A stretch of 64,000 nt of DNA from Paludibacteraceae bacterium (GTDB taxonomy: Bacteria; Bacteroidota; Bacteroidia; Bacteroidales; Paludibacteraceae): assembly GCA_017517845.1 (NCBI GenBank), contig JAFWXW010000006.1, forward strand, positions 1 to 64,000, given 5' to 3'. The stretch's first letter is position 1. Each line of letters begins with the position of its first letter. Shown here piece after piece: positions 1-64,000 of the stretch. The translations under genes were made by a program, and so were the position numbers. Below the pieces are notes generated by a model, which saw nothing but the letters and a program-made list of their open reading frames with translations, ran no database searches and was not told the origin of the DNA.

Positions 1-20
1 ACCAACTGAGCTATGGCACC
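1..20 (-). tRNA. Partial tRNA, 5' end only
   Basis: Read on the minus strand the first 20 bases give GGTGCCATAGCTCAGTTGGT, the 5' acceptor arm and the D-stem/loop start of a tRNA (TAGCTCAGTTGGT is the conserved D-arm sequence). The anticodon lies beyond the window edge, so the amino acid cannot be assigned. The gene runs off the left end, away from the ATPase gene at 344. Confidence 0.85.
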
Positions 21-227
21 ATCGCTTTTGCGGTTGCAAAGGTAAGACAAAATTTTAAATCACCAAAATTTTTGGCAATAATTTTGAAGAAAAATTAATC
101 TTTTAAGTTTTTGTGGTATTTTTTATAATAGGTAGTATGAGAAAAATTACTGTTAATTTCTTGAATATGAATGCGATTAAACCAGAAAACACAATGCGAT
201 AAGAGTGATTTTATAGGGTGATTTTAT

Positions 228-264
228 AAATTTCGTAAATTGCGTTACGTGATTTACGAAATTT
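228..264. promoter_or_regulatory. Perfect 13-bp inverted repeat upstream of the ATPase promoter
   Basis: The arms AAATTTCGTAAAT (228-240) and ATTTACGAAATTT (252-264) are exact reverse complements separated by 11 bases. The element lies just upstream of the -33 box at 278. Bases 234-252 recur at 315-333 with 16 of 19 matches, over the expected transcription start. I infer an operator for a DNA-binding regulator; nothing in the sequence identifies that protein. Confidence 0.6.
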
Positions 265-277
265 TGTTTTTAGATTC

Positions 278-309
278 TTTGGAAACTTAATTTTTAATCA
301 TTACTTTTG
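278..309 (+). promoter_or_regulatory. Bacteroidota-type promoter of the ATPase/zinc-ribbon operon
   Basis: TTTG at 278-281 and TACTTTTG (TAnnTTTG) at 302-309 are separated by exactly 20 bases, matching the Bacteroidota vegetative promoter. Transcription should begin around 316, inside the palindromes at 312-328. Confidence 0.65.
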
Positions 310-311
310 CA

Positions 312-333
312 TTACGTAAATTACGTAACGTAA
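312..333. promoter_or_regulatory. Tandem TTACGTAA palindromes over the transcription start
   Basis: The 8-bp palindrome TTACGTAA occurs at 312-319 and again at 321-328. The surrounding CGTAAATTACGTAACGTAA (315-333) matches 234-252 at 16 of 19 positions. The location directly downstream of the -7 box would suit repression; this is inference. Confidence 0.5.
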
Positions 334-343
334 AATGTGAAAT

Positions 344-1471
344 ATGAGAACAAATAATCCTTTTTTGATTTCAGGTTATCATAGTCCAGAGTTTTTCTGT
401 GATAGAAAAAATGAGACTAAAACTATAATCAGTGCACTTCACAATGGTAGAAATGTTACTCTTATAGCTCCTCGTCGTATGGGTAAGACAGGTCTTATTC
501 ATCACTCTTTTTATAATATAAAGGAAGAGAATGCTGAGATTATTACTCTCTACATGGATATTTTGTCAACTCAAAATTTGGGTGATTTTGTTAAACTTTT
601 CGCTGAAACAGTATTAGGAAAACTAGATTCTGTTCCTCAAAAGGCACTTTCACGTATAGGTAAGTTTATACGTAGTATTCGTCCAGTGTTTACATTCGAC
701 GAGCTAACAGGTTTGCCTCAAACTTCAATTGATATTACATCTGCCAATGAGGAAAGTACACTAAAAGAAGTTTTCAATTATCTAGCTTCTTCAGAAAAGC
801 GTTGCTATATAGCAATAGATGAGTTTCAGCAGATTACTGACTATCCAGAAAAAGGAGTAGAGGCGTTGCTTCGTTCGTATATTCAGTTTTTGCCAAATGT
901 AAACTTTATTTTTGCAGGAAGTAAAAAGCATATTATGCAAAAAATGTTTACATCTTCTACACGACCTTTTTATCAAAGTACACAAATACTTAATATAGGT
1001 GAGATTGAAAGACGAGAATATGCAAATTTTGCTATAGAAAATTTTGCCAAGAAGAATCTGAAAATCTCCGAAGATACCTTTAATGCAATGTATGATAGGT
1101 TTGAAGGCCATACTTGGTATATTCAAAACTTGCTTAACCGACTTTACGCCTATGGTGAAGAAGTGAACTTAGAAAGTGTGGAATTTGCTATAAATCAGGT
1201 AGTTTCTGAGTATTCATATTCTTATGTAGATTTATTGAACTCACTCACAGCAAGCAATGTGCGTTTGATAGAGGCTATTGCCAGCGAGGAATGCGTGAAG
1301 GAAATTTATGCAGGGGAGTTTATCTCAAAATATAAACTAACAGGAGCGAGCAGTGTGAGTACTTCGCTTACAAAACTAGAAGAAAACGAGATTGTATATA
1401 AATCTGAAAATGGTTATATCATTTACGATAGATTTATGTCTGAATGGTTGAGAAAACGTAAAATTAAATAA
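344..1471 (+). CDS. Accessory P-loop ATPase (archaeal-ATPase/STAND-like family)
   Basis: This 375-residue cytoplasmic ATPase has a Walker A motif at residues 41-50 (IAPRRMGKTG) and a Walker B motif at 154-160 (CYIAIDE), followed by a sensor-like stretch (FAGSKKHIM) and a C-terminal region that looks winged-helix-like. It belongs to the large family of solitary Bacteroidota ATPases related to archaeal-type and STAND NTPases; the biological role of this group is not established. The start ATG lies 35 bases after the -7 box. It is followed after one base by a zinc-ribbon gene, so the two are probably co-translated. The operator-rich promoter (228-333) suggests tight or self-regulated expression. 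A role in defence or stress is possible but not shown. Confidence 0.75.
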   Translation: MRTNNPFLISGYHSPEFFCDRKNETKTIISALHNGRNVTLIAPRRMGKTGLIHHSFYNIKEENAEIITLYMDILSTQNLGDFVKLFAETVLGKLDSVPQKALSRIGKFIRSIRPVFTFDELTGLPQTSIDITSANEESTLKEVFNYLASSEKRCYIAIDEFQQITDYPEKGVEALLRSYIQFLPNVNFIFAGSKKHIMQKMFTSSTRPFYQSTQILNIGEIERREYANFAIENFAKKNLKISEDTFNAMYDRFEGHTWYIQNLLNRLYAYGEEVNLESVEFAINQVVSEYSYSYVDLLNSLTASNVRLIEAIASEECVKEIYAGEFISKYKLTGASSVSTSLTKLEENEIVYKSENGYIIYDRFMSEWLRKRKIK

Positions 1472-1472
1472 T

Positions 1473-1784
1473 ATGTCTGAAGAAAAAGAACTTAAAGCTC
1501 CGTACGGAGAGCGTCCGGTGTATAAAACACCAATGCTAAATAGTCTTATCAAAAGACCAGAAGATAGTGATATAAAGTGCAAAGTGTGTGGAGTGTCACT
1601 TGCAGGCAGAATAATGCAATCTACTCAATACACCTGTGACCACTGCGGACGCCGTTTTGATATGTGTCGTGACTGTGGCGTAACAGAGTTTTGTCCAAAC
1701 TGTGGCGGTTGGCTTTTAAATAGTTGGGAGTTGGAGGGAAAGTGGATTGAGAAGAAGCTACATAAGCCACACAAACACCATTGA
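1473..1784 (+). CDS. Small zinc-ribbon protein coupled to the ATPase
   Basis: This 103-residue soluble protein carries several CxxC knuckles in its middle (CKVC, CDHC, CRDC, CPNC), enough to bind two zinc ions, and a basic, histidine-rich C-terminus (HKPHKHH). No enzyme motif is visible. The ATG begins one base after the ATPase stop codon, which indicates an operon and possibly a functional pair. The stop codon overlaps the first bases of the inverted-repeat element at 1783-1904. I do not recognise a named family; nucleic-acid or protein binding would be the usual guess for such ribbons. Confidence 0.7.
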   Translation: MSEEKELKAPYGERPVYKTPMLNSLIKRPEDSDIKCKVCGVSLAGRIMQSTQYTCDHCGRRFDMCRDCGVTEFCPNCGGWLLNSWELEGKWIEKKLHKPHKHH

Positions 1785-1904
1785 GAGGAATTTTAAAGGG
1801 CGTCTTCTTCGTTGCTCTCGTCTTCGAAATCCTCATTTACGCCAGTAAACTCCGGTTTCTCAGACTTCGAGACGCCTTGAATCCGCCTCTTTAAAATTCC
1901 TCTC
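1783..1904. repeat. 122-nt nested inverted-repeat element
   Basis: Outer arms GAGAGGAATTTTAAAG (1783-1798) and CTTTAAAATTCCTCTC (1889-1904) are perfect complements. Immediately inside are GGCGTCT (1799-1805) and AGACGCC (1870-1876), and near the centre TTTAC/GTAAA. The nested complementarity suggests a folded RNA or a mobile palindromic repeat. It begins within the stop codon of the zinc-ribbon gene and is followed by a separate terminator, so it is not itself the terminator. No open reading frame of note lies in it. Confidence 0.6.
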
Positions 1905-1918
1905 GGAGTAATACGCCT

Positions 1919-1955
1919 AAAACACCTTCTCAGGTACGTCTGAGAGGGTGTTTTT
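1919..1955 (+). terminator. Rho-independent terminator of the ATPase/zinc-ribbon operon
   Basis: AACACCTTCTCAG (1921-1933) pairs with CTGAGAGGGTGTT (1940-1952), a 13-bp stem with one wobble pair and a 6-base loop, followed by a T-rich run. Confidence 0.8.
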
Positions 1956-1983
1956 ATTTTCTAACAAAAAATATTTTCAAACG

Positions 1984-2015
1984 TTTGCATATATGAATTA
2001 TAGTACATATATTTG
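1984..2015 (+). promoter_or_regulatory. Promoter of the small secreted Cys-rich protein
   Basis: TTTG at 1984-1987, a 20-base spacer and TATATTTG at 2008-2015 match the Bacteroidota consensus. The -33 box is embedded in CGTTTGCA, which also surrounds the -33 box of the next gene's promoter at 2575. Confidence 0.65.
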
Positions 2016-2076
2016 GGCATAAATTTATAATAAATGAGATAATTATCTAAGTCGTTTGTATTCAGCGAATTATTAT

Positions 2077-2517
2077 ATGAAATTATTGAAAATATTTTTG
2101 ATATTTTTATTAGTTAGTTTTACAACAAAAATACTAGCTATAACACTTCCTTCTCATTCATTCTTTGGGGCAAATGAACTCTATGAAGAAAATCTAGACT
2201 TTATAGAGTATTCTTTTGGAACCAAGATTAAGAGTATCAATATTCTTATCTCTGCAGTGAATGATGATTGGGGAGAAGCATGTGTAAGTTCACAAGATTT
2301 TGATGTTTGTCAAGATTGTTGTGATGCCTCTTGGGCAAAAGACAACTATGAGGATAATGAGCACAATGTTACATTGTACGAAGAGTGTATGAAAGCCTGT
2401 GATACACTTAGTGATGCAGGACCTTCACTTCCTTTGGGTTCGGTTTTTTCTTTTTTACCTTTCGCTTTTGCCTATATTGGTTTTAAAAGATATAAGGCAA
2501 ATAAAAAATCTAATTAA
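2077..2517 (+). CDS. Small secreted cysteine-rich protein with C-terminal membrane tail
   Basis: This protein of about 146 residues begins at the ATG at 2077, which gives a clean signal peptide (MKLLKIFLIFLLVSF); an upstream in-frame TTG at 2056 is less likely. The mature part has a cluster of cysteines (CVSSQDFDVCQDCC, then C-x3-C). The C-terminus has a proline/glycine turn (LPLG), a hydrophobic segment (VFSFLPFAFAYIGF) and a basic tail (KRYKANKK), a three-part layout like known cell-surface sorting tails. I do not recognise the family. It has its own promoter and is followed by the promoter of another secreted protein. Confidence 0.65.
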   Translation: MKLLKIFLIFLLVSFTTKILAITLPSHSFFGANELYEENLDFIEYSFGTKIKSINILISAVNDDWGEACVSSQDFDVCQDCCDASWAKDNYEDNEHNVTLYEECMKACDTLSDAGPSLPLGSVFSFLPFAFAYIGFKRYKANKKSN

Positions 2518-2574
2518 TATCTGAATAAAAATATAATAAAATCAACAATGTCTTTTAAAATATACTTTCAATCG

Positions 2575-2606
2575 TTTGCAAAGGTTAAGAATATTGTTTA
2601 ATTTTG
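2575..2606 (+). promoter_or_regulatory. Promoter of the fibronectin-like secreted protein operon
   Basis: TTTG at 2575-2578 and TAATTTTG at 2599-2606 are 20 bases apart. The transcription start would be near 2613, leaving a leader of about 28 bases before the ATG at 2641. Confidence 0.7.
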
Positions 2607-2640
2607 TATTATAATCTTAGAAAAAATAAAACAAATACAT

Positions 2641-4686
2641 ATGAAACGTTATTTACTAATATTAAGTTTATTTATCTGTTCGTTAGGGGTTGTAGCTCAG
2701 ACTGTTAATGATAAATTTACACTTCATGAATTTAAACAAACTACTGACGATATGGTTACTGGTAAATTTTCGTATAGTGAGGTGTTAGATGCTAATGCAA
2801 AAAGTATTACATTCGAAATTATAAATTATAAAAAAATAGGAGGAGATTATTCTCCTGAAACTTATGCTGGGTTTGATGCTACAGAAAGAGTTCCAGAAGG
2901 TGAAACATTGAGCTCAGATACACAATTTTCATTCTACATAGATGGATTGGATTTAACTGGAAATGTTATATACAAATTTGCTATTAAGGCAATAAAACAC
3001 ATGAATGATGACTCTACTGTAGAAGAATTGGTGTTTGTATATAAACAAGGAAATAATTATAAAGTAACAACCGATGAAGCACAGGCTACAGAGTTTACCT
3101 TTACTTATGGTCTTGCAATACCAGAGCTATCAAATAAAAAGTCTTCTTCAGTTGTTATTTCTTGGTCTAAAGAGTGCGTCTGGGGTGAACCTGAATTTTA
3201 TACTATTTATGGTAGAAATATGAATAAACCTATAGCAACAACTACAGAAACCTCATATTTTATAAATAATTTAATATCTGGATATGATTATAGTTTCTTT
3301 GTTCGTGCCTACGATGCAAATGGAAATTATTTATCTTCTTCGTCAGATGTGTTATATACACCAGAAAGAGTAGATTGTATCACATTTACAGACGTTAAGG
3401 TGGAAAATAACTCTATTGCATTATCTATTTTGGGCTATGATAATGATGGTCCATTCCAAACAGAAGCTTCTGTGTACAGATTGAAAAATGCAGATGAAGA
3501 AATTGTGTGTAATTCCATAGATAGAGAAGGTTTCTTAAATTTTGAATTTGAATCAATAGATTATAGCGAGGAATTTAGATTGGAAACGGAGAAAGTAGTA
3601 GAAGAGAAGAAAATAAAGGCTGTAGGTATATTTAGATTAAAATCAGATGGTTCTGGTATTGAAGAACAATATTGTGATATTGTCTTTGATTTGTGGGCTA
3701 CACATGTTACTCAATATACAGCAACTATAGAATGGAGTAATCCTGGATTTGATGCTCAAAAAGCTGTATTGGAAATTTATAATATAGATAAGGACCCAGA
3801 TTTAAAGAATGAACCAGAGCAAAAAATAAACATTTCAAATCCAAGGGCGTATAAATATTCAGTAGGTGCTTTGGAACATTCTACAAACTATAAATTTATC
3901 TTGAAATTGTCCGATACTTATAATAATCAAGCAAAGGATGATGTTAAGATTAAAACCAAAGTAGGAAGTATATGTGGATTGGAAAATACCACTTCTGCCT
4001 CTATAATAGGCTGTGGTAACAATGGATTCTTAGCTCCTTATGATGTGGAGTTTTATACAGAAGATATAGATGGTCAGCCAACCATGACAGTGAGATTTAG
4101 ATTAAATAGTGCAGATGAAATAAATAATGTATCATTATTCTATGGTCCAAATCCTAATAATATTTTAGAATTTATTTTTACAATCAAGGCTATAGAAATG
4201 AAAAAGGGAGAAGATGGTTGGTATTCTTGTACATTTGATAAGTTAGGCGGAAACAAAATGAAAACAGGAGATAAAATGTATTTTGCAGTAATGCTTACCC
4301 CCGCTAAACGTTGTAGTTGGCTTTCGCTTTCAAGTTTCTATTTGACAAAATCTGTGGCGTATCAAGTAGGTACAGGTTGTCAAGACGAAGAAATCTTCCA
4401 AATAGTAGAATTTGAAAAACTTTATGATACTCAGAGTCAATTTACACTTAAAACAACTGGTCGTATGGCTTCTGTTGGTGTGTTCCCAGAAAGCGGATAT
4501 AATAAAACTACAGGTGAATTTGATTTAGACCAACGTAAGTTTTATAACAACTTCGACGACGCTCCTTCTAGTTTCACGCTAGATATCTCAGACCCAGTGA
4601 AGTATCCTGTGGGCAAATATTACCTACATATTCACGACGTGTATGGTGAAGCAGCAGATTTAAAATATTTATGGGCAATTTATTAA
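2641..4686 (+). CDS. Secreted protein with fibronectin type III-like domains
   Basis: This 681-residue protein begins with a signal peptide (MKRYLLILSLFICSLGVVAQ). At least two regions have the look of fibronectin type III folds: about residues 155-240 (SSVVISWSKE ... YDYSFFVRAYD) and about 350-440 (YTATIEWSNP ... TNYKFILKLSD). No catalytic motif is visible. Its C-terminus does not look like a canonical T9SS sorting domain, so its final location (periplasm or surface) is uncertain. The next gene, a giant T9SS-exported protein, follows within 18 bases, so the two probably form an operon and may act at the same surface. Confidence 0.7.
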   Translation: MKRYLLILSLFICSLGVVAQTVNDKFTLHEFKQTTDDMVTGKFSYSEVLDANAKSITFEIINYKKIGGDYSPETYAGFDATERVPEGETLSSDTQFSFYIDGLDLTGNVIYKFAIKAIKHMNDDSTVEELVFVYKQGNNYKVTTDEAQATEFTFTYGLAIPELSNKKSSSVVISWSKECVWGEPEFYTIYGRNMNKPIATTTETSYFINNLISGYDYSFFVRAYDANGNYLSSSSDVLYTPERVDCITFTDVKVENNSIALSILGYDNDGPFQTEASVYRLKNADEEIVCNSIDREGFLNFEFESIDYSEEFRLETEKVVEEKKIKAVGIFRLKSDGSGIEEQYCDIVFDLWATHVTQYTATIEWSNPGFDAQKAVLEIYNIDKDPDLKNEPEQKINISNPRAYKYSVGALEHSTNYKFILKLSDTYNNQAKDDVKIKTKVGSICGLENTTSASIIGCGNNGFLAPYDVEFYTEDIDGQPTMTVRFRLNSADEINNVSLFYGPNPNNILEFIFTIKAIEMKKGEDGWYSCTFDKLGGNKMKTGDKMYFAVMLTPAKRCSWLSLSSFYLTKSVAYQVGTGCQDEEIFQIVEFEKLYDTQSQFTLKTTGRMASVGVFPESGYNKTTGEFDLDQRKFYNNFDDAPSSFTLDISDPVKYPVGKYYLHIHDVYGEAADLKYLWAIY

Positions 4687-4703
4687 TGAGGAGGGAAGAA
4701 AAA

Positions 4704-7700
4704 ATGAAAACAATGATGATAAATAAGATATTAAGAGTTTTAGCGGTATTCTTTTTCTGCCTAATCACTTTCACCGCAGGAGCTGCGAATATTACTGAGG
4801 GTACTGTAATTTATTTAGATGTAACGGATTTTCCTAAAGTAAAACAGCAAATTGCTACAGGTGATAAATTGCAATTAATGATAGGTCGTAGTGACTATTC
4901 TGCTTGTTATTTAATGTCACAAGTTGCTGGTGTAGATAATTTATATGAAGTAACTATGCCTAAGTGGGAGAATTTTGATCAAATTGCTTTTATAACCGCA
5001 TCTTCAGTATGGGGTGGGGAGAATGGCGCTGGAGCAAAACCAGCAACTCGTTGTAAGTGGGGTACATCAAATACTGGATATATTGATATCTCTTCTGATA
5101 TTTCTGGCGATGCAACCTTTGCTTGTGTTTCTGAGAAACTAACAAGTGTTCGTTATGTAGCAGGGAATGGTTCAGAAAATAATCCTTGGTGTGATGGACA
5201 AAGTTGGAATACCGTTGGAAGCATGTTTGAGGTTCCTGGTTCTATTACATTTAAGTCTGTACCTGCTGGAACTTATGAATTTAAGATAACTAATGGAACA
5301 TGGAACAATGCGATTGGTTCAGATGCCTTAGATAAAGAAAATAGTACAAAAAATGATTGTAGATTTAAGGATTTAGGTGGTGATGGAAATGCAAAATTTA
5401 CAATTACTGAGTTGGCAGATATTACTATTGGATTCAAGGATTCTAAAATCACAGTTACTGCGTCATTTGCTACACCAATGTCCTATTCTTATGTTCTTAT
5501 GGGAATAGGTGGAGATTGGGATAATGGTGTTCCTTTAGAAGTTAATCCAAAAAATGATAATGAGTTGATGTTGTTAAATCAACCAATTGATAACAAAAAT
5601 GACGCTGTTAAGATTGTAAAACTTGATATATGTGGGAATAAAGTTGAGTATGAAGCAGATGTAGATGATTCTCCTTGTTTTGCAAAGGTTTCTCGCGATG
5701 ATAAAAACAACATTAAACTTCCTGATGGAGTCTATGATTTCTATTATAGAGATGGTGAAATCTACATCACACCTTCTGCGTCTAATGTTAAATACTACCT
5801 TATGGGTGTGGATACAGATGGTAATGGAGAAACAAGTGACAACTGGGAGGCTGATAGTAACTATGAGTTAACTCCAAACCCAGAACCTGGTAAAGAAAAT
5901 GAGTTAGTATTGTTAGGTGCTACAATACCTGCTGCAAACTCTGTGAAGATTGTAAAGAAAACACCTTGTGGTGATGAATTTTACGCAGATGTAAAACTTT
6001 CTTCTCCAGTGCCTTATTCTGGTGGTGGTACTGGTGATTACGCACCAAATATAGTTCTAGAAGCTGGTACCTACGATTTCTATTTCAATAAAGAATCAAG
6101 TAAAATTTATATTGGCGGTACGCTTGATAATGCAAAAGTTGTACATTTAGATCCAAAAGCAGAAGATGGAAGTGACTGGGAGTCAGACGGAGCTAAGATG
6201 GCTGTGCATTACAGAAATTCTGACACAGATAATGGTTGGGTAACTGCTGAAAAATGCAATACATACTATTTTGCTCAAATTCCAGAAGGATATACAGAAT
6301 ACTTCTGGGTGCGTATGAATCCAAATAGAACAGAAAATAGATGGAATAGTGATGGTGAAGAAGAAGGAACCAAACCTGTTTGGAATCAAAGTTCTGGCAT
6401 TAAGTATGATGCTCAAAAAACTCTAACCATAATGAAAGATATGGAGTGGGATTGTTACCAAACTGTTTATAGCGGTATATGTGGTGAAAACTTCGACAAC
6501 TTAAATTGTACATTCCCAGAGGCAGAAGATGATACAGTATTTGTTCATATCAACCAATTTGTAGAAAGCGACCCTTGTAACTATATATTTAGGTCGTTTG
6601 AACAAGCATTTGCAGTATTAAAAACCAATACAGACATTTGTACTTCTTCTACTACTACATTGGGAGGTCTTAAAGAGGATGTAATAGACTTTACCAAACA
6701 TGTTGTAATGTTGGTTCACTTTGGTCCTGCATATTACAGAGGCACTGAAAAAGTAGGTATGTCTGGCGGACATGTAGGCAATGCGCCAGTTATATTCTTC
6801 CGCAATATCAACCAAAATAGTGACAAACAACTTGTCGTGCGCACTGCAGACCCAAAAGGTAACCGTGCCGTGCTAGTACACCCTGTCATTCGTCGAAGCA
6901 GAAATATTGTGTTAGACAATTTAGATATTATCAGTGATAAAAACCTAAGAGACAATGCTTTAGATATAGATACTGGTAAAGGTGACGAAACATTGGAATA
7001 TACAGATGGCAATGATAGAAACTTCAATATTGTACCATTGCCAGTAGTACCTAGCAATATTACACTAAAAAATTGCTATGTAGAATCATACGGACGTAAT
7101 GGTATTCACATAGTGGGTATTAAGGGTCTTCATGTTGAAAACAACGAGTTCTATACAAAATATGATTTTACAGGCTCTCAAAGTGAGGATGAAAAACTTG
7201 ATGTAGTAGACTGGGGTGGAACCATTAAATTTATCAACTGTACAGATGTTAAATTCCTACGTAACAACTCAGAAGGTACACTAGCAACATCATTCTTTAT
7301 ACAAGGTTGTCAACGAATGCTTATTATGAATAACGTATTCTGGAATGAGAATAAAGTAGAAGTGCCAGGACTTTCAGGTACAGGTAGAACAGTGGCGAAT
7401 GTGCGTTTAGTAAATTATGTAGACGATCCAAACATTGCTAAGGCTGTTGATTTCCCTGTGAAGAATATTGGTGTTTATTACAATACATTCTTTATTAGAA
7501 GTAATGACAGTGAAAGTGCAAAAGATAGTTATGTTACTTTCGACTTCTTCCGCCTTGGTGGTTTAAAACAACCTGTAAGAGAAAATAATGCAGGAAATAA
7601 ATACTATGACCCCGAAACTATCCGTTTCCAGTACAACAACTGTTATAGTTACGATGCAGATATAAAGGGAAACAATGACGATGAAAACACTACTACTACT

Positions 7701-10304
7701 TTCTACCTTCAAGGAATAGGTAAAAGTACAGATTGGTGCCAATGCTTCAAATACAACAACTTCTGGAGTGCTTATGATAAAATAAATATAAAAACTTCTT
7801 CTGCTTTTGAGGTAGGAAAATTCTGTGTAAATGCAAATGAGACTTATAATGCATTCATTAATGTTCCATCACAAGTATGTAATACAGACCCTAAAAGACC
7901 TGGAGCTTTAGTAGTGAAAGGAGAAGGTCTAAATATAGGCACTGTAATATCAGAAGATGAGGATGTGTCAGAACAAGGCGCACACCTATTATTCAATGAT
8001 AGATTAAATCCAGACAACGGAGTAAACTCTATTCGTCCTCAAATGGCAGTAGACAATAGCAATGAGTCGTTGGTGTCATACGATAAAATCTATAAAGAAC
8101 CAGGTACTATAAACCTATATACATCGCCTATTGTAGGTTCTCAATCTACAGATGTGCATATTAGTTCTCTAAAATTAGTAAAAAACAGTAATGTAAATCT
8201 AAGATTGGTAGATGCAGAAAGAAATCTATATCCTAATGAACAGAAGCTTTTTGCTCTCACAGATAAAAGTGGCAAAAATACTATAGATACTTCAGGTAAA
8301 AATACATCTTATTATTTTACTACAGATGCAAATGGAACATTAGATGATGAACCTATTTACATAACCTTTGTTCGTCCAGAAGGTTTTGAAGATATTGAAG
8401 ATGAAACTACTTATGAGGTATTCTTAGAAATAGTTCCAGAAAAAGATGATCAATTAGTATTACTTATCCCTATCCGAGGACATTATCAACCAAAAATAAC
8501 AAAAATAGGTGGAGCATGGACTGTAGGTGCATTCCAACAACGTCAAGAAATGCCTGTAAATACCATTATTTGGCATGGTTCTGAATCTACCGAGTGGGAC
8601 AATCGCAACAACTGGTACAAAGAAGATGGCACATTGGTTACTTGCCTTGATGCTCTAACAGAAGACTTAACTGTAATTATTCCGAATAAAGATTCTGAAA
8701 AATATGTTACACCACCAGAAGGTATTACCCAATATCCCCAATTACCAGAGATTTCTAACGACACCAATTTTAAAGGTCGTGGAGAGACATGGAAAGGCGA
8801 ACAAGTAAATGCAGGAGATAATGCAACAGCTACAGAGGTTGCACATAAAATATTTATGGAATATGGTGCTGCACTAGTAGGTGTAGAACAATTAGGTGCT
8901 AATCGTTACAGTGAAGCCGAAGTAGAATTTACAGCTCGCAGAAAAGATTGGTTATTGGTAGGTAGCGTAGTGAAACCATGGGAACTAGATGAAGAAGGAA
9001 ATCAAGTTTTTAATAACGGAGAACCAAAAACTAGAGATTTCAAGTCAGGAGACTATTATCTAAATCATTTACCACACGTATATATGCATGAGGCAAGAAT
9101 TGATACTGAGTCTGGTGATGTAGTGGTAAATTGGAATGAAACTTTTGCACCTTTAGATGTTGTAGTGGACCCACAAAAGGTATTTGCAGTACGTTTGCCA
9201 AACCAATATGGTCCTAAAAAATTCCCTGCATCTGTATATAACAAAAGGACAGGAACAAACTATGATGGAGACAAACCTCATACATATAGTTATAAAGGAC
9301 GTTTCTATAATGAAAGTAAACTACCATATTATGAAAAATTAACTCCAGGGAAACCTGTTCTTTTAACAAACACATATCCTGCAAATATTGATGCAGATGA
9401 GTTGGCAGGTAAAGGTGTTGCAGAAGGAACATTCTTGATATACGATTATGACCAAGAGTCTTTTGTGCCAGTTGGTGGAACAGATGCAGTTATACTATCT
9501 CAACATGGTTTTGTCTTTACCCCTGCTAACGAGCAATTACAAATAGATAAAGAATATTTCCTAAATAATGAGACTGGTCACAGAAGTTTGACAGATGATA
9601 TTCTTTCATTAAGATTGAGGGTTAAGAATGAAAAAGCCTCAGTGTCTAGTGAGGTCTACATTAGTTATGATGAACTTAAGGAAGACAAGGTAGATTATGC
9701 TGTAGATGCACCTAAGGTATTTAATGGTATGGTGCCAGCTCTTCCAGATGTCTATGTAATGCGTTATGATAAAAATTGGGCTGGACTTTCTCTACCTGAT
9801 ATTACCAAACCAATTCCACTAGGTGTTAGAGTGTCTGCTGCAAATCAAGTATTTAAGTTTACTTTAGTGGATTCAAATCTACCATTTGATATTATATTAG
9901 AAGATAGACAAGATGAAAAAACTTATAACCTATCTGCAGGTGAAACTTGCGAGGTAAGTGATTTGGTAGTAGGTAAATGTGAAGGTCGTTTTTATTTGAA
10001 TTTAAGCGAAAGAACTATAGAAGAACTTCCAGAAGGTGGTGAAGATGTTACCACAGAAGTACAAGAGTCAGACATTGAAAATTCAGAAATAGACATCTAT
10101 ACAGAAGGCAATAAGATTGTTGTTTCTTCTACATCAGATGTAGAACTTCAAACCATTATGATTTCGGATATTTCTGGTCGTCATCAAGTTTATAATGTAA
10201 GTGGTAGATACGTAACTATAAACCTACCAGTAAGTACAGGAGTTTACACCATATATGCAATAGGTGATAAGGCTTCTAGAATAGAAAAACTCAAACTAAA
10301 CTAA
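4704..10304 (+). CDS. Giant T9SS-exported beta-helix surface protein
   Basis: This protein has about 1,866 residues. I chose the ATG at 4704 because a strong Shine-Dalgarno-like GAGGAGGG lies just upstream and the start gives a clean signal peptide (ILRVLAVFFFCLITF); in-frame ATGs at 4671 and 4686 are alternatives. Residues about 260-480 hold two repeats of one beta-rich module (YVLMGIGGDW; YYLMGVDTDG). Residues about 700-950 have right-handed beta-helix character (NIVLDNLDII, NITLKNCYV, HVENNEF, LIMNNVFW, GVYYNTFF). The last 70 or so residues match a T9SS type A C-terminal sorting domain (ISDISGRHQVYNVSG, then STGVYTIYAIGD). It is therefore a predicted client of the T9SS encoded at 43-57 kb. 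Substrate and role (adhesin, glycan binding) are unknown. Confidence 0.85.
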   Translation: MKTMMINKILRVLAVFFFCLITFTAGAANITEGTVIYLDVTDFPKVKQQIATGDKLQLMIGRSDYSACYLMSQVAGVDNLYEVTMPKWENFDQIAFITASSVWGGENGAGAKPATRCKWGTSNTGYIDISSDISGDATFACVSEKLTSVRYVAGNGSENNPWCDGQSWNTVGSMFEVPGSITFKSVPAGTYEFKITNGTWNNAIGSDALDKENSTKNDCRFKDLGGDGNAKFTITELADITIGFKDSKITVTASFATPMSYSYVLMGIGGDWDNGVPLEVNPKNDNELMLLNQPIDNKNDAVKIVKLDICGNKVEYEADVDDSPCFAKVSRDDKNNIKLPDGVYDFYYRDGEIYITPSASNVKYYLMGVDTDGNGETSDNWEADSNYELTPNPEPGKENELVLLGATIPAANSVKIVKKTPCGDEFYADVKLSSPVPYSGGGTGDYAPNIVLEAGTYDFYFNKESSKIYIGGTLDNAKVVHLDPKAEDGSDWESDGAKMAVHYRNSDTDNGWVTAEKCNTYYFAQIPEGYTEYFWVRMNPNRTENRWNSDGEEEGTKPVWNQSSGIKYDAQKTLTIMKDMEWDCYQTVYSGICGENFDNLNCTFPEAEDDTVFVHINQFVESDPCNYIFRSFEQAFAVLKTNTDICTSSTTTLGGLKEDVIDFTKHVVMLVHFGPAYYRGTEKVGMSGGHVGNAPVIFFRNINQNSDKQLVVRTADPKGNRAVLVHPVIRRSRNIVLDNLDIISDKNLRDNALDIDTGKGDETLEYTDGNDRNFNIVPLPVVPSNITLKNCYVESYGRNGIHIVGIKGLHVENNEFYTKYDFTGSQSEDEKLDVVDWGGTIKFINCTDVKFLRNNSEGTLATSFFIQGCQRMLIMNNVFWNENKVEVPGLSGTGRTVANVRLVNYVDDPNIAKAVDFPVKNIGVYYNTFFIRSNDSESAKDSYVTFDFFRLGGLKQPVRENNAGNKYYDPETIRFQYNNCYSYDADIKGNNDDENTTTTFYLQGIGKSTDWCQCFKYNNFWSAYDKINIKTSSAFEVGKFCVNANETYNAFINVPSQVCNTDPKRPGALVVKGEGLNIGTVISEDEDVSEQGAHLLFNDRLNPDNGVNSIRPQMAVDNSNESLVSYDKIYKEPGTINLYTSPIVGSQSTDVHISSLKLVKNSNVNLRLVDAERNLYPNEQKLFALTDKSGKNTIDTSGKNTSYYFTTDANGTLDDEPIYITFVRPEGFEDIEDETTYEVFLEIVPEKDDQLVLLIPIRGHYQPKITKIGGAWTVGAFQQRQEMPVNTIIWHGSESTEWDNRNNWYKEDGTLVTCLDALTEDLTVIIPNKDSEKYVTPPEGITQYPQLPEISNDTNFKGRGETWKGEQVNAGDNATATEVAHKIFMEYGAALVGVEQLGANRYSEAEVEFTARRKDWLLVGSVVKPWELDEEGNQVFNNGEPKTRDFKSGDYYLNHLPHVYMHEARIDTESGDVVVNWNETFAPLDVVVDPQKVFAVRLPNQYGPKKFPASVYNKRTGTNYDGDKPHTYSYKGRFYNESKLPYYEKLTPGKPVLLTNTYPANIDADELAGKGVAEGTFLIYDYDQESFVPVGGTDAVILSQHGFVFTPANEQLQIDKEYFLNNETGHRSLTDDILSLRLRVKNEKASVSSEVYISYDELKEDKVDYAVDAPKVFNGMVPALPDVYVMRYDKNWAGLSLPDITKPIPLGVRVSAANQVFKFTLVDSNLPFDIILEDRQDEKTYNLSAGETCEVSDLVVGKCEGRFYLNLSERTIEELPEGGEDVTTEVQESDIENSEIDIYTEGNKIVVSSTSDVELQTIMISDISGRHQVYNVSGRYVTINLPVSTGVYTIYAIGDKASRIEKLKLN

Positions 10305-10317
10305 TATCAACAAAAAA

Positions 10318-10347
10318 GTCGTCAACTTAAAATTGACGACTTTTTTT
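10318..10347. terminator. Bidirectional terminator between convergent genes
   Basis: GTCGTCAA (10318-10325) pairs with TTGACGAC (10333-10340). There are seven Ts after it and a run of As before it, so it can end both the giant surface protein transcript (plus) and the kinase/nucleotidyltransferase operon (minus). Confidence 0.85.
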
Positions 10348-10365
10348 AACTCCTAACTCCTAATT
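10346..10365. repeat. TTAGGAG heptamer repeat, short copy
   Basis: About two and a half units of the 7-base repeat (minus-strand reading TTAGGAG) directly after the terminator and before the 62-bp palindromic repeat. Confidence 0.6.
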
Positions 10366-10385
10366 ATTCGGGCTACGCCCTCATG

Positions 10386-10447
10386 ATTTTGCTCTCGCTC
10401 GGCATAGTTCAAACAAGTTTGACTCTGCTCTCACTTACTCGCAAAAT
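10386..10447. repeat. 62-bp interspersed palindromic repeat, copy A
   Basis: The element is bounded by ATTTTGC (10386-10392) and GCAAAAT (10441-10447). Its 62 bases match the reverse complement of 25374-25435 with only five differences, four of which are compensatory changes in the arms. A central hairpin CAAAC-AA-GTTTG is present. The repeat overlaps the 3' end of the nucleotidyltransferase gene and provides its last two codons and stop codon. Confidence 0.75.
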
Positions 10448-11160
10448 TCTTCCGCTTTCTCCAATGAATCAAGTTTTCCTACATCTAGTAGTTGTAGGTT
10501 CGTTTGGGTGTATGCCTTGATTTTTTCCTCTTTGCAAGTGTTGAGGTAGAAATCTATAATGGAGAATTTCTCTGGATATGCACCAAAGTATTTGAATAGG
10601 CGAGGAGTAAAAATATGAATACCACTAAATGCAAATTCTTCTAGGGTTGCTATATCAATGCTCTCGTATGGTGTTTTCACCTCTCCTGTGGTTTTGTTTG
10701 TCCAAGCGGTAAGGTTACCATCTGAACTAAAAAGCAGTGCACGAGTGCTATTTCTTTTGCTCACAAGAAGTGTCGCAGCAGAATTAGACTCTGTGTGCGC
10801 ATTAATAAGTGCCTTTATATCTACATTAGACAAAATATCTACATTGTGAATAAGGAATGGTTCATCGCCAAGTAAATCTACAGCATGTTTTATAGCACCG
10901 CCAGTTTCTAGTAGCATTTGTCTCTCATCAGAGAAAACAATTTCTATCCCAAAATTGTTATTCTCTTTTACATATTCAATAATCATTTCACCGAAGTGGT
11001 GAATGTTTATCACTATTTTTTTGATGCCAGCACTTTTAAGCTTTTCTATTACATGATACAATAGAGGTTTTCCGCCTACAGGCACAAGTGCTTTGGGCAT
11101 GGTGTCTGTAAGTGGTTTAAGTCTAGTGCCAAGTCCTGCGGCAAATATAAATGCATTCAC
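10435..11160 (-). CDS. Sugar-1-phosphate nucleotidyltransferase, MurU-like
   Basis: This 241-residue cytoplasmic enzyme has the nucleotidyltransferase signature at its N-terminus (FAAGLGTRLKPLT, then MPKALVPVGGKPL) and an acidic metal site (HNVDIL). It should transfer a nucleotide to a sugar 1-phosphate. Because it is translationally coupled to an AmgK-like kinase (GTG start overlapping the kinase stop as GTGA), I infer the MurU role: UDP-activation of N-acetylmuramate 1-phosphate in cell-wall recycling. A mannose- or glucose-1-phosphate specificity cannot be excluded. Its stop codon and last codons lie inside the 62-bp repeat. Confidence 0.75.
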   Translation of the reverse strand: MNAFIFAAGLGTRLKPLTDTMPKALVPVGGKPLLYHVIEKLKSAGIKKIVINIHHFGEMIIEYVKENNNFGIEIVFSDERQMLLETGGAIKHAVDLLGDEPFLIHNVDILSNVDIKALINAHTESNSAATLLVSKRNSTRALLFSSDGNLTAWTNKTTGEVKTPYESIDIATLEEFAFSGIHIFTPRLFKYFGAYPEKFSIIDFYLNTCKEEKIKAYTQTNLQLLDVGKLDSLEKAEEFCE

Positions 11161-12644
11161 TTTATTATTCTTTTTATCTTTTGTTCACGATGATTAAGGC
11201 GTATTTGCACGCCAAATTTTTCAGAAAGGTGTAGTGCTAGGTGTTCTGCTCCATAAACAGATCTATGTTGCCCACCTGTGCAACCAAAACTAAACTGTAA
11301 GTGAGTAAATCCTCTTTCCAAATAGCGAGCCACAGATGCATCTGCTAGTGCATACACACTTTTCATAAATTCCACCATTTCGCCATCTTCTTCTAGGAAG
11401 TCTATTACACCTTTGTCTAGCCCTGTAAGTTGTTTGTATTCCTTGTATCTGCCAGGATTATGTACGGCACGGCAATCGAACACAAAGCCACCTCCATTGC
11501 CAGAATAGTCTGCAGGAATACCTTTTTTGTAAGAGAAACTATAAATATCTACACATAGTTTATTGTGGTCTATTTCTTCTGCAGTATTGTCTGTATGGTA
11601 TTCTATTAGTTCATAAAGTATAGAAATAAGGTAGTCTATACCTGTAAACTTATATTCATTTAAAAGGTTCTTTAAATTTTTAATAGCATACGGAATACTG
11701 CTTATAAAATGTGCTTTGCCCTCTATCAGCCCTCTGTAACCATAAGCACCAAGCACCTGCAGGTTTCTAAACAGAGCATAAAGCATAAGTTTCTCCCTGA
11801 AATCTTTTTCATCTACCTCTGTATATGCTTTTAGATTATCTAGATAAGTGCAGATTAAATCCTCTCTTATCTGTCTAGGAATATTGGCTTTGGCTTGAAA
11901 AATAAAAGAAACCAAATCATAATAAATAGGTCCTTTTCTACCTCCCTGAAAGTCTATGAAATATGGCTCTCCATCTTTAATCATAATATTTCTAGATTGA
12001 AAATCTCTGTATAGGAAGGTTTGAGTGCTATCGCACAATAGTATTTTAACCAAATGGTCAAAACAGTCTTCTAGCAATGCTTCGTCAAATTCTATTGTGC
12101 TTAACTTCAAAAAATTATATTTAAAATAATTCAAGTCCCAACGAATGCCTCTTTCGTCAAATTCTGCTTGTGGATAACAAATAGAGAAGTCCAATTTTTT
12201 GCCAACCTCAAATTGTATTCTTGGTAGTATGGCAATGGTTTTATGCAATAAACTTACACATTCTTCGTCAAAGCCGTTGGCTATATGATCAAAGAATAGA
12301 GACTCATCGCCCAAGTCGTCTGTGAGGTAACAATGAAAATCTTCTGAAACAGCCAATACTTTTGGAGCAGGAATTCTACATTCATTAAATATTCTACAGA
12401 TTTCTATAAATGCTTTATTTTCTTTTACTTGACTGCCGTACACACCGATGACACTTTCGGTCATCTTCACTTCGGGCACGTTATTCCCTTCGGTCATCAA
12501 TACGTCGACAGGCTCAGTGACCGAAGTGCCCGAAGTACTAGACATTCTATAGTAAATACGGTTGGACCCAGAACCAGCAATGCACTGCAAGGAATCTGCA
12601 GTGCATTCTGTATATTGTTTATAAAGCTCTAAAAGTGGAGTCAT
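11157..12644 (-). CDS. AmgK-like sugar kinase fused to RapZ C-terminal domain
   Basis: This 495-residue protein has two parts. Residues 1 to about 340 are an aminoglycoside-phosphotransferase-type kinase: a nucleotide-binding start (GSGSNRIYYR), the catalytic loop (YRDFQSRNIMI) and the metal site (FIDFQGGRKGP). Residues about 365-495 match the C-terminal domain of RapZ (SFSYKKGIP, VFDCRAVHNPGRY, FSFGCTGGQHRSV). In Pseudomonas, AmgK phosphorylates N-acetylmuramate and works with MurU; the coupled nucleotidyltransferase here supports the same pathway. The RapZ C-terminal domain is known in enterobacteria to sense glucosamine 6-phosphate, so the fusion may link recycling to amino-sugar levels (inference). 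Residues about 36-64 are an extra loop encoded by a palindromic repeat. Confidence 0.8.
   Translation of the reverse strand: MTPLLELYKQYTECTADSLQCIAGSGSNRIYYRMSSTSGTSVTEPVDVLMTEGNNVPEVKMTESVIGVYGSQVKENKAFIEICRIFNECRIPAPKVLAVSEDFHCYLTDDLGDESLFFDHIANGFDEECVSLLHKTIAILPRIQFEVGKKLDFSICYPQAEFDERGIRWDLNYFKYNFLKLSTIEFDEALLEDCFDHLVKILLCDSTQTFLYRDFQSRNIMIKDGEPYFIDFQGGRKGPIYYDLVSFIFQAKANIPRQIREDLICTYLDNLKAYTEVDEKDFREKLMLYALFRNLQVLGAYGYRGLIEGKAHFISSIPYAIKNLKNLLNEYKFTGIDYLISILYELIEYHTDNTAEEIDHNKLCVDIYSFSYKKGIPADYSGNGGGFVFDCRAVHNPGRYKEYKQLTGLDKGVIDFLEEDGEMVEFMKSVYALADASVARYLERGFTHLQFSFGCTGGQHRSVYGAEHLALHLSEKFGVQIRLNHREQKIKRIIK
12469..12536. repeat. Palindromic repeat inserted in frame in the kinase gene
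   Basis: Nested arms are visible: ACTTCGGGCAC (12469-12479) with GTGCCCGAAGT (12526-12536), and CTTCGGTCA (12488-12496) with TGACCGAAG (12518-12526). The 20 bases at 12481-12500 (TTATTCCCTTCGGTCATCAA) recur exactly in the intergenic repeat region at 21771-21790. The insertion keeps the reading frame and adds roughly residues 36-64 of the kinase. Confidence 0.75.
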
Positions 12645-12647
12645 AAA

Positions 12648-13436
12648 CTATTTTTTATTATGTTTAAATTCAGAGATATTTTTTTTCTTTTTGTTTAAAT
12701 CACCTTTTGTTTCGTTTATTTTTACTTTCAAAGAGTTTAAATCATTTGTTAAGTCATTAAATTCTTTTTGTAAATCAAGTGCTTGTTTTTGTTCTTTTGC
12801 TATTTTTTTAGAATCTACATTAAGGTCATTTTCATTAACCACAGTTTTGGTAGCATCCAATTTATGTTGTTTGTCTTCTACTTTTTTTATTTTAGATTCT
12901 AATTTATCACGTTGAGATTCCAATTTAGAAAGTTCTTTTTCTATATCCTTTAGTTCTTCTTCGTGAGTTAGTAATGTTTGTTCGTGAATGTATTCATAAA
13001 CCACTCTATCTACACCTATAAGCCATTTATATGCTTTTGCTGTGGTAATAGTGTCTTTGTATGGGTCTATGAAGTTGTCATAACCTTGAGAGATGATAAG
13101 GTTTACATTACCTACTTCTTTATTTCCTGTAATAGAAACATAGATGTCGCATGTTTTGTCCCATAGGTGAGTATATTGTACTTCTTTGAAAGCATAGAAA
13201 TTATTTTTTCCTTTACTACCTTTGATGCCTTCTGTTTTTAGTCTTTCGTGAAGAGCAGTTTTAATATCTTCTGCAGGGTAAGGAAGAGTGATAGTATATA
13301 GGTTTACCAATTCTTTGTCTTTACCTAATGCAGTTTTAATCTCTGGTGTTGCTCCAGAAAGAGATTTTTCTAAACCTTGAGCAAATAATCCTACTGATGC
13401 AATTAATGCAATACTTACTAATAATAATTTTTTCAT
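12648..13436 (-). CDS. Secreted coiled-coil protein of unknown function
   Basis: This 262-residue protein begins with a signal peptide (MKKLLLVSIALIASVGLFAQ). Residues about 25-160 form a globular domain of unrecognised family. Residues about 160-255 are a long lysine- and glutamate-rich coiled coil (LSKLESQRDKLESKIKKVED), ending in a very basic tail. It is probably periplasmic. It lies three bases upstream of the kinase-RapZ gene on the same strand, so it may be part of that operon, which would fit an envelope role; there is no direct evidence for function. Confidence 0.7.
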   Translation of the reverse strand: MKKLLLVSIALIASVGLFAQGLEKSLSGATPEIKTALGKDKELVNLYTITLPYPAEDIKTALHERLKTEGIKGSKGKNNFYAFKEVQYTHLWDKTCDIYVSITGNKEVGNVNLIISQGYDNFIDPYKDTITTAKAYKWLIGVDRVVYEYIHEQTLLTHEEELKDIEKELSKLESQRDKLESKIKKVEDKQHKLDATKTVVNENDLNVDSKKIAKEQKQALDLQKEFNDLTNDLNSLKVKINETKGDLNKKKKNISEFKHNKK

Positions 13437-13458
13437 CTTGTTTAATGTTTTACGAGTA

Positions 13459-13480
13459 GGGACAAAGCACGCTTTGTCCC
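13459..13480. repeat. Perfect palindrome GGGACAAAGC-AC-GCTTTGTCCC
   Basis: Two perfect 10-bp arms (13459-13468 and 13471-13480) are separated by two bases, in the short leader upstream of the coiled-coil protein gene. It could be a leader hairpin, an operator or a REP-type repeat. No second copy is present in this window. Confidence 0.6.
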
Positions 13481-13540
13481 CAACAAATATTTAACCGATT
13501 ACAAAGTTAAACATTTTGATTGAAATTTATATCTGTAAAC

Positions 13541-15973
13541 TTAAAAATCTGTCATCATATCTCCTCCCATGCTATCCATACCTACAGATGCGTCCATATT
13601 TGGTTGACTATTTCTGTTAGGACGTTTGCCTCCCATATTTCCAAAATTGTAAGATAGGGTAAGTCTGTAACTTCTTCCAGATGAGAGATTCCCGCTTTCT
13701 TCATGGAAGTTTTCACCCCATGTTTCCCTACTACTCTTGGAACGTGAATTAAGTACATCTCTAACAGTAAAAGTTAAATTTAGTGCTTTTTCTAGGAAAC
13801 TAGCCTTTAAACCTAAATCCATTCCATATCTATGACCCATAGAGCCTTGTGCTATTAATCTAGGAGAATTATAATATCCTGTAACTTGTGCAGATAGATT
13901 GCTTATAATCTTTACGTTAGCATTAATTCTGGCATTCCATGAGAATGTTTCTGTTTTGGATATATTATAGTCTGCATTTTCACCCAATTGATAATAATAT
14001 GCAGTGGCAGTGGTGGTTAAATCTAGATAATTGTTGAATAATCTGTTTTTGGCAGTAATGTCTATACCTGCACTTTGAGAGTGGTTTATATTATCCCAAG
14101 TGCTTTCCATTACACCATTGTCATTAAGTTTTTGTACTCTCTGGATTACATTTTCTGTGTATGAATAAAATGCTCCCACAGAAAGCGTGTGCATATCCCA
14201 TGTTTTAAGATAGTTAAATTCCAAGTTGTTAGAATATTCTGGGTCTATTAATGGGTTACCATAACTTATGTTGGTAGGGTCTGTTCTATCCACATGATTA
14301 TTAATAATCCAACCACGAGGTCTATTTATACGGCGAGTATAGTTAAGTTGAAGTTCGTTATCCTTTGGAAGTTGAAAAGATAGATATGCAGAAGGGAATA
14401 GTTGGAAGTAATCTCTTTTAACTTCATTTGCAGAAGTAAGAGTTTCTTCTGCCCTTAGTCCTACTTGCAGACCAAACCAATCCCATTTATTACCATAACT
14501 AGCGTATGCAGCATAAATTTGTTCGGTATAATCAAATGGATTGTATTGTTCCATATCTTCCACCATATTTTCGTCGAAACTACGGTCAATACTATTACTT
14601 GTTTTATATTCTGCTTTTAAACCTACTTCTAGTTTAGAATCTTTATTAAACTTCTTATAATAGTCTGCTTGTAATGAGAAGTTGTTATCATTACTTTTTG
14701 ATGTTTGGTAATCTTTGTTTTCTGTGATTTTGTTATCTATCTGGCTCCAGTTGTGATAATCACTTTTATTGTCTCTTATTGCACCAAAATAGTTGAAACT
14801 AGCAGAGAACTCTTCATTGTCTTTGTTGAAGATATGTTTATAATCAACAGCGGCATTGTAGAAACTCATAAGGCCCTCATTGCCAGTGGTTCTAATTCTG
14901 TATTGAGTGGTGTCAAGGTCTTGGTTTAATTGATAATAAAGTATCTTATTACTTGATTGATTTGCACCAACCATACCCATGCCGCTAATGCCAAAGTCAT
15001 TTTTTTCATCTATATGATAGGTGAAACCTGCTCTAAGGAAACCATTGGTATGGTTATTATTTCTGGTATTATATTGATTTAAATATGTGGTGTCTTGTGA
15101 AGCTGAAAATGAAGTTCTGTTGTTATAGCTTTCATTGTTTCTTAAGTTGTGTCTTGCAGAAGCATTTAGGAATACGTCCCATTTAGGGTCGCTATATGTG
15201 AAATTTAGACCTAAATTACCTCCTGGATAAGGATTCCCTTCTCTGTAATTGCCACCCAAAGATACACTGCCAAAGTAACCTCCTTTTCTGTTTTCTTTTA
15301 GAACTAGGTTTATAATACCCACAGAACCTTCTGGATTATATTTGGCAGATGGATTAGTAATAAGTTCTACCTTTTCTATAGTTTCAGCAGGTAACATTTC
15401 TAGAATTTGTCCTCTATCAGAACCAGAAAGTCCAGATGGTTTACCATTAATCCAGATTTCGACAGATGAGTTATTTCTAAGTGAAACATTGCCTTCTGTA
15501 TCCACTTCTACAGATGGAATATTTTCTAGTAGTTCTGAGGCAGATGCTCCGTCTGCTACTATGGTTTGTTCCACATTAAATACCTTTTTATCTATCTCTA
15601 GACTCATTCCAGATTTCTGACCAACCACTTGAATTTCTTCCATTCGCTTAACTTCTTCTTTAAGCACAATGCGTCCCATTTTTATTTCTTTTTCTTCTCC
15701 TGTTGCAAATCTCTTCTCGAAACTTTTGTACCCTATAAAAGAAGCTTTAAGCAGATATGTCCCTGCTGGAATGTCTATGTTAAATTCTCCGTCTATATCA
15801 GAAAATCCACCTGTGATAATTTTATTTCCACTATTGTCATAAATAGTGATATCTACATACTCAAAAGGTTTAAGATTGTTACCGTCTATCACTTTCCCGG
15901 TAACCAAAAAGTTTTGGGCGTAGCCTACCAAGCCCCCCAAAAACATGACTAAAGTAAAAATTAAGCGTTTCAT
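13541..15973 (-). CDS. TonB-dependent receptor family outer-membrane protein
   Basis: This 810-residue protein has a signal peptide (MKRLIFTLVMFLGGLVGYAQ), then a carboxypeptidase-regulatory-like beta sandwich (about residues 23-105; VTGKVIDGNNLKPFEYVDI), then a TonB plug domain (about 120-225; ASELLENIPSVEVD ... VELITNPSAKYNPEG), then a large beta-barrel of the OMP_b-brl_3 type. The C-terminus is extended and rich in Gly, Met and Asp. No SusD partner is adjacent, so it is not a classical polysaccharide-utilisation pair; the ligand is unknown. Energy would come from a TonB system such as the protein at 54936. Confidence 0.85.
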   Translation of the reverse strand: MKRLIFTLVMFLGGLVGYAQNFLVTGKVIDGNNLKPFEYVDITIYDNSGNKIITGGFSDIDGEFNIDIPAGTYLLKASFIGYKSFEKRFATGEEKEIKMGRIVLKEEVKRMEEIQVVGQKSGMSLEIDKKVFNVEQTIVADGASASELLENIPSVEVDTEGNVSLRNNSSVEIWINGKPSGLSGSDRGQILEMLPAETIEKVELITNPSAKYNPEGSVGIINLVLKENRKGGYFGSVSLGGNYREGNPYPGGNLGLNFTYSDPKWDVFLNASARHNLRNNESYNNRTSFSASQDTTYLNQYNTRNNNHTNGFLRAGFTYHIDEKNDFGISGMGMVGANQSSNKILYYQLNQDLDTTQYRIRTTGNEGLMSFYNAAVDYKHIFNKDNEEFSASFNYFGAIRDNKSDYHNWSQIDNKITENKDYQTSKSNDNNFSLQADYYKKFNKDSKLEVGLKAEYKTSNSIDRSFDENMVEDMEQYNPFDYTEQIYAAYASYGNKWDWFGLQVGLRAEETLTSANEVKRDYFQLFPSAYLSFQLPKDNELQLNYTRRINRPRGWIINNHVDRTDPTNISYGNPLIDPEYSNNLEFNYLKTWDMHTLSVGAFYSYTENVIQRVQKLNDNGVMESTWDNINHSQSAGIDITAKNRLFNNYLDLTTTATAYYYQLGENADYNISKTETFSWNARINANVKIISNLSAQVTGYYNSPRLIAQGSMGHRYGMDLGLKASFLEKALNLTFTVRDVLNSRSKSSRETWGENFHEESGNLSSGRSYRLTLSYNFGNMGGKRPNRNSQPNMDASVGMDSMGGDMMTDF

Positions 15974-16063
15974 AACGCAAATATAGACGAAGCGTAAAAT
16001 AGAAAGTTTAATAAGAAAAAATATTTAACATATTTTAAATTATTAGTTAGTATTACAAAAAAA

Positions 16064-16094
16064 GTTAGGAGTTAGGAGTTAGGAGTTAGGAGTT
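16064..16094. repeat. TTAGGAG heptamer repeat, four units
   Basis: Four exact GTTAGGA units plus GTT lie between the divergent TonB-receptor and typA genes, immediately upstream of the typA -7 box and covering the expected -33 position. Confidence 0.8.
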
Positions 16095-16099
16095 TTTTG

Positions 16100-16107
16100 T
16101 ATTTTTG
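16100..16107 (+). promoter_or_regulatory. typA -7 element inside a small dyad
   Basis: TATTTTTG matches TAnnTTTG. It lies in the perfect dyad GTATTTTTG-CA-CAAAAATAC (16099-16118). No TTTG -33 box is found at the usual distance; that position is taken by the heptamer repeat. Confidence 0.5.
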
Positions 16108-16127
16108 CACAAAAATACAAAAAAGAC

Positions 16128-17924
16128 ATGCAAGACATCAGAAACATAGCTATTATAGCTCACGTTGACCACGGAAAAACCACCCTAGTAGATAAAATGC
16201 TTGTTGCGGGAGCATTATTCAAAGAGCATGAAAAAGCCGGTGAATTAATTCTAGATAACAACGATTTAGAAAGAGAAAGAGGTATAACTATAGTATCAAA
16301 AAATGTTTCTATTGATTATAAAGGAACTAAAATTAATATTATTGATACCCCTGGACACAGTGACTTCGGCGGAGAGGTGGAACGTATATTAAACATGGCA
16401 GATGGTGTGTTGCTACTTGTTGATGCTTTTGAAGGACCTATGCCACAAACACGTTTTGTGCTTCAAAAAGCTATTGAAATAGGACTTAAGCCAATCGTCG
16501 TTATCAACAAAGTGGATAAACCAAATTGCCGTCCAGATGAGGTGCATGAGGCTGTGTTTGACCTTATGTTTAGTCTTGATGCTACAGAAGAACAATTGGA
16601 TTTCCCTGTAGTGTATGGTTCTGCAAAACAAAATTGGATGTCCACAGATTGGAAAAACCAAACAGATAATATTTTCCCACTTTTAGATGCCATTATTGAG
16701 CATATTCCAGCACCCAAAAAGTTGGAAGGTCCTCTACAAATGCTTATTACCTCACTTGACTATTCTTCATACGTAGGTCGTATTGCCATAGGTAGAGTAC
16801 ATCGTGGAACAATCAAGGAAAATACAGATATTCTTATTGCACATCGTGATGGAAGTTCACATAAATGTAGAATAAAGGAACTCAATGTATTTAAAGGATT
16901 TGGCAAACAAAAAGTGAGCGAGGTGTCTTCTGGCGAAATTTGTGCTATCATTGGTTTAGACAAATTTGATATTGGTGATAGTATTTGTGATGCAGAAAAT
17001 GCAGAACCACTTCCACCTATTGCCATTGACGAACCTACCATGAGTATGGTGTTTACTATAAATAACTCTCCATTTTTTGGAAAAGAAGGTAAGTTTGTAA
17101 CTTCTCGTCATATTCATGAAAGACTTATAAAAGAACTTGACAAAAACTTGGCTCTGCGTGTACAAAAAGAAGAGTCTAGTGATATTTGGCACGTTTATGG
17201 TCGTGGCGTACTTCACCTTTCTGTACTTATAGAAACTATGCGTCGTGAGGGTTATGAACTTCAAGTAGGTCAGCCTCAGGTTATTATAAAAGAGATAGAC
17301 GGTGTTAAATGTGAACCAATAGAAGAACTAAGTGTAAATGTTCCAGAAGAAACATCTGGTAAAGTTATAGAATTAGTTTCTGCCAGAAAAGGTGAAATTG
17401 TGAGTATGGAAAGCAAAAATGACCGTATTCATTTATTGTTCAATATCCCTTCTCGTGGTATTATTGGTTTGCGTACAAACCTACTTACTGCCACAGCAGG
17501 GGAAGCTGTAATAGCACACCGTTTCTTAGAATATGCTCCCTACAAAGGTGAAATCTCACGCAGAAGTAATGGTTCCATGATTGCAATGGAAAGTGGTACA
17601 GCATTTGCCTATGCAATAGATAAACTGCAAGATAGAGGTCGTTTCTTTGTATTCCCACAAGATGAGGTTTATGCAGGTCAAGTGGTAGGCGAACATGCCA
17701 AAGAAGGTGACTTGGTTATTAATGTAACCAAATCTAAAAAACTTACTAATATGCGTGCTTCTGGATCAGATGAAAAAGCTAAGATTGTTCCTCCTATTGT
17801 ATTCAGTTTGGAAGAAGCATTAGAATATATTAAGGAAGACGAATATGTAGAAATCACTCCACAATCTATTCGTCTGAGAAAAATTATATTAGATGAGTTG
17901 GAAAGAAAACGTGCTAATAAATAA
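16128..17924 (+). CDS. typA: Ribosome-associated GTPase TypA/BipA
   Basis: This 598-residue translational GTPase acts in ribosome assembly and stress adaptation. The N-terminal G domain shows G1 HVDHGKTT, G2 RGITI, G3 DTPGHSDF and G4 NKVDKP. Domain II follows at about residues 200-290, and the C-terminal EF-G-like domains include the typical [19 protein letters not shown] stretch. Length is normal for the family. The folK gene starts inside its 3' end on the same strand. Confidence 0.97.
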
Positions 17925-18402
17925 GACTTATCTAAGTCTAGGTAGTAATTTGGGCGACAAAGAGGAGAATATAAAAAAGGCAGTTGAATTACTATCAGAA
18001 AGAGCAGGAGAAATCATATCTATATCTAGTAACTACGAGACTCAACCAGATGGATTTGTCTCAGAAAATAGTTTTGTGAATATTGCTTTGTGCATGGAAA
18101 CTAGGTTTTCTGCGTTGGAACTATTAGATATTTGTGAGGATATAGAGAAAATTATTGGTCGCAAGACAAAAAGTGTAAATTTAAATTATTCGGATAGGGT
18201 TATTGATATAGATATTCTATATTTTAATAATGCTCAGATAAATACAGAGAGGTTGATACTTCCTCACCCTAGAATGCACAAAAGAAGATTTGTTTTGGAA
18301 CCATTGTGTGAAATTGCTCCTAAGGTGAAACACCCAATATTAGGAATTAGCACTAGGCAAATGTTGCAAGAATTAGAAGCAAAAGAAAAATATCTGAATT
18401 AG
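17893..18402 (+). CDS. folK: 2-amino-4-hydroxy-6-hydroxymethyldihydropteridine pyrophosphokinase
   Basis: This folate-pathway enzyme transfers pyrophosphate from ATP to the pterin alcohol. Family motifs are visible: YLSLGSNLGDKEENI at the N-terminus, SSNYETQP, and the C-terminal DRVIDIDILYF and LPHPRMHKRRFVLEPL. The ATG at 17893 overlaps typA by 32 bases; a GTG at 17911 gives a start closer to the family norm and could be the true one. It is transcribed with typA. Confidence 0.93.
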   Translation: MSWKENVLINKTYLSLGSNLGDKEENIKKAVELLSERAGEIISISSNYETQPDGFVSENSFVNIALCMETRFSALELLDICEDIEKIIGRKTKSVNLNYSDRVIDIDILYFNNAQINTERLILPHPRMHKRRFVLEPLCEIAPKVKHPILGISTRQMLQELEAKEKYLN

Positions 18403-18420
18403 ATTGTCAGGGAATATATT

Positions 18421-19656
18421 ATGCGTAGTTCACAGTTAAGATTAATATCATATTTCGGATGTATAATTCTGGTTTATGCTACAGGCATAATCCTAGGTTA
18501 TTTCTTCAAAGATACTTCCATTATAATATTCTTAATTTCTGCTTGTGTAAGCCTTGTTCTCTTTTATATAATAGCAAAAAAAATGTCTGCCGAGAATACC
18601 AAAAGGTGGGAGCAAACCAAAGAGTCACTATATATGGAAAGGGAAAAACTTAGGACTCACCTTAGATATTCCACTCGTGGTCGTGCTGTATTTTCTCCTC
18701 ATAGAAAAGAAATAAGTTCCAACGAACTTTTTATCCAACTTCTAAATATAATATCCGATCACAAGGTTCAATATTCAGAAAAATTTTTTGACTTGCCAGA
18801 GGTTTATGAGATAATAGAATTCTTGGATAATAAACAATTGGAACCTACCAAAGAAACAAAATCCACAGAGATTCGTTTTTCTAAAAATGACTGCCATTTT
18901 GAGGTAAGTTGTGTGATATTCGCCGATAAGAGTTTTGAAGTAACTATAGAAGATGTTACAAAGGAAGAAGAACAAGCTATTCTAAAAAAACAACTGGCTC
19001 AAAATGTTTCCCACGAACTCAAGACTCCTATTAGTAGTATTCAGGGCTTTACAGAAACCCTAATAAATAATCCTAATATGGACGAAGAGAAGAAGTTATT
19101 CTTTATAGAAAGGTGTCATGCTCAGGCAGTAAGACTATCAAATCTTCTTCAAGATATTTCCATGCTTAACAAACTAGATGAGTCTAGTGATAGTTTTGAA
19201 ATGGACACGATTAATATTCTAGAGGTAGTAGAAAGTGTCACTCAAGACGTATCATTGGTGCTAGAAGAGAAAAACATGCATGTAGATGTCAATATTCCTG
19301 CAGATGTTACCATTAATGGTAATATGCTTCAGATTTATTCTATCTTTAGGAATCTAATTGATAATAGTATTTTATATGCAGGTATTGGAACTACAATATT
19401 TATAGAATGCTATAGAATAGATTCAGAATTTATCTATCTTTCTGTTGCAGATAATGGAGTAGGGGTGGATAGTAAGCACTTGAACAAAATATTTGACCGA
19501 TTCTATCGAGTAGATAAGGGTCGTTCTAGAAAACTTGGTGGTACAGGACTAGGTCTTTCTATTGTGAAAAATGCAATCCAGTTTCACCAAGGTCGTATCT
19601 CTGCAAAAAATCGCAAAGGTGGTGGGGTGGAGTTTTTATTTACCCTACATAAATAA
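18421..19656 (+). CDS. PhoR-like sensor histidine kinase
   Basis: This 411-residue inner-membrane kinase has two N-terminal membrane segments (about residues 8-29 and 33-51) with almost no periplasmic loop, a central PAS-like region, and a HisKA domain with the phospho-accepting histidine at residue 198 (QNVSHELKTPISS). The HATPase domain shows the N box (NLIDNSILYA), the G1 box (DNGVGV) and the G2 region (GGTGLGLSIVK). It resembles PhoR-type kinases. No response regulator lies beside it, so its partner and signal are unknown. It starts 18 bases after folK on the same strand. Confidence 0.88.
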   Translation: MRSSQLRLISYFGCIILVYATGIILGYFFKDTSIIIFLISACVSLVLFYIIAKKMSAENTKRWEQTKESLYMEREKLRTHLRYSTRGRAVFSPHRKEISSNELFIQLLNIISDHKVQYSEKFFDLPEVYEIIEFLDNKQLEPTKETKSTEIRFSKNDCHFEVSCVIFADKSFEVTIEDVTKEEEQAILKKQLAQNVSHELKTPISSIQGFTETLINNPNMDEEKKLFFIERCHAQAVRLSNLLQDISMLNKLDESSDSFEMDTINILEVVESVTQDVSLVLEEKNMHVDVNIPADVTINGNMLQIYSIFRNLIDNSILYAGIGTTIFIECYRIDSEFIYLSVADNGVGVDSKHLNKIFDRFYRVDKGRSRKLGGTGLGLSIVKNAIQFHQGRISAKNRKGGGVEFLFTLHK

Positions 19657-19668
19657 CCTATAATTAAT

Positions 19669-19685
19669 TAACTCCTAACTCCTTA
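19669..19685. repeat. TTAGGAG heptamer repeat at the dnaG stop
   Basis: On the minus strand the dnaG stop codon TAA begins the repeat (TAAGGAGTTAGGAGTTA). It separates the convergent histidine kinase and dnaG genes. No strong terminator is visible between them. Confidence 0.65.
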
Positions 19686-21593
19686 CACCTCTAGTCTTTT
19701 AAGCTTACAGTTTGCAAGGTCTGCTGCTACTTGTTTCTTTTTAGCATTTAGTTCACTTTGCTCCTTAAGGAGTGATATGATTTGTTCGTCGGCTCCAGGT
19801 ACACGCGAAGCAATAGAAATAGAATTCTTTACCTCTTTTAGTCTGCCTTCTACAATTCTTAGTTCCAAACCAAACACAAGTTGAGGTATAATAGATGAAA
19901 GTTTCAGAGAAAGTTGCTCTGGAGTATAATCAACAGTTTCTTTATGTATTTCATATTTATCCTCCACTAGTGAGAATGTATAATCTTGTATTTCCTTGTT
20001 GGCATGGTTTAGGAATTCGTTCCTTAGGTCGCCACTCTCACTCTCAAGTATGAAATCCCAGATTTTGTTGTGTAAGTCGTATGAGAATGAAATAATGCCG
20101 TTTTCTTTCATATATGCCACATATTCCACTACAGATACTTTTATCACCTCATCTGGAGTAATAAACTCAATAGGCACAAGTGCAAAGTTTATTATATGTT
20201 TTAGAAGTTCTCTTTCTTGAAGATATGTATATGGTAAATCTTTTTTAGGTGCAGTTTCTTCCAATGCTTTTTGTGGTTTAGCATTCTGATTTTTTTCTGC
20301 AATGATATTTTTTACACTCTGTGTTAGTGTTTCTAGTTTTATACCAAAACGAGTTTGACAATCTTGAATATACACAGAACGTTTTATCTCATCTGGAATA
20401 ACAGAAATGGAACGAAGTATCTCATTTATTAGGTTGGAACGCTTAATAGGATCATTACCAGCTTCTGTCAATGCCAATTCAGATTTAAAAGCAATAAAAT
20501 CCTTCTGATTCTTTTCCATATATTCTATTAGTTCAGAAGCATTTCTGCTACGAGCAAATGAGTCTGGGTCTTCTCCGTCTGGCAGAAGAAGCACTTTCAC
20601 ATTCATATTTTGTTCCAAAAGCATATCAATGCCCCTAAGTGAAGCCTTAATACCAGCAGAGTCACCGTCGTAAAGCACTGTGATATTGGAAGTGAAGCGG
20701 TGAATCATATTAATTTGACCATAGGTCAATGATGTTCCAGAAGAAGCTACTACGTTTTCTATCCCAGACTGATGAAGTGATGTAACATCTGTATAACCTT
20801 CTACTAGATAAACATTATCCTTTTTAACTATTTCATTTTTGGCGAAATATATACCATATAGTTCGTTGCTTTTGTGATAAATAAGTGATTCTGGGGAGTT
20901 TACATATTTAGCAGTTCTCTCATCGGTTTTTAATGCTCTGCCTCCAAATGCCACCTCTCTACCCGAAATACTATGAACCGGGAAGATAACTCTGCCCCTA
21001 AAGCGGTCTGTAGTATGCTTCTCGCCTTTTGAACATAAACCCACTTCTGTTAGCACTTTGGGGTCAAAACCACTTTTTATGGCTTCGTCATAAAAGGCAG
21101 TGTATCTGTCTGGACAATAACCTATCTTAAATTTCTTTATCATGGCATCAGAAATTCCACGACCTCTAAGGTAAGAAAGCCCCACAGACTGTCCCTCATC
21201 AGTGTTCCAAAGAGTATTAACAAAATATTCTGCAGCAAATTTATTCACTTGCATCATACTTTCTCTCATACTCTGAGCCTTCATTTCTTCTGACGTTAGC
21301 TCTTTTTCTTTTATTTCTATATGATATTTATCTGCTAGATAGCGTAGTGCCTCAGGAAAGGTTAGGTGCTCTTTTTCCATTATAAAGTTGATGGGCGTTC
21401 CGCCTTTGCCACAACCAAAGCATTTGCAGATGTTTTTAGATGGTGAAACCATGAAAGAAGGTGTTTTCTCCTCGTGAAATGGACATAAACCCTTTAAATT
21501 GGCACCGCTACGGTGCAATTTCACAAAGTCACCTACCACTTCCTCTATCTTGGCAGCAGCTATAATTCTCTCTTTAGTCTCGTTATCTATCAT
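19683..21593 (-). CDS. dnaG: DNA primase
   Basis: This 636-residue enzyme makes RNA primers at the replication fork. The N-terminal CHC2 zinc finger is present (CPFHEEKTPSF ... CFGCGKGG), followed by the primase core (SYLRGRGIS; RFRGRVIFPVHS), the TOPRIM motif (VYLVEGYTDV and LYDGDSAGIKA) and a C-terminal helicase-binding region. Length and order are normal. The gene lies downstream of fmt, separated by 217 bases of degenerate repeats, so it may have its own promoter. Confidence 0.97.
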   Translation of the reverse strand: MIDNETKERIIAAAKIEEVVGDFVKLHRSGANLKGLCPFHEEKTPSFMVSPSKNICKCFGCGKGGTPINFIMEKEHLTFPEALRYLADKYHIEIKEKELTSEEMKAQSMRESMMQVNKFAAEYFVNTLWNTDEGQSVGLSYLRGRGISDAMIKKFKIGYCPDRYTAFYDEAIKSGFDPKVLTEVGLCSKGEKHTTDRFRGRVIFPVHSISGREVAFGGRALKTDERTAKYVNSPESLIYHKSNELYGIYFAKNEIVKKDNVYLVEGYTDVTSLHQSGIENVVASSGTSLTYGQINMIHRFTSNITVLYDGDSAGIKASLRGIDMLLEQNMNVKVLLLPDGEDPDSFARSRNASELIEYMEKNQKDFIAFKSELALTEAGNDPIKRSNLINEILRSISVIPDEIKRSVYIQDCQTRFGIKLETLTQSVKNIIAEKNQNAKPQKALEETAPKKDLPYTYLQERELLKHIINFALVPIEFITPDEVIKVSVVEYVAYMKENGIISFSYDLHNKIWDFILESESGDLRNEFLNHANKEIQDYTFSLVEDKYEIHKETVDYTPEQLSLKLSSIIPQLVFGLELRIVEGRLKEVKNSISIASRVPGADEQIISLLKEQSELNAKKKQVAADLANCKLKRLEV

Positions 21594-21662
21594 TAATTGT
21601 TTAATGTTTAATGTTAATTACTCGCTATGCTCGTGATTTTTCTTCACGTTAGCTTCGCTGAA

Positions 21663-21719
21663 GTTGCTCTCGTTCGGCATAATCAAAATAAATTTTGCTT
21701 CTGCTCTCACTTAATCGCA
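21663..21719. repeat. Diverged copy B of the 62-bp palindromic repeat
   Basis: From 21667 the sequence aligns with copy A (GCTCTCGTTCGGCATA ... TGCTCTCACTTAATCGC). The central hairpin is kept although the bases differ: CAAAAT-AA-ATTTTG here against CAAAC-AA-GTTTG in copy A. The outer arms have largely decayed. The whole 217-base gap between dnaG and fmt is made of such degenerate repeats. Confidence 0.6.
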
Positions 21720-21770
21720 ACATTCGGCAATGCTTAAGTAAACTTATCATTGCTCTCGCTACTCGAAAAA

Positions 21771-21790
21771 TTATTCCCTTCGGTCATCAA
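21771..21790. repeat. 20-bp match to the repeat inside the kinase gene
   Basis: TTATTCCCTTCGGTCATCAA is identical to 12481-12500, and CGTC follows after two differing bases in both places. It identifies the source family of the in-frame insertion. Confidence 0.75.
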
Positions 21791-21795
21791 CTCGT

Positions 21796-21816
21796 CCTAA
21801 CTCCTAACTCCTAACT
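21796..21816. repeat. TTAGGAG heptamer repeat supplying the fmt stop
   Basis: About three units. On the minus strand the reading AAA AGT TAG places the fmt stop codon in the first unit. Confidence 0.75.
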
Positions 21817-22749
21817 TTTTAATTTCGTTCCTCTCAACAAGTCCTCCGCTTTCATCGCTTTCTTGCCAGCAAGTTGCACTTTAATTAGTCTTAAAACGCC
21901 ATCAGCAGTAACAAATTTAAGAGTCTTGCCATCAGAAATAAGTGTTCCTGCAGGAAGTTCTGATTTTTCATCAAGAATTTCAGATTCATAAATCTTTAGT
22001 CCAAGTTCCCTATCTTTGTCGTCTTTTACCATTGTAAATGCAGCAGGGTAGGGTGAAAGTCCTCTAATAAGATTGTGAATCTCTACAGAAGTTTTGTTCC
22101 AATCTATTTTGCAAGTGTCCTTAAAGATTTTAGGAGCAGGTTTTAGGGTTATACTTTCATCTTGTGGAATAGTTTCCATATTTCCATTTATGATTCTATC
22201 CACAGTTTCTATAACCAAGTCTCCGCCTATATTCATTAGTTTATCATAAACTATTCCCACATTATCTGTTGGTTCGATAGATATTTTTCTTTGTAAGATA
22301 ATGTTGCCTGTATCTATCTCGTGTTTTAGGAAAAATGTGGTTACACCGGTTTCTGTTTCTCCATTAATTACTGCCCAATTTATTGGTGCAGCCCCTCTAT
22401 ATTGAGGAAGAAGTGAAGCGTGCAGGTTAAATGTTCCTAACTTAGGCATATTCCAAACCACTTCTGGAAGCATTCTAAATGCCACCACTATCTGTAAATC
22501 TGCATTTAAAGCACGTAATTCAGACAAAAACGCTTCGTCCTTTAGGTTTACAGGTTGTAAAATATTTAGTCCAGCCTCCTCTGCATAAACCTTTACTGCA
22601 GATGGTTGTAAATTGTAACCTCTACCTGCAGGTTTATCTGGCATAGTAATTACACCTACCACATTATATCCACCCTCAACTAATCTTCTCAATGGTTCTA
22701 CCGCAAATTCTGGTGTCCCCATATATACTAGTCTCATTTTTTTGTCCAT
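21811..22749 (-). CDS. fmt: Methionyl-tRNA formyltransferase
   Basis: This 312-residue enzyme formylates initiator Met-tRNA. The N-terminal formyltransferase fold shows YMGTPEFAV and MPDKPAGRG; the catalytic region shows FNLHASLLPQYRGAAPINWA and a conserved NGETETGVTTF. The C-terminal tRNA-binding domain is present (GLSPYPAAFT). The final Ser codon and stop are provided by the heptamer repeat, so the C-terminus may have been trimmed or altered slightly. Confidence 0.96.
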   Translation of the reverse strand: MDKKMRLVYMGTPEFAVEPLRRLVEGGYNVVGVITMPDKPAGRGYNLQPSAVKVYAEEAGLNILQPVNLKDEAFLSELRALNADLQIVVAFRMLPEVVWNMPKLGTFNLHASLLPQYRGAAPINWAVINGETETGVTTFFLKHEIDTGNIILQRKISIEPTDNVGIVYDKLMNIGGDLVIETVDRIINGNMETIPQDESITLKPAPKIFKDTCKIDWNKTSVEIHNLIRGLSPYPAAFTMVKDDKDRELGLKIYESEILDEKSELPAGTLISDGKTLKFVTADGVLRLIKVQLAGKKAMKAEDLLRGTKLKS

Positions 22750-22787
22750 AGATTTTAAAATGTTGCGTAAAGGTATATAAAATTACC

Positions 22788-23426
22788 TTAGTTATAACTA
22801 TTTGTTTGCCTATTTATAAATATTTCATTGTTAGTTTTATTTAAATATCTATAAAGAGTTCCTCTTGCCACCTTTAATTTTTTTGCGATTCTAGAAATAG
22901 AATATCCTTGTTTTAGAAGTAAATCTATCTTTTCTTTATTGTATTCACACTTTTTATTTAGGGTTTTGTTGTAGCTGCCTTTTCTTCTTCCAAGAACAAC
23001 TCCCTCTGCTTTTTTTCTGTTCAATGCCTCTTTTGTTCGTTGTGAGATAAGATTTCTTTCTATCTCTGCAGACAACCCAAAAGCAAATGCCAATACTTTA
23101 CTCTGAATATCATCGCCCAGTCTGTAACCATCTTTTATTGACCACACCTTGCAACCCTTATTCATACAGACATTCAAAATCTCCATAATCATAAACAAGT
23201 TACGCCCCAGACGTGAAATCTCAGCACAAATAATCAAGTCGTCCTCCTTAATTCTTTTTAGAAGTTTCCCCAACTCTCTTTTAGAATAGGACTTTGTTCC
23301 ACTAATGGTTTCTTCTATCCAACCATCTATCTCTACTTCATTTCTTTTACAGAAATTAACTATCTCAAATCTTTGATTCTCAACAGTTTGCTTATCGCTA
23401 CTTACTCTAATATAACCGTAAATCAT
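22788..23426 (-). CDS. Serine recombinase/DNA invertase, Mpi-like
   Basis: This 212-residue site-specific recombinase carries the resolvase/invertase catalytic domain (YGYIRVSSDKQTVENQR with the nucleophile serine at residue 9; AEISRLGRN), the long E helix (SAEIERNLISQRTKEAL) and a C-terminal helix-turn-helix (SISRIAKKLKVARGTLYRYL). It resembles the Mpi master invertase family of Bacteroides, which flips promoters of surface-polysaccharide genes. No transposon ends or partner genes are seen, so it looks chromosomal. It sits between punA and fmt. A 36-bp palindrome covers its start codon. Confidence 0.85.
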   Translation of the reverse strand: MIYGYIRVSSDKQTVENQRFEIVNFCKRNEVEIDGWIEETISGTKSYSKRELGKLLKRIKEDDLIICAEISRLGRNLFMIMEILNVCMNKGCKVWSIKDGYRLGDDIQSKVLAFAFGLSAEIERNLISQRTKEALNRKKAEGVVLGRRKGSYNKTLNKKCEYNKEKIDLLLKQGYSISRIAKKLKVARGTLYRYLNKTNNEIFINRQTNSYN

Positions 23427-23459
23427 AACTAAAAATTGTTTATTAACAATAAAGTTATG
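23424..23459. promoter_or_regulatory. 36-bp interrupted palindrome over the recombinase start codon
   Basis: The outer arms CATAACT (23424-23430) and AGTTATG (23453-23459) and inner arms ATTGTT (23435-23440) and AACAAT (23445-23450) are complementary; the start codon is in the left arm. It may be a binding site for the recombinase itself or a repressor operator. Confidence 0.5.
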
Positions 23460-23507
23460 AATTTTCTACTTGTTTTATGTGTGTAGGGAAGGTAGCGATA
23501 ATATCCT

Positions 23508-24320
23508 TTACAGAGAGGATATAAGTTCTCTCATTATAAGTGCCATTTTGGGCTGCACAGAATTTGCTACTTGTTGAACTTCTTCGTGAGTTACTTCCAC
23601 GATTTTGCCTTCTACACCTAGGTCTGTGATGATAGACATGCCAAATACCCTCATATTGGCATGTACAGCCACAATTACTTCTGGTACGGTGGACATTCCC
23701 ACAGCATCGGCACCTACTATTCTAAAGTATTTGTATTCTGCTGGAGTCTCAAAAGTAGGACCTTGTGTGCCAAGGTAAACACCTTCTTTTACCCTAATAT
23801 TGTGTTTTTTTGCAATTTCTTTTGCTTTTGCAATGAGCTCAGGGTCGTATGCCTTGCTCATATCAGGGAAACGAGTGCCAAGTTCGTTGTAGTTTTTACC
23901 CCTAAGAGGGTGTTCTGGGAAGGTGTTGATGTGGTCATTTATAATCATAAGTTCACCTATCTCAAATTCTGGGTTCATACCACCTGCGGCATTAGAAAGT
24001 AGCAAGATTTCTACGCCTAGTGCTTTCATTACTCTGATAGGAAAGGTGACCTCTTGCATAGAATAGCCTTCGTAGTAGTGAAATCTACCCTGCATAGCTA
24101 AAACTTGAACATCGCCTAAATATCCTATAATGAGTTTTCCAGAGTGTCCTTCCACAGTAGAAATAGGGAAGTTTGGAATGTCTGTATATGAAAACTCTGT
24201 TTCTATCTTTATCTCTTTTGCTAGTTCGCCAAGTCCAGTGCCTAATACTATCCCCACTTTAGGAAGAAAAGGCATCTTAGTTCTCAAATAATTGGCTGTT
24301 TCTTGTATCTTTTTCAACAT
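23508..24320 (-). CDS. punA: Purine-nucleoside phosphorylase (trimeric type)
   Basis: This 270-residue purine-salvage enzyme cleaves nucleosides with phosphate. Family features: VGIVLGTGLGELA, TVEGHSGKL, QGRFHYYEGY, LLSNAAGGMNP and the C-terminal VGMSTVPEVIVA with MSIITDLG. The start overlaps the 3' end of lpxK by 44 bases, so translation is probably coupled. Confidence 0.95.
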   Translation of the reverse strand: MLKKIQETANYLRTKMPFLPKVGIVLGTGLGELAKEIKIETEFSYTDIPNFPISTVEGHSGKLIIGYLGDVQVLAMQGRFHYYEGYSMQEVTFPIRVMKALGVEILLLSNAAGGMNPEFEIGELMIINDHINTFPEHPLRGKNYNELGTRFPDMSKAYDPELIAKAKEIAKKHNIRVKEGVYLGTQGPTFETPAEYKYFRIVGADAVGMSTVPEVIVAVHANMRVFGMSIITDLGVEGKIVEVTHEEVQQVANSVQPKMALIMRELISSL

Positions 24321-25344
24321 AGTGTTTAATTTTTTGGGTTAATATTTCTTCTCCCTCATTCAGAATTTTTATTTTAACAGGGATAATTATTAGTTTATCT
24401 TTTATTTCATTAGAAAAATCATTCAGCTTAGCAGCATCTTTTTCTGTTGTAACAATCCATTTGTTCTTAGAATTCATGGCAGAGAACTCTGAATATATCT
24501 TTGCATTGTCAGTATTAGAATAATTATGGTGGTCTGAATACTCAATAGATTTAAGTTCTTTTATACTATAAGTTAGATAGTCCTTTAAAGGTTTGGCCTT
24601 AGCTACTCCTGTGAATAATAGTAAAGACATATCAGTATTTAATTCTACTTTTTCTCCTGTTAAACATTTGTAAGGAGTACCATAATTTAGGCAAGAGAAA
24701 AATACTTTTTGATATGGGTAGGGGTTGATTTCTTTAAGTAAATTACTGAAATCTATGGGTTTTAAGTCTTTGGGACATTTTGTAACTACTATGATCGAAG
24801 CCCTTTTTTGAGCAGAAGGTAGGTCTCTCAATTCGCCCACGGGCAATAAATAGTCGTCTTTTATAGGTCGGTTGTAGTCTATTAGCAAGATTTTACAACG
24901 TGTTTTCACATATCTATGTTGGAAAGCATCATCGAGGATTACAGCCTTGATTTCGGGGTGTTTTTTTTGAATGTAGTCTATAGCTCTACATCTGTCAGAG
25001 TCTGCTACTATCAGAGTTTTAGGATATTTTTTTAGCATCTGATAGGGCTCATCACCCAATATTTCTGCAGTAGAATTTTCATCAGATACTTGCATACCTT
25101 TAGATTTTCTTTTATATCCACGACTTACCACAGCCAATGAATGTTTATCTTGTAGAAGTTCAATTAAATATTCCACAAAAGGAGTTTTGCCAGTTCCGCC
25201 TACGGTAATGTTACCTACACAAATCACTGGAATATTAAATTTTCTCGATTTTAATTTCCCAGCATCAAACAATCTATGCCTTATCCAAATCACTAAAGCA
25301 TAAATCCAAGTTATAGGTAATAATATGTACTTTAAATTCCTCAA
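24277..25344 (-). CDS. lpxK: Tetraacyldisaccharide 4'-kinase (lipid A synthesis)
   Basis: This 355-residue inner-membrane kinase phosphorylates the lipid A precursor. A short N-terminal membrane segment (LKYILLPITWIYALVIWI) precedes a P-loop (GNITVGGTGKTPFVEYL); VVSRGYKRKSKG and ILDDAFQHRYV are family motifs. The start is a TTG at 25342-25344; no ATG gives a better alignment. Upstream lie repeats rather than another gene. Confidence 0.93.
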   Translation of the reverse strand: MRNLKYILLPITWIYALVIWIRHRLFDAGKLKSRKFNIPVICVGNITVGGTGKTPFVEYLIELLQDKHSLAVVSRGYKRKSKGMQVSDENSTAEILGDEPYQMLKKYPKTLIVADSDRCRAIDYIQKKHPEIKAVILDDAFQHRYVKTRCKILLIDYNRPIKDDYLLPVGELRDLPSAQKRASIIVVTKCPKDLKPIDFSNLLKEINPYPYQKVFFSCLNYGTPYKCLTGEKVELNTDMSLLLFTGVAKAKPLKDYLTYSIKELKSIEYSDHHNYSNTDNAKIYSEFSAMNSKNKWIVTTEKDAAKLNDFSNEIKDKLIIIPVKIKILNEGEEILTQKIKHYVEKDTRNSQLFEN

Positions 25345-25357
25345 TGTATCTTTATAT

Positions 25358-25373
25358 AAGTTAGGAGTTAGGA
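25358..25373. repeat. TTAGGAG heptamer repeat upstream of lpxK
   Basis: Two units (AGTTAGGAGTTAGGA) directly flank the 62-bp palindrome, and a further unit lies on the other side at about 25448-25456, so the palindrome is bracketed by heptamers. Confidence 0.6.
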
Positions 25374-25435
25374 ATTCCGCGAGTAAGCGAGAGCAGAGTC
25401 AAACTTGTTTGAACTATGCCGAGCGAGAGCGGAAT
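25374..25435. repeat. 62-bp interspersed palindromic repeat, copy D
   Basis: It is bounded by ATTCCGC (25374-25380) and GCGGAAT (25429-25435). It is the reverse complement of copy A (10386-10447) apart from five bases. Four of these change TT/AA in the copy A arms to CC/GG here, preserving pairing. It lies between the divergent lpxK and ilvE genes. Confidence 0.8.
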
Positions 25436-25519
25436 CGCCGTTAGGCAATTAGGAGTTATCACCAAATCACCACATCACCCAATTCACTATCTGAATGACT
25501 CAACAAATTTAATAAATTA

Positions 25520-25551
25520 TTTGCTTTTTTAGTGCTATATTTATAATTTTG
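25520..25551 (+). promoter_or_regulatory. ilvE promoter
   Basis: TTTG at 25520-25523, a 20-base spacer and TAATTTTG at 25544-25551 give a full-consensus Bacteroidota promoter, about 38 bases before the ilvE ATG. Confidence 0.75.
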
Positions 25552-25589
25552 CACCTTAATTATAGAAAAAATTATAAACATTAAATAAT

Positions 25590-26609
25590 ATGGAAAATAT
25601 CAATTGGTCAGAATTAGGTTTTTCTTATATGAAAACCAATGGTAACGTACGTTGCGAATACCACAACGGAAGTTGGGGAAAATTGGAGTGGCACACAGAT
25701 GAATATATCAATATGCACATGGCTGCAACTTGTCTTCACTATGGTCAAGAAGCATTTGAAGGTCTAAAAGCATTCCGCGGAGTAGATGGAAAAATTCGTA
25801 TCTTCCGCCTAGAAGAAAATGCAAAACGTTTAGCTTCATCTTGTAGAGGTATCTGCATGCCAGAACTTCCAGAAGGCGTTTTTGAAGAAGCTGTTATTAT
25901 GGCAGTAAAAAATAATGAAGGTTTCATTCCTCCATACGGAAGTGGTGCTTCTTTATATATCCGTCCAGTATTGTTCGGTTACACAGCACAAGTAGGTGTA
26001 AATCCTGCAAAAGATTATATGTTAATCGTGTTTGTTACCCCTGTAGGTCCTTATTTCAAAGGTGGTTTCTCTACAAACCCTTACGTTATTACACGTAAAT
26101 ACGACCGTTCAGCTCCTCTAGGTACAGGTATCTATAAAGTAGGTGGTAACTATGCTGCATCTCTAGCAGCTCACCAAGAGGCTCACGACAAGGGTTATTC
26201 TTCTGAGTTCTATCTAGACGCAAAAGAAAAGAAATATATTGACGAATGCGGTGCTGCAAACTTCTTTGGTATCAAAGATAACACATATATCACACCAAAA
26301 TCTACATCTATTCTTCCTTCTATTACAAACAAGAGCTTAATGCAAATAGCAGAAGACCTTGGTCTTAAAGTAGAAAGACGTCCAATTTCATTAGATGAAT
26401 TAGAAACATTTGAAGAAGCAGGTGCTTGCGGTACAGCTGCAGTTATTAGCCCAATCCAACGTTTAGACGACCTAGACAACAACAAATCATACGTGTTCTC
26501 AAAAGACGGCAAACCAGGTCCTGTTTGTACCATGCTTTATAACAAACTTCGTGCTATCCAAAATGGCGAAGAAGAAGATGTTCACGGTTGGAATACAATA
26601 GTAGAATAA
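25590..26609 (+). CDS. ilvE: Branched-chain amino acid aminotransferase
   Basis: This 339-residue PLP enzyme interconverts branched-chain amino acids and their 2-oxo acids. It is a fold-type IV transaminase of the longer IlvE class: YGQEAFEGLKAFRG, FRLEENAKRL, the PLP-lysine region (GIYKVGGNYAAS), EFYLDAKEKKYIDECGAANFF and GTAAVISPI. It has a strong promoter and is followed immediately by aroQ. Confidence 0.95.
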   Translation: MENINWSELGFSYMKTNGNVRCEYHNGSWGKLEWHTDEYINMHMAATCLHYGQEAFEGLKAFRGVDGKIRIFRLEENAKRLASSCRGICMPELPEGVFEEAVIMAVKNNEGFIPPYGSGASLYIRPVLFGYTAQVGVNPAKDYMLIVFVTPVGPYFKGGFSTNPYVITRKYDRSAPLGTGIYKVGGNYAASLAAHQEAHDKGYSSEFYLDAKEKKYIDECGAANFFGIKDNTYITPKSTSILPSITNKSLMQIAEDLGLKVERRPISLDELETFEEAGACGTAAVISPIQRLDDLDNNKSYVFSKDGKPGPVCTMLYNKLRAIQNGEEEDVHGWNTIVE

Positions 26610-27022
26610 TGAGAATTTTAATTATAAACGGTCCTAATCTTAATTTATTAGGAACTCGTGAACCAGAAATTTACGGTAAGGAGGGATTTGAATCCTTCCT
26701 TACCTATTTACGTGAAGAGTATTCAGAAGTTCAGATAGATTACTATCAGTCCAATGTAGAAGGAGAAATCATCAACAAACTTCACGAATACGGATTTGAT
26801 GCAGACGGCATTATCCTCAATGCAGGAGCATACACTCACACTTCCATTGCCATAGGCGATGCCATCAAGGCTATAAGTACACCAGTGGTAGAAGTTCACC
26901 TTTCCAATGTGTTTGCCCGCGAAAGCTACCGCCATGAAAGTTTCCTTACTCCAGTCTGCGTAGGTTGCATCTCCGGCTTCGGTCTTAAGTCCTACAAACT
27001 CGCTTTAGAGAGTTTCTTATAG
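26609..27022 (+). CDS. aroQ: 3-dehydroquinate dehydratase, type II
   Basis: This 137-residue shikimate-pathway enzyme starts at the ATG sharing one base with the ilvE stop (TAATG). Signature residues include INGPNLNLLGTREPEIYG with the catalytic tyrosine, FYQSN-type YYQSNVEGEI, ILNAGAYTHTSIAI, VEVHLSNVFARE and the late CVGCISGFG. The coupling with ilvE groups two amino-acid biosynthetic genes. Confidence 0.95.
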   Translation: MRILIINGPNLNLLGTREPEIYGKEGFESFLTYLREEYSEVQIDYYQSNVEGEIINKLHEYGFDADGIILNAGAYTHTSIAIGDAIKAISTPVVEVHLSNVFARESYRHESFLTPVCVGCISGFGLKSYKLALESFL

Positions 27023-27029
27023 AGATACA

Positions 27030-27053
27030 AAAAGCCACTTGAATGTGGCTTTT
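27030..27053. terminator. Bidirectional terminator between aroQ and the Fic gene
   Basis: AAAAGCCAC (27030-27038) pairs with GTGGCTTTT (27045-27053) around a 6-base loop. A- and T-tracts on both sides allow function in both directions between these convergent genes. Confidence 0.8.
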
Positions 27054-27054
27054 G

Positions 27055-28542
27055 TTATTTAAAAATTCTATCTATAATTTCCAATTTTGCTTGAGAAGGT
27101 TCTTCGTATGCATTACATGCTCTTAGATATTCTTTAAGCTCAGTAAAATCTGTTCCATACAAATTGTCACTAAACTTTTGTAATTTTACCATTACATTTA
27201 CGTATGCAGAAGGGTCTTTCTTACGTGTCAATTTTCTTAGAGCTAATATATAATCTTCTCTAAATACAGTTGGAACAATGATTCTTGTTTGCTCTGCTTT
27301 TACTAACTCAGCATTCATCATTATACGCGAAATTCTTCCATTACCATCGTTGAATGGGTGCACTTCGCTAATCATAAACATCATAAAAATAGCACGTGCA
27401 AATGGGTCTTTAAGTGCTGAATAGAATTTATATCCATAGTTTAATGTTCCTTTTACCAATCTATAATCCACAAATTCTGTATTCCCAGCTCTATTATTTC
27501 TTGTTTTAAAAATACCAGGTTCTAGATGTGGGCGACCTCCTAGAAGTATTGAATGTCTTGATTGTAAAATTGAATATAGTTCATCAATAGATGATGGAGT
27601 ACGGTTCATTTCGGCTCTATTAGATAGTACCTTAAATGTCCCTAATATGTCATGCGAGTCTTCGTCACGACGCGGAATTGGAATGCCAGAATCGACAATT
27701 TGTTTTGCTTCATCAATTTCAAATTCTGTACCTTCTATATAGTTTGAAAAATAACTTTCAAAGAAAGAGAAAAGTCTGAATGATTCTTCATCCTTATTGC
27801 GGTTTACTCTTTCTACAAAATATTCATCTTTAATAGCATGAAATAGTGCTTCAAATAATTCACCTCTTGTTTGGTCAAATGGCAAACCCACAGATAACGC
27901 TTTAGCAGATGGTGTTGTAAGAATATCAGAAGAATGAGTTGATAGCAACGCAGATATTATTTTGCAGATTCTTTCATACTCTTTTGGCATATTAAGTCTT
28001 TCTGAAACTTCTCTTAATTTATCTCTATACTCATTAAGTTTTTCTTCACCGCCTATAAGTAATATTTTTTCTAATTTATTTTCTATATCAGCAATAGGTA
28101 ATGATTTTGAATTTTCAGAATCTTTTCTTGCTATTTGCATATTTTCAAGTAACCACCTATACTCACTAGCAATATAAATGCCGTTGTATGGCAAGTCTCC
28201 TTCGTCTGCAGCAGGACCTTTTAAAAGATTTATAGTTATTCCTGGTAAATCTGTTACTTTCTTAGAATAAGTTGTTGTCAAGTAAAAATTACCTTCTGAT
28301 GTAGGACGCATTTCTTTTGCACTTCTATGACTTATTATTGCTTTAGGATAACGCCATACAAGAATATCAATAATATTTCTTCTTACAATATGTTCAAAAC
28401 TATCAATTGTATTAGAAGTATATAAACGCGGTGCTATTTTACGTAGTTTACCTGCTTTCTCCAACAATGATATTTGTCTTGAAACATTAGAATCAGAAGA
28501 TGCAAATATTATTTCCTTTGTAATATCTACTTTGCTATTCAT
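27055..28542 (-). CDS. Fic family protein with N-terminal winged-helix (AbiEi-like) domain
   Basis: I chose the ATG at 28542 (MNSKVDITKEI), giving about 495 residues. The N-terminus (NVSRQISLLEKAGKLRKIAPRLY ... AIISHRSAKEM) resembles the winged-helix part of AbiEi-type antitoxins. The Fic core carries the full catalytic motif HPFNDGNGR at about residues 395-403, so AMP or another nucleoside-monophosphate transfer is possible. No separate antitoxin gene adjoins. The wing and Fic domains in one chain, together with the five-copy array upstream, suggest autoregulation by the N-terminal domain (inference). The target is unknown. Confidence 0.85.
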   Translation of the reverse strand: MNSKVDITKEIIFASSDSNVSRQISLLEKAGKLRKIAPRLYTSNTIDSFEHIVRRNIIDILVWRYPKAIISHRSAKEMRPTSEGNFYLTTTYSKKVTDLPGITINLLKGPAADEGDLPYNGIYIASEYRWLLENMQIARKDSENSKSLPIADIENKLEKILLIGGEEKLNEYRDKLREVSERLNMPKEYERICKIISALLSTHSSDILTTPSAKALSVGLPFDQTRGELFEALFHAIKDEYFVERVNRNKDEESFRLFSFFESYFSNYIEGTEFEIDEAKQIVDSGIPIPRRDEDSHDILGTFKVLSNRAEMNRTPSSIDELYSILQSRHSILLGGRPHLEPGIFKTRNNRAGNTEFVDYRLVKGTLNYGYKFYSALKDPFARAIFMMFMISEVHPFNDGNGRISRIMMNAELVKAEQTRIIVPTVFREDYILALRKLTRKKDPSAYVNVMVKLQKFSDNLYGTDFTELKEYLRACNAYEEPSQAKLEIIDRIFK

Positions 28543-28566
28543 ACAAATTTTATAGATTAACTTTTG

Positions 28567-28574
28567 CAAATATA
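28567..28574 (-). promoter_or_regulatory. -7 element of the Fic gene
   Basis: On the minus strand these bases read TATATTTG, matching TAnnTTTG, 24 bases before the chosen ATG. No TTTG is found at the usual -33 position; the repeat array begins two bases upstream. Confidence 0.6.
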
Positions 28575-28575
28575 C

Positions 28576-28729
28576 AAATTTTGTCGATTATAAATGTTAA
28601 ATTGATAAATTTTGTAGATTATAAACATTCATTCTACAAATTTTGTAGATTAAAACTCCCCAAAATACCCAAAACCTACAAATTTTGTCGATTATAAATG
28701 TTAAAATGATAAATTTTGTCGATTATAAA
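28576..28729. repeat. Five-copy helically phased operator array of the Fic promoter
   Basis: The 19-bp motif AAATTTTGT[C/A]GATTATAAA begins at 28576, 28607, 28638 (slightly degenerate), 28680 and 28711. Spacings are 31, 31, 42 and 31 bases, close to three, three, four and three helical turns. The array fills most of the gap between the divergent Fic and esterase genes and abuts the Fic -7 box. I infer cooperative binding of a regulator on one DNA face. The remainder of the 323-base gap holds the esterase promoter. Confidence 0.8.
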
Positions 28730-28780
28730 CCTTTATTATATGAAATTTGATAATTATTTATTGTTTTTCGATAAAATTAT

Positions 28781-28810
28781 TTTGTTTTTCAAGAAAAGTG
28801 TGTATATTTG
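28781..28810 (+). promoter_or_regulatory. Promoter of the secreted esterase
   Basis: TATATTTG at 28803-28810 is a full -7 match. TTTG at 28781-28784 lies 18 bases upstream, slightly shorter than the usual 19-21. The leader before the ATG is about 50 bases. Confidence 0.55.
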
Positions 28811-28865
28811 CATCGTGAAACTAATTAGTTCGTAATGTGAAGTATAAACTAACAAATCTAAAACT

Positions 28866-30011
28866 ATGAAAAAATTTAAAGTATTAACTATTTTGCTGTT
28901 TGCATTGATTGTATCATCAACATCTTTGGCACAACAAGTTGCAAATGTTGAAACTAAAACATTTAAATCTAGATATTTCTCTTTTGATAGAGAAGTATTA
29001 ATATACACTCCAGAAAATTATAATGAAGCAACTCAAAGTGAGTATGATGTTATTTATGTATTTGATGCACAAGCACGTTCTTTTTTTGATTTGGTGCATG
29101 CTTTGTTGCATTACAATGTGCAAGAACAAAATGACCAAAATTTTATAGTTGTTGGAGTAGTTTCACCCTTTATGCCAGAAATAGAATATCATAGGAATAA
29201 TGATTTTCTGCCTATCCCAGAGTACACAACTCTGTCAACACCCTATTACGGCAAATCTAATGAGTTTAAGAAATTTATCAAAGAAGAATTGATGCCATAT
29301 ATTAATACACATTATCAAACTTCTGGACATACATTGGCAATAGGCCATTCTTTAGGAGCTTCATTTGCTTTAGACGTTTTGGTTACTGATGAACTTTTTG
29401 ATGACTATATAGCAATATCTCCAAATTTTGCTTGGGATAAAGAAAGATTTGCTAGAGGTTTTATGCAATATGATTTTAATAATAAAAAACCACGTTATAT
29501 ATACTTATCTATGGCAAACGAATCAGAAATGACAGGATGGCCAACAGAATGGCGTCTAGCTTGGAGAAAGGTGAAGAAGTTTGTGGAAACCTCTCAATTG
29601 CCTCAATACGTTCAAATTAAAATTTCTGAATTTCCTGCATTAGAACATAATAAAACAATATTACCAGCCTTGTTAGAGGCATTATCAGATTATGTAAAAT
29701 ATCGTCAGAGCCCTATTATTTCAGATTCAACCTTATATCCTGTTCACATAGAATTATCTGGGGCTTCTCTTCGTGGCGATGTATATATAACAGGAAGTCA
29801 GTCGTCTCTATGTAATTGGAATCCACAAGGAGTAAAGATGAAACAATTAAATGACTCAACATATAGTATTGATTTACAATTACAATTACCTGTAGATTTT
29901 AAATTTACACAAGGAAGCTGGGAAAATCAAATTTGGATAGAAAATGGTAATGCTGGAAATCAACGCATATCACTGCCTAGCAAAACCACGAAATATTATA
30001 AAACGTTTTAA
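28866..30011 (+). CDS. Secreted alpha/beta-hydrolase esterase with C-terminal starch-binding-like domain
   Basis: This 381-residue protein has a signal peptide (MKKFKVLTILLFALIV). The esterase-D-type hydrolase fold spans about residues 30-285: VIYVFDAQARSFFD, the nucleophile elbow GHSLGASFA (GxSxG), and a late LEHNKT that probably supplies the histidine. Residues about 290-381 resemble a CBM20/CBM48-type beta sandwich (VYITGSQSSLCNWNP, DFKFTQGSWEN). It probably hydrolyses an ester in the periplasm or at the surface; the substrate is unknown. It is separated from the following operon by 64 bases. Confidence 0.8.
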   Translation: MKKFKVLTILLFALIVSSTSLAQQVANVETKTFKSRYFSFDREVLIYTPENYNEATQSEYDVIYVFDAQARSFFDLVHALLHYNVQEQNDQNFIVVGVVSPFMPEIEYHRNNDFLPIPEYTTLSTPYYGKSNEFKKFIKEELMPYINTHYQTSGHTLAIGHSLGASFALDVLVTDELFDDYIAISPNFAWDKERFARGFMQYDFNNKKPRYIYLSMANESEMTGWPTEWRLAWRKVKKFVETSQLPQYVQIKISEFPALEHNKTILPALLEALSDYVKYRQSPIISDSTLYPVHIELSGASLRGDVYITGSQSSLCNWNPQGVKMKQLNDSTYSIDLQLQLPVDFKFTQGSWENQIWIENGNAGNQRISLPSKTTKYYKTF

Positions 30012-30075
30012 CTCGTATAGTATCAACTTTTTTCAGTTCAAGTCAAACTAATTTATAAACTTATAAACACAAATT

Positions 30076-30780
30076 ATGGAAAATAAAATGAGAATGTTTA
30101 AAGTAATGTCTGCATTACTATTGTTGTTGGTTATTGGAAATACATTTACACAAAATGTTGCTGCGATAGATGTCATAGCAAATCCTATGGAAAGTCCTTC
30201 TGCACATTCTTCTGAAACACCAGTATTAGAGTTGCCCATGGCATGTAGATTAGAGGCAACTGATTCGGAAATGGTTTATCCTGCCATTGACTTAGGAACA
30301 GTAGAGTTGGGTAATCAAACTGCACCTGCCCATTTAACAATAGCAACCGGACAACCGGGGGCATCATTTGTTTGGTTAAAAGCAACAGCTCAAAATAGAC
30401 ATGAGCTTAAATCTGTGTTTATTACCTACGCAATTGTATTGATAACAATGTCGCTTTTCCTATTTGTTTTTTTTGTTATGGTTTTGGTAGCTGCTTGTAA
30501 AATATTATGGAATTTTACTCGCGAACATATTTTTACACTTCAACAATCAAAACGCCTTACTCGTTTGGCCGTCTATTTATTAGTCTTAGGCGTACTGAAC
30601 AATGCTATGATTCTATTTTCGCACTACTATGCTGCAGCGCACGTGTCTATTGTTGGTTGGAATTTTGTGATGCCAGGTTTGTTTTTGGGTAATTTTATTG
30701 TAGCCCTTCTCATATTGCTTTTCAACGAAATGTTAAAGCATTCTATTTTATTAAAAGAAGAACAATCTTTAACTATTTAA
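30076..30780 (+). CDS. DUF2975-like membrane protein
   Basis: This 234-residue integral membrane protein has about four membrane segments: one near the N-terminus (VMSALLLLLVIG) and three in the second half (FITYAIVLITMSLFLFVFF, LAVYLLVLGVLNNA, GLFLGNFIVALLILL). It matches the DUF2975 pattern, a family usually encoded just before a small YozG-type HTH protein, exactly as here (gap of 4 bases). The function of the pair is not established; regulation of a neighbouring membrane system is the usual suggestion. Confidence 0.75.
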   Translation: MENKMRMFKVMSALLLLLVIGNTFTQNVAAIDVIANPMESPSAHSSETPVLELPMACRLEATDSEMVYPAIDLGTVELGNQTAPAHLTIATGQPGASFVWLKATAQNRHELKSVFITYAIVLITMSLFLFVFFVMVLVAACKILWNFTREHIFTLQQSKRLTRLAVYLLVLGVLNNAMILFSHYYAAAHVSIVGWNFVMPGLFLGNFIVALLILLFNEMLKHSILLKEEQSLTI

Positions 30781-30784
30781 TATT

Positions 30785-30991
30785 ATGCCAATAGTTGTAA
30801 ATTTAGATGTAATGATGGCCAAGCGAAAAATTTCGCTTGGAGAATTGGCAGAAAAAGTGGGCATTACTCAAGCCAACTTGTCAATACTAAAAACAGGCAA
30901 AGCCAAGGCGATACGTTTTGGCACATTGGAAGCCATTTGTGAGGCGCTTGATTGCCAACCATCAGATATTTTAGAATACGTAAAAGAGTAA
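30785..30991 (+). CDS. Small Xre/YozG-type HTH regulator
   Basis: This 68-residue protein is essentially a single Cro/C1-type helix-turn-helix (SLGELAEKVGITQANLSILK, then FGTLEAICEALDCQPSDILEY). The length and ending match the YozG group that accompanies DUF2975 membrane proteins. It probably regulates this operon, which continues with a lipoprotein and an ABC transporter. Confidence 0.88.
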   Translation: MPIVVNLDVMMAKRKISLGELAEKVGITQANLSILKTGKAKAIRFGTLEAICEALDCQPSDILEYVKE

Positions 30992-31003
30992 AACAGAATT
31001 ATT

Positions 31004-31711
31004 ATGAAAAAATATTTATTATTATCAGCCGTTGCCGTTATGGCATTAATGACTTCTTGTCGTGATTATTCATACGAAGAAGAAACAAATCGTGTATTTA
31101 TAGAAGGTTTAACAGTAGAAACTGTTGCTCACGAATATTTTGAAGAATCCAGATGGAATACTCCTAACATCTTATCACCAGAAGTTAAAACAGATGTAAC
31201 AAAATATGCAGATATATTAGAATTGGATTCTACTATAGTGAAATACGAAGATGTGCTAGCCAATGTACAAAAATATAATACCAAAGGCGACCTTGTTTTT
31301 ATGATGCATCGCATTCCTAAATTTGTAGTTGTAAATGCAGATGGCAAAGCATCTTGCTATAAGGATTTTAGAAATTTGGGGAATGAAATCGTTTCTTTAG
31401 ACCTAACAAACTGTATTTGCGCCACTTGTGTAGGATATGTCACAGATAGTTACGTAGCACTACTTACTCCAGACCAACGTATTTATAACTGGAATACAGA
31501 CCACCTAAATCGTTGTTTAGATTTCTACTCACTTGCAGATGGCACATATATTGGCAGTATGAAACTTCCAAAAGAGGTATGTGACATGTGGTTACAAGAT
31601 GTTCATTTTGAAAATGGTCTATTAGAAGTGTATTACACTGATGCATTATTTAGCGAAAAATACACGTACAAATTTAGCAAAGATATTGAGTCACTACTAA
31701 ACAAAGAGTAA
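31004..31711 (+). CDS. Predicted lipoprotein of unknown family
   Basis: This 235-residue protein has a lipoprotein signal with a lipobox ending in cysteine (VMALMTSC, followed by RDYSYEEE). The mature part is beta-rich (KFVVVNADGKASCY, GYVTDSYVALL) with a few cysteines and could be a partial propeller-like fold. I do not recognise the family. It starts 12 bases after the HTH gene and ends one base before the first permease gene, so it is probably the substrate- or immunity-linked lipoprotein of this ABC system. Confidence 0.7.
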   Translation: MKKYLLLSAVAVMALMTSCRDYSYEEETNRVFIEGLTVETVAHEYFEESRWNTPNILSPEVKTDVTKYADILELDSTIVKYEDVLANVQKYNTKGDLVFMMHRIPKFVVVNADGKASCYKDFRNLGNEIVSLDLTNCICATCVGYVTDSYVALLTPDQRIYNWNTDHLNRCLDFYSLADGTYIGSMKLPKEVCDMWLQDVHFENGLLEVYYTDALFSEKYTYKFSKDIESLLNKE

Positions 31712-31712
31712 T

Positions 31713-32405
31713 ATGTTTTGGCAGTTTTTATTGTTAAATATTAAGCCTTGGGGCAGAACATTGCTTAAAAGACAACTTGTATTTCCTTTTTTTGTTTTGC
31801 CAATGATGATAATGCAATGTAGTTATACAGACTTCGGAGATTGGACTGAATATATGAAGATATTATATTTGGTATTAACAATATCTTCTGGTTTTATAAT
31901 TTTGACCTCTGAATTTGCTTTACGAATAGAATCTCATTTTATCAATCTAGTATTTACAAAGAACAAAAAAACATTACATTCATACCTGCTATCTAAATGT
32001 GTATTAGCATTTCTATTTACATTAATATATTTCCTACTATATTATTTTATAGTTCCTATGTCGCCTGAAATATTTTTAGGTAGTTCATTATTCTCAATAG
32101 GGTTCTCTATTTGTTTTGGTTTACTCAGCATTCCATATAACAATTATAGTATGGATTTATTTGATATGGCAAAAATGAGAGCGAATTCTATGAAAGGGTA
32201 TATGGGGTTTCTTAGAGGGTTCATTATGATTATAATACCAGTTCTTTTATGTATTCCTATATACTTTAATATAGAAAATAATATTTACTGGATATATTTT
32301 GGCATTGGTTTAGTGTTAACCCTTCTTTTCCCACTATGGCTAAAAATAGCTGTAAACAAGATTATTAGTAGAAAATATGTTCTTATCGATTCACTTTTAA
32401 AATAA
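31713..32405 (+). CDS. ABC transporter membrane subunit, first
   Basis: This 230-residue protein has about six hydrophobic segments (for example YMKILYLVLTISSGFIIL, CVLAFLFTLIYFLLYYFI, IIIPVLLCIPIYF) and no soluble domain, as expected for an ABC-2-like permease. It is followed after four bases by the ATPase and then by a second permease. No specific family name can be given. Confidence 0.75.
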   Translation: MFWQFLLLNIKPWGRTLLKRQLVFPFFVLPMMIMQCSYTDFGDWTEYMKILYLVLTISSGFIILTSEFALRIESHFINLVFTKNKKTLHSYLLSKCVLAFLFTLIYFLLYYFIVPMSPEIFLGSSLFSIGFSICFGLLSIPYNNYSMDLFDMAKMRANSMKGYMGFLRGFIMIIIPVLLCIPIYFNIENNIYWIYFGIGLVLTLLFPLWLKIAVNKIISRKYVLIDSLLK

Positions 32406-32409
32406 CATT

Positions 32410-33111
32410 ATGATAAAGATAGATAACCTAACTAAATATTTTGGAGAAAACAAAGCCCTTGATATCAAACAATTACAAATAGCAGAAGGTAGCATTGTTG
32501 GTTTGGTAGGAAATAATGGTGCTGGTAAAACCACCATGTTGAGACTTATCTTAGACCTATGCAAGGCAAATAATGGCACTGTTTTAAGTAAAGGAAAAGA
32601 TGTCTCAAAAACTGAGGATTGGAAAGAATATACAGGCTCATTCCTTGACTCTGGCTATTTAATCGATTTTCTTACAGCAGAGGAGTATTTCAAACTTATT
32701 GCTGAATTAAACCACATTACCAAAGAAGATATGCAATTGCGTTTATCTAGGTTTGACGCATTTATGAATGGTGAAATATTAGGCAAAAAGAAACTTATCA
32801 AGAATTATTCTGCTGGCAACAAACAAAAGATAGGTATTGTTGCTGCTATGATTACAAATCCAAAAGTTCTTCTTTTAGACGAACCTTTCAACTTTCTCGA
32901 CCCTTCTTCTCAAATGGAGATGTTACGTCTGTTAAGAGATTTGAATAAAGAATTTGGCACAACAATGATATTGTCTAGTCATAATATTGAGTTGGTTTCT
33001 GAAATATCTTCACGTATTATTCTTCTAGAAAAAGGTTTGGTAAAAAAAGATATTTCAGCGAGTGCAGATGAGGCAATTGAAGAATTGAGAACTTATTTTT
33101 CCATCAAATGA
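32410..33111 (+). CDS. ABC transporter ATP-binding protein
   Basis: This 233-residue ATPase shows Walker A (GNNGAGKTTMLRL), an altered signature motif (YSAGNKQKIGI in place of LSGGQ), Walker B (VLLLDEPFNFLDPSS) and the H-loop (LSSHNIELVSE). It resembles ATPases of ABC-2 exporters and bacteriocin-immunity systems. Its stop overlaps the start of the second permease by four bases (ATGA). Confidence 0.92.
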   Translation: MIKIDNLTKYFGENKALDIKQLQIAEGSIVGLVGNNGAGKTTMLRLILDLCKANNGTVLSKGKDVSKTEDWKEYTGSFLDSGYLIDFLTAEEYFKLIAELNHITKEDMQLRLSRFDAFMNGEILGKKKLIKNYSAGNKQKIGIVAAMITNPKVLLLDEPFNFLDPSSQMEMLRLLRDLNKEFGTTMILSSHNIELVSEISSRIILLEKGLVKKDISASADEAIEELRTYFSIK

Positions 33112-33821
33112 ATTTTAATTTAATTTTCAAACTATATAAGTTATCATTTAAGAGGGTTATTCTTGAAATACAAGAGAATAAACTAGCCATTGCCTCTACT
33201 ATTTTTATGTATTTAATAATGATAGGGGTTTTGGCTGGATTGCTTATTTCTCTGAGCGATGAAATTAGTAGGTTGCGTGATAGTATTATAGGTAGAAACG
33301 ATACACACCTTATTATCAATGCCTCTTTAATTTCACTATTTTCATTAGATTTTTCAATAAAGCTATTTGGCAAAGGACACAAAGGTTTTAATGTATATTC
33401 TTTCCTTACACTACCAGTGAGGAAAGCTGTATTGGTTGACATTGTGTTTATCAAAGAATGTTTTTCGCTTTACAACTTAATATTACCTTGTCTATTTCTG
33501 CCTTTTCTACTTGTCTATCCATACGCCATAGACAAGATAGTTTGTTATATGTTCTTCTTATATACTATAAGTGCGTGCAATACTATTATAGCTAGAATTT
33601 TTAGACTTGGCAGAAAGAGGAGTTATATTTACTATCTTTATATTGTTCTTTACTTTTTACTTCCAGTGCTGCTTATACCTATTGTGTTGCTGTTTAGTTA
33701 TGCTGTGCTATTCAAAGCAAATATCTACTTTTATGCCTTGCTAGGGGTGTTTATATTATGCGTTTTGCATCGTATCTTCCGCAAAACCTGCATTCGAGAT
33801 TTTTATTATATAGATGAGTAA
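33108..33821 (+). CDS. ABC transporter membrane subunit, second
   Basis: This 237-residue integral membrane protein has about six hydrophobic segments (TIFMYLIMIGVLAGLLI, LILPCLFLPFLLVYPY, VLYFLLPVLLIPIVLLF). It is translationally coupled to the ATPase and completes a permease-ATPase-permease set. It shows no close sequence resemblance to the first permease by eye. The operon ends at a terminator just downstream. Confidence 0.75.
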   Translation: MNFNLIFKLYKLSFKRVILEIQENKLAIASTIFMYLIMIGVLAGLLISLSDEISRLRDSIIGRNDTHLIINASLISLFSLDFSIKLFGKGHKGFNVYSFLTLPVRKAVLVDIVFIKECFSLYNLILPCLFLPFLLVYPYAIDKIVCYMFFLYTISACNTIIARIFRLGRKRSYIYYLYIVLYFLLPVLLIPIVLLFSYAVLFKANIYFYALLGVFILCVLHRIFRKTCIRDFYYIDE

Positions 33822-33859
33822 AACAAAAAGTTTCCTAAAAACTAGGGAACTTTTTGTTT
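33821..33859 (+). terminator. Terminator of the DUF2975/ABC operon
   Basis: A near-perfect stem pairs 33821-33835 with 33845-33859 (AAAAAGTTTCC with GGGAACTTTTT, one mismatch). The T-tract lies in the right arm. Confidence 0.75.
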
Positions 33860-33904
33860 GTTAATAACGATTGTTTTTTAAGTCTTACTTTACATAATAT
33901 TGAA

Positions 33905-33982
33905 AAATTTGGTGGATATTGACAAAATATCAAAAAAAATTTGGTGGATATTGACAAAATGCCAAAAAAAATTTGGTGGGAG
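33905..33982. repeat. Three-copy operator array of the DUF4143 ATPase promoter
   Basis: AAATTTGGTGGATATTGAC begins at 33905 and 33937, and a partial copy (AAATTTGGTGG) begins at 33969, each 32 bases apart. The third copy contains the -33 box (33972-33975). The motif resembles that of the Fic array (AAATTTkGTsGATwwT). Confidence 0.8.
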
Positions 33983-34003
33983 ATTTTTTAATCTATATTT
34001 TTG
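33972..34003 (+). promoter_or_regulatory. Promoter of the AAA/DUF4143 ATPase
   Basis: TTTG at 33972-33975 and TATTTTTG at 33996-34003 are 20 bases apart. The start of transcription near 34010 rules out the in-frame upstream ATG at 33973 and supports the ATG at 34021. Confidence 0.75.
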
Positions 34004-34020
34004 TATCAAAATTTAATGGT

Positions 34021-35367
34021 ATGGAAGAGATAAAAATTAACTTCAAGAGAAAGATTTATGATACCATGCTTAAATGGAAACAAGAGCGTAATGGTGATAC
34101 TGTGTTGCTTATACAAGGAGCTCGTCGTATTGGTAAATCAACCATAGCAGAAGAATTTGCAAAAAATGAATATAAGTCTTATATCCTTATAGATTTCTCA
34201 AAGGTATCTAAGGAGGTAAGAGATTTGTTTAATGATATCTCAGATCTTAATTATCTATTCCTTAGATTGCAATTTATTTTTCAAACTCAACTACACGAGA
34301 GAGAGTCTGTTATTATTTTTGACGAAGTACAGCTTCAGCCATTAGCACGACAAGCAATTAAGCATCTTGTAAAAGATCATAGATACGACTATATAGAGAC
34401 AGGTTCTTTAATATCTGTAAAATCTAAAAGTAAGAATATAATTATTCCAAGTGAAGAAACAAAAGTGGATATGTATCCCATGGATTATGAAGAATTTAGA
34501 TGGGCATTAGGTGATACTACAACAATTCCTTTGTTGCGTTCTGCTTTTGAAAATAAAACTCCGCTAGGAGATGCTGTTCATCGTAAACTTATGAAGGATT
34601 TTCGTCTTTATATGCTTGTAGGAGGTATGCCTCAGGCTGTAGTTGCATATATAAAGACTAATAATTTTACTGCAGTAGATTTGGCTAAACGTGATATTAT
34701 TTCTTTATACGAAGAAGATTTCGGAAAGATAGATGAATCGGGTAGAGCAAAAGCTATGTATGACACAATTCCTGCGCAATTAAGTAGCAATACTATGCGT
34801 TATCAAATTAGTAAAGCTATACCAGAGGAAAGACTAGAGCGAATTGTTAATATCCTTAAGGATATGGATGACTCTAAAACTGTGAATATAGCATATCATT
34901 GCGATGACCCAAATGTGGGATTGGCTTTGACAAAAAATCAAGAATGTTTCAAGATGTATGCATCAGATACTGGTCTTTTTGTTACTCTAGCTTTTATGGA
35001 TAATGAAATTACGGAAAATGTAATTTATGAAAAACTTCTTAATGATAAATTAAGCACAAATTTGGGTTATGTATATGAGAATGTAATAGCTCAAATGCTA
35101 AGAGCAACAGGTAAGAATTTGTTTTATCATACTATTCCGTATGCAGAAGGAAAGAAATATTATGAAATAGATTTCTTGATTACTGATAAACATAAAATAT
35201 CACCTATTGAAGTGAAATCTTCAGGTTATAAAACTCATAAATCATTAGATGAATTTTGTACTAAATTCTCTGAACGTGTAATGAACAAATATTTAATATA
35301 TACCAAGGACTATAAACGTGAAAATGGAGTGGATTATATTCCAGTTTATATGACAATGTTTTTATAG
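34021..35367 (+). CDS. AAA ATPase with DUF4143 C-terminal domain
   Basis: This protein of about 448 residues has Walker A at residues 33-41 (GARRIGKST) and Walker B at 97-103 (VIIFDEV). After a middle region, the C-terminal DUF4143 domain ends with a pattern like a PD-(D/E)xK nuclease core (EIDFLI ... ISPIEVKSS). These stand-alone ATPases are very common in gut Bacteroidales, often in many copies, and their function is unknown. I chose the start from the promoter position. It is a solitary gene with its own repeat-studded promoter. Confidence 0.85.
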   Translation: MEEIKINFKRKIYDTMLKWKQERNGDTVLLIQGARRIGKSTIAEEFAKNEYKSYILIDFSKVSKEVRDLFNDISDLNYLFLRLQFIFQTQLHERESVIIFDEVQLQPLARQAIKHLVKDHRYDYIETGSLISVKSKSKNIIIPSEETKVDMYPMDYEEFRWALGDTTTIPLLRSAFENKTPLGDAVHRKLMKDFRLYMLVGGMPQAVVAYIKTNNFTAVDLAKRDIISLYEEDFGKIDESGRAKAMYDTIPAQLSSNTMRYQISKAIPEERLERIVNILKDMDDSKTVNIAYHCDDPNVGLALTKNQECFKMYASDTGLFVTLAFMDNEITENVIYEKLLNDKLSTNLGYVYENVIAQMLRATGKNLFYHTIPYAEGKKYYEIDFLITDKHKISPIEVKSSGYKTHKSLDEFCTKFSERVMNKYLIYTKDYKRENGVDYIPVYMTMFL

Positions 35368-35402
35368 TATAAAAAACTATCCTAATTAATTTTTAATTCT
35401 AA

Positions 35403-37796
35403 ATGAAAGTAATATTAGCAGAAAAACCTTCGGTAGCAAAAGATATAGCCAGAGTATTGGGAGTGAAAACAAAGAAAGACGGCTATATGGAGGGCAATGG
35501 GTATCAGGTAACTTGGGCATTCGGACACTTAATTTCACTAGCAGATCCAGGTGTCTATGGCTATGAAAAGTGGCTAAAAGAAGACCTACCTATGTTGCCT
35601 TCATTCTTCATATACAAACCTACAGAAGACGAAGGGGCGAAGAAGCAACTAGACACTATAGAAAGACTTTTTAATGAAGCAGATAGCCTAATCTGTGCCA
35701 CTGACGCTGGTCGTGAGGGTGAGGCAATATTCCGTTACATTTACAACGATAGTAAATGTAATAAACCATTTGAACGACTTTGGATTTCGTCAATGACCGA
35801 CGAAGCCATATTAGAAGGCTTTGCAAATCTAAAACCAGGCAGTGAGTATGACAACCTATACTTCTCTGCACGTAGTCGCAACGAGGCAGATTGGCTTGTG
35901 GGAATGAATGCTACACGTGCACTTACTCTCGCTTCTCGTAGCAAAAAAGCTCTTTCGCTTGGTCGTGTGCAAACCCCAACCCTAGCACTTATCTGTAAGC
36001 GTTGGAAAGAACACACCGACTTCAATCCAGAACCATTCTATACCGTTGAAACACAACTTTTTGCTGAAAACCAAAGCTTTGTGGCACGTTATCCAGAGCG
36101 TTTTATGCAAAAAGAAAAGGCAGAAGCTTTGGCAGAACTTATCACACCAACAGTTACTGTTGTAGATAAGCAAATAAAACAAAAACAAGAAAAAGCTCCG
36201 CTTCCTTTTGACCTTACTTCGCTACAAGCAGAAGTCAACAGACGCTTCAATCTGGGTGCTCAACAAACCCTAGATATAGTTCAGGCACTTTACGAACGTC
36301 ATAAAATGCTAACATATCCACGTACAGGTAGTCGATATCTTGGTGATGATATGCTCTCAGAAGTGCAAAAGAAATTAGGGAATTTAAAAGAAAATGATTT
36401 TGGAAAATCATATCTTTCTGCTATTGAAACACTAGAAAAAGGCAAACTCAACAAGGCATGTTTCGATAGCAAACAACTTACAGACCACCATGCTATTATT
36501 CCTACCTTTCAGAATATGAAATCATATTCTACACTCACAAAGGAGGAAAAGAATATCTACGAAATGGTTTGTAAACAGCTTGTTATGGCACTTCTTCCTG
36601 TTTGTAAAAAAGAAGTTCTTTCATACAAGTTTCATTTCTCAGACGACAAGGAACTTCTAGAAGCATCTGGAACAAAGATAAAAGAGGCTGGTTGGCGAAT
36701 GGTGTTGGACAAGGATGTGCCTACTGCAGAAGATGCCGAGGCAGAAGACGAACAGTCTCTTCCAAATCTTAAACTTCAAGATATAGTTGATGTGCAGGAG
36801 AAGTGCATCAAAGAAGGTATGACCAAAAAGCCAGCCCTAATGACAGAAGCCACGCTCCTTAAAGCAATGGAAACTGCAGGTCGCCAACTAGACGATCCAG
36901 AAGCAGTACAAGCAATGAAAGATTGTGGTCTTGGCACTCCAGCCACTCGTGCCAATATAATAGAGACACTTTATAAACGCAACTATATAGTTAAGGAAAA
37001 GAATAAACTTATTCCTACCGAATTAGGTTATCAAGTATATGAACTAACCAAAGAACTTCCTATAGGCAATCCATCACTAACTGGCGAGTGGGAAAAAAAA
37101 CTCAATCTAATGGCTAAAGGAGAGTATGAGTCTGATATTTTCTATAACGAGATTCTTGCCTTTACAAAAGAAGAAACTGCACATATCCTTTCTACGGGAG
37201 AACAAGTACAAACACAAGTCTTGGACGGAGTTCGTTGCCCTGTATGTGGAGAAAGGTTAAAGGAACTGCCCAAAGGGTGGGGGTGTGTTGGTTTCAAAAC
37301 CAATGGATGTAAGTTTGTTTTATGGAAAGAAATGGCGGGTAAAACCCTTACAGAAAAACACCTACGCCAAATAGTAGAGAAAGGTAAAACTGAGGTTATA
37401 AAAGGGTTTAAGAGTAAAAAAGGCACAGACTTTGATGCTCGTGTCAAATATAGCCCAGAAGAAAGCAGAATGGTATTTGACTTTACCCCAGAAGAAATCG
37501 GAGAATGTCCTATTTGTGGAAAAGACATTATAGAAGGCAAACGTGGTTTTGGTTGTAGCGGATATAAAGAAGGTTGTAAATTTGTTTTATGGAAAGAAAA
37601 ATCTGGCAAAATAATTACACTTTCGCAAGCACAACGCCTACTAAAGGGTGAAACTATTGCACTGAAAGGTTTCACTGCAGAAGACGGCACTACATTTGAT
37701 TCCAAAATTAAGTTAGTTCCAACAGAAGACCCTGCAAACCCATATAAAGTGGATTTTGTAAAAACAGAAAAGAAGTCTAAAAAGAAATCTGATTAA
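35403..37796 (+). CDS. topB: DNA topoisomerase III
   Basis: This 797-residue type IA topoisomerase relaxes and decatenates DNA. The TOPRIM domain is at the N-terminus (ILAEKPSVAKDIA, DAGREGEAIFRY), the active-site tyrosine lies near residue 302 (TYPRTGSRYL), and two C-terminal zinc-ribbon modules are present (CPVCGERL ... and CPICGKDI ...). TopB is often carried by conjugative elements, but no transfer genes are near, and murI overlaps its 3' end by four bases. Confidence 0.95.
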   Translation: MKVILAEKPSVAKDIARVLGVKTKKDGYMEGNGYQVTWAFGHLISLADPGVYGYEKWLKEDLPMLPSFFIYKPTEDEGAKKQLDTIERLFNEADSLICATDAGREGEAIFRYIYNDSKCNKPFERLWISSMTDEAILEGFANLKPGSEYDNLYFSARSRNEADWLVGMNATRALTLASRSKKALSLGRVQTPTLALICKRWKEHTDFNPEPFYTVETQLFAENQSFVARYPERFMQKEKAEALAELITPTVTVVDKQIKQKQEKAPLPFDLTSLQAEVNRRFNLGAQQTLDIVQALYERHKMLTYPRTGSRYLGDDMLSEVQKKLGNLKENDFGKSYLSAIETLEKGKLNKACFDSKQLTDHHAIIPTFQNMKSYSTLTKEEKNIYEMVCKQLVMALLPVCKKEVLSYKFHFSDDKELLEASGTKIKEAGWRMVLDKDVPTAEDAEAEDEQSLPNLKLQDIVDVQEKCIKEGMTKKPALMTEATLLKAMETAGRQLDDPEAVQAMKDCGLGTPATRANIIETLYKRNYIVKEKNKLIPTELGYQVYELTKELPIGNPSLTGEWEKKLNLMAKGEYESDIFYNEILAFTKEETAHILSTGEQVQTQVLDGVRCPVCGERLKELPKGWGCVGFKTNGCKFVLWKEMAGKTLTEKHLRQIVEKGKTEVIKGFKSKKGTDFDARVKYSPEESRMVFDFTPEEIGECPICGKDIIEGKRGFGCSGYKEGCKFVLWKEKSGKIITLSQAQRLLKGETIALKGFTAEDGTTFDSKIKLVPTEDPANPYKVDFVKTEKKSKKKSD

Positions 37797-38608
37797 AGAG
37801 TGATATGATTTGCCTCTATATTGGTTTGTAGAAATGTAGAGGCAGATTTTTTAAACTTATCCACAGATTCGGTGGTGTAAAATGTGCATTCGCCATTTTT
37901 ACTAAGTTTAGTTTCCATTTCTGGGTGTCTAAGAAGATAATCCTTTAGCCTATCGGCAATAATAGGACCCTGAGAAATAATTTGCACGTGTTCCCCCACG
38001 TGCTTTTTTATTTTATCTACAAGAAGAGGATAGTGAGTGCAAGCCAACACTAAAGTGTCAATTTTAGGATCAGCACTTAAAAGTTTGTTGATATATTTTT
38101 CTACGAAATAATCAGCCCCGTCAGAAAGGTGTTCGCCATTTTCTATAAGTGGCACCCACATAGGACAAGCCTGTCCAGTAACAACAATCTTAGGAAAAAG
38201 TTTGTTTATTTCAATAGGATAAGAACCAGACTGAATAGTACCCTCTGTGCCAAGAAGTCCCACATGATTTGTTTTGGTAAAATCTCCTATCTTCTCAGCA
38301 GTGGGGCGTATCACGCCTAATACTCTTTTGTTTGGAGCAATAAGTGGCAGGTCTTTTTGTTGAATTGTGCGTAGAGCCTTTGCAGACGCAGTATTGCATG
38401 CAAGTATTACTAAATCACAATCAAGTTCAAAAAGTTTTTTTACACATTCAAGTGTGTATTGATACACAACTTCAAAAGAACGTGTACCGTATGGAGTACG
38501 GGCATTATCGCCCAAGTAAACATAATCGTACTCAGGCAATAATGCTCGGAATTTTTCTAATATTGTTAAACCTCCGTAGCCAGAATCAAATACACCTATT
38601 CGAGCCAT
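37793..38608 (-). CDS. murI: Glutamate racemase
   Basis: This 271-residue enzyme makes D-glutamate for peptidoglycan. Both catalytic cysteines are visible (LACNTASAKA and LACTHYPLL), as are the N-terminal GVFDSGYGGLTIL and YLGDNARTPYG. It is the last gene of the porG-uppS-bamA-skp-skp block and converges on topB with a four-base overlap and no terminator. Confidence 0.96.
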   Translation of the reverse strand: MARIGVFDSGYGGLTILEKFRALLPEYDYVYLGDNARTPYGTRSFEVVYQYTLECVKKLFELDCDLVILACNTASAKALRTIQQKDLPLIAPNKRVLGVIRPTAEKIGDFTKTNHVGLLGTEGTIQSGSYPIEINKLFPKIVVTGQACPMWVPLIENGEHLSDGADYFVEKYINKLLSADPKIDTLVLACTHYPLLVDKIKKHVGEHVQIISQGPIIADRLKDYLLRHPEMETKLSKNGECTFYTTESVDKFKKSASTFLQTNIEANHITL

Positions 38609-38625
38609 TGAGATGTTTAATAAAA

Positions 38626-39132
38626 TTATTGCAAGTTAAGTGCTTTTTTGATAAGTGGCAATACGTTATCTGCATTAGGAGAAACGTATGGTACTTGATT
38701 TGCAGCGTTGTCTATAATGTATGTGAAATTATTTTCGTCACCTACTTTCTTAATAGCTTGATTAATTTTGGTAACTATAGGTAACATTAATTCTTGTTGT
38801 TTTTTCTTAATGTTATTTTCTGCATTAACAGCAAACTCTTGAATAGATTGTTGAAGACGAGCCAATTCAGTTTCTTTGTATTGTCTGATAGCAGCGTCTA
38901 ATGTTTCTGCTGTAGATGTGTATTCTTGATATTTCTTTTCAAACTCTTCTTGAAGTTTTTTAGCCTCAGTTTGATATTTTAAGTTCATATTTTCTAATTC
39001 GGTCATGGCAGCATTATACTCTGGCATAATGGTGATAACCTCTTGTGAATTAAAAACACCAACTTTTAAAGAACCTTGAGCCATTACTGTGAATGGAAGG
39101 CACATAAGTAAAGCAATAATAATCTTTTTCAT
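38626..39132 (-). CDS. OmpH/Skp-family periplasmic chaperone, second copy
   Basis: This 168-residue protein has a signal peptide (MKKIIIALLMCLPFTVMAQ) and a long coiled coil (YNAAMTELENMNLKYQTEAK, then QQSIQEFAVNAENNIKKKQQ), the tentacle fold of Skp. It shields unfolded outer-membrane proteins before BamA folds them. It follows a paralogue by 32 bases. Confidence 0.9.
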   Translation of the reverse strand: MKKIIIALLMCLPFTVMAQGSLKVGVFNSQEVITIMPEYNAAMTELENMNLKYQTEAKKLQEEFEKKYQEYTSTAETLDAAIRQYKETELARLQQSIQEFAVNAENNIKKKQQELMLPIVTKINQAIKKVGDENNFTYIIDNAANQVPYVSPNADNVLPLIKKALNLQ

Positions 39133-39164
39133 CTTTATATAATTTATTTGTTTTTTTATTCTAT

Positions 39165-39680
39165 TTATTTCGCATATCCTAATTTTGTCAATACTTCATC
39201 ACTAATATCCACTGCAGGGTTGGCAAAAAGGATGCTTGGTGAAGAAGCTCTATCATCTACACGCATATAATCTTTTGCTTCTGCAATGTCTTTGATAGCA
39301 TTATAAATTTCTTCTTGAATAGGTTTCATAAGACTTTCACGTTTCTTGTAAAGTTCACCATCGTTTCCGAAATATTTACGTTTTAAGTCTTTTACTTGTG
39401 TCTCTTTATCTACTATTTCTTGTGCTCTTTCTTTCTTTTGTTCGTCAGAAAGTAGAACCATTTCAGATTGGTAGTTTTTATAAAGAGTTTGTATTTCTGT
39501 ATTTAGAGCAGAAATTTCTTTTTCCCATTTTTTAGAGCATTGTTCTATTTGTTGTGTAGCAGATTCGTATGCAGGAATGTTTTTTAAGATATATTCCATA
39601 TCTACTAAAGCCCATTTTTGTGCCATTGTGCTAGAAAATGCACCCAAAGCAACAATTGTTAATAATAGAATCTTTTTCAT
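39165..39680 (-). CDS. OmpH/Skp-family periplasmic chaperone, first copy
   Basis: This 171-residue paralogue has a signal peptide (MKKILLLTIVALGAFSSTMAQ) and a charged coiled coil (SKKWEKEISALNTEIQTLYK, KERAQEIVDKETQVKDLKRK). Two tandem Skp genes after bamA are usual in Bacteroidales. A 23-bp hairpin lies between bamA and this gene. Confidence 0.9.
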   Translation of the reverse strand: MKKILLLTIVALGAFSSTMAQKWALVDMEYILKNIPAYESATQQIEQCSKKWEKEISALNTEIQTLYKNYQSEMVLLSDEQKKERAQEIVDKETQVKDLKRKYFGNDGELYKKRESLMKPIQEEIYNAIKDIAEAKDYMRVDDRASSPSILFANPAVDISDEVLTKLGYAK

Positions 39681-39746
39681 ATTAATTTGTTTTTATAAGT
39701 TGTTTTCTCAGTTGTTTAGACGATGTTTATGTGTATAGGTTTAAAA

Positions 39747-39795
39747 GTAATAGGGCAAGAGTTCTAAATGAAATTTAGAACTCTTGTCCTATTAC
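39747..39795. promoter_or_regulatory. 23-bp hairpin across the bamA stop codon
   Basis: Bases 39747-39769 pair with 39773-39795 at 22 of 23 positions around a three-base loop. The right arm encodes the last codons of BamA (VIGQEF and stop), so the coding end is mirrored downstream. No long T-run follows on the minus strand, so partial termination or mRNA processing before skp is more likely than full termination. Confidence 0.7.
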
Positions 39796-42363
39796 AAAGT
39801 GGAACTGACTACCACTAACCACACCATTAACTTTGTCAAATCCGTATGCCCAGTCCACACCAAGAAGACCAAACATAGGCATATAAACACGCAGACCAAC
39901 ACCAGCAGACTTTTTAAGGTCTAGAGGGTTATAATCTCTATAGTCTCTCCAACAGTTACCAGCTTCTGCAAATGCCAATACCCAAACCATGGTACTTTCT
40001 CTCATAACAATAGGGTACCTTAATTCTATACTAAATCTATTATAGATATTACCAGCTTGACCACCATCATCATAATATGGAGTTAATGAACCATTTGCGT
40101 AACCACGAAGTGCTACAGTTTCTGTTGCGTATGTACTACTATAACCACTCATACCATCACCACCTACCCAGAAAGTTTCAAATGGAGAACGTTTATGAAT
40201 ATTATAATAACCCAAGAAACCAAATTCAGCACGACCCATAAGTACAAGTTTGTTATCCTTTGTAAGTGGGAAGAAGAATTTAGATTTGAATTTTACTTTG
40301 TAATACTCAATCCATTTATATTTTTCTTGCATAGTGGCATTTTCGTAATCTATTCCGTCCCATGCTGAATATGGAGGTGTTAGTGCCACAGAAAGTGAAA
40401 TTTCTGAACCTCTACTAGGATAAATAGGTTGGTCTAGTGAGTTTCGTTGTAATACTGCTGATATATTAAAGTTATTAGCTATACCATCGGTTAATGCAAA
40501 ATAGGTCCAGTTGCTTAGGTTGTAGTTTAAGTATGCTATTTGACCATACAAGGTGAAATAGTCATCTGGCCAATTAAGTCTAGTGCCTAAACCTGCAGTA
40601 ATACCTAATGTTTTAATATACTTATCTGGGTCATAATCGTATGAATACCAAGAGTTGTCACCATAGTATGTATTACTATAGGCAGAACTATAAGTGCTAC
40701 TTACACCAGATTGTATAGAATAATATGCAGAAAAACTAAATGTATTAGGTCTTTTTCCACCAAGCCAAGGTTCTGTAAATGACAAACTATATGCTTGATA
40801 ATACATACCATTAGTTTGAGCACTGATAGAAAGAGTTTGGCCATCACCCTGTGGTAGAGGACGATATTTCTTAAAGTTAAATAGGTTTCTTAATGAGAAA
40901 TTGGTGAATTTTAGTCGAACAATACCTACCACACCTGTTTGCCCCCAACCTGCAGAAAGCTCTATTTGGTCATTACGTTTTGATTCTAATACGTATGTTA
41001 AATCCACTGTGCCATTTTCTGGGTCAGGAACAGTTTTTATATCCATTTTACCTGGTTCTGCAGAGAAGTGACCTGTGGCTGCAAGCTCACGCATAGAACG
41101 CATAATGTCAGATTTGCTGAATAAGTCACCTGGTTTAGTTCTTAACTCGCGTCTAACAACTTGTTCATAAAGATATTCACTACCTTCGATATTCACTCTA
41201 TTAATAGTAGCTTGGCGACCTTCTATTATACGTATTTCTAAATCTATAGAATCCTTATAGATATTGGTTTCTACTGTTTGAAGATTAAAGAAAAGGTAAC
41301 CATTATCTAAATATAGATTACTAACACAGTCATCATCTATGTTTAGTCTTTCGTCAAGTTTTTTTTGGTTATATACATCACCTTTCTTAAAACCTAAAAC
41401 AAGATTCAAATATTCAGTATTATAAACGGTATTGCCTATCCAGTTTATATTCCTGATTTTATATTGTTGTCCTTCGTTTAGTTTAATATATACGTTTACA
41501 TATTTCTTCTTATCCGTACTCTTAACAGTGTCTGCATAAACACTATCTAGTAGAATTTCTGCATCTCTATAGCCCAATTCGTTATATTTATCTATAAGTA
41601 GGATTTTATCATTTTTATATTCCTTAGGAATAAATTTTTTACTCCTAAATATATTCATAAAATTATGGCTATCATTTGTTTTCTTCATGGCTCTGTCCAA
41701 TTTCTTCTTAGAAACTTGCTCGTTGCCTTCAAAAATCAAATTATTAACCTTAGTCTTAGAACCCTTTTCTATTCTAATATCTACTATGGTTTCAGAACCT
41801 TCTTCTTCTCTAGGAGTAATAGAAGACTTAACGTAGTAATAACCTTTGTCTTGATAATAATTGGTGATAAATCTTTTAGCTTTGTCTATGGAATAAGGTG
41901 TTAATTGCCCACCTTTACTTATTCCCATTCCTTTTTCTATTTCTTCTATTTCTTTTTTCTTGGCTCCAATGAAATTTATCTGGGAAATTTTAGGGCGTTG
42001 ATCTAGGTGAATATTTAACCATACATCACGACCTCTAATGGCAGCAATTTCTACTCTAACATCCTTAAAAAGACCTTGTTTCCAGAATCTTTTTACAACA
42101 TTTGAAATATCATCACTAGGAATGGTTATTTTTTCTCCCTTTTTTAGACCAGAATAGCCTATAAGAACGTAATCTTCATAGTTATTTTTACCAGAAGTAG
42201 TAATTTCTGATATGGTATATTCTTGTGGATGAGAGTAATTTATCTCTGGAATATCGTTGCCAGAGATAATGTCTGCAGATTCCACTACGTCCTGAGCCAC
42301 TATATTAACAATAGCTAGAACTAGAAGCAGGTTTGTAAATATGATTCTCAAATATGAATTCAT
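39775..42363 (-). CDS. bamA: Outer-membrane protein assembly factor BamA
   Basis: This 862-residue protein folds and inserts beta-barrel proteins. A signal peptide leads into five POTRA-like repeats (about residues 50-460; for example GAKKKEIEEIEKGM, FEGNEQVSKKKLDRAM, WIGNTVYNTEYLN, IEGSEYLYEQVVRR). The Omp85 barrel follows, ending in an aromatic beta-signal (FHFVIGQEF). It starts 7 bases after uppS. Confidence 0.96.
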   Translation of the reverse strand: MNSYLRIIFTNLLLVLAIVNIVAQDVVESADIISGNDIPEINYSHPQEYTISEITTSGKNNYEDYVLIGYSGLKKGEKITIPSDDISNVVKRFWKQGLFKDVRVEIAAIRGRDVWLNIHLDQRPKISQINFIGAKKKEIEEIEKGMGISKGGQLTPYSIDKAKRFITNYYQDKGYYYVKSSITPREEEGSETIVDIRIEKGSKTKVNNLIFEGNEQVSKKKLDRAMKKTNDSHNFMNIFRSKKFIPKEYKNDKILLIDKYNELGYRDAEILLDSVYADTVKSTDKKKYVNVYIKLNEGQQYKIRNINWIGNTVYNTEYLNLVLGFKKGDVYNQKKLDERLNIDDDCVSNLYLDNGYLFFNLQTVETNIYKDSIDLEIRIIEGRQATINRVNIEGSEYLYEQVVRRELRTKPGDLFSKSDIMRSMRELAATGHFSAEPGKMDIKTVPDPENGTVDLTYVLESKRNDQIELSAGWGQTGVVGIVRLKFTNFSLRNLFNFKKYRPLPQGDGQTLSISAQTNGMYYQAYSLSFTEPWLGGKRPNTFSFSAYYSIQSGVSSTYSSAYSNTYYGDNSWYSYDYDPDKYIKTLGITAGLGTRLNWPDDYFTLYGQIAYLNYNLSNWTYFALTDGIANNFNISAVLQRNSLDQPIYPSRGSEISLSVALTPPYSAWDGIDYENATMQEKYKWIEYYKVKFKSKFFFPLTKDNKLVLMGRAEFGFLGYYNIHKRSPFETFWVGGDGMSGYSSTYATETVALRGYANGSLTPYYDDGGQAGNIYNRFSIELRYPIVMRESTMVWVLAFAEAGNCWRDYRDYNPLDLKKSAGVGLRVYMPMFGLLGVDWAYGFDKVNGVVSGSQFHFVIGQEF

Positions 42364-42370
42364 TCCCTGC

Positions 42371-43117
42371 TTATTTGTTTATTTGTTCGCTAGTTTTACC
42401 GAAACGGCGTTCTCTAGACTGATAGTTTACAATAGCCTTATATAAGTCCTCTTTTTGGAAATCTGGCCATAGTACATCTGTAAAGTATAATTCACTATAT
42501 GCTATTTGCCATAGTAAGAAATTACTAATTCTATATTCACCGCTTGTTCTGATTAAAAGTTCAGGATCAGGAATATTTTTTGTGCACATATAGTTAGAAA
42601 TAAGTTCTTCAGTTATTTCTTCTTTTTTTATTATACCTTGTGCTATGTCATTTGCTATATCTTGAGTTGCTTTTGTGATTTCCCAACGAGAAGAATAACT
42701 CAAAGCCAATATTAATGTTAAGCCTGTATTGTTTTCTGTGGTTTTAATGCAGGCTTGAAGTCTTTTATTAACGTCTTCTGGCATACGTGAAGAATCACCG
42801 ATGCTTAGAAGCCTAACATTATTTTTATTTAGGGTAGGGGTCTCTGCTTCAATGGTTTGAATAAGTAATTTCATTAAACCATTAACTTCGTCTTGAGGAC
42901 GATTCCAGTTTTCTGTAGAAAAGGCATATAGTGTAAGGTACTTTAATCCTAATTCTGCAGACGCTTCGGTTACGGCTCTAACAGAACTAACACCATTATT
43001 ATGACCAAATAAACGTAGTTTTCCTTGTTTCTTAGCCCAACGGCCATTGCCGTCCATAATTATTGCAACGTGTGAAGGTAAATTTTCTAAGTTTATTTGT
43101 TCTTTGAAATTATTCAT
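42371..43117 (-). CDS. uppS: Undecaprenyl diphosphate synthase
   Basis: This 248-residue enzyme makes the C55 lipid carrier for peptidoglycan and O-antigen. Motifs: HVAIIMDGNGRWAKK, FSTENWNRP and RTSGEYRISNFLLWQIAYSE with TDVLWPDF. I chose the ATG at 43117 (MNNFKEQ), one base after the porG stop, instead of an earlier in-frame start within porG. Confidence 0.95.
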   Translation of the reverse strand: MNNFKEQINLENLPSHVAIIMDGNGRWAKKQGKLRLFGHNNGVSSVRAVTEASAELGLKYLTLYAFSTENWNRPQDEVNGLMKLLIQTIEAETPTLNKNNVRLLSIGDSSRMPEDVNKRLQACIKTTENNTGLTLILALSYSSRWEITKATQDIANDIAQGIIKKEEITEELISNYMCTKNIPDPELLIRTSGEYRISNFLLWQIAYSELYFTDVLWPDFQKEDLYKAIVNYQSRERRFGKTSEQINK

Positions 43118-43118
43118 A

Positions 43119-43826
43119 TTATCTACAAAATTTTTTAGTGTCAAACAAGTTGACAGATAATGATATATTAGCTAGAGAATAAAAGTCTGTATCCAAAAAT
43201 CCAACCTTAGGTGAACCTGTTGGATTATTTAATATTTTGTTATTTTCATTGGTAACATCAAACTTGTCTGTAAAAAGTTTATTAATACTCCATTGTATTC
43301 CCAATGTTAATCTTTTATTTATCTTCCATTTGCCACCTATTGCAAAAGGAATGGAAAATTCATACATACTAGAACCACCATAAATGTCATTGTAGGCACA
43401 TAAACCTAAGCCTAGTAGAATATATGGTGTGGCATCAAATTTTGATTTGTAATAACTATTTTCGCCTATATCAAAAAAGTTGAATTCTACAGCTGCTTGA
43501 ATATCAACAAATCCTCTCTCAAAGCGAGCATATTCCTGTCCGTTTGGCAAGATATAACCGAAATCTCTAGTATCTCCCTCTACTTTTGCGTAGTTTACAT
43601 CTAGTTTTACTGCCCATCTAGTATCGATATTATATCTATAGAATGCACCAGCAGTCCATTTAGGCCTATTAAAAGGAGTGATGTGATTGGCATCTCCTAA
43701 ATAAAATGCAGTCCCACCAGATAGTCCTAATTCGTGGTTGTATTCTGCATGACAAACTCCACAGCATAAACACATAAGAGAGAGAATTATGTAAATTCTC
43801 TTATGGTTACCTTTATTTAATTTCAT
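43119..43826 (-). CDS. porG: Type IX secretion system protein PorG (DUF6089-like)
   Basis: This 235-residue outer-membrane protein has a signal peptide (IYIILSLMCLCCGVCHA) and an eight-strand-like small barrel (LGLSGGTAFYLGDAN, WAVKLDVNYAKVEGD, ATPYILLGLGLCAY). In Porphyromonas, PorG sits directly upstream of uppS and bamA, as here, and links the outer membrane to the PorK/PorN ring. Family and neighbourhood agree, so the call is firm. Confidence 0.85.
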   Translation of the reverse strand: MKLNKGNHKRIYIILSLMCLCCGVCHAEYNHELGLSGGTAFYLGDANHITPFNRPKWTAGAFYRYNIDTRWAVKLDVNYAKVEGDTRDFGYILPNGQEYARFERGFVDIQAAVEFNFFDIGENSYYKSKFDATPYILLGLGLCAYNDIYGGSSMYEFSIPFAIGGKWKINKRLTLGIQWSINKLFTDKFDVTNENNKILNNPTGSPKVGFLDTDFYSLANISLSVNLFDTKKFCR

Positions 43827-43888
43827 AATCTAATATAAGTGAATAGCGTAGAGTTTTATCAATAATATTCTTACTATAATTTATCTTG

Positions 43889-43896
43889 CAAATATA
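43889..43896 (-). promoter_or_regulatory. -7 element for the porG operon
   Basis: On the minus strand these bases read TATATTTG, 63 bases before the porG start. No TTTG box is seen at the expected distance. Confidence 0.5.
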
Positions 43897-43991
43897 GTGA
43901 ATATCTTTATTTTAACGGGTATATCAGTCGCAAATAATGCAATGATAAATCATAAAAAAATAAAAAATATGCTATTCTACGCTATAACAAA

Positions 43992-44018
43992 AGAGGTTGA
44001 CTGAAATAGTCAACCTCT
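43992..44018 (-). terminator. Terminator of the T9SS core operon
   Basis: AGAGGTTGACT (43992-44002) pairs with AGTCAACCTCT (44008-44018) around five bases, with a short T-run on the minus strand just after. It ends the porP-K-L-M-N transcript 21 bases past the gldN stop. Confidence 0.85.
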
Positions 44019-44038
44019 CCAATTTTATTATAGGATAA

Positions 44039-44923
44039 TTAATATTCCCAAAGGTCTTGCTCAAAGTTTATAATAGAAGTTTTAATGCGTTCTTGTTCTT
44101 TGTGCATTTCTTCTGCTGTGCTATTATATTGAAGCAAGTTACGGTTCATGGTAGATGATTCTTTGAAGATGTAACTACCAAATCTACGTTTGATAAACAA
44201 GTCATCCATAGTTTCACGAGCACCATTGTTTCTGTCAGAAATAAGTGCTTCTTGTTTTGCTAGGTATGGACGTAAGCCATCGTATGTAGTCCAGAATAGA
44301 GGACGTTTTTGAAGACCTAGGTCATAATCTTGTTTATACCAAATAGGGCAAAGCGCTATTAATCTAACATTGAAAACAGAATTATGTTTGTCGAAGTACC
44401 ATACTTCTTTTGCATAATATTTTAAAATTTCTCTGTTAGGAATATTACTTTCGTCTATTTCTGTACTTAGTGTATCACCTGTAATAGAATCTGTATGAAC
44501 AGTTAAAAGAATATCGCATGTTTTAACGAATTCATCAAATGGTATTAAGTTCTCTTCGGTGAATATTTCCTTGTTGTCTAGATAAGCGTAAGCTTTGATC
44601 TTACCTTCTTCATATAGACGGAAAATAGATGTGAAGAGACTTTGGCGATTATCACTAGCTTCTTCTGGGAAATACAGAGGATAGTTAATCTTTTCGCGTA
44701 AGTCGATAATACGATATACAACTTTTTGCCAGATAATATCATCTGCTCTTGGGTTGTTATATTCCACAGGTTCACGTTCATCTAATGGAATACTAGTAGG
44801 TAAGTTTGCTACTACTATTTCTCCATTGTCACTGAAGAATGAGTTGTCTGTTTCTTGTGCTATAGCAGATGCTGCAAATAGCGATAACAATCCAATTAAT
44901 ATGCTTCGAAAAAACAATTTCAT
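44039..44923 (-). CDS. porN: Type IX secretion protein GldN/PorN
   Basis: This 294-residue periplasmic protein has a signal peptide (LIGLLSLFAASAIAQ). It forms, with PorK, the large ring under the outer membrane. Recognisable features are the N-terminal basic PRADDIIWQKVVYRIIDLREK and the central LRPYLAKQEALI. It is the last gene of the core operon, 10 bases after gldM. Confidence 0.93.
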   Translation of the reverse strand: MKLFFRSILIGLLSLFAASAIAQETDNSFFSDNGEIVVANLPTSIPLDEREPVEYNNPRADDIIWQKVVYRIIDLREKINYPLYFPEEASDNRQSLFTSIFRLYEEGKIKAYAYLDNKEIFTEENLIPFDEFVKTCDILLTVHTDSITGDTLSTEIDESNIPNREILKYYAKEVWYFDKHNSVFNVRLIALCPIWYKQDYDLGLQKRPLFWTTYDGLRPYLAKQEALISDRNNGARETMDDLFIKRRFGSYIFKESSTMNRNLLQYNSTAEEMHKEQERIKTSIINFEQDLWEY

Positions 44924-44933
44924 CTTTTAATTA

Positions 44934-46499
44934 TTAATTTACAATTACTTCTATAGGAGGTAAGATTTTTTCTACACCGTCTGGACCTTTTGCACGAACA
45001 CGAGAGATATAGAATTTTTTACCTTTACTCATTTTACGCATAATATCTTGTTGCTCACCTGTGAATCTGCCGCTAGAAGCTGTTCTAACGATAGAGTTAC
45101 CCATTGAGTCAAAGAAGTTAAGGTCGAAACCTAATACTTGATAACGTACATCTAAGTCTGCATCATCTAATTCTGCTTTGATACCTTTTGCACTGATTAA
45201 CGCACCTTTTGAAATAGGACGAGAACCTTTGTATTTAGCAGGATTGCCTTCACTTGTGTATTCGATGTATGCTACTGGAGGAGGAAGTAGTTTTACACGG
45301 AATGGTTTAGAACCAATGCTTTGAACTTTTCCGTTCTCACCTTTTGTAGAAACAGCGATTTTGCAATCTACACCAGCTTTGGTAGGACGAACAGACCAAC
45401 CTTTTGATGTACGAGTCAATCTACCGTTGCTAACTGATACTTGAATGTTTTGTGAAGGTACACCAGGAACAGAAACACTGATAGGGTTTTCGATACCTGC
45501 GTAGAACACGTTCATCATATCAGCAGAGATAATTGCTGTAGGTTCGCCTACGATGTATGAACTGCTGAAGTCGTATGGTTGTACTGTACCGTCTGCTCTT
45601 GGAAGCTCGATTTTACCAGAGATTTCAAATTGACCTACTTTTGGACAGCTTACTTCGTAAACAGAGCTATCTAATACAGCACCGTTAAGAGTGATTTTAG
45701 GACGTTTTGTTGAGTCCACAGCTGCTAGAATGATACGAGCTTTATATGTACCACCACGTGTGATATAAGAAGCATCTGGAATTACTTCTGCTGTAATTTT
45801 GTTTACACGGAAGTCACTAGCATCTACTTGGTTTTTAAGGTAACCTACTACTTCTGATTCAGTGTTACGTAAGTCTGCTTGAATCTTGGTCAAAAGTGTG
45901 ATAGTTGCAGAAACTGGCATAGAACTGAAACGAGCTGTTTCCCAAGATACTGGGTCGCCATTAACTATGCGGTCTTCTGTGTTGAATGTTTCTTTAATAG
46001 CAGCTATTTTAGCAGTGTCTTTCACTAAGCTAGTCATATAGTCTGCATATTTATTAAGGTCACCTTTAAGGATAACACCACGTTGTTTTTGTGGAATAAC
46101 ACCAGAAGGTAGTGCAATTTGTGCACTTACGTCTAGGTTGTCTTTACCTTGGATGTTGTTAACATCGCCTTCTTCACCGTCTGCTGCTTTTACGATATCA
46201 ACTTTTAATGTTTGGATAACGTCATATAGAGAGTCGGTTTTTGCTTTTACGTCATTTGCTATTTTCAACCATTCTCCAACTTTTTGAGGGTTTTGAGAAT
46301 TTAGGTCTGCAAATTGGTCGTATAGAGCCTCGTTTTTAATCTCAGTACTGTGGATAGTCTTGCTTAGACTTTCTTGTACTAAAGAGAAACCATTTAAGAC
46401 ATCAGTAGATACGTTCAATGCAAGCATCGCGGTAAGCACGATGTACATCATACTAATCATCTTCTGCCTCGGTGTCTCTGGACAATTCGCTGCACTCAT
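44934..46499 (-). CDS. porM: Type IX secretion motor protein GldM/PorM
   Basis: This 521-residue protein has one N-terminal membrane segment (MMYIVLTAMLALNVS) and a long periplasmic part built of successive domains, ending in beta-rich modules (GTYKARIILAAVDS, VSVSNGRLTRTSKGW). With GldL it converts the proton gradient into rotation that powers secretion across the outer membrane. Length is normal. Confidence 0.95.
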   Translation of the reverse strand: MSAANCPETPRQKMISMMYIVLTAMLALNVSTDVLNGFSLVQESLSKTIHSTEIKNEALYDQFADLNSQNPQKVGEWLKIANDVKAKTDSLYDVIQTLKVDIVKAADGEEGDVNNIQGKDNLDVSAQIALPSGVIPQKQRGVILKGDLNKYADYMTSLVKDTAKIAAIKETFNTEDRIVNGDPVSWETARFSSMPVSATITLLTKIQADLRNTESEVVGYLKNQVDASDFRVNKITAEVIPDASYITRGGTYKARIILAAVDSTKRPKITLNGAVLDSSVYEVSCPKVGQFEISGKIELPRADGTVQPYDFSSSYIVGEPTAIISADMMNVFYAGIENPISVSVPGVPSQNIQVSVSNGRLTRTSKGWSVRPTKAGVDCKIAVSTKGENGKVQSIGSKPFRVKLLPPPVAYIEYTSEGNPAKYKGSRPISKGALISAKGIKAELDDADLDVRYQVLGFDLNFFDSMGNSIVRTASSGRFTGEQQDIMRKMSKGKKFYISRVRAKGPDGVEKILPPIEVIVN

Positions 46500-46539
46500 A
46501 TTATTATTGTGTAGTTTTTAGGTTAATGAATAAGTGTGA

Positions 46540-47379
46540 TTATACTCTAGCACCGAATGCATTTAACATGTTGCCATAAACGTTGTTTAAGCTGCTAACT
46601 TGTTGTGTAAGTTTGGTAGCTTGTTCTTTGAATTGTTCTGTTTGAGCAGATGCTGCTTGCATTGCAGAACCAATTTTGTTAAGGTTGGTATTAACATTTT
46701 CAACGATTTCTGCTTGTGCACTGATGCTCTTAACTTGCATTTCGTAGCTTGCGTTGATAGCAGAAAGGTTTTTGGTAATACCTTGCATTTCTTTCATATA
46801 ACCTTCTGCGTCAGAAGCAACATTAGCCATGCTTTCTGCAACAGTTTTATATGAAGCGAATAATGAGTCAGAAGAGTTCTTTAAGCTAGATTGAGTAGCA
46901 GCAAAAGAAGCAATAGCGTCAGAAGCAGCATTCATATTTCTAGCGTAATTTGAAGAAGCAGAAACTGCAGCTGTAACATCAGAGATTTGAGAAGCTGTTT
47001 CGCTTAGTTTGCGGATACCTTCATTTAATTTTTGTACATCGCTTTCTGATAGTTTACCAGCTTGAGCAATGTCGTCGATAGAGTTACCTGATTTAGAAGC
47101 TGCAGGAGCAGGAGCTGCACCCATGATAGGACCACCTTCGCCACCTTCTAATTGTGGGAATACTAAATCCCAGTGGTATTCTTTGTGTGGATCTTCAAAT
47201 GCAGATAGGGCGAAAAGGATAGCCTCTGTACCCATACCTATTGTTAATACGACAGCTGCACCAGGAAGGTGAAGAATTTTGAATAACGCACCAACGATTA
47301 CGATAGCTGCACCGAATCCGTATGCATAACCTACCAATTTTTTGCCTTTAGGGCTGCTTAAAAAGCTTTGCTTTGCCAT
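46540..47379 (-). CDS. porL: Type IX secretion motor protein GldL/PorL
   Basis: This 279-residue inner-membrane protein has two membrane segments near the N-terminus (YAYGFGAAIVIVGALFKIL and AVVLTIGMGTEAILFALSAF, the latter carrying the conserved glutamate) and a long cytoplasmic helical tail rich in Ala, Ser and Gln. It is the stator-like partner of GldM. Confidence 0.95.
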   Translation of the reverse strand: MAKQSFLSSPKGKKLVGYAYGFGAAIVIVGALFKILHLPGAAVVLTIGMGTEAILFALSAFEDPHKEYHWDLVFPQLEGGEGGPIMGAAPAPAASKSGNSIDDIAQAGKLSESDVQKLNEGIRKLSETASQISDVTAAVSASSNYARNMNAASDAIASFAATQSSLKNSSDSLFASYKTVAESMANVASDAEGYMKEMQGITKNLSAINASYEMQVKSISAQAEIVENVNTNLNKIGSAMQAASAQTEQFKEQATKLTQQVSSLNNVYGNMLNAFGARV

Positions 47380-47435
47380 AATTTAAGTATTTAATTATTA
47401 AAGTTTGTAATTTTATTTTATTGTTAATTTCTTTA

Positions 47436-48965
47436 TTAGTTTTGATAGTTAGCTCCGATTACACTTCTTACGCAACGGAAACCGATGTAAGAACGAGCTT
47501 CTGATTGGTATTCGTATGTACGAGTACCGCATTGTAGGTAATAACCTATATCTTTCCAAGAACCACCTCTAATAACTTTACGAGTCATAATTTGAGGGTC
47601 GTTAGATTTAGAGTTATAGTTGTAACTTGGATTCAAGTCATTTACGAAACTATAGTTAGATTCGTGGAATGCAGATGATGTCCATTCTGCTACGTTACCA
47701 GACATGTCATATAAACCATAATCATTTGGAGGGAAAGAACCTACTTTTGATGTAATCATATAACCATCTACAGTGTAGTTGCCGTGCATAGGTTTGAAGT
47801 TTCCTAAGAAACAACCTTTGGCTGTACGAACGTATGTTCCACCCCAAGGGTACATTGATAATTCACGACCGCCGCGTGCTGCATATTCCCATTCAGATTC
47901 TGTAGGAAGACGATAGTCTTGAACTATAGGGTTGCCCATGCTTACTTGAGCAGAGTTGTAATATTGTGTACGCCAGTGGCAGAATGCACTTGCTTGTTCC
48001 CAGTTTACACCTACTACAGGATAGTCTCCGTATCCATCGTGGTGGAAGTACATTTTCATGTATGGTTCGTTATAAGCGTATGTGAAGTCACGGATCCAGC
48101 ATAGTGTGTCTGGATATACGTTTATGATACGAGAAGAGATAAAGTCTCTACGGCTTTTTAACTCAACGAACATGGTTTTATTGACGATGTAACCATTTTC
48201 ATCAACGTATGATGTATCTTTCTTAACCATTACGTCTGCTGAGTCTTTGCCTTTGCCTAGTAAAGATAAGTCATTTTCGTAGCGACCTTTGTTTGGATTG
48301 TATTTGTTGCGTTTTAATGCAGCTTGATTATAGTCAATCCATAAGTATTTGTAGTTTAGGATATGACCATTTACTTCTAGAGAAGGAGAAATTGATTCTT
48401 CTGCAGAATAGTACATAGAGTCAATAGCTTTAGCTTGTGCCTCTGTGGTAGGTTTTGTCCATGGAATTTCTTCTTTCCAGTTGATTTTTGGACGACGATT
48501 TTCTACAGCTTCTTCTGAATCGTTAGGACGACCACCAACTTTGTAAAGAACAGAACCTTTAGCGGCATCTTCGTTGTCGCTTTCATAAGATAGGTCTTTG
48601 GTACGTCTGTCCACAAATGTAGAAGTTTCCCAACCTGGATCTTCTTCTTCGGCTGTGATGATTTTTTCGCGGGCGATAGAGTCTTTTACCCAAAATACGA
48701 ATTGTTTGTACTCACGGTTGGTTATTTCGGTTTCGTCCATCCAAAAAGCGTCGATAGAAACCACTTTGGATTGTGTAGAAGCAGCCCATGCAGCATCTTG
48801 GTCATTAGGTCCCATAGTGAAAGAACCTTGTTTGATGAACACCATACCGTATGGGTTTGGCTCTGTCCAAGATTCACTTTTAACGCCTACTAATTCTCCG
48901 CTAGAAGAATTACTACAACTACTCAAAATAACTAACGCAAATAAAGGAGCAAGTAATTTTTTCAT
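47436..48965 (-). CDS. porK: Type IX secretion lipoprotein GldK/PorK
   Basis: This 509-residue lipoprotein has a lipobox (LVILSSC) and a formylglycine-generating-enzyme fold (FIKQGSFTMGPND, DETEITNREYKQFV, YRLPTESEWEYAARGG, NVAEWTSSAF, VIRGGSW). In T9SS the fold is structural, not catalytic, and forms the outer-membrane ring with PorN. It starts 19 bases after porP. Confidence 0.96.
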   Translation of the reverse strand: MKKLLAPLFALVILSSCSNSSSGELVGVKSESWTEPNPYGMVFIKQGSFTMGPNDQDAAWAASTQSKVVSIDAFWMDETEITNREYKQFVFWVKDSIAREKIITAEEEDPGWETSTFVDRRTKDLSYESDNEDAAKGSVLYKVGGRPNDSEEAVENRRPKINWKEEIPWTKPTTEAQAKAIDSMYYSAEESISPSLEVNGHILNYKYLWIDYNQAALKRNKYNPNKGRYENDLSLLGKGKDSADVMVKKDTSYVDENGYIVNKTMFVELKSRRDFISSRIINVYPDTLCWIRDFTYAYNEPYMKMYFHHDGYGDYPVVGVNWEQASAFCHWRTQYYNSAQVSMGNPIVQDYRLPTESEWEYAARGGRELSMYPWGGTYVRTAKGCFLGNFKPMHGNYTVDGYMITSKVGSFPPNDYGLYDMSGNVAEWTSSAFHESNYSFVNDLNPSYNYNSKSNDPQIMTRKVIRGGSWKDIGYYLQCGTRTYEYQSEARSYIGFRCVRSVIGANYQN

Positions 48966-48984
48966 GTTAAAATTAAGGTTTTAC

Positions 48985-49929
48985 TTACAAGTATCTTATA
49001 CTTTTATATTTATTCTTTTTTGACAAATCAATGTTGAAACTATAGGAAAGAACTACTTCGTGACCTCCTGCTGAATTTATTAACCCAGATGTTGGTAGGT
49101 CAAATGAATAGGCTATCACTAGTCCGTTTAAGACTTTTATGCCAGCAGTGAAAATAACTGCTCCATCAACTCTATACCCCAAACCTCCCCAAAATTTCTC
49201 TTTGTACTCAAAGTTAGCATTGATAATACCTGTCCATGTGATAAAATCAGTATTAACTAGAGCCGATAGTTTCAATTTATATAACGGATTCTTAAATGAT
49301 ATATTGTATCCGCCAATTAGAAATAAATTTCTAGTTTTGTTAAATTGTGTTAAATCTGAACTTGTGCTTAAACTATACTCTGGTGCGAGTAGGTTTAAAG
49401 CAGAAATACCAGCGTACCAATCTTTGGTTTTATATAGAAAACCAACTCCTAAATCCATTTTAAAGTCATTCGCCTCGCTTTTTGGGAAAGCAGGATCGTT
49501 TTCTGAATGGTAATCACTCTCTACATTGTGTATTCGCTCGGTGTCATACTTCAAAGTGGTGAAGTTTACAAAGAAACCGCCACTTAAATATCCTTCTCCT
49601 ATTTTATGTCTGTAAGCATATTGTAGGTTGATGTCTTGAAACACAAACAAACCCATGCTATTGTCATAAAAAGAAAGGCCAACACCGTGTTTGGTATTCA
49701 CTATATCAAAAGCAGCATCTACAGCAACATCATAAGTTATAGGTGCTCCTTCTAGTCCAGCATATTGAGACCTAAATGTTCCAAAAACATTTATCATCTC
49801 ATTACAACCAGCCGCTGCTGGATTGTATGTATTTAAATTTAGCCCGTACTGACTAAATATTATATTTTGTTGAGCGACAGATAAATACGCAAAACAAAAA
49901 AGCACTACAGTGGTAACGATTTTTTTCAT
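48985..49929 (-). CDS. porP: Type IX secretion outer-membrane protein PorP (PorP/SprF family)
   Basis: This 314-residue protein has a signal peptide (VTTVVLFCFAYLSVAQ), followed by the family hallmark FSQYGLNLNTYNPAAAG near the N-terminus and a barrel with repeated GGY/GxGY strands. It is the first gene of the porP-K-L-M-N operon, the same order as in Porphyromonas. Confidence 0.95.
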   Translation of the reverse strand: MKKIVTTVVLFCFAYLSVAQQNIIFSQYGLNLNTYNPAAAGCNEMINVFGTFRSQYAGLEGAPITYDVAVDAAFDIVNTKHGVGLSFYDNSMGLFVFQDINLQYAYRHKIGEGYLSGGFFVNFTTLKYDTERIHNVESDYHSENDPAFPKSEANDFKMDLGVGFLYKTKDWYAGISALNLLAPEYSLSTSSDLTQFNKTRNLFLIGGYNISFKNPLYKLKLSALVNTDFITWTGIINANFEYKEKFWGGLGYRVDGAVIFTAGIKVLNGLVIAYSFDLPTSGLINSAGGHEVVLSYSFNIDLSKKNKYKSIRYL

Positions 49930-50004
49930 CTTTATTAGTTAAATCGCGTTAGAACGTTTGCAGAAAGCTGTTATGTTAATGCGTAAAGTCTTATCAAATA
50001 TATG

Positions 50005-50012
50005 CAAAGATA
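50005..50012 (-). promoter_or_regulatory. -7 element of the T9SS core operon
   Basis: The minus-strand reading is TATCTTTG (TAnnTTTG), 75 bases before the porP ATG. The leader is fairly long for this genome. Confidence 0.55.
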
Positions 50013-50039
50013 TATAAAAATACGTGAAAATCAAAATTT

Positions 50040-50261
50040 TTAATACTCATCTTCGTTAAAGAAGAAATCTTCTTTGCTAGGATAGTCTGGCCAAATGTCT
50101 TCTATTGTTTCGTAAACATCACCTTCGTCTTCGATTTCATTAAGGTTTTCGATTACTTCTAGAGGTGCTCCAGAACGCATAGCGTAATCAATTAATTCTT
50201 CTTTTGTTGCAGGCCATGGTGCATCTTCCAATTTTGATGCTAATTCTAATGTCCAATACAT
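50040..50261 (-). CDS. DUF2795-type small acidic protein
   Basis: This 73-residue acidic protein (WPATKEELIDYAMRSGAP ... EDFFFNEDEY) matches the short DUF2795 family, common and conserved in Bacteroidota and of unknown function. It is a separate small gene between the methyltransferase group and porP. Confidence 0.85.
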   Translation of the reverse strand: MYWTLELASKLEDAPWPATKEELIDYAMRSGAPLEVIENLNEIEDEGDVYETIEDIWPDYPSKEDFFFNEDEY

Positions 50262-50361
50262 TGTAAAAATGTTAAAAATATGTTATAAAAATGTATATTT
50301 ATGAGAAATCACGCAAAGGTAAGGATTTTTCCTCATATAACAACATTTTTTATTGACTATT

Positions 50362-50856
50362 TTAAAATTTTCTTCCTAGAACAAAGAAAAAATCAGATAA
50401 TCTGTTAATGTAGATAGCGGCTAATTTTTGGTTTGGTAGTAAATCTATGTGGTAAACTTGTCTTTCTGCACGTCTGCATATAGTTCTTACCACATTACAT
50501 AATGCATTGATTTTGCAAGAACCAGGAATAAGAAAACAGGTAAGAGGTTCTAGATTTTCTTGGATTTCATCTATTTTATTCTCTAAAATAGATGTGAGAT
50601 TGGTGTTGAAACCTATTTTTTTGTCCCATTCTATACTATCTGTGGCAAACAAAGCATTTATAGAAATGAGATTTTCTTGTATATTGTGTAGAAATTCTTT
50701 CTCTTCAGAAGGAATTTCTGTTTTTAATAATCCTATGAATGAGTCTAATTCGTCTAGAGTTCCGTATAGTTCTAGTCTTGCATCAGATTTGGATACTCTG
50801 TTGCCTCCTACTAGGCTAGTAGTGCCTTTATCTCCTGTTTTAGTATAGACTTTCAT
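50362..50856 (-). CDS. Cob(I)yrinic acid a,c-diamide adenosyltransferase (PduO type)
   Basis: This 164-residue enzyme adenosylates cobalamin. The start is the ATG one base after the upstream stop (MKVYTKTGDKGTTSL is the family's N-terminus; an earlier in-frame start is rejected). Other motifs: YGTLDELDSFIG, NVVRTICRRAERQV and INRLSDFFFVLGR. No cobalamin riboswitch is seen upstream, since it is coupled to the methyltransferase gene. Confidence 0.93.
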   Translation of the reverse strand: MKVYTKTGDKGTTSLVGGNRVSKSDARLELYGTLDELDSFIGLLKTEIPSEEKEFLHNIQENLISINALFATDSIEWDKKIGFNTNLTSILENKIDEIQENLEPLTCFLIPGSCKINALCNVVRTICRRAERQVYHIDLLPNQKLAAIYINRLSDFFFVLGRKF

Positions 50857-50857
50857 A

Positions 50858-51637
50858 TCAAAATTTAATTCTAAAGTGTGACTTTTTCCATTCTTTATTA
50901 AAGAATACAATTCCCATGGAAAATAAATCTATGGAGTATGTTACTGCTTGATTATTATATATTTCTTGCCAAGCTTGGGTCATTTCTTCTGACCAATAAA
51001 TATCGTCAAAAATAAATATTGTATTATTATTGACTTTTTCTAAGCATTGGTAGAAGTAATTTAGAGTGGCTTCTTTGGTGTGATTTGCATCGAAAAAGAC
51101 CATGCCTAATTCATCTATAGATGATAGAACTTTAGGAAGTTGAGTGTTAATGTTTCCTACAATGCTTTTGATATTGCTTGCTTTTGCATTCTTAAAATTT
51201 TGCTGAGCAATGCGAGCTATATTTGGACAACCTTCTATTGTGTAGATTTGTGCCGATGGTCTAGAAAAGGATAAATAAAGTGTGGTAACTCCTAAACATG
51301 TACCAAGTTCCAAAATGTTTTTTGGTTGCATGGAGCAGGCAAGCCTAAATAGCATTTGTGCTTCTTTTTTACCTTTTAGACTTTTGTGTGCAATGTCTGA
51401 AACTTTCCTCTCTCTAGATTTTCCAGTTCCATGGTCATTTACGTATATACTAGAATGGTCTGATAGAAGGCTTCTTCTGATGTTTTCTATTTTTGTATAG
51501 GCGTAATATGGGTTCTTTTCATTTAGTATATCTTCCACTAATGAAAAGACAAAAGGTGAGTGAACACCATGTCCTTTGTGGTGCTTGGCTGTGAACTGAA
51601 ATTTGATGTATTCCTTTATGTAATGCCAATTACTCAT
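50858..51637 (-). CDS. SAM-dependent methyltransferase (class I)
   Basis: This 259-residue enzyme has the SAM-binding glycine loop (ILELGTCLGVTTLYLS), an acidic strand (IYTIEGCPNIARIA) and a later acidic motif (MVFFDANHT) resembling O-methyltransferases of the CCoA type. Substrate unknown. It lies between DUF4954 and the adenosyltransferase, with gaps of one base on each side, in a tight operon. Confidence 0.85.
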   Translation of the reverse strand: MSNWHYIKEYIKFQFTAKHHKGHGVHSPFVFSLVEDILNEKNPYYAYTKIENIRRSLLSDHSSIYVNDHGTGKSRERKVSDIAHKSLKGKKEAQMLFRLACSMQPKNILELGTCLGVTTLYLSFSRPSAQIYTIEGCPNIARIAQQNFKNAKASNIKSIVGNINTQLPKVLSSIDELGMVFFDANHTKEATLNYFYQCLEKVNNNTIFIFDDIYWSEEMTQAWQEIYNNQAVTYSIDLFSMGIVFFNKEWKKSHFRIKF

Positions 51638-51638
51638 C

Positions 51639-53624
51639 TTATCCTAAATGTTCTATTCTGTGTATAAGTTCTTGCCCTAGAGCTGTTTTAATCTCTATGT
51701 GTCTTAAAACTTCTTTTACGAATGGGTTTTCTTCAAACTTGCCTCTAACATTATTGAAGTCTAATATTTTGGTTTCTTCATCTCCGTCTGTACCGAAACC
51801 TGTACGTGAGATTAGGTCAAACTCTTTTTTTGCATCTTCGTATAGAAGTTTGTCTAGGGTAACTACACTATTAGTCCAAGTATTAACTAGTTCTATAATG
51901 TCTTGTATTGTAAATTCTGTATATTTTTTATCTAGTTTTTCTTCTATTTTCTTTAACGCCCATGTCCATTCGTATTCATAATAGTTTTTATGAATATCTT
52001 GGAAGCGTTTATTAATATCCTCTAGTGAGTTTAAATCTTTATTATCTATATCATTTAACAACTTATCTATCTCTGAGGAAGGGGCGATTAGTCCAGATAA
52101 GTCTATCCATGTACCTAAGCCTATCTCAGTGCTAGGTTTTAGGCGTTCTCTAATTTCTTCTATAGATTGGAATTTAGTTTCTTCTAATCTTTTGATAATA
52201 GAGTTTCCTAAAAATTTATTGATAGCCATATTGTAATATCCAATACCTTTTTTTAGTGATGATTGGTTTATTACTGTGCTGTGATAGCTATATGTGTGTG
52301 ATGTTTCGCCAGATAGTGACTTCAATGTGTTTAGGATGTCTATACCTGCATACATTTTTTGTATGGTGTATGGACTTAATAGGTTGAAGTTTATTTGGTC
52401 TAGTTTATTTGGATCTTTTCTGCGATCACGTTTGGGCCATTTTTGAGCGTCACGAATGGTTCCCACACTCTTGATGTTGATGCCTGGGACGATATACGTT
52501 TCGTTGTCGTTTTCTATTAGGTATGAAAATGGTAGGTTTGAAGTGTCTGAGTGGTGGGTGTGACGTCCCATTACTAATGAGAATGCACCTATCTTAGCTG
52601 GCCATAGTATATATGAGTCACTTGTGGTTTTTGAGCCTCTTTCTACCACACCTTGGTGTATTGGACCAAGTTTGTACATGTGGTTACTTTGGTTTGAACC
52701 ACTACCTGCATTTAGGAATGAGAATAAACCTGCTATTAAAAGGCTGGATTTATGGTGGGTAACTGTAAATGGACCACCAAATATGGCACATGCCTCGCCG
52801 TGGAAACCTTGGCAGTTGCAAAAATATACAGAATCATATATTGAGAAGTGTTTGCCCAAAAGTGTTCCTTGACCTATGAAACAGTTTTCTATAAGGGTGT
52901 CGTCGGTGGCTTGTACGCCAGATGATATAATGAAGTTTTTGGCAATAACTCCATTACCTATATATACAGGGTCGCTTGCGTTACTATTGATGCTACCATT
53001 TATAAGTTCGCTAGCACTATCTATTACTGCGCATTCTCCAATTCTTACGTTTTTGATATTACGACAAGTGGTAATCTTAACGTTTGGCGCAATATAACCC
53101 ATATCAGATTTTACGCTTTCTGTATATTGGTCTATGATGCGAGTAATGTTCTCTATAGTTTCTTTTCTGTGTCTATAAAGTGTTAATATATAGGCTAGGT
53201 GAGAAGATAGTTGGTCGGTAATGCGTATTTCTCTACCTCCTGCTTCGTTTAGTACAGCTACGTCTTTACCATTGCCGAATGTGCTATTTTGTTCTGTTAC
53301 AAGTAGTTGTGTGTTTTCAATGTAGCAATTGTCTGAAATAATGTAGTTTGCTATATAGCGGTGTATATTTGCAATGAAAACATTGTCGCCAATTTGACAA
53401 TTGTGTAGTGTGGCGTGGAAAATGCCGCTATGTTGTTTTAGTCCACCTTCTAATTCAAAAACTTTTTCGGCCTTGCCTAAACGGATGTCTCCTGAAAAGT
53501 GAACGTGTTTTACGTATTTGGTTTTAAACTCATTGTGAACCAATATTTTAGACCAATCTGAACAGGTGCAATATTGGTCTTTTAGTATTTGAATTTCTGC
53601 GTCGGTTAGGTTTCTATAATTCAT
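51639..53624 (-). CDS. DUF4954-type left-handed beta-helix protein
   Basis: This 661-residue protein has hexapeptide-type repeats of a left-handed beta helix in the first half (IGDNVFIANI, IGNGVIAKNFIIS, IGQGTLLGKHFSIYDSV) and several conserved motifs (GHTHHSD-like MGRHTHHSD; LWPAKIGAFSLVMG). It matches DUF4954, conserved in Bacteroidota. Sugar-nucleotide or acyltransferase-like activity is suspected from the fold, but not shown. Confidence 0.85.
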   Translation of the reverse strand: MNYRNLTDAEIQILKDQYCTCSDWSKILVHNEFKTKYVKHVHFSGDIRLGKAEKVFELEGGLKQHSGIFHATLHNCQIGDNVFIANIHRYIANYIISDNCYIENTQLLVTEQNSTFGNGKDVAVLNEAGGREIRITDQLSSHLAYILTLYRHRKETIENITRIIDQYTESVKSDMGYIAPNVKITTCRNIKNVRIGECAVIDSASELINGSINSNASDPVYIGNGVIAKNFIISSGVQATDDTLIENCFIGQGTLLGKHFSIYDSVYFCNCQGFHGEACAIFGGPFTVTHHKSSLLIAGLFSFLNAGSGSNQSNHMYKLGPIHQGVVERGSKTTSDSYILWPAKIGAFSLVMGRHTHHSDTSNLPFSYLIENDNETYIVPGINIKSVGTIRDAQKWPKRDRRKDPNKLDQINFNLLSPYTIQKMYAGIDILNTLKSLSGETSHTYSYHSTVINQSSLKKGIGYYNMAINKFLGNSIIKRLEETKFQSIEEIRERLKPSTEIGLGTWIDLSGLIAPSSEIDKLLNDIDNKDLNSLEDINKRFQDIHKNYYEYEWTWALKKIEEKLDKKYTEFTIQDIIELVNTWTNSVVTLDKLLYEDAKKEFDLISRTGFGTDGDEETKILDFNNVRGKFEENPFVKEVLRHIEIKTALGQELIHRIEHLG

Positions 53625-53636
53625 AGTAGTGTGATT

Positions 53637-54887
53637 TTATTCTTCGTCATAGTTTTCGTATAAGAAATTGTTGTATGGAAAGCGAGATGTGTGAATTTCT
53701 TTTGCTTTATCATATAATAATGCCTTAAATTCTTCTATGTTAGTTTTGTCTTTTGCTGAAATAAATATGCAGTTTTCACCTTTTTTGGACATCCAAGTGC
53801 GTTTTAAATCTTCTATGGATAAGTTTTCCTGCTTTATAGGTGAAAGATCATCTTCTTCTTTTTCTGTGTATGTGAATGCATCTATCTTGTTGAAAACCAT
53901 GATGCTAGGTTTGCCGTTTGGCTCTATTTCTGATAGAGTTTTTTCTACTACTTGTATTTGGTCTTCAAATTGTGGGTGTGAAATATCTACAACGTGTACC
54001 CAAATATCTGCTTCGCGGACCTCGTCTAGTGTAGATTTGAATGATTCTACTAGACCATGTGGAAGTTTGCGAATGAAACCAACGGTATCTGTTAAAAGGA
54101 AAGGTAGGTTGTCTATCACTACTTTTCTTACTGTGGTGTCTAGTGTTGCAAATAATTTATTTTCTGCAAATACTTCTGATTTGCTAATTAGGTTCATAAT
54201 GGTGGATTTGCCTACGTTGGTATAACCAACTAGGGCTATGCGGACCATATTGCCTCTGCCTTTTCTTTGGGTGTTTTTTTGAGTGTCAATGCTCTTAAGC
54301 TCTTTTTTTAATAGAGATATGCGTTGTAAAATGATACGACGGTCGGTTTCTATTTGTGTTTCACCTGGACCACGCATACCTATACCACCACGTTGGCGTT
54401 CTAGGTGAGTCCACATTCTGGTCAATCGTGGTAATAAGTATTGGAGCTGAGCCAACTCTACTTGAGTTTTGGAATATGAGGTTTGAGCTCTTTTTGCGAA
54501 TATATCTAGGATTAGACTAGTTCTGTCTAGAACTTTCACTTTAAGCTCATTTTCTATATTTCTCAATTGTGAAGGTGAAAGTTCGTCATCGAAGATGGCA
54601 AGTTGTATGTCGTTTTCTTCTACATATTTTTGAATTTCTTCTAGTTTCCCACTACCTACAAAGGTTTTTTTATTGGCAAAATCTAGATTTTGGAAGAAAT
54701 GTTTAACAACTACAGCACCTGCAGTGTCTGCCAAAAAGGCTAACTCTTCTATGTATTCTTTGGCTTTTCTTTCATTTTGTTCGTGAGTGATAAGTCCAAT
54801 AAGTATGGCTCTTTCTGCTGGTGTTTCTATGGAACTAGTGTGGTTGTTATTAAGCATACAATATGATATAGGATAGGTTGTATTCAA
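53637..54887 (-). CDS. hflX: Ribosome-associated GTPase HflX
   Basis: This 416-residue GTPase splits stalled ribosomes. It has the N-terminal HflX domain (LDIFAKRAQTSYSKTQVELAQLQYLLPRL, shown in part as KTQVELAQLQYLLPRL) and glycine-rich linker (RGPGETQIETDRR), and the G domain with G1 GYTNVGKST, G3 DTVGFIRKLP and G4 NKID. It has an upstream terminator belonging to tonB, so it has its own promoter. Confidence 0.95.
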   Translation of the reverse strand: MNTTYPISYCMLNNNHTSSIETPAERAILIGLITHEQNERKAKEYIEELAFLADTAGAVVVKHFFQNLDFANKKTFVGSGKLEEIQKYVEENDIQLAIFDDELSPSQLRNIENELKVKVLDRTSLILDIFAKRAQTSYSKTQVELAQLQYLLPRLTRMWTHLERQRGGIGMRGPGETQIETDRRIILQRISLLKKELKSIDTQKNTQRKGRGNMVRIALVGYTNVGKSTIMNLISKSEVFAENKLFATLDTTVRKVVIDNLPFLLTDTVGFIRKLPHGLVESFKSTLDEVREADIWVHVVDISHPQFEDQIQVVEKTLSEIEPNGKPSIMVFNKIDAFTYTEKEEDDLSPIKQENLSIEDLKRTWMSKKGENCIFISAKDKTNIEEFKALLYDKAKEIHTSRFPYNNFLYENYDEE

Positions 54888-54889
54888 AA

Positions 54890-54913
54890 AGAGGCTGACT
54901 TATGTCAGCCTCT
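54890..54913 (-). terminator. tonB terminator
   Basis: AGAGGCTGAC (54890-54899) pairs with GTCAGCCTCT (54904-54913), with a T-run following on the minus strand. Confidence 0.85.
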
Positions 54914-54935
54914 AATGTTATAAAGTTTGTGTTTA

Positions 54936-55622
54936 TTATTGTAGTTTGAAACGGATAGGTAAGGTGTATTTTACGCGAACGTTTTTACCACCTTGACGTC
55001 CTGGAGTCCATTTAGGCATAGATTTGATTACTCGCATAGCTTCTTTGTCTAAGCTTTCTTCTACACCACGTACTACAGCGATGTCAACAATACTACCATC
55101 TGAGTTTACCACAAATTGGCAGATTACTCTACCTTGGATGCCGTTTTCTTGTGCTAGAAGAGGATATTTAATATTTCTAACTAAGAAACGGTTAAGTGCT
55201 TCTTGACCACCAGGGAATTCTGGCATTTTTTCTACACGTATGTGGATTACTTGTTCTTCTTCTTCCTCTTCTGGAGGAGCAATAGGAGCTTGGATTTCCA
55301 CACGTGCATCAGCTTCGTCTTCTGAGTTGAAGTCTGTGGTTTCTACTTCAACATCATTTTCTTGAATGTCAATGATGTCACTTAATACAGTCTCTGGTTG
55401 TGGAGGTGGAGGAGGTGGAGGGGTTTCTTCACGGAAGGTAACTTCTACCATTTCCTCATCAATTTCCACTGGGCCTTGTAGAGCCTCTTCATAGACGGTG
55501 ATTTCTTGTTGGGACCATTCAAATGCTATATACACCATGCCCAACGCCATTACCAAGCCGATCAAAACCGCCATCATTTTCTTGTTTTCTAAATCGGCTT
55601 TAGGTGATTTTTTGATTTCCAT
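54936..55622 (-). CDS. tonB: Energy transducer TonB
   Basis: This 228-residue protein has one N-terminal membrane segment (MMAVLIGLVMALGMVYIAF), a proline-rich stretch (PPPPPPPQPE), an acidic middle, and the C-terminal TonB domain (FPGGQEALNRFLVRNIKYP, GRVICQFVVNSDGSI, WTPGRQGGKNVRVKYTLPI). It passes energy to receptors such as that at 13541. A TACATTTG -7 box lies at 55659-55666 on the minus strand. Confidence 0.95.
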   Translation of the reverse strand: MEIKKSPKADLENKKMMAVLIGLVMALGMVYIAFEWSQQEITVYEEALQGPVEIDEEMVEVTFREETPPPPPPPQPETVLSDIIDIQENDVEVETTDFNSEDEADARVEIQAPIAPPEEEEEEQVIHIRVEKMPEFPGGQEALNRFLVRNIKYPLLAQENGIQGRVICQFVVNSDGSIVDIAVVRGVEESLDKEAMRVIKSMPKWTPGRQGGKNVRVKYTLPIRFKLQ

Positions 55623-55754
55623 ATTATTGTTTTATGATTTTATTTCAACTATCGTTTGCAAATGTAACATTATTTTTTTAGAAAAAGAATATAGAAAGGA
55701 CTTTTTTTATAAAATTTATGACATTCAATTTTATATTATGTGAGCAAAATTCAG

Positions 55755-55762
55755 TATATTTG
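55755..55762 (+). promoter_or_regulatory. -7 element of the porQ operon
   Basis: TATATTTG lies 17 bases before the GTG start of porQ; no TTTG box is seen at the usual distance. Confidence 0.5.
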
Positions 55763-55779
55763 AACAATTTTTAGAAACA

Positions 55780-56808
55780 GTGAGAAGAAAAGTTATTATA
55801 TATACGTTTTTACTATGCTCTTTAAGAGTGTTTTCTCAGGGAGCAGGTATGGTTTTTGATAGTTTTTTAGAATTTCCTTCATCTGCACATGTGGCAGCAT
55901 TGGGTGGACATAATGTGTCATATATGGGTGAAGACCCTATGTTTTCTATAAACAATCCTGCATCATTAACTACAGATGTGGATAATTTACTTTATCTGAA
56001 TTATTCCATATATATGGCTAATTCTGGTTATGGTTCTGCGTTGTATTCTACAAAATTTAGTGATGTAGATGCTTTTGCAGGGTCGTTTCAATTTGCTCAA
56101 TATGGAAAAATGAAAGGGTTTGATGAAAATGGGGTGGAAACAGGTAATTTTTCTGCACAAGAATTTGCCCTGAATGCCACTTATTCTAGAAAATTAAATA
56201 AATACTTTACCATTGGTGCTACTTTTAAACCTGTTTTATCCACTTATGAAAGTTATACAAACTTTTCTTTGGGTGCAGATATAGGGGTGATGTTTTGTGA
56301 TACAACACATTTGGTATCTGCAGGTTTGTCTGTAACCAACATAGGTGGTAGGGTATATGGACCAGAAGATATTCATTTAACTAGTGATTTACTCCCAATG
56401 AATGTTTCTATAGGGGTGAGTAAAGCTTTTTCCAAAGCACCTATTGCTTTGCATCTGACTTTACAGAAGTTGCAAAAGTGGGATTATGATTATGCAACAA
56501 ATTCTATAGATGAAAATGCAGGGAAGGTGAGTGTGGGAGAAATGTTTGCTAGAAAAATTATTTTAGGTTTGGATATTGTGCCTAAATCCAAAAAGTTTTG
56601 GATTTCGATAGCATACAATTTTGAAAGGGGATTGGCTTTGGCCAATGAGGATTTATTTTCTGTGGCAGGTTTGACTGGTGGTGTAGGATTTAAAATAAAG
56701 ATGTTTAGTCTAGGTGGGGCTGTGGCAGTTTATAATTCGGCAGGAATAACAGGTCATATTTCTATGGCTGTAGATATAAATGGATTTAATAAGAAAAATT
56801 CATTATGA
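55780..56808 (+). CDS. porQ: Type IX secretion system protein PorQ
   Basis: This 342-residue outer-membrane barrel has a signal peptide (IIYTFLLCSLRVFSQG) and FadL/PorV-like features (FPSSAHVAALGGHNVSYMGE, NPASL). PorQ belongs to the attachment complex that receives T9SS clients. It starts with GTG. The porQ-cmk-ispH order matches Porphyromonas. Its stop overlaps cmk by four bases. Confidence 0.93.
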   Translation: MRRKVIIYTFLLCSLRVFSQGAGMVFDSFLEFPSSAHVAALGGHNVSYMGEDPMFSINNPASLTTDVDNLLYLNYSIYMANSGYGSALYSTKFSDVDAFAGSFQFAQYGKMKGFDENGVETGNFSAQEFALNATYSRKLNKYFTIGATFKPVLSTYESYTNFSLGADIGVMFCDTTHLVSAGLSVTNIGGRVYGPEDIHLTSDLLPMNVSIGVSKAFSKAPIALHLTLQKLQKWDYDYATNSIDENAGKVSVGEMFARKIILGLDIVPKSKKFWISIAYNFERGLALANEDLFSVAGLTGGVGFKIKMFSLGGAVAVYNSAGITGHISMAVDINGFNKKNSL

Positions 56809-57482
56809 AAAAAATTAGTATAGCAATAGATGGTTTCTCTTCTTGTGGAAAGAGTACTATGGCTAAGGAATTGGCCAGGGCTATTTCTTATATATACGTG
56901 GATACAGGTGCCATGTATAGAGTGGTAACATTGGCAGCTCTTAGGGCTGGTGTAATGGTTGATGGGGAGATAGATGAGGAAAAGTTAAGAGAGTGTGTGA
57001 ATAATCTAAATATAAATTTAGATGCTGATGCCAAAGTTTATCTTAACGGGGAAGATGTAGAGAGTGAGATAAGAGGACTAGAAGTGTCTAATTGGGTGAG
57101 TAAGGTAAGTGCAATAGGATTTGTAAGAGAAAAATTGCTAGATATTCAGAGAGAATTAGGGGCTAGTAAGGGTGTTGTTATGGACGGGAGAGATATTGGT
57201 TCTGTGGTTCTTCCTGATGCTGAACTTAAGATATTTGTGACTGCAGATGCAGATGTTAGGGCAAAACGTAGGTATGATGAACTTTTGAGAAAAGGTGCTA
57301 CTGCTACATATCAAGAGGTGCTAGATAATATCAAAATGAGAGATTATAATGACTTAAATCGCAAGGTAAGTCCTCTTGTTCAATCTCCAGATGCACTTTT
57401 GCTGGATAATAGTTATATGAGTATAGAAGAACAAAATGCTTGGCTTTTGGATAAAGTAAATAAGGTATGCAACCAGTTATAA
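56805..57482 (+). CDS. cmk: Cytidylate kinase
   Basis: This 225-residue enzyme phosphorylates CMP and dCMP. P-loop GFSSCGKSTMAKEL, YVDTGAMYRVV, MDGRDIGSVVLPDAELKIF and VKRRYDEL-type AKRRYDEL are visible. It is coupled to porQ (ATGA) and overlaps ispH by 16 bases. Confidence 0.96.
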   Translation: MKKISIAIDGFSSCGKSTMAKELARAISYIYVDTGAMYRVVTLAALRAGVMVDGEIDEEKLRECVNNLNINLDADAKVYLNGEDVESEIRGLEVSNWVSKVSAIGFVREKLLDIQRELGASKGVVMDGRDIGSVVLPDAELKIFVTADADVRAKRRYDELLRKGATATYQEVLDNIKMRDYNDLNRKVSPLVQSPDALLLDNSYMSIEEQNAWLLDKVNKVCNQL

Positions 57483-58342
57483 TAGAAATAGATGAAGATT
57501 CTGGATTCTGTTTTGGGGTGGTAAATGCCATTAAGAAAGCAGAGGAAGAATTGGATACAGTGGGAAGTTTATATTGCCTTGGCGATATTGTGCATAATAG
57601 TGATGAGGTAGAAAGACTTTCAAAAAAAGGATTGAAAATAATTGATCATGATGATTTGTCAAAACTTACTGATACCAAGGTGCTTTTGAGAGCACATGGA
57701 GAACCCCCTGCTACATATAAACTGGCATTGACCAACAATGTTGAGATAGTTGATGCGACTTGTCCTGTGGTATTGGCTCTTCAGAAAAGAATATTAAAAG
57801 CATGGACAGAAAATCCTGGTGCCCAGGTAGTTATTTATGGAAAGAAAGGACACGCAGAGGTTAATGGTTTAGTGGGACAGACTCAGGGTGAGGCTATTGT
57901 GGTTGAAAATGAAAATGAAATAGATAATATAGATTTCTCTAAACAGATTTTTTTGTTTTCTCAGACAACTAAATCTCTAGAAGGTTTTAAAATCTTGGTG
58001 GAGAAAATAAAAGAGAGAATGAATGAAGGGGTGAATTTTGTATATTATGATACCATTTGTCGTCAGGTGGCAAATAGAATGGACAATATAAGAAAATTTG
58101 CTCGTGAACATGATTTGGTGATATTTGTAAGTGGAAAGAAAAGTTCTAATGGCAAGGTGCTTTTTGAGGAATGTAAAAAACAAAATTCAAATACATATTT
58201 CGTGTCTTCTGCAGATGAGCTGGAAATGAGTATGTTGTCTGACAAACCCCGATTGATAGGAATTTGTGGAGCAACTTCTACTCCTAAATGGCAAATGCAA
58301 GAAGTGAAAGATAAACTATTAACTATAATAAATTATGTATAG
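57467..58342 (+). CDS. ispH: 4-hydroxy-3-methylbut-2-enyl diphosphate reductase
   Basis: This 291-residue iron-sulphur enzyme performs the last step of the MEP isoprenoid pathway. The three cluster cysteines are in [13 protein letters not shown] and DTICRQV; RAHGEPP and HAEVNG carry conserved histidines. Its products feed uppS. Confidence 0.96.
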
Positions 58343-59315
58343 CATTAAGACTATTGGTATTCTTACTTCAGGTGGAGATGCTCCTGGTATGAATGCCGCC
58401 CTAAGAGCAGTTACTCGTGCTGCTATCTTTAATGGTATCAAAGTAAAAGCCATTATGAGAGGTTATAAGGGTATGGTGACAAACGAGATAGTAGAGTTTA
58501 AAACTCAAAATGTTAGTAATATTATCCAACATGGGGGTACTATTATTAAAACTGCTCGTTGTGAGGAATTTAAGACAAAAGAGGGCAGACAATTGGCATA
58601 CGAAACTCTAAAAAGTCATGAGATAGATGCACTAGTAGTTTTGGGTGGTGATGGTACATTTACAGGTGCTAGGGTTTTTGCACAAGAATTTAATTTCCCT
58701 ATTGTGGGTGTGCCTTGTACTATTGATAATGACCTTTATGGAACAGACTTTACTATTGGTTATGACACAGCACTTAATACAGTTATAGATGCTGTGGATA
58801 AAATTAGAGATACAGCATCTTCTCACGAACGTCTTTTCTTTGTGGAAGTGATGGGTCGTGACGCTGGTTTCTTGGCTCTTAATGCAGCTATTGCTTCTGG
58901 TGCAGAAGCTGCTGTGATACCAGAAATTAGTATTAAAGATGACCTTCTTTCAGAAGTCATAAAGAATGGTTTCAGAAAGAGTAAAAACTCTAGTATTGTG
59001 TTGGTTGCAGAAAGTGATGTTACTGGTGGAGCACAAGGTGTGGCAGATAGAATTAAAAAAGAACACCCAGAATATGATGTTCGTGTAGTGGTTTTAGGTC
59101 ACATGCAACGTGGTGGTTCTCCTTCTGCTCAAGACCGTATATTGGCTAGTAGAATGGGGGCAGCTGCTATAGAAGCATTGCTGGAAGAACAACGTAACTT
59201 AATGGTAGGTATTGTTAATGATGAGATAGTTTATGTGCCATTTACTAAGGCTATTAGAGATGATAAACCTATCAATATGAAATTATTAACAACACTTAGA
59301 ACACTATCTATTTAA
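58335..59315 (+). CDS. pfkA: ATP-dependent 6-phosphofructokinase
   Basis: This 326-residue glycolytic enzyme shows [23 protein letters not shown] (the GGDG form of ATP-dependent enzymes), [24 protein letters not shown] and [12 protein letters not shown]. It overlaps ispH by eight bases. Confidence 0.95.
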
Positions 59316-62099
59316 TTGGAAAATAATATTCACATAAAGGGCGCTAGAGTCCATAATTTAAAAAATGTGGAACTAAAAATCCCTCGTAATTCCCTAGTGG
59401 TGATTACGGGGGTTTCTGGTAGTGGAAAGTCTTCGTTGGCTTTTGATACTCTTTATGCTGAGGGTCAGAGAAGGTATGTGGAAAGTCTTTCTTCATACGC
59501 TCGTCAATTTTTGGGTAGAAAAGCTAAACCAGAGGTGGATTTTATTACAGGGTTGCCTCCGGCAATAGCTGTGGAACAAAAAGTAAAAACTAGAAATAGT
59601 CGTTCTACAGTGGGCACTTCTACCGAAATCTATGATTATTTAAGAAAATTATTTGCTAGGATTGGGGTTACATATTCTCCTATTTCTGGTAGAGTGGTAA
59701 AAAAGCATCAGGTTTCTGATGTTTTAGATTATATTTCTTCGAGAAATGAAGGTACGTCTATGGTCTTGACAGTACCTTTGAATATGAGTTCTGGACTAAG
59801 TAATGAAAAATATCTAGAAACTCTTTCTGGTCAGGGTTTTACTCGTATATATGCAGGTAAGAAATTTCTGACATTAGACCAATTTTTTTCTTCTGATGAG
59901 TTAATTCCAGATGCAGAACTACTTATAGAACGTTTTACAGTTAAGTCTGGAGAAGATTTTCTTAATAGAATAGCAGACTCTGTACAAACTGCCTTTTATG
60001 AAGGTGCAGGGGTGTGTAGGGTGATTACTCTTAATGAGAAAAGAGAAGAAGTGTGTAGAGTGGAGTTTTCTCACAACTTTGAAGCAGATGGAATAAAATT
60101 TGAGGAGCCTACAGAGCAACTCTTTAGTTTTAATAGTCCGTTGGGAGCTTGTCCAGAGTGTGAAGGTTTTGGCTCTGTAATAGGAATAGATGAAGATTTA
60201 GTAGTGCCAAATAAATCTCTTTCTGTTTTTTCTGGGGCTATTGCTCCATGGAAAGGAGAAAAGATGGGAGTGGATAGGCAACTTCTTATTACTCATGCAC
60301 ATAAATTTAATTTTCCTGTTCATAAACCCTATTTTGAATTGTCAGAAGAAGAAAAAAAACTATTGTGGACTGGGAATGAATACTTTGAGGGGTTGGATGA
60401 GTTCTTTAAGTTTTTAAAACAGAATCAGTATAAAATTCAGTATAGAGTGATGCTTAGTAGGTATCGTGGCAAGACTACTTGTCCTGTTTGCGGTGGGGCA
60501 AGACTAAAAAAGGAGGCTACATACGTAAAAGTAGGCGGAAAGTCTATTGCTGAATTGGTTAATATGCCTATATCTGAGTTAAAGGACTTTTTTGATAACT
60601 TAAATCTGAATGAATATGAAGCAGCAGCCTCCAAGAGGTTGATAATGGAGATAAATAATAGAATTCAATGTCTTATGGATGTGGGACTCTCTTATTTAAC
60701 TCTTAATAGGGCATCCAATACGCTTTCTGGTGGTGAAAGTCAGAGGATCAACTTGGTGAGTTCACTAGGAAGTTCTTTGGTTGGTTCACTTTATGTTTTA
60801 GATGAGCCTAGTATTGGTCTTCACCCTAGAGATACAGATGCTTTGATCAAGGTATTGAAAAGATTAAGAGATTTGGGTAATACAGTGGTGGTAGTGGAGC
60901 ATGATAAAACCATGATGATGGCTGCAGATTGGATTATAGATATAGGACCAAACGCGGGTAGATTGGGTGGCGAAGTGATATTGGAGGGAAATCCAAATGA
61001 TTTGATTAATAGTGATTTGGATTCTTCTGTGTCTAAAACTTTAGAATATCTTAGAAGTACAAGTTCTGTGTATAATGGTGCTATTCGTACTTCTTCCAAT
61101 TATATAGAATTAAAAGGTTGTTGTGAAAACAACTTAAAGAATATAACAGTAAAATTTCCTCTTAATACCATAACTGTGGTTACAGGTGTATCTGGTTCTG
61201 GTAAATCTACATTGGTAAAAGATTCTTTGTATATGGCGTTGTGCCGTCATTTTGAACAACCTGTAGAAAAAGTGGGAAGTTTTGAGAGTATGTCGGGAAG
61301 TCTTCATTTGCTCAAAGGGGTGGAACTTGTAGATCAAAATCCTATAGGTAAGTCTTCTAGATCAAATCCTGCCACATACATTAAGGCATACGATTATATA
61401 AGAAAACTATTTGCAGATCAGCAATTGTCTAAACAAATGGGTTATACTGCCACATATTTTTCCTTTAACTCTCCAGGGGGAAGATGTGAAAGATGTGAGG
61501 GAGAGGGTACTATTACAGTGCCAATGCAGTTTATGGCAGATGTGGTGCTAACTTGTGAGGAATGTGGTGGAAGGAGATTCAAAAGTGAAATCTTAGAAGT
61601 AAAATACAAGGGGGCAAGTATTTATGATGTTCTAGAAATGACTGTAAATCAGGCAGTGGAATTCTTTGGTTCAGATAAGTCTTCTGTTTGTAAATCTATA
61701 GTGGATAGATTGAGTTTGCTTCAACAAGTAGGTTTAGGTTATATTAAACTAGGACAATCTTCTTCTTCACTTTCTGGTGGCGAAAGTCAAAGGGTGAAAT
61801 TGGCTGCATTTTTGGCATCTGAGGGAGTAGGACATCAGTTGTTTATTTTTGATGAACCTACTACGGGACTTCACAATGCAGATATTCAAGTGCTTATGAA
61901 TTCTTTCCAGAAATTGATAGAAAGAGGTCATAGTGTGATTATTATAGAACACAATGTTGATGTAATAAAACAAGCAGATTATATTATAGACCTTGGTCCT
62001 GAGGGAGGAGACAAAGGTGGGTATCTTATTTTTTCGGGCACGAGAGAGGAGATATTAAGGTGTGAGGGGTCGTATACTGCAAAAGCGTTAAGGAGTTAG
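59316..62099 (+). CDS. uvrA: Excinuclease ABC subunit A
   Basis: This 927-residue damage-recognition ATPase has two ABC halves: Walker A GVSGSGKSSLAF and GVSGSGKSTLVK, signatures TLSGGESQRINL and SLSGGESQRVKL, and zinc modules (CPVCGGARL; CERCEGEGT with CEECGGRRF). It starts with TTG directly after the pfkA stop. The final Arg-Ser and stop codon (AGG AGT TAG) lie in the heptamer repeat. Confidence 0.97.
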   Translation: MENNIHIKGARVHNLKNVELKIPRNSLVVITGVSGSGKSSLAFDTLYAEGQRRYVESLSSYARQFLGRKAKPEVDFITGLPPAIAVEQKVKTRNSRSTVGTSTEIYDYLRKLFARIGVTYSPISGRVVKKHQVSDVLDYISSRNEGTSMVLTVPLNMSSGLSNEKYLETLSGQGFTRIYAGKKFLTLDQFFSSDELIPDAELLIERFTVKSGEDFLNRIADSVQTAFYEGAGVCRVITLNEKREEVCRVEFSHNFEADGIKFEEPTEQLFSFNSPLGACPECEGFGSVIGIDEDLVVPNKSLSVFSGAIAPWKGEKMGVDRQLLITHAHKFNFPVHKPYFELSEEEKKLLWTGNEYFEGLDEFFKFLKQNQYKIQYRVMLSRYRGKTTCPVCGGARLKKEATYVKVGGKSIAELVNMPISELKDFFDNLNLNEYEAAASKRLIMEINNRIQCLMDVGLSYLTLNRASNTLSGGESQRINLVSSLGSSLVGSLYVLDEPSIGLHPRDTDALIKVLKRLRDLGNTVVVVEHDKTMMMAADWIIDIGPNAGRLGGEVILEGNPNDLINSDLDSSVSKTLEYLRSTSSVYNGAIRTSSNYIELKGCCENNLKNITVKFPLNTITVVTGVSGSGKSTLVKDSLYMALCRHFEQPVEKVGSFESMSGSLHLLKGVELVDQNPIGKSSRSNPATYIKAYDYIRKLFADQQLSKQMGYTATYFSFNSPGGRCERCEGEGTITVPMQFMADVVLTCEECGGRRFKSEILEVKYKGASIYDVLEMTVNQAVEFFGSDKSSVCKSIVDRLSLLQQVGLGYIKLGQSSSSLSGGESQRVKLAAFLASEGVGHQLFIFDEPTTGLHNADIQVLMNSFQKLIERGHSVIIIEHNVDVIKQADYIIDLGPEGGDKGGYLIFSGTREEILRCEGSYTAKALRS

Positions 62100-62119
62100 G
62101 AGTTAGGAGTTAGGAGTTG
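62091..62119. repeat. TTAGGAG heptamer repeat supplying the uvrA stop
   Basis: Four units of AGGAGTT run from the last codons of uvrA to 62118; the stop codon TAG (62097-62099) is inside the first unit. Confidence 0.8.
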
Positions 62120-62124
62120 GAAAC

Positions 62125-62158
62125 AAAAAAAGGTGAGTTCAACGAACTCACCTTTTTT
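62125..62158. terminator. Bidirectional terminator between uvrA and rpsA
   Basis: GGTGAGTTC (62132-62140) pairs with GAACTCACC (62144-62152), flanked by seven As and six Ts. Confidence 0.9.
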
Positions 62159-62175
62159 GTTAGTATAATCTAAGA

Positions 62176-63978
62176 TTATTTTTTAGATTTTTTTTCAGCT
62201 GCTTCTAGAGATTCTTTTAGAGCTGCAAGGCTTTCGATATCACCTAGAGTAGTTTTTTCTACTGATGGAGCTGCTGCTTCTTCTTTCTTAGCTGATTTTT
62301 TAGCTGCTTTTTTAGGAGCTTCTGCTACTTCTGCTGCTTTTTGAGCATCTTCAAATATGCGGCTGTGAGAAAGAATGATACGTTTGGTTTCTTTGTTGAA
62401 CTCGATAACTTTGAATTGAAGAGTTTCACCAGCTTTTGCTTGAGAACCATCTTCTTTTGTTAAATGTTTAGGAGTTGCGAAACCTTCGATACCGTGTTCT
62501 AATGTGATAACAGCACCTTTGTCCATTAGGTCTGCGATAGTACCTTCGTGGATAGAATCTACAGCGAAGATAGTTTCGTAGTTATCCCATGGATTTTCTT
62601 CTAGTTGTTTGTGACCAAGGCTTAAACGACGATTTTCTTTGTCTATTTCTAGAACTTGGATTTCGATAGTAGAACCTAGGCTAGTGAATTCAGAAGGATG
62701 TTTGATTTTCTTTGTCCAAGAAAGGTCAGAAATGTGGATTAAACCATCTACACCTTCTTCTAGTTCTACAAATACACCGAAGTTTGTGAAGTTACGCACT
62801 TTTGCAGTGTGTTTGCTACCTACTGGATATTTAGCATCGATATTTAACCATGGGTCTTCTTTAAGTTGTTTGATACCTAAAGACATTTTGCGTTCGTCGC
62901 GGTCTAGAGTTAAGATAACAGCTTCTTGTTTGTCACCAACTTTAACGAAGTCTTGTGCAGAACGTAAGTGTTGAGACCAGCTCATTTCTGAAACGTGGAT
63001 AAGACCTTCTACGCCAGGAGCGATTTCTACGAATGCACCGTAGTCTGCTACTACAACTACTTTACCTTCTACTTTGTCACCAACTTTTAGGTTTGCATCT
63101 AGAGCTTCCCATGGGTGAGGAGTAAGTTGTTTTAGACCTAAAGCAATACGTTTCTTTTCGTCATCGAAGTCAAGGATAACAACGTTAAGTTTTTGGTCTA
63201 ATTTAAGAATTTCTTCTGGATGTGTAATTCTACCCCAAGATAGGTCTGTGATGTGGATAAGACCATCTACGCCACCAAGGTCGATGAATACACCATAAGA
63301 AGTGATATTTTTAACGGTACCTTCAAGGATTTGACCTTTTTCAAGTTTACCGATGATGTCTTTTTTCTGTTGTTCAAGTTCAGCTTCGATAAGAGCTTTG
63401 TGAGAAACAACAACGTTTTTGAACTCATGGTTGATTTTAACCACTTTGAAGTCCATAGTTTTGTTTACATAAACATCGTAGTCGCGGATAGGTTTAACGT
63501 CGATTTGAGAACCTGGAAGGAATGCTTCAATACCGAATACGTCAACAATCATACCGCCTTTTGTACGACATTTGATGAAACCTTTAACGATTTCGTCGTT
63601 GTCAAGAGCTTGATTAACGCGGTCCCAAGATTGAGCACTACGAGCTTTTTTGTGTGAAAGGACAAGTTGACCTTTTTTGTCTTCTAAAGATTCGATGTAA
63701 ACTTCTACTTTATCACCGATTTTTAGATCTGGGTTGTAACGGAATTCGTTCATAGATACGATACCGTCAGATTTGTAACCAATGTTTACAACTACTTCGC
63801 GTTTGTTCATAGCGATAACAGTACCTTCTGTAACTTCGCCAGCGTTGATTTGGTTAAGTGTTTGGCTATAAGCCGCAAGTTGTTCTTCTTTGCTTATTGA
63901 TGCGTTAGTGTCGCCGGTCACATAAGCGTCCCAATCAAATGAGTCAAGTGGTTGGGTGTTTCTAGTTAAGTTAGACAT
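62176..63978 (-). CDS. rpsA: 30S ribosomal protein S1
   Basis: This 600-residue protein holds mRNA on the ribosome, important in a phylum that seldom uses Shine-Dalgarno sites. At least five, probably six, S1 RNA-binding repeats follow one another (GTVIAMNKREVVVNIG, GFIKCRTKGGMIVDVFG, GTVKNITSYGVFIDLGGVDG, GKVVVVADYGAFVEIAPGVEG, AKVRNFTNFGVFVELEEGVDG without its last residue, GTIADLMDKGAVITLEHG), with a Lys/Ala-rich C-terminal tail. Its promoter lies mostly beyond the window. Confidence 0.95.
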   Translation of the reverse strand: MSNLTRNTQPLDSFDWDAYVTGDTNASISKEEQLAAYSQTLNQINAGEVTEGTVIAMNKREVVVNIGYKSDGIVSMNEFRYNPDLKIGDKVEVYIESLEDKKGQLVLSHKKARSAQSWDRVNQALDNDEIVKGFIKCRTKGGMIVDVFGIEAFLPGSQIDVKPIRDYDVYVNKTMDFKVVKINHEFKNVVVSHKALIEAELEQQKKDIIGKLEKGQILEGTVKNITSYGVFIDLGGVDGLIHITDLSWGRITHPEEILKLDQKLNVVILDFDDEKKRIALGLKQLTPHPWEALDANLKVGDKVEGKVVVVADYGAFVEIAPGVEGLIHVSEMSWSQHLRSAQDFVKVGDKQEAVILTLDRDERKMSLGIKQLKEDPWLNIDAKYPVGSKHTAKVRNFTNFGVFVELEEGVDGLIHISDLSWTKKIKHPSEFTSLGSTIEIQVLEIDKENRRLSLGHKQLEENPWDNYETIFAVDSIHEGTIADLMDKGAVITLEHGIEGFATPKHLTKEDGSQAKAGETLQFKVIEFNKETKRIILSHSRIFEDAQKAAEVAEAPKKAAKKSAKKEEAAAPSVEKTTLGDIESLAALKESLEAAEKKSKK

Positions 63979-64000
63979 AATGTTAATTAAAAATTTAAAA

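What the first reader, a model, noticed from the sequence alone, without database searches (positions are those of the whole stretch)
28576..28729. Five helically phased operator repeats in front of an HTH-Fic gene
A 19-bp motif occurs five times with spacings of 31, 31, 42 and 31 bases, near whole numbers of helical turns, and directly abuts the Fic -7 box. The Fic protein has an AbiEi-like winged helix at its N-terminus and no partner antitoxin gene, so it may bind the array itself and regulate its own expression. The family and Fic motif are known; the autoregulatory array is inference.
Basis: partly seen in the sequence, partly recalled or inferred. Interest (0 to 1): 0.7.

Follow-up and report, generated by a model that had tools for sequence, protein, structure and literature searches.

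The report
Self-regulating Fic gene's phased operator array
A bacterial enzyme gene of the Fic type carries in front of it a row of evenly spaced copies of one DNA word that its own protein very probably binds to switch itself off, and the same spacing, with different words, precedes nearly all of the related genes examined in distant bacteria.

Summary
The array is real and larger than reported: a sixth copy, 31 bp on, ends at the Fic start codon (28543-28562), and a weak seventh lies at 28740-28759. It belongs to a family-wide design. In 48 homologues from Bacteroidota and Proteobacteria a free-lag search finds direct repeats at 31 and 41 bp (Stouffer z 23.2, 16.9), not at 36 or 46. The word differs between lineages, fitted copy number runs from 3 to 7, and the last step is 31 or 41, one turn apart. 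A three-copy fit has p <= 0.05 in 47 of 48; a score of 38 is reached by 38 of 48, and by 0 of 240 random places in the same loci. In the window one operator abuts the -7 box and the last reaches the ATG. The protein has invariant Fic and class II inhibitory motifs (20 of 20) and a weakly AbiEi-like N-terminus. Best reading: a one-gene HTH-Fic protein that cooperatively represses its own promoter from one face of the DNA. Binding is untested. Nearest known autorepressors, CccR and AbiEi, use inverted repeats. New variant of a known kind.

The parts
27055..28542 (-). wHTH-Fic protein gene, 495 aa, ATG at 28542-28540 (a TTG start at 28569 is also open)
   Evidence: ATG chosen because homologues align from it
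28393..28542 (-). N-terminal residues 1-50, presumed winged-helix DNA-binding region
   Evidence: alignment; weak AbiEi match; PF13338 below cut-off in relative L119; no structure could be predicted
27730..27747 (-). SNYIEG, class II Fic inhibitory motif (S/T)xxxE(G/N)
   Evidence: SNxIEG in 20 of 20 rows of A1; class definition recalled
27334..27360 (-). HPFNDGNGR, Fic catalytic motif
   Evidence: HPFxDGNGR in 20 of 20; PF02661 in 20 of 20
28543..28562 (-). operator copy 1 AGTTAATCTATAAAATTTGT, ends at the ATG (not in the finding)
28567..28574 (-). -7 box TATATTTG of the presumed fic promoter
   Evidence: strict TANNTTTG 8-34 nt after the start of the middle operator in 16 of 35 Bacteroidota loci, 15 of those at 16-21 nt; no strict match there in the other 19
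28574..28593 (-). operator copy 2 TTATAATCGACAAAATTTGT, abutting the -7 box
28605..28624 (-). operator copy 3
28636..28655 (-). operator copy 4
28678..28697 (-). operator copy 5 (42 bp step = four turns)
28709..28728 (-). operator copy 6
28740..28759 (-). weak operator copy 7 (12 of 20 identical), still 31 bp on

Best explanation
A one-gene, self-limiting Fic (presumed protein-AMPylating) module. The N-terminal winged helix binds each copy of the direct repeat. Because copies lie 31 or 41-42 bp apart (three or four turns), bound protomers sit on one face of the DNA in the same orientation and can touch head to tail, so binding is cooperative. The copy beside the -7 box blocks RNA polymerase, the copy between transcription start and ATG blocks the start region, and upstream copies nucleate or strengthen the assembly. 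The result is steep autorepression that holds the enzyme at a low level; the built-in SNYIEG motif is a second brake, which is why no antitoxin gene is needed. Shown here: array, phasing, conservation in the homologues examined, lineage-specific words, position at a promoter-like box and the start codon, catalytic and inhibitory motifs. Inferred: binding by its own wHTH, cooperativity, repression, transcription start, enzyme activity and target.
For: Lag spectrum with free choice of lag 12-89 over 48 homologues: peaks at 31 (z 23.2), 41 (16.9), 72 (11.4) and 62 (6.3), with 36 at -3.5. Three-copy fit p <= 0.05 in 47 of 48, 60 shuffles each. Control: score >= 38 in 38 of 48 loci vs 0 of 240 random places in the same loci; a lag-31 pair of 12/16 or better in 71% vs 0%. 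Eight IMG/VR relatives not used before: 7 of 8 score 43 or more, [31,41] or [31,31] with new words, one scores 36 (8 of 15 loci run; five of the eight are near copies, so about four lineages). Gene plus array is the unit: the top 12 tblastx pieces between L032 (89% identical protein) and the window all lie in gene and array, and L032's neighbours are other genes. Annotated neighbours differ among plasmids of Bacteroides, Hymenobacter, Sphingorhabdus, Alteromonas, Novosphingobium and Variovorax (the two Hymenobacter share theirs; searches list no genes). So the constant partner is fic itself. In L034's 3.5-Mb genome all 7 pattern hits lie before or just after fic; on the 801-kb Variovorax plasmid both exact hits lie at fic. 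Motif distance follows HTH distance after correcting for the Fic domain (partial r 0.175, p 0.006). The last step needs at least 7 changes between three and four turns on the tree.
Against: The coevolution signal is weak and not exclusive: the Fic domain also keeps a partial correlation (0.141, p 0.018). Pfam calls no wHTH above cut-off in the 20 rows of A1. A first, coarser scan beat all of its 15 shuffles in only 41 of 57 loci. Nine of 48 loci score below 36, so their third copy may be misplaced, and the switch count leans on some of these. The loci share ancestry, so z values overstate independence, and the redundancy filter was imperfect for seven loci with truncated translations. Some Fic genes outside the family also reach the score (4 of 30).
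Confidence: 0.82

Rival explanations
1. Another, unlinked regulator of the host binds the array and controls fic as one member of a regulon.
For: Nothing in the sequence itself names the binder; binding was not tested.
Against: No second array in the own genome and no second place on the Variovorax plasmid; the word changes between lineages while array and gene stay together across phyla with different neighbours.
Confidence: 0.08
2. The repeats are an RNA antitoxin array, as in type III (ToxIN-like) systems, transcribed ahead of the toxin gene.
For: Tandem repeats in front of a toxin-like gene.
Against: In the window the -7 box lies 3' of all copies but one, so most copies would not be transcribed from it; no Rfam family relevant (one sub-threshold human lncRNA match); spacing follows helical turns while the sequence between copies is free, as expected of protein sites.
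Confidence: 0.02
3. The array works as a sink: it holds the Fic protein on DNA in an inactive state, so that the DNA element itself acts as antitoxin and loss of the element frees the enzyme.
For: Up to seven copies, more than promoter block should need; a second array after fic in L034 (three copies by pattern, a fourth by reading); relatives on 21 plasmid records.
Against: 35 of 48 loci have only three fitted copies, few sites against likely protein numbers.
Confidence: 0.06

Closest known systems
CccR of Yersinia pseudotuberculosis (PMC9755527; abstract, section list and passages seen)
   Same: Fic protein fused to an HTH that represses its own promoter, sites near -35/-10; half sites 26 bp apart.
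   Different: HTH is C-terminal and the operator is one inverted repeat (10-N26-10), not 3-7 direct repeats; a secreted effector there, not examined here.
AbiEi antitoxin of AbiE type IV systems (PMC3985639; passages seen)
   Same: N-terminal wHTH; autorepressor covering -35, -10, +1 and the melted region; two sites.
   Different: Two inverted 23-bp repeats 3 bp apart; separate AbiEii toxin gene; here direct repeats in phase and the enzyme is on the same chain.
HTH-Fic fusions noted in the Fido paper (PMC2686095; passages seen)
   Different: No operators described in the passages seen.
MerR-like HTH-Fic, L179 (= L200) and its near copies L201-L204
   Same: Direct array with lags 32/33 and 42 whose last copy reaches the ATG (L200, L201, L203 examined).
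   Different: Another HTH type, 309-aa protein. Relatives in Fic without it: L206, L207, L209, L210 score 27-35; L208 scores 44 through a tandem tract; L205, with an XRE-like HTH by my reading, scores 36.

Membership tests
Fic/FIDO family | HPFx(D/E)GN(G/K)R catalytic motif and PF02661 match | tested here: met
   20 of 20 rows; PF02661 in 20 of 20; 43.7 bits vs cut-off 24 in the window protein
Class II Fic proteins | (S/T)xxxE(G/N) inhibitory motif N-terminal to the Fic core on the same chain | tested here: met
   SNxIEG in 20 of 20, about 129 residues before the Fic motif; definition recalled
Class II Fic proteins | The motif sits on an alpha helix that contacts the active site | not testable with these tools
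AbiEi-like wHTH regulators | Match to AbiEi_4 (PF13338) above cut-off | tested here: not met
   none among the families listed for 20 rows; 21.2 bits vs 25 in relative L119; PADLOC AbiEi E=0.027 in the window protein
AbiE type IV toxin-antitoxin | Adjacent AbiEii nucleotidyltransferase gene | tested here: not met
   the genes next to fic read as AroQ-like and a secreted esterase-like protein (names are my reading, no family search made on them)
AbiE type IV toxin-antitoxin | Inverted-repeat operator | tested here: not met
   copies are direct repeats; the one inverted pair found in 28300-29000 joins two TATATTTGCA boxes
CccR-type regulator | C-terminal HTH and inverted-repeat operator | tested here: not met
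   operator direct; the Fic motif lies in the C-terminal third and the weak AbiEi-like match at the N-terminus
Type III RNA antitoxin | Repeats transcribed from a promoter upstream of them | tested here: inconclusive
   -7 box lies downstream of all window copies but one; transcription not measured
Helically phased operator array | Spacings at whole turns of DNA, absent at half turns | tested here: met
   a 12/16 pair at lag 36 or 46 occurs in 0% of the 48 loci

The most novel reading that the evidence does not exclude
HTH-Fic enzymes of at least two HTH types assemble head to tail on phased operator arrays, and this DNA-templated polymer controls enzyme activity as well as transcription: the operator array is the antitoxin.
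Probability: 0.1. Interest if true: 0.85.

Novelty: new variant of a known kind. Interest (0 to 1): 0.55.

Why it matters
It gives a testable regulatory logic to a widespread class of solo Fic proteins for which no antitoxin gene is apparent, and offers a natural set of dozens of candidate protein-operator pairs in which word and protein vary while geometry is fixed. That would let the recognition code of this DNA-binding domain and the role of helical phasing in cooperative repression be read from sequence. In some relatives the last operator runs into the coding start (e.g. proteins beginning MEKN.. or MENN.., and MKTSLKNTT..), a case where operator sequence may constrain protein sequence (inference).

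Tried and rejected
Rfam gave only one sub-threshold match, to a human lncRNA region inside the neighbouring gene. Phage records held no relative and a single-sequence IMG/VR scan confirmed none; the alignment query then found 15. The stray exact motif copy on C29 is at the start of an Obg-like coding sequence and taken as chance. Sigma-70-type promoter matches near the gene are at shuffle level (11 found, 11.6 expected).

Control families: DUF6088 upstreams reach score 38 in 1 of 23 (23 of the 30 loci fetched were given; L163-L169 were left out as partial or weak matches); general Fic upstreams in 4 of 30 (the 30 loci, a part of its matches; starts were guessed as the first in-frame ATG, and L181 had none). 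The four are L170 (tandem tract), L179 (MerR-like Fic), L191 and L195 (scores 41 and 42, lags 30/40 and 41/40, unexplained). The anchor zone was wider there than for the homologues.

The Rayleigh figure is circular because the fit allows only lags of 30-33 and 40-43; I rely on the free-lag spectrum. The Mantel tests are weak. A search for an empty site: of 16 genus genomes 8 (own included) have the AroQ-like gene, and beside it in the seven others (L133-L139) lies a homologue of part of window 14573-15718 instead of fic, so no clean empty site was seen (gene names are my reading). In one search L035 could not be searched, and L062's genome held one hit of the Variovorax word, not followed up. 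Literature: in the held open library listed no paper that I recognised, from titles, abstract starts and the passages read, as describing such arrays before solo HTH-Fic genes (one search held a mistyped term, 'phase defense').

Full report
Observation. Reading the fic strand shows a sixth copy, again 31 bp on, ending at the ATG, and a weak seventh, 31 bp beyond the far end. The fic strand therefore reads: copies 7 to 2, the -7 box TATATTTG directly after copy 2, then copy 1, then ATG. In the own genome there is no other cluster of the word and no second full-length protein of this type; two other Fic hits score E 2e-4 and 0.003.

Family-wide test. I took homologues from 300 genomes of the family (21 with a match, 23 places, all fetched), 395 of the phylum (42 with a match; 43 places listed, 29 fetched besides the window's own), 44 loci of genome contigs and ten plasmid regions (11 of 21 matching records were fetched, and L116, which matches only from residue 266, was left out). 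Of these 106 loci (L009-L075, L077-L115) ten were dropped because the match began beyond residue 35; 96 remained, and 48 after an 85% protein identity filter (seven loci had truncated translations, so the filter is imperfect for these, and several loci of the two genome collections are the same gene before filtering). With lag left free from 12 to 89 bp the repeats stand at 31 (z 23.2), with shoulders at 30 and 32, at 41 (16.9), 72 (11.4) and 62 (6.3), with 36 at -3.5 and 46 at -2.1. A fit of three copies has p <= 0.05 against 60 shuffles in 47 of 48; the exception is L077, p 0.083. Random places in the same loci: score >= 38 in 0 of 240 against 38 of 48. Nine of 48 loci score under 36 and their third copy is uncertain. 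An earlier, coarser scan over 230 bp beat all of 15 shuffles in 41 of 57 loci. Eight of the 15 IMG/VR relatives, found later, were run: 7 of 8 score 43 or more and one (L118) 36; five of the eight are near copies of one another.

What varies and what does not. The word differs: AATCGACAAAATTTGT in the window; TAATGGAAAAAATT, AATCTAAAAAAATCC, TTATTCTGAAAAATTTGT, CCAAAATTTGTA, AAAAACACGACA, TTATGCGAAACTGAGAGACA, AAAATTAACAAAAGTTTGCA and GCACTTTTGTTGAC in relatives. Fitted copy number is 3 in 35 of 48, 4 in 7, 5 in 3, 6 in 2 and 7 in 1; the last two steps are three then four turns in 34, three then three in 12 and four then three in 2. On a maximum-likelihood tree of 47 proteins the last step needs at least 7 changes between three and four turns (6 forced by well-supported branches), some resting on weak fits. 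The last operator overlaps the start codon region in 41 of 48. A strict TANNTTTG box follows the middle operator within 8-34 nt in 16 of 35 Bacteroidota loci; in 19 of 35 no strict match was seen there.

Who binds. Array and gene occur together across phyla with different neighbours; between the close relative L032 and the window the top 12 tblastx pieces lie only in gene and array, and the flanking genes differ. One second home of a word was found: in L034's genome three pattern hits 31 bp apart, and a fourth by reading, lie about 240-360 bp after the fic stop codon, perhaps a duplicated promoter array. HTH distance predicts word distance beyond Fic distance (partial r 0.175, p 0.006), but Fic distance also adds to HTH distance (0.141, p 0.018), so this is weak support.

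The protein. Fic and class II inhibitory motifs are present in 20 of 20 aligned rows. By sequence its Fic part resembles FICD-type structures (best E 7.4e-11). The N-terminus looks like a winged helix of AbiEi type, but no curated cut-off was reached, and structure prediction was off.

Specificity of the design. DUF6088 genes, of which the one on L106 has an AbiEi_4 match below cut-off, reach the array score in 1 of 23; Fic genes in general in 4 of 30. One of these four is a MerR-like HTH-Fic with 32/33 and 42 bp steps and the last copy at the ATG; three of its five near copies were examined. Among its Fic relatives without that HTH four score 27-35, L208 scores 44 through a tandem tract, and L205, with an XRE-like HTH by my reading, scores 36. 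This hints, no more, that phased operators can arise with another HTH fused to Fic.

Comparison. Autorepression by an HTH-Fic protein is known from CccR and by a wHTH from AbiEi. Direct, helically phased arrays kept in geometry but not in sequence were not found in the searches made.

Noticed in passing
L034 4720-4835: A second array of the same word (three pattern hits, a fourth by reading, about 31 bp apart) in the gap after the fic gene and ahead of an acyl-CoA ligase-like gene; perhaps a duplicated promoter array.
   Followed up: partly
L037, L043, L049, about -230 to -150 from the fic start: A second three-copy array upstream of the usual one.
   Followed up: no
L179 (= L200), L201-L204: MerR/excisionase-like HTH fused to Fic with a three-copy array at 32/33 and 42 bp, last copy at the ATG.
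   Followed up: partly
L191, L195: Two other Fic genes whose upstreams reach the array score (41 and 42, lags 30/40 and 41/40); not explained.
   Followed up: no
window 28565-28582 and 28795-28812: 18-nt inverted repeat formed by the TATATTTGCA boxes of two divergent promoters, fic and the esterase-like gene at 28866; the array lies between them and might touch both.
   Followed up: no
L090-L105: Loci from family f19 of the window's phylum; the five put in the tree group with Massilia and Variovorax proteins (Proteobacteria), and the upstreams share their CGACA-like word, suggesting transfer between phyla.
   Followed up: partly
L117-L131: Relatives lie on contigs classed as viral in IMG/VR, though no phage record of the 'phages' collection matched at E 1e-10.
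   Followed up: partly
L106, L107: A DUF6088 gene lies near fic on plasmids of Bacteroides fragilis and Hymenobacter sublimis.
   Followed up: no
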